A DNA stretch of 40,129 nucleotides from contig JAJCYI010000048.1 of NCBI GenBank assembly GCA_029263015.1, positions 1 through 40,129 of the forward strand, given 5' to 3'. Under the pieces are notes generated by a model. That model saw nothing but the letters and a program-made list of their open reading frames with translations. It did not search any database and had not been told where the DNA came from. Each line of letters begins with the position of its first letter. Within the stretch, counting starts at the first letter, position 1. The stretch is from Saprospiraceae bacterium (GTDB lineage: Bacteria > Bacteroidota > Bacteroidia > Chitinophagales > Saprospiraceae). Both the position numbers and the translations under genes were made by a program. Shown here piece after piece: positions 1 to 40,129 of the stretch.

Positions 1-52
1 GGCAAAACAGGGATACGAATTGAACAAGATTAAAGCTAAGTTAAAGGATACT

Positions 53-622
53 TCAGAATGCTGGATAGGAGCCGTCCTTTTTATCACTAACCTGGTCAGA
101 TTCGCTGAAATCCAAAACTTCCTTTTCTGAGGAAACCCTACATAGCTTTTATTGTCCCCTACCCATTTAATGTTATCCAATAAGACATCGGCGCAGAAAT
201 AGCCCAAAGTGCCAACCACCCCAACCCACAGGGCATTGCTGATTGCGCTTAAGATTCCAAATTTTTTCAACGAAACATTGCTGATGCCAGCCAGCAAAAC
301 AATGATAGTCGCAAAGCCGTACATCAACCTATAACCGCTCAAAACTAGGGTCGGGTTCTTTTCCATCAAACTGCCGATCTTGCTGATTTTGGCCTTTAGT
401 TTTGGCTTTTTTTCAATAAGCCCCTGTCCTTGTTTGCGCGCCACCAAGAAGGTGGCCCAGTCCCCGTGCATAAGCCCCTGCCCATGCGGCGGCCAATGCG
501 CCGTACAGCTTCATATAGCCCATTTTTGCGGCGACGACAGAAGTCGTCAAAAAGATTTCGCCTTCGATGAAAGTGCCGATGAAGGAAGCAATATAACCGC
601 AGGTTTGGAAGAGTTCCTCCAT
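53..622 (-). pseudogene. DedA/SNARE-associated family membrane protein, frame broken twice
   Basis: The reading starts at ATG 622-620, which overlaps the stop of the upstream gene as TAATG, so translational coupling is likely. The first ~50 residues (FIGTFIEGEIFL..., then a Gly/Ala-rich membrane segment) match the N-terminus of DedA-type inner-membrane proteins, a family linked to lipid scrambling and membrane homeostasis. This frame stops at 413. The family pattern resumes one base out of frame from about 460 (GDWATFLVARKQGQ, then LSGYRLMYGFATIIVLLAGIS). It returns to the first frame near 138 with a hydrophilic tail ending at a TGA at 53-55. A one-base gain at the G-run 462-465 and a one-base loss at the G-run 136-138 would explain both. 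Repaired, the protein is about 189 aa, near family size. Either the gene is damaged or the assembly has two homopolymer errors. Confidence 0.72.
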
Positions 623-2310
623 TAATCAGTAATTAAATGCACCTGGTCAATAGCTGGATTTTCGATCATTTGCTCCTCACCAGAAGGATATTTGATCTTA
701 ATGGATTTTACGCTTTCAGAAGTGCCGAGGCCGAAGGTCAACGTGCATGTTTGGTCGCTTGCCAAGCCTTCTCCTATCACATATACATCTGACAAAATTT
801 TGCCGTCGGCTGTCTGTACCTGAACGGATGTTCCGGCATATTCAGCGGTCTCTGGAAAACGGACGGCAAGGTAGTGGTGCGGCCCGCCATTGTTAATCAG
901 CGCTTTCATTTTTCCATCCAAATTGGTGTAGATCAAGTCGGGGTAGCCATCTTGGTTGAAGTCAGAAGTAAGCGGAGTGATGGCGAAATTTTTATTGATG
1001 GCGCCAGCCTGGTCTTCCACCGCTGCAAAAGTGCCATCAGGCTGCTGTAACAAGAAGCGGCAGGGCAGTTTGAACAACTTGTGAGGTGGGAAATCGACGT
1101 AATTTTCGGCGACTACCAAGTCCTGCAGTCCATCCAAGTTGAAGTCTTGAAAAACAGCGCCCCATGAAAATTCAAAGTTAGCCACGTTGGCATCTTTGGC
1201 AACGTCAGTAAACTGGAAATCGCCGTCGTTTCGGAACAGAATCCAATCGCCCACAAATACATCACCCTCCGCCAAATCGCCCTTCGCCATAAATTCGGGA
1301 ACGGAAGTTCCGGTATTTGAAAAGAAAAAATCTACCCGTCCGTCATTATTGTAATCGCCGACGGCAATGCCCATTGGATAGGCATATTTCCCTGTGAGGG
1401 GGTTGGGCATCATTTTGAATTGGCTGCCCTCCATATTTTTGTAAGTCCTCGCTTCACCTGTGTCGTAAGCCACCACCAAATCCAAAAAACCATCGTTGTC
1501 AATATCTGCAAAAATGGCCTGGAAAGTATTGTGGACGTATGCCAACCCCGCCTCATTTGTCACGTCTTTAAAGGTGTTGTCGCCATTGTTTTGCAGCAGC
1601 AAGCTGGAAGCACCATAATTGAAATCCTTGAAAATGGTCTGCCCTTCCATTTTGTCCAATCGGACATAATTGCAAAGGAAAATATCGGCGTGGCCGTCCT
1701 TGTTGTAGTCGGCGATGGCGACGGTGGCAGCAGTTGATTTTTCATCGAGTGCCACTTCTATTTTATTTTCTTCAAAAGTGCCGCCCATGTTTTTATACCA
1801 TAAAACGCCATGGTCGCCAGTGAGTATCAGGTCGGTATTTCCATCTTTGTCGAGATCGAAAGAGGCGGCACCGAAAGTTGTTGTCCCTACTGGTTTGTCG
1901 GGGAATCCGACTGCTTTTGAAATGTCCATAAAGCCATTTTCAGTATATTTAAAAATGGCATTTTGTTGGGTCACGCCACCACCCACAAAAACTTCATCCA
2001 CGCCATCGCTGTCCACATCGATCATGGCAGAGGCCATTAATGGAAGTGATTTGGTATTGTCAAAAACATTGGTGAACGGGAAGTCAATTTCAGTGAAAAC
2101 AGGGATGGTTTCTTTTGGCACATCGTAATCGCAGCCAGCATGGTTTTTACCAAAATCTTTGTCTGGTATTTCCTCCAATTTACATTCTCCTGCAAACCTT
2201 CCCCAAGTTGTTTTTGGATAAGGGTTTTTTGTATCGGTGCTAAAAAAAAGCAGCACTGCTGCAACTGCTAAAAAAACGAGGCCAAGGAGGACGAGTAATA
2301 TTTTTTTCAT
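622..2310 (-). CDS. FG-GAP/VCBS repeat protein with ASPIC/UnbV domain (CRTAC1-like)
   Basis: A 562-aa protein. I chose the start at 2310 because MKKILLVLLGLVFLAVAAVLLFF is a hydrophobic signal or anchor segment; the longer open frame reads back through a palindrome and has no signal. The body contains repeated Asp-rich calcium-binding loops of FG-GAP/VCBS type (DVDSDGVDEVFVGGG, DLDKDGNTDLILTG, DYNKDGHADIFL, DIDNDGFLDLVV, DYNNDGRVDFFF, DFNLDGLQDLVV, DFNQDGYPDLIY), which together suggest a seven-bladed propeller. The last ~70 residues (GTSVQVQTADGK...YPSGEEQ) are an ASPIC/UnbV domain. Such proteins are exported and envelope-associated; the substrate is unknown. There is no T9SS tail. The stop overlaps the DedA start by one base, so the two are probably co-transcribed. 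Family assignment is firm; function is not. Confidence 0.9.
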   Translation of the reverse strand: MKKILLVLLGLVFLAVAAVLLFFSTDTKNPYPKTTWGRFAGECKLEEIPDKDFGKNHAGCDYDVPKETIPVFTEIDFPFTNVFDNTKSLPLMASAMIDVDSDGVDEVFVGGGVTQQNAIFKYTENGFMDISKAVGFPDKPVGTTTFGAASFDLDKDGNTDLILTGDHGVLWYKNMGGTFEENKIEVALDEKSTAATVAIADYNKDGHADIFLCNYVRLDKMEGQTIFKDFNYGASSLLLQNNGDNTFKDVTNEAGLAYVHNTFQAIFADIDNDGFLDLVVAYDTGEARTYKNMEGSQFKMMPNPLTGKYAYPMGIAVGDYNNDGRVDFFFSNTGTSVPEFMAKGDLAEGDVFVGDWILFRNDGDFQFTDVAKDANVANFEFSWGAVFQDFNLDGLQDLVVAENYVDFPPHKLFKLPCRFLLQQPDGTFAAVEDQAGAINKNFAITPLTSDFNQDGYPDLIYTNLDGKMKALINNGGPHHYLAVRFPETAEYAGTSVQVQTADGKILSDVYVIGEGLASDQTCTLTFGLGTSESVKSIKIKYPSGEEQMIENPAIDQVHLITD

Positions 2311-2334
2311 TTTAAATAAATGGTGCGAGTGTTT

Positions 2335-2394
2335 AAAGTAGCACGGATTTCCCAATCCGCCCATGCAGCCGGATTGGGAAATCCGTACTACTTT
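2335..2394. repeat. Long palindromic repeat (25-bp arms, 10-nt loop)
   Basis: Arms 2335-2359 and 2370-2394 are reverse complements with one mismatch (core ACGGATTTCCCAATCCG) around a 10-nt loop. It lies between two same-strand genes, and the right arm contains the TAG stop of the upstream membrane-protein gene. A transcript would fold into a strong hairpin. It has the same geometry as the element at 4429-4484 but a different sequence. It may act as a terminator or mRNA-end stabiliser, or be a dispersed extragenic palindrome. Confidence 0.85.
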
Positions 2395-3038
2395 TTCAAA
2401 GCAATCAACGAAGCCGTGAACAGCCCAAAATGAGCCACGTTCATGGCCGTAGGTGCCAGGTATTGCCCGATAGGGCGAACAAAAAAGAACAGCGCAAAGA
2501 CAATCAATAACAGTAGGATGGGGTTGAAAAAAGCCATCCATTTTGGGTACAATGTCCCACCCTTGACAATGGCCCAGACGAAACAGCCTGAAATCAACAG
2601 AACGATCACCCGGAGTATCTTAACGAGGTTCTCCAGGTGCACCTCGTAAGAGGCGATCAGCTTGTCAGCAATATTAGGCACGTCCGCTTCGTGCAGTGTT
2701 TGCACCGTCATTCCCAAATGCGCCCTCGACCCGACCCAAATACCGCCAATGACGAAGGCAAAAATGCCAAGCGTCAGCACTGCCGCTGCCAGCTTCTTAT
2801 CGCCTGGTTTTAGCGCTAGGTACAAATGCCAATAACCAAATATGTAAAAGGGAATAAAAGGGACGAGCAGAAAATGCCCAATAGTCAAATTGTCCGCAGG
2901 GACTTTCAGTAAATAACCAAAAGCTATCCCCGAATCAAAACCGCCCGGAGCAAAATGAATGAGGAATTCGCCGACGCCCACCATGATGGAAGCCAACAGG
3001 CCGAGGTAGCCGAAGAATTGGATGTTGCTGTTTTTCAT
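2388..3038 (-). CDS. Multi-pass inner-membrane protein (DUF6796-like)
   Basis: A 216-aa protein starting at ATG 3036-3038 (MKNSNIQFFGYLGLLAS). The start at 3095 adds 19 residues without membrane or signal character, so I rejected it. About six hydrophobic segments are visible, including FGYLGLLASIMVGVGEFLIH, FLLVPFIPFYIFGYWHLYLAL, VLTLGIFAFVIGGIWVG, ILRVIVLLISGCFVWAIV, FFNPILLLLIVFALFFFV and a C-terminal one. The early GEFLIHF and the YIFGYWHLYLALKPGDKK stretch resemble the uncharacterised DUF6796 membrane family; this is from memory and only moderately sure. No catalytic motif is apparent. Its stop lies inside the palindrome 2335-2394. Function unknown. Confidence 0.8.
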   Translation of the reverse strand: MKNSNIQFFGYLGLLASIMVGVGEFLIHFAPGGFDSGIAFGYLLKVPADNLTIGHFLLVPFIPFYIFGYWHLYLALKPGDKKLAAAVLTLGIFAFVIGGIWVGSRAHLGMTVQTLHEADVPNIADKLIASYEVHLENLVKILRVIVLLISGCFVWAIVKGGTLYPKWMAFFNPILLLLIVFALFFFVRPIGQYLAPTAMNVAHFGLFTASLIALKK

Positions 3039-3150
3039 GTTTTGAATTTGATCGAAATGGGAAGATAGGTGAAATGGATGAAAGAAGCACAACAAGAATA
3101 GTTATACAAAATTGGTAATTTCACGCTTCTCCAAATTTCAGGAAAAAACT

Positions 3151-3989
3151 ATGGCAAAGAAAAATTTTACAATTACTGTTGAAGGAAAGGAAATCCATAT
3201 TCTTACCATCAAGGAAGATGATTTTTTTTCGCTCACAGATATTGCCAAGAAGTTCAATCGAGAAAACCCCTCCTCCTTAATAGTGAACTGGATGAGAAGC
3301 AAAGACACCATTGATTTTCTTGGTGTTTGGGAAAACTCAACAACCCTGATTTTAATCTTATCGAATTCGATAAGATTAAAAGTGAAGCAGGGTTCAACAG
3401 GTTTGTACTTTCAGCCAAACGGTGGGTCGGCAGCACTAACAGCATCGGCATCCGATCAAGTGCCGGCAGGTATGGGGGGACTTATGCTCACCGGGACATA
3501 GCCTTGGGCTTTTGCTACTGGATCAGCCCCCCATTCCAATTGTACATTCTCAAAGAATTCCAGCGCCTGAAAGAAGAAGAAGCTGCTCAACTAAAAACTG
3601 GGTGGGACCTCAACCGCCAACTGGCCAAGACCAATTGGCACATCCACAGCACCGCTGTACGAGAACATCTCGTGCCCATGCTGGACTGGAACACCAAAAA
3701 GGAATCTTTCAAACAAGCTTCGGAGGCCGATCTCCTCAATTTGGCAGTTTTCGGGATGACGGCCAAAGAATGGAAACAGATAAACCACAATAAAAAAGGC
3801 AATCTCCGAGATAATGCAACTGCCGAACAATTGCTGATACTCTCCAATTTGCAAAGCCTCAATTCAAAGTTAATAGAGTGGGACAGCCCAAAAGGCCAAC
3901 GCCTTGAAATACTGAACAAAACTGCACGTGAACAAATGGAGATAATACTGAACACAACGGCTTTGGAGAATATCAAAAAGCTCAAATAA
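3151..3989 (+). pseudogene. KilA-N domain DNA-binding protein, one-base frameshift
   Basis: The first frame, from ATG 3151, reads MAKKNFTITVEGKEIHIL...SLTDIAKKFN...NWMRSKDTIDFLGVWE and then loses similarity. Similarity resumes in another frame as KLNNPDFNLIEFDKIKSEAG...RYGGTYAHRDIALGFCYWIS and runs to 3989. KilA-N domains read FLGlWE-kLNNPnF, so one A is missing from the run at 3332-3335. Repaired, the protein is about 280 aa: an N-terminal KilA-N domain and a helical C-terminal region (KEFQRLKEEEA...). KilA-N domains bind DNA and are common in phages and in free-standing bacterial genes of this size. The long intact second half suggests a sequencing error or a very recent mutation. No phage genes are nearby. 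Confidence 0.85.
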
Positions 3990-3995
3990 TTAAGT

Positions 3996-4415
3996 TCACT
4001 CCTCCGGCAAGCCCCAAAGCCCCGGCGATGCCACTTCTAAACAATTGCCAGTAGGGTCGCGGAAGTAAATGGATTTGTCCCCACTCCGCCAAGTGACTTC
4101 CGATTCAATGACCACTCCTTTTTCAAGCAGCCATTCCCGCCATGCTGGTATTTCTGAATCTTTTATTTTAAAACAAATATGCCCCTCTCCTTTTGAGCCA
4201 TGGGGAGGAATGGAGTCGCCGTTGTATTCTATCTTTTGCACACTGCTTTTTTCTGGGTTAAATATCAAAAGCACGCCTGCCCCGCAGCGGTAAAACAGGT
4301 AGCGATCTTCCTCCTTGCTGAACGGCTCAAGGCCTAGCACGTTTTTGTAAAACACCTCCATTTCATTGAGATCGGTTGCGTATAGGCAGGTTTCAAGGAT
4401 GGCTTTTACTTTCAT
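3996..4415 (-). CDS. VOC (glyoxalase/bleomycin-resistance fold) protein
   Basis: A 139-aa single-domain protein. I chose ATG 4413-4415 (MKVKAILETCLYATDLNEMEVFY) because the 13-residue upstream extension is translated from the left arm of a palindrome. Typical VOC elements are present: an opening strand and DLxxxxxFYxxVLGL, a central GHICFKI, and the ending YFRDPTGNCLEVASPGLWG. The His of GHICF and the Glu of CLEVASPG fit two metal ligands. The usual first His of the opening strand is not evident (ETCLYATD), so metal use is uncertain. The family includes lyases, dioxygenases and antibiotic-binding proteins, and the substrate cannot be inferred. It converges with the KilA-N gene 6 bp away. Confidence 0.9.
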   Translation of the reverse strand: MKVKAILETCLYATDLNEMEVFYKNVLGLEPFSKEEDRYLFYRCGAGVLLIFNPEKSSVQKIEYNGDSIPPHGSKGEGHICFKIKDSEIPAWREWLLEKGVVIESEVTWRSGDKSIYFRDPTGNCLEVASPGLWGLPEE

Positions 4416-4428
4416 GGCATCTGGATAT

Positions 4429-4484
4429 GTAACCGGAAGTTGTACTTCCGGCATTGTTGGCCCGGAAGTACAACTTCCGGTTAC
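4429..4484. repeat. Long palindromic repeat (23-bp arms, 10-nt loop)
   Basis: Arms 4429-4451 and 4462-4484 are perfect reverse complements around a 10-nt loop. Each arm also contains its own inner palindrome (CCGGAAGT...ACTTCCGG), so it can fold as one long hairpin or as two smaller ones. It lies just upstream of the VOC start and in the divergent space before the Uma2 gene. Because it is at 5' rather than 3' ends, a plain terminator role is unlikely. Confidence 0.87.
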
Positions 4485-4541
4485 GGGTGGATAAGGGGCC
4501 CCCTAGTGGGTTTTGGGCATTTCATTAAATGAAAAAATGTG

Positions 4542-4549
4542 TACCTTGC
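4542..4549 (+). promoter_or_regulatory. Candidate -7 element for the Uma2 gene
   Basis: TACCTTGC resembles the Bacteroidota -7 consensus TAnnTTTG with one mismatch and lies 31-38 nt before the ATG at 4580. An upstream -33 TTG at ideal spacing is not clear, so this is weak. Confidence 0.3.
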
Positions 4550-4579
4550 AATAGTTTATTTCAAAAGTAAAATGTTGTT

Positions 4580-5140
4580 ATGGAAGTTTTAGAAAAATTG
4601 CTGACCTACCAAGCATACCGCAAAATGGAGTTCGATGAGGATGACAACTTCCAGTATGAACTGTTAAATGGCGTACTTATGAAAAAAGGCTCCCCAACCA
4701 TCCAACACCAACGAATTGCTGGCAATATCTACTTTCTGCTTCGGCTTTTTGTCGAAAAGAAAAAACTTGGCGAAGTTTTTACCACCCCGCTCAATGTGGT
4801 GCTCGACGAACACAACGCCCCGCAGCCCGACATCATTTTTATTGGCAATGACAAAAAACTTATCCTAAATGAAAACGAACAAGTAATCATAGGCATTCCC
4901 GACATTGTGGTTGAAGTACTTTCCCCTGGTTCTGTCAGAAGGGATCGTATAGACAAGAAAGCCATTTATGAAAAAGCAGGAGTACCCGAATACTGGATCG
5001 TTGACCCCAACTACAAAAACGTCGAGATTTACCACTTAAAGGAAGGCCGTTACGACCTGTTCGGTTTTGTTGAAGAAACAGGAATTGTCAAATCTTCCGT
5101 TTTAAAAGATTTCGAACTGGCCCTCAGCCAAATCTTCTAA
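4580..5140 (+). CDS. Uma2 family putative endonuclease
   Basis: A 186-aa protein of normal Uma2 (formerly DUF820) length. The restriction-endonuclease-like core is visible: E27 in YELLNG, D84 in QPDIIFIG, E112 in VVEVLSPGS, and a Lys near K127 before YEKAGVPEYWIVDP. Uma2 proteins have a PD-(D/E)xK fold and are predicted nucleases. They are often present in many copies per genome, and their biological role is unsettled. It stands alone with its own upstream region. Its stop is directly back-to-back with the stop of the convergent gene (no bases between). A second Uma2 gene is at 24903-25508; the two are diverged paralogs, not a recent duplication. Confidence 0.93.
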   Translation: MEVLEKLLTYQAYRKMEFDEDDNFQYELLNGVLMKKGSPTIQHQRIAGNIYFLLRLFVEKKKLGEVFTTPLNVVLDEHNAPQPDIIFIGNDKKLILNENEQVIIGIPDIVVEVLSPGSVRRDRIDKKAIYEKAGVPEYWIVDPNYKNVEIYHLKEGRYDLFGFVEETGIVKSSVLKDFELALSQIF

Positions 5141-5998
5141 TCAATCCTTCACAAATTTTGTCCGGTACCGCCTTCCATCATTTTCCATCATTAAAATGTA
5201 CAGCCCCGGTGTGAGCTGTCCAACCTCCAATTGATTGCCGATAACTTCTTTTTCCTGTAAAACGGGCTTGCCAGTCAAATCGAATATTTGTACTTTCATC
5301 CGTCCAAACATTTCCTGTGAGAAATCAACTCGCAGGGTGTTGCTTGCGGGGTTCGGGAAGGTAGAGATACCTATACCTTCAATTCGCTCAAAATTAGAAG
5401 TGAACATATCCTCGCATGGCCCACCAGATACTTGAAAATAGGGGATTTGGTGATCTTTATACCAGCGGAGGTGATACCCTTCGCCATCAAAGGCTGGTGC
5501 ATACCATGAATCTATAAACCCCAGCGCTGCCCCTGCCCGATCAAGCAAAACAGTTTTTTGAGGCCAGCCAGACCAAGTGATCCCATATTTTTTTATCTCT
5601 GCATTCCCAAAATTTATGGTTTCCACATTCTGAACCATAATTAAGCCACCATCATAAAACTCAACAGTCTCTCCAATATTTACATTATTTCGGAAACTGT
5701 AAGTGAACTGATTGTTCCATGAAGTAAACCTATAAATTGAGTCAGCAGACTGGTAAGTATAATAGGTATGATAAGCCGTATCAAAAGATTCATAGACCCA
5801 CATGGCCTCCAATACCTTCACAGGTTTTGTCTGAATCGTTGTATCTCCAACATATTTTAAAAGTAAATAACCTTTAATGGGAACGGCCCCTCCATCAACA
5901 TGATAACACCACTCCGCCCCCACCGGCGCAAATTCCACCTGCCCCACGCTGTAATTCTGAAAAAAGAAAACAGCAAATACAAGCGATAAATTTTTCAT
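5141..5998 (-). CDS. Secreted protein with T9SS type A sorting domain
   Basis: A 285-aa protein with an N-terminal signal peptide (MKNLSLVFAVFFFQNYSVGQ) followed directly by VEFAPVGAEWCYHVDGG. The last ~75 residues form a type A T9SS C-terminal domain (STFPNPASNTLRVDF, VQIFDLTGKPVLQE, LTPGLYILMMENDGRR, ending TKFVKD). Secretion across the outer membrane with CTD processing is expected. The middle ~190 residues are strand-rich, with many Trp/Tyr and no recognised domain. It is a paralog of the protein at 19134-20012, which shares the FAPxGAEWxY start and overall plan. Function unknown. Confidence 0.9.
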   Translation of the reverse strand: MKNLSLVFAVFFFQNYSVGQVEFAPVGAEWCYHVDGGAVPIKGYLLLKYVGDTTIQTKPVKVLEAMWVYESFDTAYHTYYTYQSADSIYRFTSWNNQFTYSFRNNVNIGETVEFYDGGLIMVQNVETINFGNAEIKKYGITWSGWPQKTVLLDRAGAALGFIDSWYAPAFDGEGYHLRWYKDHQIPYFQVSGGPCEDMFTSNFERIEGIGISTFPNPASNTLRVDFSQEMFGRMKVQIFDLTGKPVLQEKEVIGNQLEVGQLTPGLYILMMENDGRRYRTKFVKD

Positions 5999-6034
5999 AG
6001 CTAAATTTTTCAGTAGTATTAGAAATCACTCCTA

Positions 6035-7084
6035 TCAAAACGTCCCTCCATCCACATCCTTAATAAATTTCAACACCCCTGGAAAATAATGCTCCTGATC
6101 GTCCCACATCGCCAGGTGCGAGCCGTCTGGACAATTTAAGTAGCGGCCATGCTGTACCAGGCCGGCCATTTCTTCCATGGCAGCAGGATCCATCGTGTCG
6201 TGGGCGGCACCGATCATGAGTGTGGGAATGGTGATGTTTTTCAGCTCGTCCATGATGTCCCAATTGGCGAGGCGGCCACCGGGGACAAATTCGCTCGGCC
6301 CCTGCATCAACTCATAAATGTGGCCGTTGACATGTTCCATCGCCCGCTCAAACCCTGCTGGAAAAGGGTTCATGCGGCAGATATGCGAACGGTAGTATTC
6401 CTCGACCACAATATTCAAATATTCTGGGTTGGCATAATCTTCTTTATCCTCGTAAAACTTCAAACTATCAATTAACGATGGGCGCATCTTACTGCGTAAT
6501 TGTGCATTATAAGCTGCATACGCGGGGAAGCTGCCCTGCATATTGCTGACTACCAGCGCTTTAATGTTATCCTGATATTTAAGCGCATATTGCATTCCTA
6601 AAATGCCGCCCCAGGAATTACCAATGATATAGCAATTGTCTTTTGTAAGTCCAAGTGCCTGACGCACCTGCTCCACTTCTTCCACAAATCGATCAAGGGT
6701 CCACAGGTCGTCGTTGTCGGGTTGGTCAGAAAGGTAAGAACCGAGCTGGTGATAGTAGTACATTTCGTATCCTTCTTGCGGTAAGTAATCGCCAAAGCAT
6801 TCCATGTATTCGGTCGTCATGGCAGGGCCGCCGTGCAGGAGCAGGACTTTAACCGTCGGGTGGTCGCCCACTTTTTTTGTCCAAACGTGGAAATTGCCCG
6901 ATGGAGTTTCGATGGGAATCATACGGACGCCCTCTGGAGATTCAATCGAGGATTTACTTGCTGCAACGGCTGTTGTGTCGGTAGCAGTTTGGGGATTTTC
7001 ATTTCCAGGATCAGATGGTGTATTTTGACAGGCAAAAAATGTGAACGTCAAAAAGAACAATAAGAAGTGGTTGTTGATTTTCAT
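6035..7084 (-). CDS. Proline iminopeptidase-like S33 alpha/beta hydrolase, lipoprotein
   Basis: A 349-aa protein. I chose ATG 7082-7084 because MKINNHFLLFFLTFTFFACQN is a lipoprotein signal with lipobox FFAC (Cys19); the longer frame to 7234 buries it. The hydrolase core shows the oxyanion motif LLHGGPAM (close to HGGPG of proline iminopeptidases), nucleophile elbow GNSWGG with Ser157, Asp296 in GAAHDTMDP and His323 in DGSHLAMWDD. Family S33 removes N-terminal proline or cleaves related amides. The lipid anchor places it at the membrane, probably in the periplasm, where it could process peptides. It is divergent from the alpha/beta hydrolase at 7234. The exact substrate is inferred only. Confidence 0.9.
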   Translation of the reverse strand: MKINNHFLLFFLTFTFFACQNTPSDPGNENPQTATDTTAVAASKSSIESPEGVRMIPIETPSGNFHVWTKKVGDHPTVKVLLLHGGPAMTTEYMECFGDYLPQEGYEMYYYHQLGSYLSDQPDNDDLWTLDRFVEEVEQVRQALGLTKDNCYIIGNSWGGILGMQYALKYQDNIKALVVSNMQGSFPAYAAYNAQLRSKMRPSLIDSLKFYEDKEDYANPEYLNIVVEEYYRSHICRMNPFPAGFERAMEHVNGHIYELMQGPSEFVPGGRLANWDIMDELKNITIPTLMIGAAHDTMDPAAMEEMAGLVQHGRYLNCPDGSHLAMWDDQEHYFPGVLKFIKDVDGGTF

Positions 7085-7233
7085 GTATTTGAATTTTGGT
7101 GCAAAATAAGAAATGTGTGGGAAACCCACGTTTTGGGATGGTATCGAATGCAGGACGTCACGATTGGCTTTGATATACACGAAAGTCCAAAGGTGCTTAT
7201 ATTCACCCATTTTTAGAGAATGGAAAATAAACA

Positions 7234-7884
7234 ATGAAGATTTTTTTACTACCGGGACTTGGCTTCGATTATCGGATTTTTGGCAATTTGGATTTGAGCC
7301 ATCTGGATATAGAATACCTGGAGTGGATTGAACCTGAAGACAAGGAAACTTTCTCCAATTACGCTGAAAGGCTGTCTGTCAGAGTAGAGGATAATTCTGA
7401 AAAATTAATTTTAATCGGCCATTCTTTGGGCGGAATGCTCTGTCAGGAAATTTCAGTTATAAAAAACATCGAAAAAATTATATTGATCTCAAGCATTAAA
7501 TCAAGGAAGGAATTGCCATTTCATTTTAGAATTGTTCACCCTTTTTATTTGCATAAATTATTTACCAAAAAGTCAACCATAAATACGCTCAAATATTGGG
7601 GCAAAAAGCACGATTACGAAAGTTCTGAAGAACAAGAATTGTTCAAGGACATGATTGGAAATCAATCCGATAAATATTTGCAATGGGCGCTGAGTGAATT
7701 GTCAAAATGGCAATCACCGATAATTCCTGCACATACGGACATATTCCAGATTCACGGAAATCAGGACAAAACATTTCCGATAAAACTAATCGACAAACCA
7801 AATATTACTGTTGAAAATGCTGGGCACTTTATGATTTACAAACAACCGAAGAAGATAAATGAAATTCTATTGAAAATCATATAA
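7234..7884 (+). CDS. Small alpha/beta hydrolase
   Basis: A 216-aa cytosolic protein with no signal peptide. It opens MKIFLLPGLGFDYRIF, a first strand with an oxyanion loop. The triad is Ser64 in the elbow GHSLGG, Asp178 in HGNQDKTFP and His198 in NAGHFMIYKQP. The reduced cap region (residues ~90-160) is Lys-rich and helical. Substrate unknown; esterase or lipase-like activity is the usual guess. It is divergent from the S33 lipoprotein gene with 149 bp between starts. The pair are not close paralogs, as the loops and lengths differ. The coding sequence is AT-richer than its neighbour, which may point to a separate origin. Confidence 0.9.
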   Translation: MKIFLLPGLGFDYRIFGNLDLSHLDIEYLEWIEPEDKETFSNYAERLSVRVEDNSEKLILIGHSLGGMLCQEISVIKNIEKIILISSIKSRKELPFHFRIVHPFYLHKLFTKKSTINTLKYWGKKHDYESSEEQELFKDMIGNQSDKYLQWALSELSKWQSPIIPAHTDIFQIHGNQDKTFPIKLIDKPNITVENAGHFMIYKQPKKINEILLKII

Positions 7885-8057
7885 AAAATCTGACAAACTC
7901 TTCTCCTTAGATAAATTAAAGAGCCAGCAAATAATGAGTAAGGAACAGGGCATAAATAAATTGAGCTGCATGGTTCAAATTTACACTAGGGTTTGCCCGA
8001 ACATTGGGTACTGTAGGTACAGGGATTTGGAAATTGGAAATTAAGAAATTCATATTA

Positions 8058-9251
8058 ATGTATAAAATTATACCTGTGAGGATATTTTTTGTCGCGCTCA
8101 TCGCTCTTACCGTTTCTGCTGACTTACATGCTCAGACAGATAGTGTGGAAATAAATAACAGATCCATTTTAGCGAATATTGATTCGTTAAGGATTGCCCA
8201 GATCGAACTTGGTAAAGTTAAGTTCACTCCGTTCATTGCTCCTTCCTATTCACCTGAATTAGAAGTCTTGTTTTCTGCTGGTGGATTATTGACATTTAAA
8301 ATTCAAAAAGACAACCCTGTGCTCGAACGCTCATCCATTCCTTTTTCAATTGGCTATAGCACGAACGGTTCACTGCAAGCCAGTGCCAAGTTCATTTTAT
8401 ATGGCAAGGATGATAAAATCCGGATTGGTGGCGAATGGTGGCTGAAGAATATGCCGGACAATTATTGGGGAGTTGGATATGACAAGGGCCGACATGTTCC
8501 GAAATCGGATTCTACGACCCAGTATCAACGGGATTGGTGGCAGCTTAAGCAAAAAATCATGATCAAGGTAAAGCCAAATTTTTTTATCGGCCCTATCCTT
8601 GACATGAGCCGTACTGAGGCAACACAAATGAATCCAACAATGATAAATGACCCAAACATAGTTGAATATGGATCAAAGATTCGAACCTCAGGGATTGGAA
8701 TAGTTACTGCTTTTGATAGCAGGGATTTGGCAGTTAACGCCTATGAGGGAATTTATCTTGACCTCAGTGCCACTTTTTACGGGAACTATCTGCGAGGCAG
8801 TCAAAAATACCAAGTATATGAACTGGATTATCGCCAATATAAGACCTTGGGAAAAGAACGCCGGACCTTAGCCTGGAACTTAAAGACCAGAGCAAGTTTT
8901 GGTGCTGTCCCCTGGCCGGAATTATCGCAACTCGGCAATCCTTTTGATTTCAGGGGCTACACCTGGGGCAGGTACCGTGATGAGTCGATGATCATTGGCA
9001 TGACAGAATACAGGCACATGTTCAACAGGCGGAATCCAAATAAAAAAGGTTCGCTAAATAGCCGTTTTGGATTTACGGCTTGGACCGGTATTGGTTCGGC
9101 GGGGACTGATGTTACAGATTTTAAGCACTGGCTGCCAACCTTTGGGATTGGACTCCGCCTTGAAACACAGCAAAGGATGAATGTGAGGATCGATTGGGGC
9201 TTGGGGGCTGATTCAAGTTCCTTTTATGTCAATTTTAATGAAGCTTTTTAA
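8058..9251 (+). CDS. BamA/TamA family outer-membrane beta-barrel protein
   Basis: A 397-aa protein from ATG 8058. The open frame begins at 8004, but the signal peptide MYKIIPVRIFFVALIALTVS...AQ starts here. After ~40 residues the protein consists of alternating amphipathic strands: SIPFSIGYSTNGSLQASAKF, KIRIGGEWWLK, GIGIVTAFDSRDLAVNAYEGIYL, YQVYELDYRQYKTLG. NPFDFRGYTWGRYRDE is in the place of the conserved RGY/F motif of Omp85 barrels, and the C-terminal residue is Phe. POTRA domains are lacking, so it is a barrel-only D15-type protein. It may insert or export something across the outer membrane, or serve as a simple channel. The gene stands alone. Confidence 0.87.
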   Translation: MYKIIPVRIFFVALIALTVSADLHAQTDSVEINNRSILANIDSLRIAQIELGKVKFTPFIAPSYSPELEVLFSAGGLLTFKIQKDNPVLERSSIPFSIGYSTNGSLQASAKFILYGKDDKIRIGGEWWLKNMPDNYWGVGYDKGRHVPKSDSTTQYQRDWWQLKQKIMIKVKPNFFIGPILDMSRTEATQMNPTMINDPNIVEYGSKIRTSGIGIVTAFDSRDLAVNAYEGIYLDLSATFYGNYLRGSQKYQVYELDYRQYKTLGKERRTLAWNLKTRASFGAVPWPELSQLGNPFDFRGYTWGRYRDESMIIGMTEYRHMFNRRNPNKKGSLNSRFGFTAWTGIGSAGTDVTDFKHWLPTFGIGLRLETQQRMNVRIDWGLGADSSSFYVNFNEAF

Positions 9252-9258
9252 AATAAGT

Positions 9259-9294
9259 AAAAGTTCACGTAGCTATGCTATGCTCACTTTTTTT
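9259..9294 (+). terminator. Weak candidate terminator after the barrel gene
   Basis: AAAAGT at 9259 can pair with ACTTTT before a T7 run, with a short inner TAGC/GCTA stem. The hairpin is interrupted and AT-rich, so support is weak; its position 7 nt after the stop is right. Confidence 0.35.
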
Positions 9295-9352
9295 GCCCTG
9301 CTATACAAAAAATCAATTCGCTGAAATTCGGAACTTATCTAATACTACTTAA

Positions 9353-10586
9353 TTGAAGAAGAATAAATTTTCAACCTGGAATCTTTCACCTTTGGTAGGC
9401 GGCACTTTCTTCAATCTGGTCAAATTAATATTTCAGCACCGGGTAGATGTAAAATTTTTACCCAGGTTAATACTTCCATTCTTAATAACCCCACTTACTT
9501 TCCCACTTAGGTGCTGGGGGCAGATAAGGGACAAATATTTTCATAAACCTGATTTGCCTCTGAAATCTCCACCATTGTTCATCATTGGTCATTGGCGAAG
9601 TGGGACTACTCATCTTCATAATATTTTATGCCAAGACTCAAACTCAAGTTTTGTTACGACTTATCAGTCGGTATTTCCGGATTTGCTTGGAGTCCAAATT
9701 TTTCTAAAAAAAATAATGGGATCCATGCTTAGTAAAAGAAAATAAATAACTTAGACCAACTCAATAAGCGTGACTTATTATTTTATTCAGATCTTCGTTT
9801 CACATGGTCTAAGTTATTGATTTCACTTTTCTTAATGAAACTCGGCCAGGAGATAATATAAGAATGAGTGTTGAAAGTCCTCAGGAAGATGAATTTGCAC
9901 TTAGCAACCTTAGCCCCTTTAACTATTATCATTTCATGTATTTCCCAAAAGAATACCAATTCTTTTATGATCGATATATAAGGTTTGAAACTCCGCCAGA
10001 TGTGTTAAATAAGTGGAAGAAAGTCTATCGTCAGTTAATTAATAAAACCTTACAAAACAACAAAGGAGAAAGGGTGATTTTAAAAAATCCGGTCAATACG
10101 GGCAGGGTAAAAGTATTATTAGATTTATTCCCTCAAGCTAAATTCATCTTTATTCACCGCAATCCTGTAGATGTATTTGTTTCTACAAAGAATTTTTTCT
10201 TACATCTTTTTCCAACATTGCAACTACAGCACATTACAGAAAAAGAAATCAACGATTTAATATTTGATGTGTATGAGAAAATAATGCGCGACTATCTCTC
10301 TCAACGTCACCTGATCCCTGACCGGAACCTGATCGAGGTTGGGTTTGATGATTTAGAGAAACAACCGCTCCCGCTGCTAAAGAAAATTTATGAAAAACTA
10401 AGCCTTGGAAATTTTGCAGATGTCGAGACCAAATTAGACGCTTATCTGAAAGGCAAAAGTAATTATCAAAAAAACAAGCACCACATTAGTCGGGAAGAAC
10501 TCAATCAGGTATTGGGCCAATGGCAATTTGCCATGGAAGAATGGAAGTACGAAATTTCAAAAAATACTAGTATTCTGGACTTTTGA
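9353..10586 (+). pseudogene. Sulfotransferase (Sulfotransfer_3 type), split by a small insertion
   Basis: Part 1 (9353-9745) begins with TTG directly after an in-frame stop and carries the PAPS-binding loop HWRSGTTHLHNILCQD. Part 2 is open through 9834-10586 (ATG at 9864) and reads TRPGDNIRMSVESPQEDEFALSN, then LKNPVNTGRVK and the 3'-phosphate-binding FIHRNPVDVFVSTKNFF. Family proteins run straight from the end of part 1 (SMLSK) into TRPxDN. The parts are separated by about 103 extra bases containing stops and an inverted repeat, which also change the frame (3n+1). Joined, the protein would be about 375 aa, normal for this family. As read, neither half holds both binding sites, so the product is probably inactive unless the insert is removed. 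Confidence 0.87.
9738..9837. repeat. MITE-like inverted-repeat insert in the sulfotransferase gene
   Basis: A 14-bp perfect inverted repeat (9745-9758 AATAACTTAGACCA, 9805-9818 its complement) extends imperfectly outward (GAAA...). It encloses a smaller AATAAG/CTTATT stem and has no coding capacity. The limits given are approximate: they are the bases whose removal restores the sulfotransferase frame. Short A-rich sequence (GAAA/AAA) occurs at both edges, but no clear target duplication can be called. The ends do not match the Tn3-element ends at 10620 and 14528. Confidence 0.6.
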
Positions 10587-10619
10587 CAATAGACAAATTT
10601 TGATTCCCCTTTAGTAAAT

Positions 10620-10658
10620 GGGGTAAATTCGGGATACGCCCAAAAAGTTGTCACTTCT
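10620..10658 (+). repeat. Tn3 element terminal inverted repeat, left
   Basis: 39 bp starting GGGGTAAATTCGGGATACGC and ending GTCACTTCT. It matches the complement of 14490-14528 except A/C at position 7. It overlaps the last codons and TGA stop of tnpA (stop at 10651-10653), so the transposase C-terminus is encoded by the repeat itself. Confidence 0.96.
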
Positions 10659-13626
10659 TCAAAAACATCAATTTAAGCAACTCTAAAGGCTTTGGAACAT
10701 CTCCATCATCCAAGAAATACTGCCCAAATCGCTTGATATGCTCCGTCAGATAGGGACTCAAAAAGGATAATAATTCAGGAGTAACTTCTTCACCATCTTT
10801 GACAAGTTTATCAATAGCTTTAGTCATGTCGGCTACATTGTGCAACATGACGGCATTGGCAATCAAGTCGATATATTTATTTCGTTTATGCTGCTCAACG
10901 GGGTCGCCAGTTGTAATAATAAATCCACCAAAAGTAATCCAGTCGTGGAAAAAATGGAAAGATTCTACCTTATTGGAGGTCGCTCGAATTTTTCGCCGCA
11001 TTCCTTCTGAATTTGCATATTCCAATAAAAAGATGGTTCGTATGACCCTTCCCAATTCACGAAAAGCCTTATAGAGTTTATTCTTCCGGCTATTCGTTCC
11101 CAGTTTTTGTAGTAGCATAGAAGGTAGCACCTTACCTTGGTTGATAGATATAACAACCTGCATGAGGTCTTTCCAATGAGTTTTGATTAAATCCCAATCA
11201 ATGGTATCCGTAAAAAGTTCATCAATATGTTTGTAGCTATCGTTTTTATCTACTTTGTAAAAGGTGACATCATTCCAGTTGCGCATCGTTGGCATCAACT
11301 GGATACCTAACAAATAAGACAAACCGAATACTGGTTCACTCTGACCTTGTGTATCAGCATGAACCGTATCTGGTTGCAGTTTTGAAGTATTTTTCATCAA
11401 ACCATCTAAAATATAGACTGCCTCCCAAACACCACAGGCAATAAAATTACAAAACAAAGCAACGTAAGTATCAGAGATATGGTGGTAGGCAATACCTCCA
11501 TATCCCTGATACCGAATGTGTTGCTCCCCAATTAAATTGTTTTGTATAAGCTGAATGTGTGTACCATCTGCTGCTGCACTTTTACCTGTTCCCCATAGAA
11601 AAGGTAAGTCAAACCGAGCGTAATGATTGATAATATCAGTTGAGGCTTCCTGTAATTTTTCAGGCGTAATATGCTGGTTATTAATTCGATTTAAAATGCG
11701 TGGCGTTATATCCCCTTTGATATGCTTGGCGGTTTGTGTCGCACCAAGATTGCAACCATAACCAAAAACAGTAAAAATATAACGGCCAATCGCATCTTTC
11801 ATCTTTGTTTTTGAGCCAGATGGGGGACCAAAATGTTTGGTAAAATTACTCCAATGCTGAACGTTTTTAAGTATATCCAATAGATGCCGTTCAGGCATTT
11901 GTCCTCGCATTCTCTTTTGGAATTCTTTGAGCCCTTCTGGTTTTTCTTTGGCTTTTAGCCGCTTTAAATGAGGCTGTCCAAACTCATCAATTGTGAAATG
12001 AGTGTTCTCTGGAAATAAGCCATCTGTTTGTTGGCAGGCTTTTCTAAGTTTTTCTTGAAGCGTAGATATAAACTCATCCGCTGTATTGGGCAGACCAACA
12101 CCTTCACAATATTCATCCAAATAAGTCAAGCATTCTTCCCAAGGTAATAATTGCGCTCTAAAATCTGTAAATTCTTCTGACCCTGTTGCATATAAATCGC
12201 CACATCGAATAGCATCTGCCAAATGAGACAATATACAAACCTCCAATTCCCGACGTTTGAACACTGTTCTGCCTTCGTGTTTTGTTTGTACATAAGCCTT
12301 CCAACGATTTGATAAAAAATCCAACTTGATGGATTTGGGCAGATAATCACGTTTAGCGTTTTGATATTGTTTAATAAATTCAAAAGCGGCCAATAAACCT
12401 GTATCTTCAGTAGCTGATTTGATTTCCAACAAATTCAATAATTGATAAATAGCTTTTCGGTGCGCCCTATGTTTATTCCATAATAAAGGTAGGTGGTTAT
12501 TGCCATGATAGACAGATACAATTTTATATCTTTTGGAAATAGTGTCTGCCCCACCATATTCATCCAAAATATTCCTGACCCGCTTACCAAGTACACTATC
12601 CTTGGATTCTTTTGCCGCAGAATCAACAACTTGATTAAGCGTTTCCATCATTTGTTCTTCCCAAAGCCGATATTCCGTTTTCAAGTTTTCCAATTGTTCT
12701 TTGGCCCGGTTATGCGTTTGCCGCATCCGTTTCAAAAACATATTTATCAATTCATCCCGTGTCTTCATTTGGGCTTCAGACAAGAAGCACAATAAAAAGG
12801 TGTACCGTTTGTCGGGGTTGTTAATATCTTTTATATCGCCTACCTCCAATTGTTTAGCTTGTGAGGCAAACTGCCGAATCTTGGTATATTTTATATGCTT
12901 AATAAAATCGGTCGGTTGGATTATAGTATTTAACCAATCCAATCGCTGCCCCCATAACCTCATCTGTTTGAGGGTGTTTCTTCCTGGAGATGCTTTAATT
13001 TTTGTAAAACCACTTTTGTAACCTTCTCCCTGAACGATTAACAGATCATCCAATTTTTGTTTATCTTCTACTGTTAAGAATTGGGCTGTTTGCTCATATA
13101 TCTGTCCATGTACTATCTGGCGAATATGCTTGGCGGCATCATCCAATCTTCTAAAAGCAGGTATTTCATATTTGTTATCAGCAAGTGTTTTCAGCGCAAT
13201 ATTGATTAAATCCGCAGGGTCGCTCATCGTAAAAGCTGCTTTTTCCATTGCTTCCATGATGAGCTGTTCTGCTTGTTCTGACCAAGGTTGAACCGTTAAA
13301 AACTGTCGAACAGCTTTTCTATATCTGTGAAAGGAAGTTTTATTGGTTTCTGTTTCTTCTAATGACTCGACAGTCTCCGATAATTCCAACTGCTTAGATA
13401 AATACTGCTGAACCTGATTGGGAACTTTACTTAAAGAGGTTGTTCGACCTAAATACTGATGTGCCTTTAATAATATCAAAAGAGTAAGATTGCCACTTGG
13501 TTTTCTGGAGCGAACTTTGACAAATTTGAGTTCTTCACCCGTTGGGTCAAATAGTTTTTGTAAATCTTCTTTAGCTAAAATTTCATTGGTGAATCTGGGA
13601 TAAGCCGTTTGCCCGATTGATGCCAT
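10651..13626 (-). CDS. tnpA: Tn3-family DDE transposase
   Basis: A 991-aa protein, usual Tn3 TnpA size, starting MASIGQTAYPRF at 13626. The N-terminal ~170 residues correspond to the DUF4158 DNA-binding part (KLFDPTGEELKFV..., GNLTLLILLKAHQYLGR). The C-terminal catalytic region carries Asp687 (SAAADGTHIQL), Asp758 (DTVHADTQGQSEPVFG) and Glu888 (SNKVESFHFFHDW), in spacing close to Tn3 itself. It binds the 39-bp ends, cuts and joins them to target DNA, and generates a cointegrate by replicative transposition with a 5-bp duplication. It is divergent from the recombinase gene, and promoters for both must lie in the 146-bp gap. No frame damage is seen, in contrast to several nearby chromosomal genes. 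Confidence 0.97.
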   Translation of the reverse strand: MASIGQTAYPRFTNEILAKEDLQKLFDPTGEELKFVKVRSRKPSGNLTLLILLKAHQYLGRTTSLSKVPNQVQQYLSKQLELSETVESLEETETNKTSFHRYRKAVRQFLTVQPWSEQAEQLIMEAMEKAAFTMSDPADLINIALKTLADNKYEIPAFRRLDDAAKHIRQIVHGQIYEQTAQFLTVEDKQKLDDLLIVQGEGYKSGFTKIKASPGRNTLKQMRLWGQRLDWLNTIIQPTDFIKHIKYTKIRQFASQAKQLEVGDIKDINNPDKRYTFLLCFLSEAQMKTRDELINMFLKRMRQTHNRAKEQLENLKTEYRLWEEQMMETLNQVVDSAAKESKDSVLGKRVRNILDEYGGADTISKRYKIVSVYHGNNHLPLLWNKHRAHRKAIYQLLNLLEIKSATEDTGLLAAFEFIKQYQNAKRDYLPKSIKLDFLSNRWKAYVQTKHEGRTVFKRRELEVCILSHLADAIRCGDLYATGSEEFTDFRAQLLPWEECLTYLDEYCEGVGLPNTADEFISTLQEKLRKACQQTDGLFPENTHFTIDEFGQPHLKRLKAKEKPEGLKEFQKRMRGQMPERHLLDILKNVQHWSNFTKHFGPPSGSKTKMKDAIGRYIFTVFGYGCNLGATQTAKHIKGDITPRILNRINNQHITPEKLQEASTDIINHYARFDLPFLWGTGKSAAADGTHIQLIQNNLIGEQHIRYQGYGGIAYHHISDTYVALFCNFIACGVWEAVYILDGLMKNTSKLQPDTVHADTQGQSEPVFGLSYLLGIQLMPTMRNWNDVTFYKVDKNDSYKHIDELFTDTIDWDLIKTHWKDLMQVVISINQGKVLPSMLLQKLGTNSRKNKLYKAFRELGRVIRTIFLLEYANSEGMRRKIRATSNKVESFHFFHDWITFGGFIITTGDPVEQHKRNKYIDLIANAVMLHNVADMTKAIDKLVKDGEEVTPELLSFLSPYLTEHIKRFGQYFLDDGDVPKPLELLKLMFLKK

Positions 13627-13660
13627 GTTCCAATATTTTATTTAAAAGAGAAAAATTGAA

Positions 13661-13770
13661 TTTCGCATAAGGGGCAGAGTGCGAAGCTCAAGGGTGTTTT
13701 TAATCAAAAACCGCTTCTTTTTTTGCCAAAAAAGTATTACTTTTTCGCCACTCAAAATAAAGATGCGAAA
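13661..13770. other. Candidate internal resolution site of the transposon
   Basis: Between tnpA and tnpI, TTCGCA (13662-13667) and TGCGAA (13680-13685) form an inverted pair 12 bp apart. A further TGCGAAA copy lies at 13764-13770, touching the tnpI start. An inverted pair plus a nearby direct copy resembles the core-plus-accessory layout of TnpI internal resolution sites. The site would be where the tyrosine recombinase resolves cointegrates, and occupancy could also repress both divergent promoters. The assignment rests on repeat pattern and position only. Confidence 0.5.
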
Positions 13771-13772
13771 CT

Positions 13773-14465
13773 ATGGAATCATCGGATTTTAAGCCAATTA
13801 TCAATCTTCTTGCGAAGAAGTTTGCCAAACAGAATGTTAGCTATAGCCAGTCTCAATATATTTTTAAAGAGGTCAGGAAAAAATTAGAGCTTAAACCAGA
13901 AAAGAAAAACAAGGGAACAGTCAAACGATTGTCCAGAAAAGAACATCAAGATTTTATTAATGCCGCCTATGAAAAATCGTCCAAAGTAGGGCTGATGATG
14001 CAAACCTTGTTTGAGACAGCAGCGAGAGTGGATGAATTTACTTCCCTCAATGCCGATGATGTTTATTTTAATGAATTGAGGATTGTCGTCCGTTCAGGAA
14101 AAGGGAGTAAACGCAGGGAAGTCCCTATTGAAGAAAATTTAGGCAGATTGTTATCTACTCATTTAAAGGATAGAAAAAGTGGTCCTATTTTTAGAACCCG
14201 TAGAAATGAGCGGTACACCAATCGGCGCATCCAACAAATTGTAAAAGAGATTGCCAGCAATGCTCAAATTTATTCGTTGGAGGTTACGCCTCATACACTT
14301 CGACACACCAGAGCTACTTTTTTAGCCGAGGACGGGATGGCGAAAGATTATTTGCAAGTCTTTTTAGGGCATGACCAACCTGACACCACACAAATTTATA
14401 CGAACACCGCAGCAATAGATACTCAAAAGGCTTTTTATGATGCGGTTGCAAATAGTCAACGATGA
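13773..14465 (+). CDS. tnpI: Tyrosine recombinase, TnpI-type cointegrate resolvase
   Basis: A 230-aa tyrosine recombinase. The catalytic set is visible: Arg85 (ETAARVDEF), Lys110 (RSGKGSKRREVPI), His174 and Arg177 (HTLRHTRATFLAEDG), His200 (LGHDQPDTTQIY) and nucleophile Tyr209. The N-terminal SAM-like core-binding domain is short (~50 residues), so the protein is compact beside XerC/D (~300 aa). Inside a Tn3-type element with no serine resolvase, its role is site-specific resolution of transposition cointegrates at the site between the two genes. The gene symbol follows the Tn4430 system by analogy. The frame is intact and the stop is 25 bp from the right terminal repeat. Confidence 0.92.
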   Translation: MESSDFKPIINLLAKKFAKQNVSYSQSQYIFKEVRKKLELKPEKKNKGTVKRLSRKEHQDFINAAYEKSSKVGLMMQTLFETAARVDEFTSLNADDVYFNELRIVVRSGKGSKRREVPIEENLGRLLSTHLKDRKSGPIFRTRRNERYTNRRIQQIVKEIASNAQIYSLEVTPHTLRHTRATFLAEDGMAKDYLQVFLGHDQPDTTQIYTNTAAIDTQKAFYDAVANSQR

Positions 14466-14489
14466 GGTGCTAAAATTGACCGCTTCTGT

Positions 14490-14528
14490 AGAAGTGACAA
14501 CTTTTTGGGCGTATCCCGAATGTACCCC
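14490..14528 (-). repeat. Tn3 element terminal inverted repeat, right
   Basis: 39 bp ending in CCCC at 14528, the complement of the left end with one difference. It is followed immediately by TAAAT, the duplicated target. Confidence 0.96.
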
Positions 14529-14533
14529 TAAAT

Positions 14534-14809
14534 GGAGTCATTTATTGAGTAAAAGCACCCAACCGAGGCCTTGTTAAAATTAGCAGACTCCTCAAATAGT
14601 GATCGGCCTGAAATTACGGAAGCAAGGGCATTTGTAGGACAGGGAGATCGTTGATTAACGTGAGTTATCCAGTAAAATGTGCAACTCTTTACTGGATACT
14701 TCCGCTATCAAAGGTTCGTGAAGGTTTTGACACAAATTTTCACAAATTTCACAAATTGTTGACTATCAACATTTTTTAAAACCTTCACGAACCTTTGACT
14801 ATCATTCTT
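14534..14809. other. Gene-free stretch with two hairpins
   Basis: No credible open frame. It holds an 11-bp inverted repeat TATCCAGTAAA (14666-14676 / 14688-14698) and a larger hairpin at 14708-14798. It contains the original chromosomal sequence flanking the transposon target. Confidence 0.7.
14708..14798 (-). repeat. 21-bp inverted repeat with AT-rich loop, 3' of the small secreted gene
   Basis: Arms 14708-14728 and 14778-14798 are perfect complements (core GGTTCGTGAAGGTTTT). The 49-nt loop contains three CACAAATT repeats. It starts 12 nt after the repaired stop (14810) of the minus-strand gene, so it probably ends or protects that transcript. Confidence 0.78.
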
Positions 14810-15210
14810 CTACTGTCCCTTTTTTATTTTCGTTGCTTTTGGTGCGGATACCTTTTCTGATTTCCTACACTCCCAGCAGGTAATTTCATCACCAAAACTT
14901 GACGGGCATGGGATGACAGCACAATCCACGCGGCCCTTAGCTTGAGTTCCTTTGGGATTGGCTCTTGGTGGATAATAAGGAACAAATTTCCCTAAAGAAT
15001 TTAATTGGAAATTTTTGGCTTAGGCCTATGATCTCTCACGGTTTGCTTTTGAGATGGCTTCCACCGTTGCCGAGTACTGTATTTAACCTTTGTCCTATGA
15101 TCCCTTACTGTAGTTTTTATAGTTGCCTGAGCGTTTACTTCTGTTATTTGGATGAACGACACCATTGAAACGAGGATCATTAAAGAGAAAAAATTCATTG
15201 AAGTTTTCAT
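14810..15210 (-). pseudogene. Small secreted Cys-containing protein with VRDHR repeats, one-base frameshift
   Basis: From ATG 15208-15210 the protein has a clear signal peptide (MKTSMNFFSLMILVSMVSFI...NAQ) and then two copies of TVRDHR(T/P)K about 23 residues apart, in a basic chain. The frame stops at 15001, but one base over, the sequence continues as KFVPYYPPRANPKGTQAKG, then a Cys segment (DCAVIPCPSSFGDEITCWEC) and a Lys-rich tail to a TAG at 14810-14812. One missing base in the T-run 15012-15016 (A-run in the coding strand) would join them into ~133 aa. Four Cys in CX4C...CX2C spacing suggest disulfides or metal binding. I do not recognise the family. The continuation is supported by composition, proline and Cys pattern, and the hairpin that follows its stop. 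Confidence 0.6.
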
Positions 15211-15457
15211 GATAATTACATTTAAAAGATGAATGATGATTTGTTTAATGATTACAGGACAAAGATGGCGGGAATGCCAGCGCTAAACATCCACTTTTTT
15301 GAGGATTAAAGAAATATCCTCATTTATAGGGAGCAGAAAAAAAGGGTGGTTTCACTGCGCTTGATTTATTCAAAAATGAAAAATTATGTAATTTGCGATT
15401 TGAGGAGTATATCCTAAATTCAAAATCATAAGGGAGTTGGAAATAAATAACCTAACA

Positions 15458-16216
15458 ATGAAAATCATGAAAACAGCACTCACCACTACCCTACTATTCC
15501 TCAGCATCTGCCTGTTTGCCCAGCCCGACATCATTCCGGCTAACCATGGCGACATCACCATGACCCCTATCCTCCATGCCACCATCGTACTTGAATGGAA
15601 CGGCAACACCATTTATGTCGATCCATATGGGGGAGCTGAACGGTTTACAGGTTTTACTGCTCCCGACCTGGTTCTGATTACCCACAAACATGGTGACCAT
15701 TTTAATAAGGAAACACTGGAAAAACTTGACTTGAGTCGTGCAGAACTGATCGCCCCTCAATCTGTGGTGGATGAATTGGGCAATCTTTCTTTTGGAAAAA
15801 TTTCATCTTTAAAAAATGGAACTGAGATAGAAAGGCAGGGCGTCAAAGTAACTGCCGTACCCATGTACAATCTGCCGGAAACTGACGATTCCAGACATCC
15901 TAAAGGCTGGGGCAATGGCTACGTGATCGAGCTAGGCGGCAAGCGTATGTATGTTTCTGGCGACACAGAAGACATTGATGAAATGCGCCAATTGAAAGAT
16001 ATTGACTTCGCATTTGTCTGCATGAACCTGCCTTACACCATGGAGGTTGGCCAGGCGGCTTCTGCTGTTTTAGACTTCAAACCCAAAGTTGTGTACCCTT
16101 TTCACTTCCGTGGCCGTGGAGGTGTATTTAGCGATGTACAGGAATTCAAACGGTTGGTCAATGCCAGTGATAATTCTATTGAAGTAAGGATTCGGGATTG
16201 GTATCCGAAAAATTGA
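15458..16216 (+). CDS. Exported MBL-fold metal-dependent hydrolase (UlaG/UPF0173-like)
   Basis: A 252-aa protein from ATG 15458; a second ATG at 15467 is equally possible. The signal peptide KTALTTTLLFLSICLFAQ is followed by the metallo-beta-lactamase fold: ITMTPILHATIVLEWNG, then the metal motif THKHGDHF (H76, H78, D80, H81), Asp in YVSGDTEDIDEM and His in VYPFHFRG. The short form and the early HATIVLEW strand resemble the UlaG/UPF0173 branch. The signal indicates periplasmic action, and the substrate is unknown. A terminating palindrome follows the stop directly. It converges with the metalloprotease gene. Confidence 0.9.
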   Translation: MKIMKTALTTTLLFLSICLFAQPDIIPANHGDITMTPILHATIVLEWNGNTIYVDPYGGAERFTGFTAPDLVLITHKHGDHFNKETLEKLDLSRAELIAPQSVVDELGNLSFGKISSLKNGTEIERQGVKVTAVPMYNLPETDDSRHPKGWGNGYVIELGGKRMYVSGDTEDIDEMRQLKDIDFAFVCMNLPYTMEVGQAASAVLDFKPKVVYPFHFRGRGGVFSDVQEFKRLVNASDNSIEVRIRDWYPKN

Positions 16217-16217
16217 T

Positions 16218-16277
16218 AAACGCGGAGACGCAAAGACGCAGAGAAATTATCCTCTGCGTCTTTGCGTCTCCGCGTTT
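16218..16277. repeat. Perfect palindrome, 26-bp arms (GGAGACGCAAAGACGCAGAG family)
   Basis: Arms 16218-16243 and 16252-16277 are perfect complements with an 8-nt loop, placed exactly between two convergent stops (16216 and 16282). It can act as a bidirectional terminator or transcript-end stabiliser. The sequence belongs to a widely dispersed bacterial repeat type, and a degenerate relative lies at 22106-22168. Confidence 0.92.
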
Positions 16278-16281
16278 AAAA

Positions 16282-18810
16282 TCACTCCTCAAAGCACCCT
16301 TTCACCCGCTCATCAATTGCCCTTGCTGACGGGGCGGCCTTCTTTCCATTTTCCCTGCCTTCTTCAATGGCTTCGATGCGTGCCAGCAAATCTTCCAAGT
16401 GGTATTTGGATATTTTATCTGAATGCTTGCGCTTGCCTTTTGAAAGTTGGGATTCCAATTCTTCCAATGTGCCCATCGCCAATGCTTTGATATCAGACTG
16501 ACTATACTGGCTGCCTGAAAGTTGGAGTAGGTCGCCCATTTTATCAATATAGGCCCGCTGCAAATTCCGGCGGTATGGGTCAATGCTCCGGCCTGATCCT
16601 ATTTCTGCAAATACACTTTTTCTAATATCATCAAAAAGGGAAGCTGCCGGGTAAGCGGCATTGCCGTGGAGGGCTTCGTTTTCCATCATACGGTTCAAAC
16701 GATCACCCCTGAACAGGAGGCCAAGCGCATAATTTTGCACCCTGAGTACTTGTGACAGCGCCCCGGTACTGCCAATCCTCGATTGTATTTCTGTATCAAT
16801 TAACCAGCTCGGTGTTTTGAAAATCTGGTCATTTACAAATCGAACCGCCGCCGCTTGCCTTTCTTTTGAAACATTGGTGTAAACAGGTCCTTCCTCGTCA
16901 GCCGTTTTATCATATTCATAAATACCGCCCACATTATTGGCAACATGCCTCGTGTAACGGCGCAACTGCCCTACCACATTATTATGTAGCTCTCTCAATT
17001 CAGAATAATCCTCACCGTCCTCCGAAGACCATTCGATCAAATTATCCATGATGCGCTTGAGGTTGGCAATGCCAAGCATACTCGCCTCAATGGCGTCACT
17101 GCCAATGTCCTCCGTTTGGGCGCTGGGGTCGAGTACCCTGCCCTGCTGCTGCCCAAAACGGTAATATGGATTGCCTGCCCGCTCCAGGATCATTTTGTTG
17201 AGGGTTTCTTTTTCTTCCTCCACCCCTCCTGCGTCGGCGAAATATTGATAACCATAAGTAATGGCCCACTTATCATAAGGCCCTATTTTAGGATAAAGTC
17301 CAGCCCCTTTATCTTCTGGCTGCGCCACATAATTAAATCGGGCATAATCCATAATGGAAGGGGATACCCCCATGCGCTGCACAAAGCCTGGCGAACGCAA
17401 CGAATCCACGGGGTACGCACAGCTCGACCCCATATTGTGCGGCAGGCCGAGGGTGTGGCCGACCTCGTGGGCAGCCACAAAACGAATCAGTTCACCCATC
17501 AGCTCTTGTTTGAATTTTAATTTTTGAGCATCAGGATTTACAGCCGCAGTTTGAATTAAAAACCAATTGCGGAGCAGTCTCATCACATTGTGATACCAGA
17601 TAATGTCACTCTCAAGAATTTCACCAGTACGAGGATCATGGACATGAGGGCCCATCGCGTTTTGAATATCAGTAGCCACATATCGGATCACAGAATTCCG
17701 AACATCCTCAGGGCTCCAATCAGGATCTTCCTCTTTGCTGGGAGCATCTTTGGCAATGATCGCATTCTTAAAACCCGCTTTTTCAAACGCACTTTGCCAG
17801 TCCTCCACCCCTTTTTTCAAGTATGGTCGCCACTCGTCTGGCGTGCCGGGATCAATATAATAGACGATGGGTTTTACAGGCTCTACCAATTCACCCCGAT
17901 TGTAAGCTGCAACATCTTTTGGCTCTAACCGCCAACGAGTGATATACCTTTTGCGGGACGCTTTATGCTCATCTGCTCCATTTCCGTAATCCAACTGGCT
18001 GAATGAAAAATAACTGACCCGGCTATCATACATCCGCGGGCGCATGGGTTCATCTGGCAACAAAATGAAAGATTGATTCATGCCAATCGAAAGTGTACCC
18101 GTGACCCTGTTATCAGGTAGCTTATCGCCGCGGTAGGTCAGTACATGCCTCACTTCCACATTTTTAGGGAAAGATTGCATATTATCAATAAAACTACGTT
18201 TGGCATCCAACCCTTTGATAGAGAACGTCTTACGCTGTCTACTTGAAAGTGCTCCTATCATGGGTATGTCAGTAGTAAAAAAACTTCCAGGATCGAACAC
18301 AATGGCCGTGCTGTCTTCATTGTAACAGGATAATTTGAAGCTCGCCACCACCGGCTCGAAGTTGTTGTTTTTCACCGAAAGGGAGATGGGTTTGTCCTCG
18401 TCGGCCACGCTGTTGTACGACACGGAACGGAGGAGCACATTCTTGTCTTTCAACTGCCAGCGCACCACTTGCTGTGGGCGGCTCTTCATTCCCGCTCCTC
18501 CAAAATTGAGGCCTTTCACATGGCCGGAGATACGACTCACGACCAGGATTTCTTTTTCCAATAAAGAATTTGGTATTTCAAAATAGTACTTGTCTTTCAC
18601 CTTGTGAACCGTGAACAAGCCCTCATCACTGATGGCTTCGTCGGTGATGATGTCGGTGTACGATTTCTCTTTTCCTTTTTTATCCTTCTCTGATTTTTCC
18701 CCTTTTTCTTCTTTAGGTTCATCACCCTTGTCTTTTTCCTGTGCAAAAACAGGCACGGTAAAAAAGATAAAAGCGAACAGGGCCAATAGTAAAATTTGTG
18801 ATTTGCTCAT
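16282..18810 (-). CDS. Large zinc-dependent metalloprotease (DUF5117/DUF5118 type)
   Basis: An 842-aa secreted protein. I chose ATG 18808-18810 (MSKSQILLLALFAFIFFTVPVFAQ, a signal peptide), because the extension to 18897 is translation of a repeated 44-bp leader. A Lys/Glu-rich linker (residues ~25-55) precedes strand-rich DUF5118/DUF5117-like regions (~60-400). The zincin motif HEVGHTLGLPHN gives His448, Glu449, His452 and His458, with a Met-turn candidate SPSIMDY downstream. A helical C-terminal region (~560-840) follows. No T9SS tail is present, so it probably works in the periplasm or at the cell surface. Proteolysis is predicted from the motif; the substrate is unknown. Confidence 0.93.
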   Translation of the reverse strand: MSKSQILLLALFAFIFFTVPVFAQEKDKGDEPKEEKGEKSEKDKKGKEKSYTDIITDEAISDEGLFTVHKVKDKYYFEIPNSLLEKEILVVSRISGHVKGLNFGGAGMKSRPQQVVRWQLKDKNVLLRSVSYNSVADEDKPISLSVKNNNFEPVVASFKLSCYNEDSTAIVFDPGSFFTTDIPMIGALSSRQRKTFSIKGLDAKRSFIDNMQSFPKNVEVRHVLTYRGDKLPDNRVTGTLSIGMNQSFILLPDEPMRPRMYDSRVSYFSFSQLDYGNGADEHKASRKRYITRWRLEPKDVAAYNRGELVEPVKPIVYYIDPGTPDEWRPYLKKGVEDWQSAFEKAGFKNAIIAKDAPSKEEDPDWSPEDVRNSVIRYVATDIQNAMGPHVHDPRTGEILESDIIWYHNVMRLLRNWFLIQTAAVNPDAQKLKFKQELMGELIRFVAAHEVGHTLGLPHNMGSSCAYPVDSLRSPGFVQRMGVSPSIMDYARFNYVAQPEDKGAGLYPKIGPYDKWAITYGYQYFADAGGVEEEKETLNKMILERAGNPYYRFGQQQGRVLDPSAQTEDIGSDAIEASMLGIANLKRIMDNLIEWSSEDGEDYSELRELHNNVVGQLRRYTRHVANNVGGIYEYDKTADEEGPVYTNVSKERQAAAVRFVNDQIFKTPSWLIDTEIQSRIGSTGALSQVLRVQNYALGLLFRGDRLNRMMENEALHGNAAYPAASLFDDIRKSVFAEIGSGRSIDPYRRNLQRAYIDKMGDLLQLSGSQYSQSDIKALAMGTLEELESQLSKGKRKHSDKISKYHLEDLLARIEAIEEGRENGKKAAPSARAIDERVKGCFEE

Positions 18811-18846
18811 ATTTTGTTTTTTTATGAAATCAATAAAAGCTGATTT

Positions 18847-18890
18847 GAAATTGGGGCTGAAATTAGGGAAATGGATGGAATTGGAGAAAT
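18847..18890. repeat. 44-bp leader repeat, copy 1
   Basis: Identical to 20018-20061. It lies 37 bp upstream of the metalloprotease start in the transcribed leader or promoter region. In the gene sense it is pyrimidine-rich (CCATCCATTTCCCTAATTTC). Confidence 0.88.
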
Positions 18891-18969
18891 TGGCCATGGG
18901 TTTTAAAACAGTTTTTGGCAGCGGTAAAAATTACGCGACATGCATTGGGTTTCAAAGCGCTGTCCCGAA

Positions 18970-19034
18970 AGCCTAACGTTCCTTCCAAAAGGGCGGGAAT
19001 TAAATTCCCGCCCTTTTGGAAGGAACGTTAGGCT
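18970..19034. repeat. 65-bp near-perfect palindrome (32-bp arms, 1-nt centre)
   Basis: Arms 18970-19001 and 19003-19034 are perfect complements around a single A at 19002 (core GGGCGGGAATT). It lies between two minus-strand genes, downstream of the T9SS gene and upstream of the metalloprotease leader. It would give an extremely stable hairpin or cruciform. The T-run expected of an intrinsic terminator is missing. Confidence 0.93.
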
Positions 19035-19133
19035 GGATCCGACTATCTTGTACCATTTAAATCACGTCGAAATTACCATTACCTAAAAATCAAAGTGCCC
19101 GCTACGAGGCTCAGCAGCAGCAAGATAGCCTTG

Positions 19134-20012
19134 CTATTGCTTTATGAATTTAAAAAAATAAAATTCTTCTTTTACCCAAATCTTTCCAATATAAAACCCT
19201 GGCAATAAATTGTTTACATTGAAATTACCATTCAATAAATCATAGGTTGAGACATTTCCCCCAATGTCATAGATCAAGACCGAGGCGTTGTTTTTTGCGG
19301 GGGAAGGAAGGTCTAAATTTAATTGGTCTGCCACTGGGTTGGGAAAAGGAAATAATTCAATCGGCGCTATCGGTTCATTGAAAATAGCGGTAGGGCCTAT
19401 AAAAATGCAATATTGGGTGTCTAATGAAACCATTCCAATTTCATCATCTTTATAACACTGAAGGTACATATACAGGCCATCAACATTGCCAACAAACCAC
19501 CATTCAAAAAAACCGCGCTCAGGTCCCATTCGGTCATAAAACAAAGTAGAAAAAGTAGAATCAATAGCGGCAAGATGATACCTCTCAACTGCATTGTTAT
19601 TGAAAAAAACAGTATCCACCAACTCCACAACAAGAGAATCATCGCCATAAAATTCTGGAAATACAACATACTCCCCCACTTCGAATTCATTGCGAAACAA
19701 AAAGTCAAATTGTACTTCACTTGAATACTTGTTCAATCTAAAAATGCTATCACTTGATTGATAAATGAAATGATCAGATTCCCAAACATTATCGTTTGTA
19801 TTGGATTGGAGTTTTAAATGGATTTTTTTGCAAAGTTTATTTTCGACCAATGTGTCGCCAACATACTCAGCCTCCGCATCCCCCAAACCCAAGCCCCATA
19901 TAAAGCCAGCATAAAAGTAGTTCCACTCTGCCCCTGGCGGAGCAAACTCAGTTTGGCCAAAGCCATAAGATTGAAGAAAAAATGCGATCAGGAAAATGGT
20001 TGTTTTTTTCAT
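19134..20012 (-). CDS. Secreted T9SS protein, paralog of 5141-5998
   Basis: A 292-aa protein with signal peptide MKKTTIFLIAFFLQSYGFGQ followed by TEFAPPGAEWNYFYAGF, the same opening as its paralog at 5141-5998. The C-terminal ~70 residues form a T9SS type A domain (LFPFPNPVADQLNLDL, SVLIYDIGGNVSTYD, LLPGFYIGKIWVKEE). The central ~190 residues are strand-rich with many acidic and aromatic residues (SDSIFRLNKYSSEVQFDFLF) and match no domain I know. Both proteins also share a QSxDSIxR stretch near residue 90-100. A small family of secreted surface proteins of unknown role is likely. The gene starts 6 bp after the second copy of the 44-bp leader repeat. Confidence 0.9.
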   Translation of the reverse strand: MKKTTIFLIAFFLQSYGFGQTEFAPPGAEWNYFYAGFIWGLGLGDAEAEYVGDTLVENKLCKKIHLKLQSNTNDNVWESDHFIYQSSDSIFRLNKYSSEVQFDFLFRNEFEVGEYVVFPEFYGDDSLVVELVDTVFFNNNAVERYHLAAIDSTFSTLFYDRMGPERGFFEWWFVGNVDGLYMYLQCYKDDEIGMVSLDTQYCIFIGPTAIFNEPIAPIELFPFPNPVADQLNLDLPSPAKNNASVLIYDIGGNVSTYDLLNGNFNVNNLLPGFYIGKIWVKEEFYFFKFIKQ

Positions 20013-20017
20013 GGTTG

Positions 20018-20061
20018 GAAATTGGGGCTGAAATTAGGGAAATGGATGGAATTGGAGAAAT
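20018..20061. repeat. 44-bp leader repeat, copy 2
   Basis: Identical to 18847-18890 but only 6 bp from the start codon of the T9SS gene, so it covers the ribosome-binding region. Confidence 0.88.
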
Positions 20062-20207
20062 GTGCTTTAAAGTGTTACTTTTTTCCAAATACCCATTTTG
20101 TGTGAAATCATATTTTTATAGAAGGAAAATTGACTTTTAAATTTTGTCGGCAAATCATTTCGCAGGACGACCTTGCAATGCTGCAAAACTCATTAAAATC
20201 AATTTTT

Positions 20208-22100
20208 ATGAAAAAATCAATCTTATTCCTTTGCCTGTTTTTGGGCATTTCTACCCACCTTTTTTCTCAACGCACCATTACCGGCACCATTACAGAAGCT
20301 ACATCAGGCCTTCCTCTCCCCGGCACCCACGTGATGTACGCATACAAGAATTTGGGAACTGTCGCCGACACACTCGGGCAATACCAGATTAAATGGGACA
20401 GTAAAAAAGGGGAGCTGATATTTAGATTTCCAGGATGCGAAACGAAAATTCTGACACCTGGCAAAATTGATACGCTCAATGTCGTACTGACCTTTGATAA
20501 AGCCTTGGTGCAATACGATACGGTTATCACTTTTGATCCAGAAACTTATGAAGAACAGATCCAGGTCGTCAAGAATGACAGGTATCTTCAAGAAGTATTG
20601 GGAAATTATGTTCCCAAAAAAACAGTGCCTCCGTACAATCAATACACACACCCTGAATGGAACACCGAAGACTACTCCCCTATCGTCGAAAACAATGAAA
20701 AAGATCCTTTCAATGACCCGCTTTCCACCTTTTCGATTGATGTGGACAATGCCTCTTACAGCAATGTGCGTCGCTTTTTAAACCAGCGCAAAAAGCCACC
20801 AATTGATGCTGTTCGCATTGAAGAGATGATAAATTATTTTGATTACGACTACCCCCAGCCCAAAGGGAAACACCCTTTTTCCATCACTACTGAACGCTCC
20901 GCCTGTCCGTGGAACGAAGACCGCCAATTGCTGCTCATCGGGTTGCAAGGCAAAAAAGTAGCGTATGAAAAACTCCCGTCTGCCAACCTCGTTTTTCTGT
21001 TGGATGTATCGGGTTCGATGCAGGCTTCAAACAAGTTGCCGCTGGTGAAATCTGCCATGACGCTGCTGGTAAACCAGTTAAGGGAACAGGACAAGGTAGC
21101 CATCGTCGTATATGCGGGAGCAGCAGGTTTGGTCTTGCCACCAACTTCTATCGCTGATAAAGCAGCTATCCTTGCTGCCATCGAAAACTTGAGGGCGGGT
21201 GGTTCTACCGCAGGCGGAAAGGGTATCGTCTTGGCCTATAAAACAGCTAAAGATCATTTCATCAAGGGGGGCAACAACCGGGTCATTCTCGCTACAGACG
21301 GGGATTTCAATATCGGGGTTTCGAGCGATGCGAAGCTGACAAGGCTCATTGAAGAAAAGCGTAAGGAAAACATCTTCCTGACCGTGCTGGGTTTCGGCAT
21401 GGGCAATCTCAAAGACAACAAATTGGAAATACTAGCCGACAAAGGCAATGGGAATTATGCCTATATTGACCAGCTGTCCGAAGCTAAAAAGGTATTCGTC
21501 CAAGAACTCACAGCTAACCTGTTCACCATTGCAAAAGATGTAAAAATCCAAGTGGAGTTCAATCCTCAATTCGTAGAGTCCTATCGGCTTGTAGGATACG
21601 AAAACCGCCTTTTGAACAAAGAAGATTTCAACGACGACACCAAAGACGCAGGTGAACTAGGTGCTGGCCACCAGGTAACTGCTCTTTACGAACTGACCAT
21701 CCGGCCAAAAAAGGACGCCTCCCCTACCCCCTCTGACAAGTCCGTTGGGCTACTCCGCTTCCAGCGCTACGCCCTAACCAATGATGCTTTAAAAAGTGGC
21801 GACCTCGCCCATATCCAACTCCGCTATAAACCTGTCGACAGCGAACATAGCGAATTGATTTCACAATCCATTTCCAATAAAAAGAACCTACCCAACAAGG
21901 TGTCGGACAGCTTTCGGTTGGCAACCGCCGTTGCTGGTTTCGGGTTGATTCTGAGAAATTCAGATTCCAACAAAAACATGGATGTTGAAAAAGTAAAAGA
22001 ACTTGCGGGCAATGCGAAAAACGACCCTTATGGCTATCGAAAGGAATTGGTAGAGATGGTGGATAAATGGGCCGTACTGGATTTGGCGGCGGATAAATAA
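20208..22100 (+). CDS. VWA domain protein with DUF3520 C-terminus (YfbK-like)
   Basis: A 630-aa protein from ATG 20208 (signal MKKSILFLCLFLGISTHLFS). Residues ~21-100 form a carboxypeptidase-D regulatory-like fold (RTITGTITEATSGLPLPGTH...GQYQIKW), common in Bacteroidota surface proteins. Residues ~170-255 match the YfbK N-terminal region (DPLSTFSIDVDNASYSNVRRFLNQ). A von Willebrand factor A domain follows from ~258, with the MIDAS motif LLDVSGSM (D266-S270), and ATDGDFNIGV later. The last ~180 residues are DUF3520-like. VWA domains bind partners through a metal ion, so it probably acts as a periplasmic adhesion or assembly factor. The ORF extension to 20130 lacks a signal and was rejected. 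Confidence 0.93.
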   Translation: MKKSILFLCLFLGISTHLFSQRTITGTITEATSGLPLPGTHVMYAYKNLGTVADTLGQYQIKWDSKKGELIFRFPGCETKILTPGKIDTLNVVLTFDKALVQYDTVITFDPETYEEQIQVVKNDRYLQEVLGNYVPKKTVPPYNQYTHPEWNTEDYSPIVENNEKDPFNDPLSTFSIDVDNASYSNVRRFLNQRKKPPIDAVRIEEMINYFDYDYPQPKGKHPFSITTERSACPWNEDRQLLLIGLQGKKVAYEKLPSANLVFLLDVSGSMQASNKLPLVKSAMTLLVNQLREQDKVAIVVYAGAAGLVLPPTSIADKAAILAAIENLRAGGSTAGGKGIVLAYKTAKDHFIKGGNNRVILATDGDFNIGVSSDAKLTRLIEEKRKENIFLTVLGFGMGNLKDNKLEILADKGNGNYAYIDQLSEAKKVFVQELTANLFTIAKDVKIQVEFNPQFVESYRLVGYENRLLNKEDFNDDTKDAGELGAGHQVTALYELTIRPKKDASPTPSDKSVGLLRFQRYALTNDALKSGDLAHIQLRYKPVDSEHSELISQSISNKKNLPNKVSDSFRLATAVAGFGLILRNSDSNKNMDVEKVKELAGNAKNDPYGYRKELVEMVDKWAVLDLAADK

Positions 22101-22105
22101 ACATT

Positions 22106-22168
22106 GAACGCGGAGATGCAGAGGCGCGGAGTTTGTTTTATTCTTAGCGTCTCCGCACCTCTGCGTTC
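22106..22168. repeat. Imperfect palindrome related to 16218-16277
   Basis: GAACGCGGAGATGCAGAGG... pairs imperfectly with the complement of 22147-22168 (GCGTCTCCGCACCTCTGCGT). It sits between the convergent stops at 22100 and 22211, the same kind of position as its relative at 16218-16277. Confidence 0.78.
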
Positions 22169-22210
22169 ACCGCTCGATTTCGAACAGAAGCCGTGGGTGC
22201 CATATTGGTT

Positions 22211-23938
22211 TTACAAATCCCCCCTCTTCAATTCCCGCACTGCATAATCGGTTGCCCTTGCCGTCAGTGCCATATAGGTCAGGGAAGGGTTCTGGCAGGC
22301 AGACGAAGTCATACAGGCACCATCCGTCACAAATACATTTGGTGCAGCCCACATTTGATTCCATTTATTGAGGGCGGAAGTTTTAGGATCTTTGCCCATC
22401 CGGCAAGTGCCCATTTCATGGATGCAGTGGCCAGGCGGCGTTGTTGCCAGATCATCAAACGGCGTAATATCCTGATAACCAGTAGCTTCAAGCATTTCAT
22501 GGGAAGTCAGCATGATGTCCTCTCGCATCGCAAGTTCATTTTCTTTAAACTCGCAATCCACCTTTAAGATAGGCAGCCCCCACTGGTCGATCTTGTTGGT
22601 GTTCAAACTCACCTTATTTTCATAATGAGGCAACATCTCTCCCCAACCTCCCAACCAGATACTCCACTCGCCGGGGTGCATCAGCTCATCCTTGAGTGCC
22701 TTGCCCATACCCGGTTTCCACATTCCCCTACCCCATCCGCTGCGGGAGCAACTGCCTTGAAAGCCATACCCGCGGACAAAATTTTGGTGTTGATCTTTGC
22801 CGGGCAAGTTGCGGAAGCGGGGCACATAAATCCCATTTGGCCGCCGCCCTTTATAGTATCTGTCATTGAAGCCATCATATTTACCCGTGGCCCCCACTTC
22901 ATAATGGTGATCCATCAGGTAATGCCCGATCACGCCACTATCATTGCCAAAGCCATTGGGGAAACGATCTGAAACAGAATTCAACAAAATAGATGCAGTC
23001 CCCAAAGTGCTGGCGTTCAGGAAGATCACTTTTGCAAAATACTCCTCTGTCTGGTTTGAATGCCGGTCAATGATGCGGACTCCCTTTGCCCGTTGTTTTT
23101 CATGATCAAAAATGACTTCACTGACAATGGCATCGGTGCGTATAGTTAGATTTCCCGTCTGTGCAGCCGCTGGCAAAGTTGCTGAATTGGAACTGAAATA
23201 CGCGCCATATGGACATCCATTATGGCAGCGGTTGCGGTTCTGGCATTTACCCCTTCCCAGCGCCAACTGCACTGCCGTTGGCTGGGTCAAGTGCGCTGCC
23301 CGGCTGATAATCATTCGGCGATCGTCCCAGTTTTCCTTGATCTTCTCTGAAGTATGTTGCTCCACGCAATTCATTTCATTGGGAGGTTGGAAAATCCCAT
23401 CGGGCAGTTGTGCAAGGTTTTCTTTCGATCCCGTTATCCCCGCAAAGGTTTCCACATGGTCGTACCAACGCGCCAAATCTTTATAGCGGATGGGCCAGTC
23501 CACCCCGTGCCCATCGCGAACATTGCTTTCGAAATCCATTTCGCTCCAGCGGTAAGTCTGCCTGTGCCACATCAACGAACGCCCACCAAGTTGATACCCC
23601 CGTAGCCAGTTAAATGATTTTTCTTCTTCGTAGGGGTGGTCAATGTCGTCCACCCAGAAATCAGTATTGTCTTCCAGGAAAGCATAACATTGGCTTTGGA
23701 TAGGGTGCCTTTTGGCTACGTCTGGATGGATTTTACCGCGGTACTTCCTATCCCAGGGATTGTTGTTCATTCCAGTGTAATCCTTTATGTGCTCGACATT
23801 CCGGCCTCTTTCGAGCAGTAATACTTTAAGGCCCTTTTCGGTGAGTTCCTTCGCTGCCCATCCGCCTGAGATACCACTACCAACGACAATGGCATCGTAA
23901 GTTCGGGATTGTTGGGCTTTTCCGTTTATGTTGGACAT
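22211..23938 (-). CDS. GMC family FAD-dependent oxidoreductase
   Basis: A 575-aa flavoprotein. The N-terminal Rossmann motif is YDAIVVGSGISGGWAAKEL (residues ~14-32), followed by LLLERG. The glucose-methanol-choline signatures are GGRSLMWHRQTYR, NRCHNGCPYGAYFSSN and, near the end, HEMGTCRMG and the C-terminal VTDGACMTSSACQNPSLTYMAL. Members oxidise alcohols or sugars; this subgroup in Bacteroidota often pairs with a gluconate 2-dehydrogenase subunit 3-like protein, which is absent here. No Tat or Sec signal is evident at the N-terminus (MSNINGKAQQSRT). It follows the dimethylargininase gene by 43 bp on the same strand and may share its transcript. Substrate unknown. Confidence 0.94.
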   Translation of the reverse strand: MSNINGKAQQSRTYDAIVVGSGISGGWAAKELTEKGLKVLLLERGRNVEHIKDYTGMNNNPWDRKYRGKIHPDVAKRHPIQSQCYAFLEDNTDFWVDDIDHPYEEEKSFNWLRGYQLGGRSLMWHRQTYRWSEMDFESNVRDGHGVDWPIRYKDLARWYDHVETFAGITGSKENLAQLPDGIFQPPNEMNCVEQHTSEKIKENWDDRRMIISRAAHLTQPTAVQLALGRGKCQNRNRCHNGCPYGAYFSSNSATLPAAAQTGNLTIRTDAIVSEVIFDHEKQRAKGVRIIDRHSNQTEEYFAKVIFLNASTLGTASILLNSVSDRFPNGFGNDSGVIGHYLMDHHYEVGATGKYDGFNDRYYKGRRPNGIYVPRFRNLPGKDQHQNFVRGYGFQGSCSRSGWGRGMWKPGMGKALKDELMHPGEWSIWLGGWGEMLPHYENKVSLNTNKIDQWGLPILKVDCEFKENELAMREDIMLTSHEMLEATGYQDITPFDDLATTPPGHCIHEMGTCRMGKDPKTSALNKWNQMWAAPNVFVTDGACMTSSACQNPSLTYMALTARATDYAVRELKRGDL

Positions 23939-23981
23939 CTGTTTTTGAATATTAATTGATGATTTATTTTCGCTGGTTTTA

Positions 23982-24740
23982 TCAGAAAACTATGCTGCAA
24001 CAAGTCACCCCGCCCTCCCCTTTTATCACTTCCGAGGTGTCCACCAACAGCAGTTCAATTCCAGCTTCCGCCAAATACATCGCCGTGACAAGGTACTCGA
24101 CGGGGAAAATCACCACACCATCAATGAGCAGGGCATTGGCCGCACCAGGTTCGTCGGGGTCGGTCTCTATTATCCTGAACTGATCGAAAATGGACGCGTC
24201 AATCCATTGGGGATTTAACAAAACAGTATCGTCGGCCACCTGTGTTACCGCTGACTTCAAATGCAAACAGCCCGCAACCTCAATCACCTCGACCGAAAAC
24301 CCAAAAGGCTCAACGATCGCCTGCATTTGGTCTATTCCCTCTTGATTGCTCCGACTAGAGCGACCAACCCAAATCTGCTTCCCAATCACCAGCACATCTC
24401 CCCCATCGAGCGTGCCAGATGGTAATATGAAATACAACGGGCGATGCGGCCCAAGCACCTCCACCAATCCTTGGACCTCCTGTTTCCGGCTAACAGCTCC
24501 AGGATTTGTGAGGATGGCCAGTTCTTCCATCACAATGGCGCAGTCCTCCACAAAAACACTGTCGGGCAGTTCGGGCGCAGCACCCGCCTGGATAACCTGG
24601 CAACCGAGTTTCTGCAATGCTTTCTCATATTCGGCGTGCTGGCTGGCAGCCAACTCAACATCAATGGGATCACGGGCAAGATGGGTGAGTTCGCATTCGG
24701 CCATTTTGGGGCTGACGGGGCGGGTGATGGCGATGGGCAT
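23982..24740 (-). CDS. ddaH: Dimethylargininase (NG,NG-dimethylarginine dimethylaminohydrolase)
   Basis: A 252-aa protein of the guanidino-group modifying superfamily. Diagnostic sites are present: SVFVEDCAIV (Asp66), LDGGDVL (Asp112), RSSRSN (Arg130), catalytic His160 in GCLHLKSAV, and catalytic Cys247/248 in GGVTCCSI near the C-terminus. DDAH hydrolyses methylated arginines to citrulline and methylamines. Arginine deiminases share the fold, but the short length and TCCS ending favour DDAH. It is cytosolic, with no signal. It probably leads a two-gene unit with the GMC gene. The leader next to its start consists of TTGAGTT-type repeats. Confidence 0.92.
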   Translation of the reverse strand: MPIAITRPVSPKMAECELTHLARDPIDVELAASQHAEYEKALQKLGCQVIQAGAAPELPDSVFVEDCAIVMEELAILTNPGAVSRKQEVQGLVEVLGPHRPLYFILPSGTLDGGDVLVIGKQIWVGRSSRSNQEGIDQMQAIVEPFGFSVEVIEVAGCLHLKSAVTQVADDTVLLNPQWIDASIFDQFRIIETDPDEPGAANALLIDGVVIFPVEYLVTAMYLAEAGIELLLVDTSEVIKGEGGVTCCSIVF

Positions 24741-24742
24741 GT

Positions 24743-24781
24743 GTTGAGTTATTGAGTTGTTGAGTTTTGAGTTTTGAGTTG
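24743..24781. repeat. Imperfect tandem TTGAGTT repeats in the ddaH leader
   Basis: Five spaced copies of TTGAGTT occur in about 39 bp, ending 3 bp before the ddaH start on the minus strand. The mRNA leader would be an unstructured AACTCAA series. Copy-number change would alter leader length. Confidence 0.7.
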
Positions 24782-24879
24782 TTTCAAAATTACTGGTAAA
24801 AGTATCAATTGCAACTGAACAAACTATAAGTTACCAAAATAGCGGGTCTCTCATTTTTTAATATTCAAACTAAAACCCG

Positions 24880-24887
24880 TAACTTCG
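24880..24887 (+). promoter_or_regulatory. Candidate -7 element for the second Uma2 gene
   Basis: TAACTTCG differs by one base from TAnnTTTG and lies 15-22 nt before the ATG, implying a short leader. No clear -33 element is seen. Confidence 0.33.
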
Positions 24888-24902
24888 TAAAAATCATTTT
24901 AG

Positions 24903-25508
24903 ATGAAATCCATACTTGAAAAAGAAAAAACCTATAGCTTCGAGGAATACCTTGCCCTTGAAGAGAAGTCAGAAGAAAAACACGAATTTAACAACGGAAA
25001 ACTTAACCCTATGGCCGGAGGAACATTTAACCACAATACTATTGCCAATGCTATTGGTGCCTTACTTTATAATTTCATTATTGCTGTTAATAAAAACTGC
25101 CAAGTTGCTAATAGTGACATGAAAATTCATATTCCTATTACCAATAGGAGCGTTTACCCCGATGTAACTGTCATTTGTAACGATCCTGATTTTTATCTGA
25201 ATAGTCCCTCCGTCATCTCCAACCCCCAGCTCATCGTCGAAGTACTTTCAGAAAGCACCGCCGAATACGACCGCACCACCAAATTTGAAAATTATTGCTC
25301 CATCCCCACCTTCCGCGAGTACCTGCTGGTCGCACAAGACCGCCCTTTCGTTGAGGCATTCTACCTCCACGATCCAGAAACTGCCCTTTGGAAAATCTCT
25401 AGGGCTTCTGGCTTGGATGCATCCATCAAATTGTTGTCCATTGATTGCACTTTGGAATTGAAAGATGTTTACCGGATGGCAAAAGATTTGAAAGAAGTAC
25501 AGATTTAA
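24903..25508 (+). CDS. Uma2 family putative endonuclease
   Basis: A 201-aa protein with the full Uma2 active-site pattern: E28 in KHEFNNGKL, D87 in VYPDVTVI, E113 in LIVEVLSEST and K127 in TTKFENYCSIPTFREYLLV. The ANAIG...NCQVANSDMKI region follows the family. It is predicted to be a PD-(D/E)xK nuclease; the biological role of Uma2 proteins is unresolved. It is diverged from the Uma2 protein at 4580-5140 and shares little beyond the core motifs, so the two are old paralogs or separate arrivals. It ends 28 bp before a strong bidirectional terminator and is divergent from ddaH. Confidence 0.93.
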   Translation: MKSILEKEKTYSFEEYLALEEKSEEKHEFNNGKLNPMAGGTFNHNTIANAIGALLYNFIIAVNKNCQVANSDMKIHIPITNRSVYPDVTVICNDPDFYLNSPSVISNPQLIVEVLSESTAEYDRTTKFENYCSIPTFREYLLVAQDRPFVEAFYLHDPETALWKISRASGLDASIKLLSIDCTLELKDVYRMAKDLKEVQI

Positions 25509-25536
25509 CGAAATAACGAAATCTTTAAATTGTAAT

Positions 25537-25580
25537 AAAAACAAAAGGCGTTCCCTGATCAGGGAGCGCCTTTTGTTTTT
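25537..25580. terminator. Bidirectional intrinsic terminator
   Basis: A 44-bp palindrome (22-bp arms, one T.G mismatch) with centre CCCTGATCAGGG, an A-run on the left and a T-run on the right. It serves both convergent genes (stops at 25508 and 25599). Confidence 0.93.
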
Positions 25581-25598
25581 ATGCATGGTGGAGGCGGG

Positions 25599-26036
25599 TC
25601 AATGCCGACCAAACAAGGTCACATTCGCTTTTTTACTGGAGAAATTCTTTGTATCGTAGTAGAAAACTACTTTGCTGATAACCCGCCTATTTCCATTAAG
25701 ATCAAGGGCCTTCGACATCCCTCCTGCGGGAATCGATTGGTTGACCCTTACCGTCTGGGTCGTGCCATTTGCGAAATGAACAACAACCTTGTGCAGGTTG
25801 ATTCCCCCTTTATTTGCCTGGAGTTTTAACTTGGTAAAATGGCCTTCCCGGGCAGTGACATAAATTTCATCTCGGTCGAGGCGGTAGTTGACTTTGCGGC
25901 TGCCAAGTTTTTCCCAGCGCTGAGAACAGGAATTTTTTATGCCTGAAGATTGGTCGCTTACGGAAGGAGCAGCAATGATGGAATTATTGAAAGTGCAAGC
26001 AAAAACAATTGCTAAAACGGATACTAAGTTTTTCAT
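25599..26036 (-). CDS. Secreted DUF2541-like protein
   Basis: A 145-aa protein with signal peptide MKNLVSVLAIVFACTFNNSIIA. After a short linker with one Cys (KNSCSQ) the rest is a single strand-rich domain: WEKLGSRKVNYRLDRDEIYV, FTKLKLQANKGGINLHKVVV, a NGTTQTVRVNQSIPAGGMSKALDL stretch beginning at residue ~90, then ISKVVFYYDT and a final VTLFGRH. The WxxLGxRxVxxxxDRDxI start and the R-x-IPAGG-x-x-x-x-ID/LDL turn resemble the DUF2541 family; this is recalled, not searched. It is probably periplasmic, function unknown. The mRNA leader carries a hairpin 3 nt before the start codon. Confidence 0.82.
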   Translation of the reverse strand: MKNLVSVLAIVFACTFNNSIIAAPSVSDQSSGIKNSCSQRWEKLGSRKVNYRLDRDEIYVTAREGHFTKLKLQANKGGINLHKVVVHFANGTTQTVRVNQSIPAGGMSKALDLNGNRRVISKVVFYYDTKNFSSKKANVTLFGRH

Positions 26037-26039
26037 TGG

Positions 26040-26081
26040 ATAGCTGTTTTGTAAATGGTGAAATGTTTTGAAAACAGCTAT
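26040..26081 (-). promoter_or_regulatory. Leader hairpin beside the start codon
   Basis: Arms 26040-26050 (ATAGCTGTTTT) and 26071-26081 are perfect complements with a 20-nt loop. The stem ends 3 nt before the ATG of the DUF2541-like gene, where it could hide or present the translation start. Confidence 0.6.
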
Positions 26082-26184
26082 TCGACTTAGCAGGGAGATT
26101 GGCGTTTAAATGAAAAATCTTAATATTTTGCTAAAAAAGAAACGGAGCTGCTTGATTGGATCAACGCCAGCAAATCCTATATAA

Positions 26185-26217
26185 AAAGGTAACACCTTTC
26201 GGAAAGGTGTCACCTTT
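26185..26217. repeat. Palindrome with 16-bp arms (AAAGGTGACACCTTTC type)
   Basis: Arms 26185-26200 and 26202-26217 match with one mismatch around one base. It lies in the 231-bp gap downstream of the giant gene 26268-32411 and upstream of the DUF2541-like gene. The rest of this gap shows no gene. Confidence 0.8.
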
Positions 26218-26267
26218 AGCCTCATGGCTACGCCGGTTCGATCGGAATTAATCTTGACATCTTCTCA

Positions 26268-29200
26268 TCACCTTTTCCCCACCACCAACGGCAGCGCTTG
26301 TGCCTTCCGGCCTGACGCCTGAACCCACACCACATACCAGCCCTCTTGCACGCCCGCCAAGTCCATGCGGTGAGTTGCTGCCGGTGCATTTTCAACCTCA
26401 GTTTCCCTAATCAAGCGGCCTGATCTATCCACCAAAAGAAGCCGGACAAGCTGGCCTTCGACACCTTTTAGGTTGATGTCCACGTATTCATTTGCGGGGT
26501 TGGGGAACAACTTGAATTCGTATAAATCTTCCCAAAATTCGAGCATCGCAACATTTGAATAAAGGTAGCTGCCGTCGGTGCGTATTTGTTTAATCCTGTA
26601 AAAATTCCAATTGGGTAGGGGATGACTATCAAAACCATAATAGGTTTTGAGGTCGTTGTCAAATTCTTCGTTCGGTCGGACCAACACATCCGTCCACTCA
26701 AAACCGTTGCCCGAGCGTTCCACCACATATTCGAGGGCGTGTTCGCCAATGGTCGAGACCCAAATCAACTGGGCGACCCCGCCATTTTGCGAAGCAGACA
26801 AACTGAACACAGCACCTTGAATACCCTGCAATGGATTGGGTGATGGCAACAACGTGACCAGCGCTTCATCGTCCTCTTCTGGCGTCCCAGTTACATTGTT
26901 GCCAGGGGTGCTATCGAGATCAGACGGGGTGGCCGAAACCACCTGCACAAAATAGGGCAGCGGCGTCGTATTTTGCAGACAAAACAGCACTATTTCCATA
27001 CTGGCCGTCTCTCCAGCAGCCAGCGAAGTAACTTCCCACTCCTCATAATATGTATTGTAATCTCCGTCTATTGCATTGTGGGAAGAATAAGCAAGCCCCT
27101 GCGGGATTGGCACACCCAACACGATGTTGTTGGCGGTTTCATCCCCATTATTTATTAGGGAAACAGTAAAGGTTATATGTTGCCAAATTAATAGTATTGG
27201 GCTAGTTGATTCTACTGTCACTTCTAGATCGGGACCACCTTGCCCAGGCTCCGTTACGGCAAAAGTGTGAACAACATCGGGCGCGGGATTGTACTGTGCA
27301 TCACCTGGCTGGCTGGCACGGACAGTTACTGTTCCCGTCGTGCCATCCAGAGTTATGGTGCTACCGGAAATGGTGGCTGGGCCAGAAGTTATTTCCAAAG
27401 CAACTGGCAGTCCACTCGATGCCGTTGCTGAAATACTGAACGGTGCATCGGTGGTTTGCTTATTTGAAATGGCTGAAAAGTTAATGGTTTGGTTGTCAAG
27501 CCCTGGTGGGTTCACATTGAAACTCTGCTCCATGGGAACAGCCGCGTTCCAATCAGCATTGCCGGCCTGAGTAGCACGAACCGTCACCAGCCCGGTTATC
27601 CCATTTAATGAAATGGTACTACCGGAAATAGTGGCTGGCCCCGAAATTATCTCAAGGTTCACCGCCAAACCGCTCGTCGCCGAAACCGGGATATTGAAAT
27701 CTTGATTATCGGAATCTTGATCTGGAATCGCGGGAAAATTGATCGTTTGATCTTGCGGTCCACTGCCTGGCAAGAGTGCTGTGAAGGACGCTTCGTCGTC
27801 TTCATTGGCAGTACAGCACAATCCGTTTCCAGGGGTGCTGTCATCATCGGCAGGTGTCGCTTGCTGTACTTCCGCCCAGCCTGTCAATGCTGAGTTTTGT
27901 ATAACAAACCAGTTGACAGCAATCGTTTCCGTTGCGCCAGCAGGCATTGAGCCAACTGTCCAAACCTGGTTTCCGACAACACTGTAACTTCCTTTGGAAA
28001 CAGACACTTCATTCCCACCCACGAACACAACGCTTGCAGGTTTTGGAAGATAAACTTCTACATCGTTGGCAGTGGCGGTGCCGTTGTTGGTAAGAGTAGC
28101 CGTGAAAGTAATGTTCCCCCATTGGCTCACGGTAGTTGGGCTAGCCTCCATCGTCAGTTCCAGATCAACACCGCTACCGCCGCCAGGGGTAGTCACCTGG
28201 AAGGTTCGGTCAACATCTGGAGCAGGGTTGTACTGCGCATCGCCAGATTGGCTGGCACGCACCGTTACCGGTCCGGGCACGCCATCCAATGTAATGGTAT
28301 TCCCAGAAATAGTCGCTGAGCCATTAATAATGGTAAAACTCACAAGCAGCCCACTTGATGCCGAGGCTGAGATATTGAAAGGCGGACTATCCGTCAACTT
28401 ATTTGGTAATGAACCAAAAGTGATGGTTTGGTTCGCTAAACCAGGTTCGTTTACCTGAAATGACTGCTGAACAGTTGGGGCAGGATTCCAATTAGCATTG
28501 CCATTTTGCGAAGCAGAAACAGTCACTGTCCCAATTCCCCCACTCAGCGAAATGGTATTGCCAGAAATAGTCGCCGGCCCCGAGATTATTGCAAAACTCA
28601 CCGCCAAACCACTGGTGGCAGAAGCCGTTATGTTAAATGCTGCATCGTCTGATTCCTTGTCCGAAATGGTGGAAAAATTGATGGTCTGATCCTGGGGGCC
28701 AGCACCAGGAGTGGTGACAATCAACCCTGCTTCATCATCTTCATTTGCCGAGCAACACGCACCATTGCCAGGCGTACTGTCCGCGTCCGTTTGATCAGCA
28801 GCAAGCACTTCCGCCCAAGCATTCAAGGGGTCGGTGGCCAGCACAAACCAGTTGACCGTGATGGTGGCATTGCCTCCGGCAACCACATTGCCAACGTCCC
28901 ACTCATTTGATCCCAAGCTGTAAGAGCCTTGTGAAGCCGTGTATTCGTTGCCACCCACCCACACGGTAGTTCCGGGGTTTGGTAAAGATATTTTGACGCC
29001 CGTGGCCAAAGCAGTACCTGTATTTGTCAAGGTGAACGTAAAGGAAATATTATTATAAATAATCAAATCTGTCGAACTGGAAACAACGTTTAGCGAAAGG
29101 TCAATATCGCCGCCGCTGGGAGGTTCAGTCACTTGAAATGTCCGCTCAACCGGGATAGCTGGATTCCAGTTTGGGTCGCCGCCTTGGGTCGCACGGATCG

Positions 29201-32200
29201 TTACTATACCAACTTGGCCTGTCAACGAAACGGTATTTCCCGAAAGGGTGGCCGGGCCACTGACGACTTCAAAACTGACTGGCAAACCACTTGAAGCTGA
29301 ACCTGAAATGGTAAAGTCGGCATCGGTGGTCAATTTGTCTTGAATGGCATCAAAGGTGATGACTTGGTTTTGCGGGCCAGCGCCGTTGACGGTAATTATT
29401 TGTTCAGAAAAAGCCGTTTGGCCATAGTCGTCGGTCACAATCAGGATCGCCGTAAACACTCCTATACTATTATAGGTGTGGTTCGGTGAAATGCCGCTGC
29501 CAATGTTGCCATCGCCGAAGTTCCAATCGTAACTTACAATTGCTCCATCGGTATCAAAAGAACCACTAGCATCAAAACTGACAACAAGTGGGACATCACC
29601 AGAAGTTGGCGTGGCCGTAAAAAGGGCATTTGGCGGAGCCGCACCAAAAGGCAACAATCGGTTGCCCAGAATAGGCCGCTCTTGTGCTCCATTCGGCAGT
29701 TGCCAACCAACTGCGAGGTTGTCTCCCCCACCCTGCTCTTTTTGCAATGCTTCAATGTAATAAAGCTGCCCGGCATTCAGTGAAATGAGCGCCGATTGTT
29801 GTTCGGGGAACTTTTCCCATTGGCGGGAACTCGACCAGCCTGGCACATTGGCGATCAGTTGCTTGTTGGCGGGGTCGTCGTCAGTACTGAGCCACAGCTC
29901 ACCATTGTCATCACTCGAAATCCAAAACCGATAATTACCAGACATCGGCGGGCAAATGAAACCACGCACCCGCGTTCCATAATTATCCAAGACATCCACC
30001 GGTATTTCAAAAATAGAAATCAAGTCACTCGTATTGGGCGACTGGCTCAGGGGGATTTGTGAAACAGCGACCCCTCCAATCCCTGTCCATACGTCCCGTG
30101 AAATCTGGCCGAGGCCAGCACACCCAAGTCCATCGCCAACATTTACCCAAAAGCTTCTGTCCACATTGAATGCTGGACCAAAGTTTCCATCGCCCGGTTG
30201 GGTGGCGGTGATGGTCACCAGACCGGGCACACCATCTAGTGTGACAATATTGCTGAGCACGCTTGCTGGCCCTTCTTTTACATAAAAGATGACCGGCAGA
30301 CCACTCGATGCACTGGCGCTGATGGTAAATGGCCCATCGGTTACCTCTTTGTCAGCAATGGCCGAAAAAACTATGCTCTGCGCATTGCCTGCACACGCAG
30401 GAAAAATATCTTTCACAAAATAATCCGATGCGCCAGTGGGGTCGGTCACGGTCAGGCTCAACTCGTACCAATAGCTGGGGCCATAACAACTCACCGGGGT
30501 AATAAAAGCATCTGCAATTGGCACGGTGAAAGTTTGTAACGGGTGGCTGTGATTGTTGTGAAACAATTTAACCTCCCAAAAATAATCCAACTGTCCAATA
30601 AGGTGGTTGGCGTCGGTGACTGTGGCTGAAAGTTCCAATGTTGTTGTGGTATGTGGGTCAAATGTATTAACCACATCAAGGCTGGTGGCCACGATAATTG
30701 GGGGCGAGTTATTGAGTGAAACATTGACGTTGGCCACATCGCTCAGGCCGCCGTTGTCGGTCACAGTGAGTGTCACGTCGAACCCTGTTGGGCTGGCACC
30801 ACTGGTAAAAGTGTGAACAGGGTCGGGCTGGTTGCTCGTCGTTCCATCGCCAAAATCCCAGAGCAAGGTGAGCGGATCGCCATCCTGGTCAAAGGTGTTT
30901 TCAGAAGAAAAATTTACGGTGAGCGGTGCATTTCCAAAAGAAACATTTGCGGAAGCGAAAGCAACTGGGGTGTGGTTGGTCGTTCCTGTAAATGATATTT
31001 GCCTGATTTGGTTTGGCCAACGGACATAAAATAAGCTGGTTTGGTCTGGGTCGGTATTTAGAAAAATGCATGGCCCTGCGTCTGTGACAAAATTTTTCAC
31101 TTCGATCGGATTCCAGTTTGCATCAAACTTAAAATTCCTGATCCAGCCCGCTCCATAATCGGCGTGGAAATAAGTGTCGTGCCATTCCTCCGGAAAATCT
31201 TCCCCGTGAAACCAAACCCCTCCTGTGCTGGCATTTCCCGAAAACTGAGGCCCAGGCAAGGTGGCCGAGCCAACATTTACGATCGAACCATTGACAAAGC
31301 CACGGGGGAATCCGGTGCGCCAATCTACTTTTGGTAGGTCATGCTGGGCAGGCGTGTAAGCTCCATTGTTATAGCCTGGCTGGTGAGTCATGCCCTCGTA
31401 TTTCGGCCAACCGAAATTCATGCCGGGGCCCGTCACGATGTCCAGTTCTTCCCGATTACCCCAGCCCACATCACCAAACATAAGAACACCTGGGTTGCCA
31501 TCTTCTGGGACATGGCTGCCACTTTCTGGCACCAAGGTCATACGGTAGGGATTGCGGACACCCCGCGCCCATATTCTGGAAGCGGGCGACTTAGGAGTAG
31601 CGGCATCCCAGTATGGATTGGTGGACAAGCCTTCCCCCGTCATCGGATCGAGGCGCAGTATTTTACCATTATAATTGTCGAGTGTCTGGCAACGGTATGC
31701 CCCAATGTTCTGCGCAGAAGTGATGATGCCATCGGTAATGCCTTGTTGCCAATAGGTCTCGGAGGCCGAACCCTGGTCGGTACTGCTGTAACTCGACCCG
31801 TCGCCCAAAGTAGCCAACAGCGTGCCGTCGTCCCCAAAGACCAGCGAGCCAGTACCGTGGGATTCATGCAAAATCGGTGGGCCATCGCCTGGCCCTTCCC
31901 CCAATAGGATAAAGCGGCTGGAGACTATTGTACTCGTCATGTTGGTTGCTGGATCGGCCTGGTAGCGGGTGATCCGGCCAATGGTGGCATCAAAATATTC
32001 GTCGGTGTTGGGGTCATACTGCGGGGTGCCGGCATGAAGCAGGTGATGCCTATCCACCACATAAAGCATATAGAAATAGCCGTTGGACAAGAAGTTGGGG
32101 TCGAGGGCAAAACCGAGCAGGCCAAAATCCCGCCAACCACCTACTTCATCGCTGATATCAATCAATGGATTGGTTGATTTAACACCGTTCTCCACGATCC

Positions 32201-32411
32201 AGACCCTGCCATCACGCTCCCAAACATACATGCGTCCAGCGGCATCCCAAGTGAAGCCGGCCAAGTCGTCCCAACCGCCCATGTAAAGTTGGTCGGTGAA
32301 CCCTGCTGGCTGGGCAAACAACTTGTTAGGAACAGAAAACAAGAAAAGAAAAACAAAAACAACGGTGAGGGCAGTGAGCAGCAGCCTGCCCGGGTTAGTG
32401 TTTGAGTTCAT
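26268..32411 (-). CDS. Giant secreted sugar-dehydrogenase-like protein with PKD, DUF11 and T9SS domains
   Basis: A 2047-aa protein. Signal peptide 1-34. A PQQ-type glucose/sorbosone dehydrogenase propeller occupies ~36-475 (FTWDAAGRMYVWERDGRVW, LLGFALDPNF, RNPYRMTLVPESG, ELDIVTGPGMNFGWPKYEG). It is followed by PKD 1 at ~478-570, a PA14-like carbohydrate-binding region at ~767-920 (RVRGFICPPMSGNYRFWISS) and PKD 2 at ~922-1007. Six ~85-residue repeats (SSGLPV...SGPATISGNTI...) begin near 680, 1008, 1231, 1316, 1545 and 1632. Three DUF11/CARDB-like domains lie near 1100, 1410 and 1724, each ending DSTPGN. A T9SS type A tail starts at ~1963 (FKLFPNPANEYVDI). It is presumably a cell-surface carbohydrate-acting or carbohydrate-binding protein. 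PQQ dependence and substrate are inferred from the family only. Confidence 0.93.
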   Translation of the reverse strand: MNSNTNPGRLLLTALTVVFVFLFLFSVPNKLFAQPAGFTDQLYMGGWDDLAGFTWDAAGRMYVWERDGRVWIVENGVKSTNPLIDISDEVGGWRDFGLLGFALDPNFLSNGYFYMLYVVDRHHLLHAGTPQYDPNTDEYFDATIGRITRYQADPATNMTSTIVSSRFILLGEGPGDGPPILHESHGTGSLVFGDDGTLLATLGDGSSYSSTDQGSASETYWQQGITDGIITSAQNIGAYRCQTLDNYNGKILRLDPMTGEGLSTNPYWDAATPKSPASRIWARGVRNPYRMTLVPESGSHVPEDGNPGVLMFGDVGWGNREELDIVTGPGMNFGWPKYEGMTHQPGYNNGAYTPAQHDLPKVDWRTGFPRGFVNGSIVNVGSATLPGPQFSGNASTGGVWFHGEDFPEEWHDTYFHADYGAGWIRNFKFDANWNPIEVKNFVTDAGPCIFLNTDPDQTSLFYVRWPNQIRQISFTGTTNHTPVAFASANVSFGNAPLTVNFSSENTFDQDGDPLTLLWDFGDGTTSNQPDPVHTFTSGASPTGFDVTLTVTDNGGLSDVANVNVSLNNSPPIIVATSLDVVNTFDPHTTTTLELSATVTDANHLIGQLDYFWEVKLFHNNHSHPLQTFTVPIADAFITPVSCYGPSYWYELSLTVTDPTGASDYFVKDIFPACAGNAQSIVFSAIADKEVTDGPFTISASASSGLPVIFYVKEGPASVLSNIVTLDGVPGLVTITATQPGDGNFGPAFNVDRSFWVNVGDGLGCAGLGQISRDVWTGIGGVAVSQIPLSQSPNTSDLISIFEIPVDVLDNYGTRVRGFICPPMSGNYRFWISSDDNGELWLSTDDDPANKQLIANVPGWSSSRQWEKFPEQQSALISLNAGQLYYIEALQKEQGGGDNLAVGWQLPNGAQERPILGNRLLPFGAAPPNALFTATPTSGDVPLVVSFDASGSFDTDGAIVSYDWNFGDGNIGSGISPNHTYNSIGVFTAILIVTDDYGQTAFSEQIITVNGAGPQNQVITFDAIQDKLTTDADFTISGSASSGLPVSFEVVSGPATLSGNTVSLTGQVGIVTIRATQGGDPNWNPAIPVERTFQVTEPPSGGDIDLSLNVVSSSTDLIIYNNISFTFTLTNTGTALATGVKISLPNPGTTVWVGGNEYTASQGSYSLGSNEWDVGNVVAGGNATITVNWFVLATDPLNAWAEVLAADQTDADSTPGNGACCSANEDDEAGLIVTTPGAGPQDQTINFSTISDKESDDAAFNITASATSGLAVSFAIISGPATISGNTISLSGGIGTVTVSASQNGNANWNPAPTVQQSFQVNEPGLANQTITFGSLPNKLTDSPPFNISASASSGLLVSFTIINGSATISGNTITLDGVPGPVTVRASQSGDAQYNPAPDVDRTFQVTTPGGGSGVDLELTMEASPTTVSQWGNITFTATLTNNGTATANDVEVYLPKPASVVFVGGNEVSVSKGSYSVVGNQVWTVGSMPAGATETIAVNWFVIQNSALTGWAEVQQATPADDDSTPGNGLCCTANEDDEASFTALLPGSGPQDQTINFPAIPDQDSDNQDFNIPVSATSGLAVNLEIISGPATISGSTISLNGITGLVTVRATQAGNADWNAAVPMEQSFNVNPPGLDNQTINFSAISNKQTTDAPFSISATASSGLPVALEITSGPATISGSTITLDGTTGTVTVRASQPGDAQYNPAPDVVHTFAVTEPGQGGPDLEVTVESTSPILLIWQHITFTVSLINNGDETANNIVLGVPIPQGLAYSSHNAIDGDYNTYYEEWEVTSLAAGETASMEIVLFCLQNTTPLPYFVQVVSATPSDLDSTPGNNVTGTPEEDDEALVTLLPSPNPLQGIQGAVFSLSASQNGGVAQLIWVSTIGEHALEYVVERSGNGFEWTDVLVRPNEEFDNDLKTYYGFDSHPLPNWNFYRIKQIRTDGSYLYSNVAMLEFWEDLYEFKLFPNPANEYVDINLKGVEGQLVRLLLVDRSGRLIRETEVENAPAATHRMDLAGVQEGWYVVWVQASGRKAQALPLVVGKR

Positions 32412-32577
32412 GATGTTTGTATTTATTTGCCTAAGTGCGAACCTGAGGATTCGCAGTACAATTTGTGGTGTGAGACCCGCTCGAAAGTTTCTTTACTGGG
32501 AATGATAGGACGAAGGTAGGGATTTTAGGGTTTGCAAAAGAATAAGTGAAACGGATTTAGGTTAAACGGTTTCCTCC

Positions 32578-32673
32578 TTAGTTAAGCCAAACTGCTTTGA
32601 TGCAATACATCAAAAGGCCGACGAAGATCAACAACAACGGCCAGGCTGTTTTGGTAGTGAAAGTGTTTTTCAT
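32578..32673 (-). CDS. 31-aa single-span membrane peptide
   Basis: A short open frame from ATG 32671-32673 to a TAA at 32578-32580. The peptide has a polar basic start (MKNTFTTKTA), a hydrophobic span (WPLLLIFVGLLMYCIKAVW) and a two-residue end. Charge placement fits a small inner-membrane protein. It lies 166 bp upstream of the giant gene on the same strand, behind a candidate promoter, so it may be co-transcribed. I do not recognise it. Coding status rests on the coherent topology and position only. Confidence 0.5.
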   Translation of the reverse strand: MKNTFTTKTAWPLLLIFVGLLMYCIKAVWLN

Positions 32674-32787
32674 TGTTCTTGTTTTGGGTTTGCAGTATTG
32701 AAATACACGCAATGTGGTTCATGGCAATACGAGTGATCCAGACTTGTAATTTGAGAAGAAGGAGAAATGTATTCTTGGAAGGGTGGG

Positions 32788-32795
32788 CAAAGATA
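32788..32795 (-). promoter_or_regulatory. Candidate -7 element (TATCTTTG)
   Basis: On the minus strand this is an exact match to the Bacteroidota TAnnTTTG -7 consensus, about 115 nt upstream of the 31-aa peptide and 375 nt upstream of the giant gene. A -33 TTG at standard spacing is not evident. Confidence 0.4.
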
Positions 32796-32883
32796 AGTAA
32801 AAGATTTTGGGAAAGAAAGAAGCGCCGTGTAATAAAAAGCCGCCTGCCTTACATTTGGGAATAACGGATTCTCAATACCTGTT

Positions 32884-33297
32884 TCATCTTTTCGGCAGAC
32901 GGAAGTTCTCGTCCCGCTCCTGCCATACCTCCCTACCGCTGACCATTTGCAGTAGGTAAATGCCCGCCGCCAGACTGCTCACGTCCACTTTGCTTCTGGA
33001 TGCACTGACGGACTGCTGCCGACACATTTGCCCGGAGGGCGAGTAAATCGAAAGGACTGAGGTTTCCTCTGATTTTTCAGGGAAATAAAGGGTCAGTTCG
33101 CCAGTACTGACAGGGTTGGGATAGACCCGGAGGGCGGATTGCCAATCCGCCTTGCTATCAACACTCACCACATGTGAATACTCTGACTGCCCACCATAAT
33201 CCATTTGCCGCAGGCGGTAGTAGTTGAGGCCGGGTAGTGGTTGTTTATCACTGTAAGTGGCGGTAGCGGTTGTCGTTTTTGAGCAGCAAAAGGAGTT
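32884..33297 (-). pseudogene. Orphan T9SS sorting domain, 5'-truncated remnant
   Basis: The open frame runs from after a TAA at 33298-33300 to 32884. It begins mid-domain with YSDKQPLPGLNYYRLRQMDYGGQSEYSHVV, the standard segment preceding T9SS tails, then a complete type A tail (LRVYPNPVSTGELTLYF, SIYSPSGQMCRQQS, LAAGIYLLQMVSG). The only ATG (33204) falls inside this conserved segment, and no signal peptide is present. It is therefore the 3' end of a once larger secreted-protein gene. Upstream, 33298-33420 has no recognisable continuation. It could also be a donor cassette for tail exchange with neighbouring giant genes, but decay is the simplest reading. Confidence 0.7.
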
Positions 33298-33421
33298 TTA
33301 TTCCATTCTACAATGTTCAAAGCAGGCCTCAGATACTCGATAATTTGGATAACTGGGGGTAGAATGGAGGGTTTACAAAAAACAATCTAAAATAGGCTCT
33401 ATTGACAGATAGCAAAATAAT

Positions 33422-33453
33422 AATGGCCGGGCACCCGAAAGTACCCGGCCATT
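33422..33453 (-). terminator. Terminator of the HYR giant gene
   Basis: Arms AATGGCCGGG (33422-33431) and its complement (33444-33453) enclose a 12-nt GAAA-containing loop, 22 nt after the stop at 33475. An AT-rich ATTATTATTTT tract follows on the minus strand. Confidence 0.8.
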
Positions 33454-33474
33454 CATCATTTCCTTTTTAATCTC

Positions 33475-36400
33475 TTATTTCGCGATCACCAGCCGTTGTA
33501 CGAGCCGCTGGCCTTCCGAAACGGCATGCACGAAGTAAACGCCGTCCACGAAGTTGGGACTGAAAAGGTCAATCGTTACATTATGTTCTCCTTCCACTAA
33601 CTTCCAATGCCAGACCATCCTGCCGAACTGGTTGTATATGGAAAGTCCGACAGCGCCGTCCATCCCCTTCAGGCCTATGACGGCATTGTCCGCTGCCGGG
33701 TTCGGGAAGACTTCCAGTTGCATGTCCCCGCCCTTTACCGGAGCAGTAGCTGCCCCTTCTGTAATGGGGGAACTGGGTCCTGAAACGATCATGGCCGGCG
33801 GCACAAGGTTCAGGCCACAGTCCTGGGACCAGTCCCAGTCCACATATTTCTCCGACTTGATCTCGTCCAGGCTGATGAACTGTCCGGTCATCACAGTGTG
33901 GTCGTTGGCCTTGCCCCTTGCCTTGATCTCCTTCTTGGCGTACACGTTGCCGAAGAAAGTATTGCCGTCCTTGACGTCGAACTTCTTCTCCGTATAGAAC
34001 ACCACGGTTTCCATGGCCGCGTTCACCAGACAGTTCTTGTCCAGCTTGATGTCCTTGTCCACGATGATCTCCGCAGCCTGTCCGAAGTCCATGACGGCAT
34101 CTTTTTTCATCTTGATCTCCTTGACATATACCTCGGGCGCATCAAAGATGAGGGTGCCGTTCTTCCGCACTTCGACCTTCCCATAGCTGCTGCCCGTCAG
34201 GGTCACGGTCTGGCCTTCCTGCACCTTGATGTTGTTGTTGCCAGGGTTCGGGTTCCCCTTGAACGGGGGCAGCGTCACGTTGGCAGGGGAGCTGATCTCC
34301 TGGGCAACGGTGCTGTTGTTGGACACCTCGATTTCATCCGCCCTCGCAAATGTGTTGACGACAGAATTCTTTTCCACTTCGATCTCGCCGTCCGAACCCA
34401 TGGCACCGACGCCACCGCCGGAAACGGTCGAATGGTCTTTCAGCTTGACCTCCTCGTCTGCGATCAGCACATAGCCCGAAAGCACATTGGATGCCGAGAC
34501 GTTGACCGGTGCGGACTCTGTACTTGAACAGCCGCGGTCGTCGGTAACTGTCACGGTATAGGTACCGTTGCCCTGGATCAGCACACTGGCATCGTTGCCG
34601 AGGCCGGCAGACCAGCTGTAGCTCAATGGCGTGAGCAGGTCGGGTTCGTTGTCCACATTGACGGTCAGCACGGCCAATCCCTGACAGAAGGCCGGCACAT
34701 CGGACTGCACAATGTCCAGGTCGGGAAGTGCATGTACGGTTATGTCGAACGAGCAGGTCGCGGTGTTGCCACCTGCGTCGAGGGCGGTATAGGTAACGGT
34801 GGTCGTGCCTACCTGGAAGACGGCCCCCGGCAAATGGCTGCTGGTAAAGCTCACCAGGCAATTGTCCGCTGCCAATGGCGCTGTCCAGGTGACGGCCTGC
34901 TCGCCGCAGTACCCGGCATTCGATGGACAATTGGAGATCGTAGGCGCTATATTGTCCTCCACGGTCACGGTGGCGGTACAGGCACTGCTGTTGCCGTTCA
35001 CATCGGTGACGGTCAGCGTGACGGTGTTCGGCCCCACGTCCCCACAACCGAACACGCCCGGTGCCACGGTCATGAAAAAGATGCCGCAGGCATCGCTGGA
35101 ACCGCCGTTCACGGCACTTGCAGTGGCAAGGCTGCCCTCCCCGTTGGCATCGAGCTGCACGGTCGCCGGTTTGCAAACAGCTACCGGCGCCACGTTGTCC
35201 TCGACGGTAACGGTTGCGGTGCAGGTATTTGTGTTGCCGTTGTTGTCGGTGGTGGTCAGTGTCACGGTGTTTGCGCTGCCCACTTCGGCACAGGTGAACG
35301 ACGTGTTGTCGAGCGCAAGGCCGGAGATACCGCAGGCGTCGCTGCTTGCGTTGTCCACTGCCGCTGCGGTGGTGCTTCCGTTGCCGTTTGCATCGAGCTG
35401 GACGGTGACGTCCTGGCAGGCCGCCACGGGTGCTACGTTGTCTTCCACCATTACCGTGGCAGCGCATTTGCTGCTGTTGCCATTGTTGTCGGTGACCGTC
35501 AGTATGACGGTGTTTGTGTTGCCGACATCGCTGCAGGTGAACGCCGTGTTGTCGAGCGAGAGGCTGGCGATGCCGCAGGCGTCGCTGCTTGCGTTGTCCA
35601 CCGCCGCTACAGCGGTGCTTCCGTTGCCGTTTGCGTCAAGCTGGACGGTGACGTCCTGGCAGGTGGCAACTGGCACGACGTTGTCCTCAACGGTGACGGT
35701 TGCGGTACAGGTGCTGCTGTTGCCGTTGTTGTCGGTGACGGTGAGGGTCACGGTGTTCGCCCCCACGTCGGCGCATGCAAAGCTGCTGTTGTCGAGACTC
35801 AGGCTGGCAGTGCCACAGGCGTCGGATGAGCCGTTGTCCACGGCTGCTGCCGTGGTGCTGCCGTTGCCAGCTGCATCCAATTGGACGGTGACGTTCTGAC
35901 ATTGGGCATTCGGTGCCTCGTTGTCAACCACCGTCACATCGAAGCTGCACTGGTCGGTGCCCACTGCATTGGTTGCCGTGGCCGTTACCGTTGTTGTGCC
36001 GAGGGCAAAAGTGCTGCCCGGGCCGATGTCATAAGTTATCGTCGAGGCAGGGATGCCCGTGGTCTCGGTAGCTGCATAGCTGACCACGGCTTCGCAAACA
36101 CCCGCATCGGTATCAACCGTCATGTTGGCCGGGCAGGTGATGACCGGTGCCAGTCCAGTGACGGTTACATCGAACGAGCAACTCGTGCTGTTGCCGGCAG
36201 CATCCGTTACTGTAAAGATGTTCGCCGTAGTGCCGATGGGGAAGGTCGAACCGCTGGCAAGTCCTGCCGTTTGGGCGGTCGTTTGACCCGTACAGTTGTC
36301 CGTGCCTACCGGAGCGGTGTAAGTCACCGCAGCTCCCGCTGCGCTGGTAGCGATGGCGCTGATGGCTGCCGGGCAGCTGATGACGGGAAGTTCCATATCA

Positions 36401-39400
36401 TTCACCGTCACATCGAAACTGCACGTCGCCGTATTGCCATTGCCATCATCTGTAGTAGCCGTCACCGAAGTAGTGCCGACCGAGAAGGCTGTTCCCGAAT
36501 TCTGTGAGTAGCTCACCGTGGCCCCGCAGTTGTCAGTGGCGGTAGCCGAGAAAGTAACGGCTGCCTCACACACACCAAGGTCGTTATTCGCCGTGATATT
36601 CGCCGGGCAGGTGATGACAGGAAGTTCCGTATCGTTCACCGTCACCGTAAAGCTGCACTGGTCGGTGCCCACTGCGTTGGTTGCCGTGGCCGTTACGGCG
36701 GTGATACCGAGGGCAAAGGTGCTGCCCGGTGCGATGTCGTAAGTTATCGTCGAGGCAGGAATGCCTGTTGTTTCTGTGGCGGCATAGCTCACCACTGCTT
36801 CGCAAACACCCGCATCGGTATCAACCGTCATGTTGGCCGGGCACACGATGACCGGTGCCAGTCCGGTAACGGTCACGTCGAACGAGCAACTGCTGCTGTT
36901 GCCAGCGGCATCCGTTACCGTGAAGGTGTTCACCGTCGAGCCTATCGGGAAGGTCGAACCGCTGGCAAGTCCTGCCGTTTGGGCGGTTGTTTGACCCGTA
37001 CAGTTGTCCGTGCCTGCCGGAGCGGTGTAAGTCACCGCAGCTCCCGCTGCGCTGGTAGCGATGGCGCTGATGGCTGCCGGGCAGCTGATGACGGGAAGTT
37101 CCGCATCGTTCACCGTTACATCAAAAGTACAAATGGCCATATTGCCAGCTGGGTCGGTAGCCGTGGCCGTTACCATGGTGATACCGACGGGGAAAGCCGT
37201 GCCGGTATTCTGTGAGTAAGTCACCGTTGCCGAACAGTTGTCGGTGGCGGTAGCTGCCGAATAGCTCACTGCCGCTCCGCAAACTCCGGCGTCGTTGTTG
37301 ACGCTGAGGTTCGCTGGGCAGGTAATGGCTGGCGCAATTTTGTCGTTGATGGTCACTATGGCAGTGCAAAAGCCATTGTTGCCGTTGTTGTCGGTGGCTG
37401 TGAGCGTGACTGGATTCGGGCCAATATTGCTACAGCCAAAAGTATTGGGGCTTACGCTCACCAAGCTCACGCTGCTACAGTTGTCCGTACCGCTGTCGTA
37501 CACACTGATAGGTTGTAGGGTCGCATTATTGCCAGATGCACCAAGGTTGATGGTAAACGGCTTGCAGGTGATGACCGGGTCTTCATTGTCCTCAACGGTC
37601 ACCGTCTGGGCACAGGTCACTGATTGGCCATTGCCGTCGTCCGCCGTCCAAGTGACGGTGTTTGCGCCGAGCGCAAAAGCTGCCGGAGCATCGTTGGTCG
37701 GAGTGATGGTGGCGCAGTTGTCGGTGGCGGTTGCCGAGCCGAGGCTTACGCCAGTTGCTTCGCAAACACCTGCATCAGTACCGACGGTGAGGTCGGCGGG
37801 GCAGGTGATGGCGGGTGCTTCGTTGTCCTCAACGGTCACGGTCTGCACACAGGTTACGGCAGGGTTGCTGCCATCATCAGCCGTCCAAGTAACGGTATTT
37901 GCGCCGAGCGCATAGCTGGCCGGAGCGTCGTTGGCCACTGTCGCAGTGCAGTTGTCAGCCGCAGTGGCCGAGCCAAGTGCCACACCAGTCGCTTCGCAAA
38001 CACCGGCATCGGCATCAATGGTAACATTGGCAGGGCAGGAGATGGTCGGGGCTATGTTGTCCTCGACGGTTACAGTTGCTGAACAAGAACTCGCATTATT
38101 TTCCACATCGGCTACGAACACTTCAATCGGGTTGCCACCTGTTTGGGAACAGGTGTACGAAGTTGTGGTGGAGGTGATGGTCAAACCTGAAAAACTGCTG
38201 CAATTGTCGGTAACCCCTGAAACAATGGTATTTAAATCTGCCTGTGTAACTGAATATGCCCCAAAAGCATCCAATTCAACTGTAACATCGGTACAACCAA
38301 ATTCTTCGAGGTTTAATTGGGCATTCCAATCCCAACCTCCAGCTCCCGAACACGCGGTCCCAAACCCCATCCGGCCATTTGGATAGGCATCGCCAATAGA
38401 TGAAAATTTAACTGTAAAACCTGAATTTCCATTCATTATCATGATAATGCCATCTCCGCCATTGACGGTCAATGGGGTGGCTAATGTATGGGCATTTACG
38501 CCATTTACTAAATCACCTGCACCGAATGTATGGCTGTACAGTAAAGTGCCAGAACAATCCAGTACCAATGGGTTTGCTATGGAACGCAGTTCTATAGTTC
38601 CCCCAGCAGAGGGTGCGCCTACAAATTCAAAACCCATACTCAAAATTTTACCAGCATTGGGAATTAAAAAAGATTGCGAATTCGAACCATTCCCATTACT
38701 GTTGACTGTCCCTACATTTGTACCTATGGTATTTGGTGAAGTAGGCAGGTCTGGTGTCTCGTTGTCCTCAACGGTCACGGTCTGCACACAGGTCACGGCA
38801 GGGTTGCTGCCATCATCGGCCGTCCAAGTGACGGTGTTTGCGCCGAGCGCAAAAGCTGCCGGGGCATCGTTGGTCGGAGTGATGGAGGCGCAGTTGTCGG
38901 TGGCGGTAGCCGAGCCGAGGCTTACACCAGTTGCTTCGCAAACACCTGCGTCAGTACCGACGGTGAGGTCGGCGGGGCAGGTGATGGCGGGTGCTTCCGT
39001 ATCCGAACCAGCATTAATGGTTGCACTGCCCGTCGCTGCACAGGAATTGTCGTTGACATCCCTGACCGTTACGGTATAGGCATTTGGCGCAAGCCCACTG
39101 AATGTGTTGCTGGCCTGAAAAGTAGTACCATCAATGGAATATTCGATGTCGCTTGTCCCGTTGGTACAGCTACCGCAAGTGGCGGTCACGCTGATGGTGC
39201 CGTCGGCTGCGCCGAGGCAGATTTCGTCCGTGGTATTTATAGTCCCAACAGCAATCGAGCAAGGTGTTAATGCGGCGCAAAATGCTTGCCCATTGGGCGC
39301 ACAAGCATCCACTGCCGTCAAAAACGGGATGGCTATCACATCGCCGTCATAGGTTTCGCCCGTACCGCCATTGTTGGTAGGGCCGGAGCTGTCTTCCCAA

Positions 39401-40129
39401 TAATTATTGGCGGCAGCGAGAGAAAAAAGGGGTGTATTGTTGTCAACCGCAAAACCGGAGATGCAGCCGAAGGTGTTGTTTTCCACCAATAAATTTGAAA
39501 TGGTGCCAGTTACGACGATGCCATTTGTGAGGTTGGTGAAAAGCGAACAGGTAAGGGTGTCGGTATGGGTGTTTGTGAAAAAGATACCTGTGTTGCGGTT
39601 GTCCACATGGATGTTGCTAACAGCGATGCCAGAACCTTGGATGATGTTCAGACCTTTACCTAAGCCAGTACCAGAAAGGTCAAGCCCGTCAATACCGATA
39701 TTGGTACTGTTGAAAATGGAAATCGCCGTGCCATTGCCGAGGGTGGTCAGGCTGTCCGCACTTACAATCACAATATCGGCACCTGCCATATCGCTAATGG
39801 TGTAGCCGCTCATGCTGTTCAGCTCGATGCCGTTCTCCCCCGTACCTCCAAAAGTGTTGTCCTTGACGGAAAGCGTTCCGCCCACGCCCGTCATTTCGAG
39901 GGCATAAACGATACTAGTCCCTTTGCCAGAATTGGTGAGGTCGTTGCCCGTCACCGTCACGTTCGTGGGGCTGCCGGAGATGATGATGCCACGGTTGCGG
40001 CCGGTCACCTTGTTGTCGGTGAGTACATGGTCGCTGCCACCGCTGATGTTGATGCCGGTGCCGTTGTTCGCACCGCCGGAAGCGTCGAGGCTGTCCACGG
40101 TGATGGAGGTGCAGCTGAGCAGGTTCAGC
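33475..40129 (-). CDS. Giant secreted HYR-repeat protein with beta-helix regions and T9SS tail, 5' partial
   Basis: At least 2217 aa, open through the right edge, so start and signal lie outside. From N to C: a right-handed beta-helix (~40128-39330; repeated GxxI, NNTF and TGNDL turns), a SprB-like repeat (~39290-39000), HYR 1 (~39000-38760), a distinct jelly-roll-like insert (~38750-38090), HYR 2 and 3 (~38085-37575), one variant HYR, a double triplet of HYR 4-9 (~37345-35920), four variant HYRs of ~80 residues (CQDVTVQLDANGNGS; ~35915-34960), HYR 10, a PKD-like domain, a strand-rich low-hydrophobicity region (~34500-33790) and a T9SS type A tail (LEVFPNPAADNAVIGL...). HYR domains are Ig-like adhesion modules. 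An extracellular adhesin or matrix protein is likely. GC content is markedly higher than in the rest of the window. Confidence 0.92.
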   Translation of the reverse strand, partial: LNLLSCTSITVDSLDASGGANNGTGINISGGSDHVLTDNKVTGRNRGIIISGSPTNVTVTGNDLTNSGKGTSIVYALEMTGVGGTLSVKDNTFGGTGENGIELNSMSGYTISDMAGADIVIVSADSLTTLGNGTAISIFNSTNIGIDGLDLSGTGLGKGLNIIQGSGIAVSNIHVDNRNTGIFFTNTHTDTLTCSLFTNLTNGIVVTGTISNLLVENNTFGCISGFAVDNNTPLFSLAAANNYWEDSSGPTNNGGTGETYDGDVIAIPFLTAVDACAPNGQAFCAALTPCSIAVGTINTTDEICLGAADGTISVTATCGSCTNGTSDIEYSIDGTTFQASNTFSGLAPNAYTVTVRDVNDNSCAATGSATINAGSDTEAPAITCPADLTVGTDAGVCEATGVSLGSATATDNCASITPTNDAPAAFALGANTVTWTADDGSNPAVTCVQTVTVEDNETPDLPTSPNTIGTNVGTVNSNGNGSNSQSFLIPNAGKILSMGFEFVGAPSAGGTIELRSIANPLVLDCSGTLLYSHTFGAGDLVNGVNAHTLATPLTVNGGDGIIMIMNGNSGFTVKFSSIGDAYPNGRMGFGTACSGAGGWDWNAQLNLEEFGCTDVTVELDAFGAYSVTQADLNTIVSGVTDNCSSFSGLTITSTTTSYTCSQTGGNPIEVFVADVENNASSCSATVTVEDNIAPTISCPANVTIDADAGVCEATGVALGSATAADNCTATVANDAPASYALGANTVTWTADDGSNPAVTCVQTVTVEDNEAPAITCPADLTVGTDAGVCEATGVSLGSATATDNCATITPTNDAPAAFALGANTVTWTADDGNGQSVTCAQTVTVEDNEDPVITCKPFTINLGASGNNATLQPISVYDSGTDNCSSVSLVSVSPNTFGCSNIGPNPVTLTATDNNGNNGFCTAIVTINDKIAPAITCPANLSVNNDAGVCGAAVSYSAATATDNCSATVTYSQNTGTAFPVGITMVTATATDPAGNMAICTFDVTVNDAELPVISCPAAISAIATSAAGAAVTYTAPAGTDNCTGQTTAQTAGLASGSTFPIGSTVNTFTVTDAAGNSSSCSFDVTVTGLAPVIVCPANMTVDTDAGVCEAVVSYAATETTGIPASTITYDIAPGSTFALGITAVTATATNAVGTDQCSFTVTVNDTELPVITCPANITANNDLGVCEAAVTFSATATDNCGATVSYSQNSGTAFSVGTTSVTATTDDGNGNTATCSFDVTVNDMELPVISCPAAISAIATSAAGAAVTYTAPVGTDNCTGQTTAQTAGLASGSTFPIGTTANIFTVTDAAGNSTSCSFDVTVTGLAPVITCPANMTVDTDAGVCEAVVSYAATETTGIPASTITYDIGPGSTFALGTTTVTATATNAVGTDQCSFDVTVVDNEAPNAQCQNVTVQLDAAGNGSTTAAAVDNGSSDACGTASLSLDNSSFACADVGANTVTLTVTDNNGNSSTCTATVTVEDNVVPVATCQDVTVQLDANGNGSTAVAAVDNASSDACGIASLSLDNTAFTCSDVGNTNTVILTVTDNNGNSSKCAATVMVEDNVAPVAACQDVTVQLDANGNGSTTAAAVDNASSDACGISGLALDNTSFTCAEVGSANTVTLTTTDNNGNTNTCTATVTVEDNVAPVAVCKPATVQLDANGEGSLATASAVNGGSSDACGIFFMTVAPGVFGCGDVGPNTVTLTVTDVNGNSSACTATVTVEDNIAPTISNCPSNAGYCGEQAVTWTAPLAADNCLVSFTSSHLPGAVFQVGTTTVTYTALDAGGNTATCSFDITVHALPDLDIVQSDVPAFCQGLAVLTVNVDNEPDLLTPLSYSWSAGLGNDASVLIQGNGTYTVTVTDDRGCSSTESAPVNVSASNVLSGYVLIADEEVKLKDHSTVSGGGVGAMGSDGEIEVEKNSVVNTFARADEIEVSNNSTVAQEISSPANVTLPPFKGNPNPGNNNIKVQEGQTVTLTGSSYGKVEVRKNGTLIFDAPEVYVKEIKMKKDAVMDFGQAAEIIVDKDIKLDKNCLVNAAMETVVFYTEKKFDVKDGNTFFGNVYAKKEIKARGKANDHTVMTGQFISLDEIKSEKYVDWDWSQDCGLNLVPPAMIVSGPSSPITEGAATAPVKGGDMQLEVFPNPAADNAVIGLKGMDGAVGLSIYNQFGRMVWHWKLVEGEHNVTIDLFSPNFVDGVYFVHAVSEGQRLVQRLVIAK
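35943..36394. repeat. Internal duplication, copy 2 (HYR 8-9)
   Basis: Nearly identical in DNA to 36651-37102, offset exactly 708 bp (236 codons). With the intervening HYR 7, which resembles HYR 4, this marks a three-domain duplication. Confidence 0.88.
36651..37102. repeat. Internal duplication, copy 1 (HYR 5-6)
   Basis: Partner of 35943-36394. Both hold the same CPAAISAIATSAAGAAVTY and CPANMTVDTDAGVCEAVVSY domains with few base changes, so the event is recent or homogenised. Confidence 0.88.
37644..37821. repeat. HYR 3 segment duplicated in HYR 1
   Basis: Almost identical in DNA to 38820-38997 at an offset of 1176 bp (392 codons), although the two domains are separated by HYR 2 and a unique insert. 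Confidence 0.85.
38820..38997. repeat. HYR 1 segment duplicated in HYR 3
   Basis: Partner of 37644-37821. The rest of HYR 1 (38757-38819) instead matches HYR 2 (37822-37890), so HYR 1 is a mosaic. Confidence 0.82.

What the first reader, a model, noticed from the sequence alone, without database searches (positions are those of the whole stretch)
10615..14533. Intact minimal Tn3-family transposon with a tyrosine recombinase in a Bacteroidota genome
Seen: 39-bp ends with one difference, perfect TAAAT target duplication, an undamaged DDE transposase (D687, D758, E888) and a compact tyrosine recombinase (R85, K110, H174, R177, H200, Y209), with no other gene. Known: Tn4430-type elements use TnpI rather than a serine resolvase, described mainly in Bacillus. 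Inference: this is a complete active or recently active element of that plan in an environmental Bacteroidota lineage, useful as a baseline unit without passengers.
Basis: partly seen in the sequence, partly recalled or inferred. Interest (0 to 1): 0.75.

Follow-up and report, generated by a model that had tools for sequence, protein, structure and literature searches.

The report
Jumping gene with borrowed finishing enzyme
This is a small, apparently intact bacterial jumping gene of the well-known Tn3 family in which the usual finishing enzyme (a serine resolvase in its nearest relatives) seems to have been replaced by a compact tyrosine recombinase plus DNA site that also turns up beside unrelated transposases, which suggests that such finishing modules are passed between transposons as ready-made units.

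Summary
In detail: 39-bp inverted repeats with one difference, a TAAAT duplication, an open 991-aa Tn3 transposase and a 230-aa tyrosine recombinase, one copy found in the genome. The Tn4430 interpretation is not supported: the genes are divergent, and the transposase (with its ends) nests among elements that carry a divergent serine resolvase (Simkania, Sinorhizobium, Shinella, another genome of the phylum). The recombinase is 79% identical to one on an Aureispira plasmid beside a different Tn3 transposase (25% identical, other ends); DNA similarity (76% over 765 bp) begins at a 28-bp dyad between the genes. The same small recombinase family sits beside ISKra4-type transposases (9 of 26 loci examined), beside two further Tn3 transposases, and without a detected transposase on Salinibacter plasmids. 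Upstream of the gene 7 of 17 loci hold two dyads 80-93 bp apart. Best reading: a Tn3-family element whose resolution module was swapped for a portable Xer-like recombinase plus two-dyad site, acting as cointegrate resolvase. It is neither the TnpI plan nor TnpS+TnpT; recombination itself is inferred, not shown. New variant of a known kind.

The parts
10615..10619 (.). left copy of target duplication TAAAT
10620..10658 (.). left terminal inverted repeat, 39 bp (similarity with the right end continues to about 10683)
   Evidence: 28/39 identical to the end beside the Simkania transposase, 24/39 to Shinella, 23/39 to Sinorhizobium, 19/39 to Gloeothece, random 39-mers 99.9 percentile 18, maximum 23
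10651..13626 (-). tnpA, Tn3-family DDE transposase, 991 aa; stop codon lies inside the left end
13627..13772 (.). intergenic resolution region (candidate res)
13660..13687 (.). site I: 28-bp dyad (11+6+11), candidate crossover site; similarity with the Aureispira element starts exactly here
   Evidence: no other copy in the genome (up to 3 mismatches, pattern typed out of register)
13742..13771 (.). site II: 30-bp dyad (11+8+11) one base before the recombinase start codon, candidate accessory or regulatory site
13773..14465 (+). compact tyrosine recombinase, 230 aa, R85 K110 H174 R177 H200 Y209
13660..14423 (.). stretch 75.6% identical in DNA to the Aureispira plasmid element, i.e. the presumed exchanged module
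14490..14528 (.). right terminal inverted repeat, 39 bp
14529..14533 (.). right copy of target duplication TAAAT

Best explanation
A complete minimal Tn3-family transposon built of two modules of different ancestry. The transposition module (tnpA plus its 39-bp ends) belongs to a lineage whose nearest members found here carry a divergent serine resolvase. The resolution module (a 230-aa Xer-like tyrosine recombinase with a two-dyad site in the intergenic region) has replaced that serine resolvase in the same slot and orientation. Working model: TnpA joins donor and target by replicative transposition into a cointegrate (inferred from the family; the 5-bp duplication is seen); the recombinase binds the TTTCGCA-type arms of site I (crossover) and site II (accessory, and because it lies one base before the start codon also autoregulation), recombines the two directly repeated copies of site I and releases donor and target each with one element. 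The same small recombinase family accompanies other Tn3 lineages and ISKra4-type elements, so it behaves as a portable resolution cassette. Shown: anatomy, module mismatch, shared DNA beginning at site I, dyads shared by part of the family. Inferred: binding, crossover at site I, resolvase function, direction of the swap.
For: TnpA tree of 23 rows: the window row lies with G231_ser, SimkaniaA, Sinorhizobium and Shinella (92/92), all four with a divergent recombinase gene of the serine type (positions; PF00239 in all four). The wider set of 10 rows (100/100) has 6 serine (those four plus Priestia and Polaromonas), the window, 1 other small tyrosine recombinase (Gloeothece), 2 undetermined. The ends go with that TnpA lineage. 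Recombinase: 79% identical to Aureispira P0004, whose TnpA is 25% identical to the window's and is sister to a second, interrupted Simkania TnpA (100/100) next to a serine resolvase. Four TnpA beside this recombinase family are not one clade, p-AU 7e-47. Recombinase tree: window plus Aureispira 100/99. DNA similarity begins at site I. Both dyads, 80-82 or 92-93 bp apart, in 7 of 17 loci, at least one in 9 of 17, against 0.002-0.028 expected per resampled 330-bp stretch. ISKra4-type transposase plus PRiA4_ORF3 with the recombinase in 9 of 26 loci; the Rhizobium element is bounded by ends of about 24 bp with different flanks in two genomes.
Against: No experiment. 8 of 17 loci fail the strict dyad pattern, and the pattern was chosen after looking; three Salinibacter rows are near copies and the window and Aureispira are homologous, so the 7 are perhaps 4 independent cases. 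The resampling keeps neighbour frequencies only on average. The Aureispira element has perfect 39-bp ends but no 5-bp duplication was seen, so its completeness is less sure. In 11 of 26 family loci no transposase of the kinds queried was found nearby, so resolution of transposon cointegrates is not the family's only likely job. Direction of the swap rests on few rows, one of them an N-terminal fragment; on the TnpA tree the starred branches force at least three changes of label, which could in principle be one gain and two losses. The start of similarity at site I is only 20-33 bp from two unrelated tnpA genes, so it need not mark a crossover.
Confidence: 0.72

Rival explanations
1. The recombinase is cargo or a plasmid-type multimer-resolution gene that happens to lie in the element; cointegrates are resolved by host Xer or homologous recombination.
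For: Relatives on three Salinibacter plasmids examined stand without a transposase of the kinds queried nearby. Similarity to XerA/XerC/XerD.
Against: It sits in the slot and orientation of the serine resolvase of the nearest relatives; no other recombinase gene in the element; family members also stand beside two other Tn3 transposases (L034, G231) and ISKra4-type transposases; two dyads between the genes.
Confidence: 0.15
2. A member of the Tn4430/TnpI plan in Bacteroidota, descended vertically from such elements.
For: Tyrosine recombinase, no passenger, the only solved homologue of TnpA by sequence is that of Tn4430.
Against: TnpA does not group with the Tn4430-like row; divergent instead of colinear genes; two inverted pairs. 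The solved-structure hit reflects what has been solved. TnpI itself could not be compared: the best match to the Tn4430 transposase fragment in the plasmid collection was 71%.
Confidence: 0.05
3. The tyrosine recombinase is ancestral in this TnpA lineage and the serine resolvases of the relatives are later arrivals.
For: A cyanobacterial member of the wider set (Gloeothece) also has a small tyrosine recombinase.
Against: That recombinase is only 22% identical in the alignment and matches by BLASTP over 75 columns; the nearest four rows are serine.
Confidence: 0.07
4. Assembly chimera or chance arrangement.
For: Single copy, 245 contigs.
Against: Matching ends and duplication, open genes, and an independent plasmid with the same resolution module.
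Confidence: 0.01

Closest known systems
Tn3-family elements with divergent serine resolvase on Simkania pSn, Sinorhizobium fredii and Shinella plasmids (Tn163-like by recall only)
   Same: TnpA 49-50% identical over the whole length, related ends, divergent recombinase gene
   Different: serine resolvase (PF00239) instead of tyrosine recombinase (PF00589)
Unnamed element on Aureispira anguillae plasmid pAUEb (NZ_AP026869)
   Same: recombinase 79% identical, both dyads and divergent layout, DNA 75.6% identical from site I on
   Different: TnpA only 25% identical, other 39-bp ends
Tn4430 / Tn5401 (TnpI)
   Same: Tn3 transposase with a tyrosine recombinase as resolvase; inverted core plus accessory motifs (PMC7157771, passages)
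   Different: colinear genes, TnpI about 284 aa (recalled), direct-repeat accessory sites; Tn4430-like TnpA on another branch
Tn4651 / TnXax1 (TnpS+TnpT)
   Same: tyrosine recombinase; site with two inverted pairs (PMC7157771, passage)
   Different: two components, divergent from each other; presumed TnpS of pWW0 (identified by recall; annotated site-specific integrase) shows no BLASTP similarity (E 13) and only weak profile similarity (hhalign probability 54%)
ISKra4 family, ISAzba1 group with pRiA4_ORF3
   Same: carries the same recombinase family, divergent from the transposase; a tyrosine recombinase in one such element was reported and a role in cointegrate resolution suggested (PMC3942029, passage)
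   Different: unrelated transposase, ends of about 24 bp; that the loci seen here belong to the ISAzba1 group rather than ISKra4 at large is inferred from the PRiA4_ORF3 gene

Membership tests
Tn3 family | Tn3-type DDE transposase of about 950-1000 aa | tested here: met
   NF033527 714 bits (cut-off 500); D687 D758 E888
Tn3 family | 38-40-bp ends starting GGGG | tested here: met
   (GGGG start and 38-bp length of Tn3 recalled)
Tn3 family | 5-bp target duplication | tested here: met
   TAAAT on both sides
Tn3 family | replicative transposition through a cointegrate | not testable with these tools
   bench assay needed
Tn4430 subgroup / TnpI plan | TnpA in the Tn4430 subgroup | tested here: not met
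   Tn4430-like row identified
Tn4430 subgroup / TnpI plan | recombinase and transposase genes colinear | tested here: not met
   divergent
Tn4430 subgroup / TnpI plan | recombinase orthologous to TnpI | not tested
   no TnpI sequence obtained
Tn4430 subgroup / TnpI plan | irs with IR1-IR2 plus direct repeats DR1-DR2 | tested here: not met
   two inverted pairs instead; weaker direct repeats were not searched for with a model
TnpS+TnpT type | recombinase related to TnpS, with divergent TnpT helper | tested here: not met
   the element has only two genes
Serine-resolvase (TnpR) Tn3 lineage of Simkania/Sinorhizobium | TnpA and ends of that lineage | tested here: met
Serine-resolvase (TnpR) Tn3 lineage of Simkania/Sinorhizobium | serine resolvase | tested here: not met
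   recombinase is Phage_integrase, the relatives' are Resolvase PF00239
Tyrosine recombinases (Xer-like) | R-K-H-R-H-Y active site and catalytic fold | tested here: met
   model pLDDT 85.6; best PDB match XerA 5hxy E 9e-12
Tyrosine recombinases (Xer-like) | full four-helix core-binding domain (recalled) | tested here: not met
   only two helices modelled before the catalytic domain, 7-19 and 24-37 (alignment of 8 sequences)

The most novel reading that the evidence does not exclude
A fourth class of Tn3 resolution system: a one-component mini-Xer recombinase with a two-dyad, roughly helically phased site (80-82 or 92-93 bp apart) that is transposase-agnostic. It serves at least three Tn3 lineages, ISKra4-type elements and plasmids, and spreads between them as a cassette, possibly by recombination at its own site I.
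Probability: 0.5. Interest if true: 0.68.

Novelty: new variant of a known kind. Interest (0 to 1): 0.52.

Why it matters
A 2020 survey names three resolvase types for the Tn3 family and finds TnpI in only three of 190 elements (PMC7157771, passages). This element and its plasmid cousin pair one recombinase and site with two deeply different transposases, so modular exchange of resolution systems becomes directly testable. The link of the same recombinase to ISKra4-type transposases gives a concrete handle on whether those elements too pass through cointegrates, as PMC3942029 suggested (passage). The minimal recombinase could also be a compact site-specific tool.

Tried and rejected
Tn4430 membership (rejected by the TnpA tree and layout). 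TnpS kinship. Empty-site search: the left flank 9300-10619 gave three repeat matches in the own genome and one 58-bp match in one of 99 relatives; the right flank was searched in the own genome only. The viral-contig scan with the recombinase kept 80 loci at 26-40% identity; none looked closer than the plasmid and genome hits and they were not followed, beyond a tblastn with the two transposases that found none there. Gloeothece recombinase as a family member: rejected at 22%. TnpI comparison: not possible. The core-site search in the genome used a pattern out of register and found only the window site at 3 mismatches, so it is weak evidence for the absence of solo sites. One search counted one plasmid record at 60-80% TnpA identity that is not in its listed rows; a search with the C-terminal 292 residues gave 64-65% for rhizobial records as the best listed rows, so I take it to be a partial match of that kind; it was not itself seen. 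The plasmid searches stopped at 5000 records. Literature searches for this arrangement; no listed title describes it; only passages of PMC7157771 and PMC3942029 were read, the rest were seen as listings.

Rows dropped before counts: L037 (reading frame broken across three frames) was left out of the recombinase tree and the dyad count; L028 and L029 (100% identical to L027 over 3159 bp) and L036 likewise; L025-L027, L030, L033 and L035 were left out of the dyad count because no start codon was fixed; L032 (99% DNA to L020 over 3161 bp) was kept in the dyad count but not in the tree. Of the 80 genome loci kept only L021-L037 (17, the long high-scoring matches) were followed. The TnpA rows are a hand-picked sample of the hits, not a random one.
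Full report
What is there. Between two copies of TAAAT (10615-10619, 14529-14533) lies a 3909-bp unit with 39-bp inverted ends that differ at one base. It holds two genes: tnpA on the minus strand (10651-13626, 991 aa, Tn3 DDE transposase) and a 230-aa tyrosine recombinase on the plus strand (13773-14465). Two other frames of 100-106 codons lie on the opposite strand inside tnpA and are not taken as genes. The genes are divergent, 146 bp apart. One copy in the genome. G+C is 38.4% against 47.4% around it, and in 99 related genomes, 13 of the same genus, there is no TnpA match at 1e-60 and no recombinase match at 1e-40, so it looks like a recent arrival. In 395 genomes drawn from the phylum, 17 have a PF01526 match at 0.001 (15 over the curated cut-off) and 2, the own one included, a TnpA match at 1e-100.

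The transposition module. Best plasmid relatives of TnpA are 49-50% identical over the whole length: Sinorhizobium, Simkania and Shinella elements. Each has a divergent recombinase gene of the serine type (Pfam Resolvase PF00239). A genome of the same phylum (G231) has a TnpA match at 46% and 63% in two pieces about 9 kb apart; beside the N-terminal piece stands a divergent serine resolvase 64% identical to that of Sinorhizobium. In a tree of 23 TnpA rows the window row and these four form one set (92/92) inside a set of ten (100/100: six serine, the window, one other small tyrosine recombinase in Gloeothece, two undetermined). The Tn4430-like row (identified by its 1824-bit match to the solved Tn4430 transposase) is far away. 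The ends match the same relatives: 28, 24 and 23 of 39 positions for Simkania, Shinella and Sinorhizobium against a random 99.9 percentile of 18 and a maximum of 23 in 20,000 draws. So tnpA and ends belong to a serine-resolvase lineage; the name Tn163-like is recall only.

The resolution module. The recombinase is 79% identical to one on the Aureispira anguillae plasmid pAUEb. That gene too is divergent from a Tn3 transposase, but this one is 25% identical to the window's, has other ends, and is sister to a second, interrupted Simkania transposase (100/100) that stands beside a serine resolvase. The DNA of the two elements is similar (75.6% over 765 columns) only from window position 13660 to 14423, that is from the first base of a 28-bp dyad (ATTTCGCATAA-GGGGCA-GAGTGCGAAGC) through most of the recombinase gene. 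A second dyad of 30 bp ends one base before the start codon.

The dyads. With the pattern TTCG[CT]N12-18[AG]CGAA in about 320 bp upstream of 17 family members, 7 have both dyads (window, Aureispira, G231, G388, Salinibacter L017-L019), start to start 82, 81, 80, 82, 92, 93, 92 bp; 2 more have one; 8 have none. Expected hits per resampled stretch are 0.002-0.028. The pattern was chosen after inspection, and the Salinibacter rows are near copies. Several of the eight have dyads with other arms (by eye). The two spacings differ by about one helical turn, which would suit a synaptic complex; this is inference.

Who else carries it. In 26 loci with family members searched with seven query proteins a Tn3 transposase stands beside the gene in 3 (Aureispira divergent; Bryobacterales L034 and G231 colinear, as in Tn4430), so 4 with the window; an ISKra4-type transposase (divergent; the name is from the annotation of L020) with a PRiA4_ORF3 gene in 9, all from proteobacteria (L020, L025-L029, L031-L033, of which L028 and L029 copy L027 and L032 nearly copies L020); an rve-type transposase in 2 (L023, L024); a DDE_Tnp_1 transposase in 1 (L021); none of these in the other 11. 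The ISKra4-type unit is a real mobile unit: two Rhizobium records share 3161 bp at 99% with different flanks and inverted ends of about 24 bp. The Tn3 transposases of the four Tn3 cases are not one clade (p-AU 7e-47), while window and Aureispira recombinases are sisters (100/99) and G231's falls in a set with G388, G199 and the Salinibacter ones (100/99). The places of the G231 and Bryobacterales transposases in the TnpA tree are not firm (support 77/73 and 76/70 around them).

How it probably works. TnpA makes a cointegrate; the recombinase recombines site I of the two directly repeated copies, helped by site II, and separates the replicons. Site II, next to the start codon, may also shut the gene off. 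The model of the protein (pLDDT 85.6) shows a tyrosine-recombinase catalytic domain, best matched by XerA, preceded by only two helices instead of a full core-binding domain. None of the biochemical steps was tested.

What is known. [quoted passage not shown] A passage of PMC3942029 reports one tyrosine recombinase among ISAzba1-group elements and suggests cointegrate resolution. The present module is not TnpS-like (the TnpS row is identified by recall); kinship to TnpI could not be tested. So the swapping of modules at resolution sites is a known idea; this particular portable recombinase and site, paired with two deeply different Tn3 transposases and with ISKra4-type elements, was not seen in the listings of the seven literature searches made, which cover only an open-licence library.

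Verdict. The element is real and intact in sequence. It probably works like Tn4430 in using a tyrosine recombinase for resolution, but it is not a member of that plan; it is a serine-lineage Tn3 element with an exchanged, Xer-like resolution module. New variant of a known kind, of moderate interest.

Noticed in passing
window 9728-9832: A repeat of about 105 bp, 11 copies at 95-100% in the genome (own included, 40 of 55 candidates scored), with short duplications of TTA type at several copies and partly matching inverted ends (by eye). It separates two pieces of a sulfotransferase gene (9353-9745 and 9864-10586). Eight further short matches to one end, three of them about 110 bp from contig starts, suggest a MITE mobilised by an insertion sequence on which the assembly breaks.
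   Followed up: partly
window 14708-14798: A perfect 21-bp inverted repeat with 49 bp between the arms, just right of the transposon; partial copies at 86% on contigs C155 and C208 and at 78% on C215.
   Followed up: partly
window 10620-10683 and 14464-14528: The two ends are similar beyond the 39 bp, to about 64 bp at 88%; on the left this covers the 3' end of tnpA, as if the right end had been copied from the left.
   Followed up: no
L237 1832-2446: A Gloeothece Tn3-family element (TnpA 43.8% to the window) has another short tyrosine recombinase of 204 aa, colinear and only 22% identical to the window's: a separate tyrosine-type recombinase in the same wider TnpA clade.
   Followed up: partly
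L238 1-2293: Three consecutive tyrosine recombinase genes directly upstream of a Tn3 transposase in Paraburkholderia.
   Followed up: no
L181 and L225 (G231 C10): One contig holds several Tn3 transposase stretches with different recombinases, one (window-like) in two pieces 9 kb apart, another colinear with a recombinase of the window's family.
   Followed up: partly
L242 (CP079755): A plasmid filed under Klebsiella grimontii carries a Tn4430-like transposase next to a collagen-like protein gene; unusual company that may point to a mixed assembly.
   Followed up: no
window 4580-5140 and 24903-25508: Two Uma2-type nuclease-like genes.
   Followed up: no
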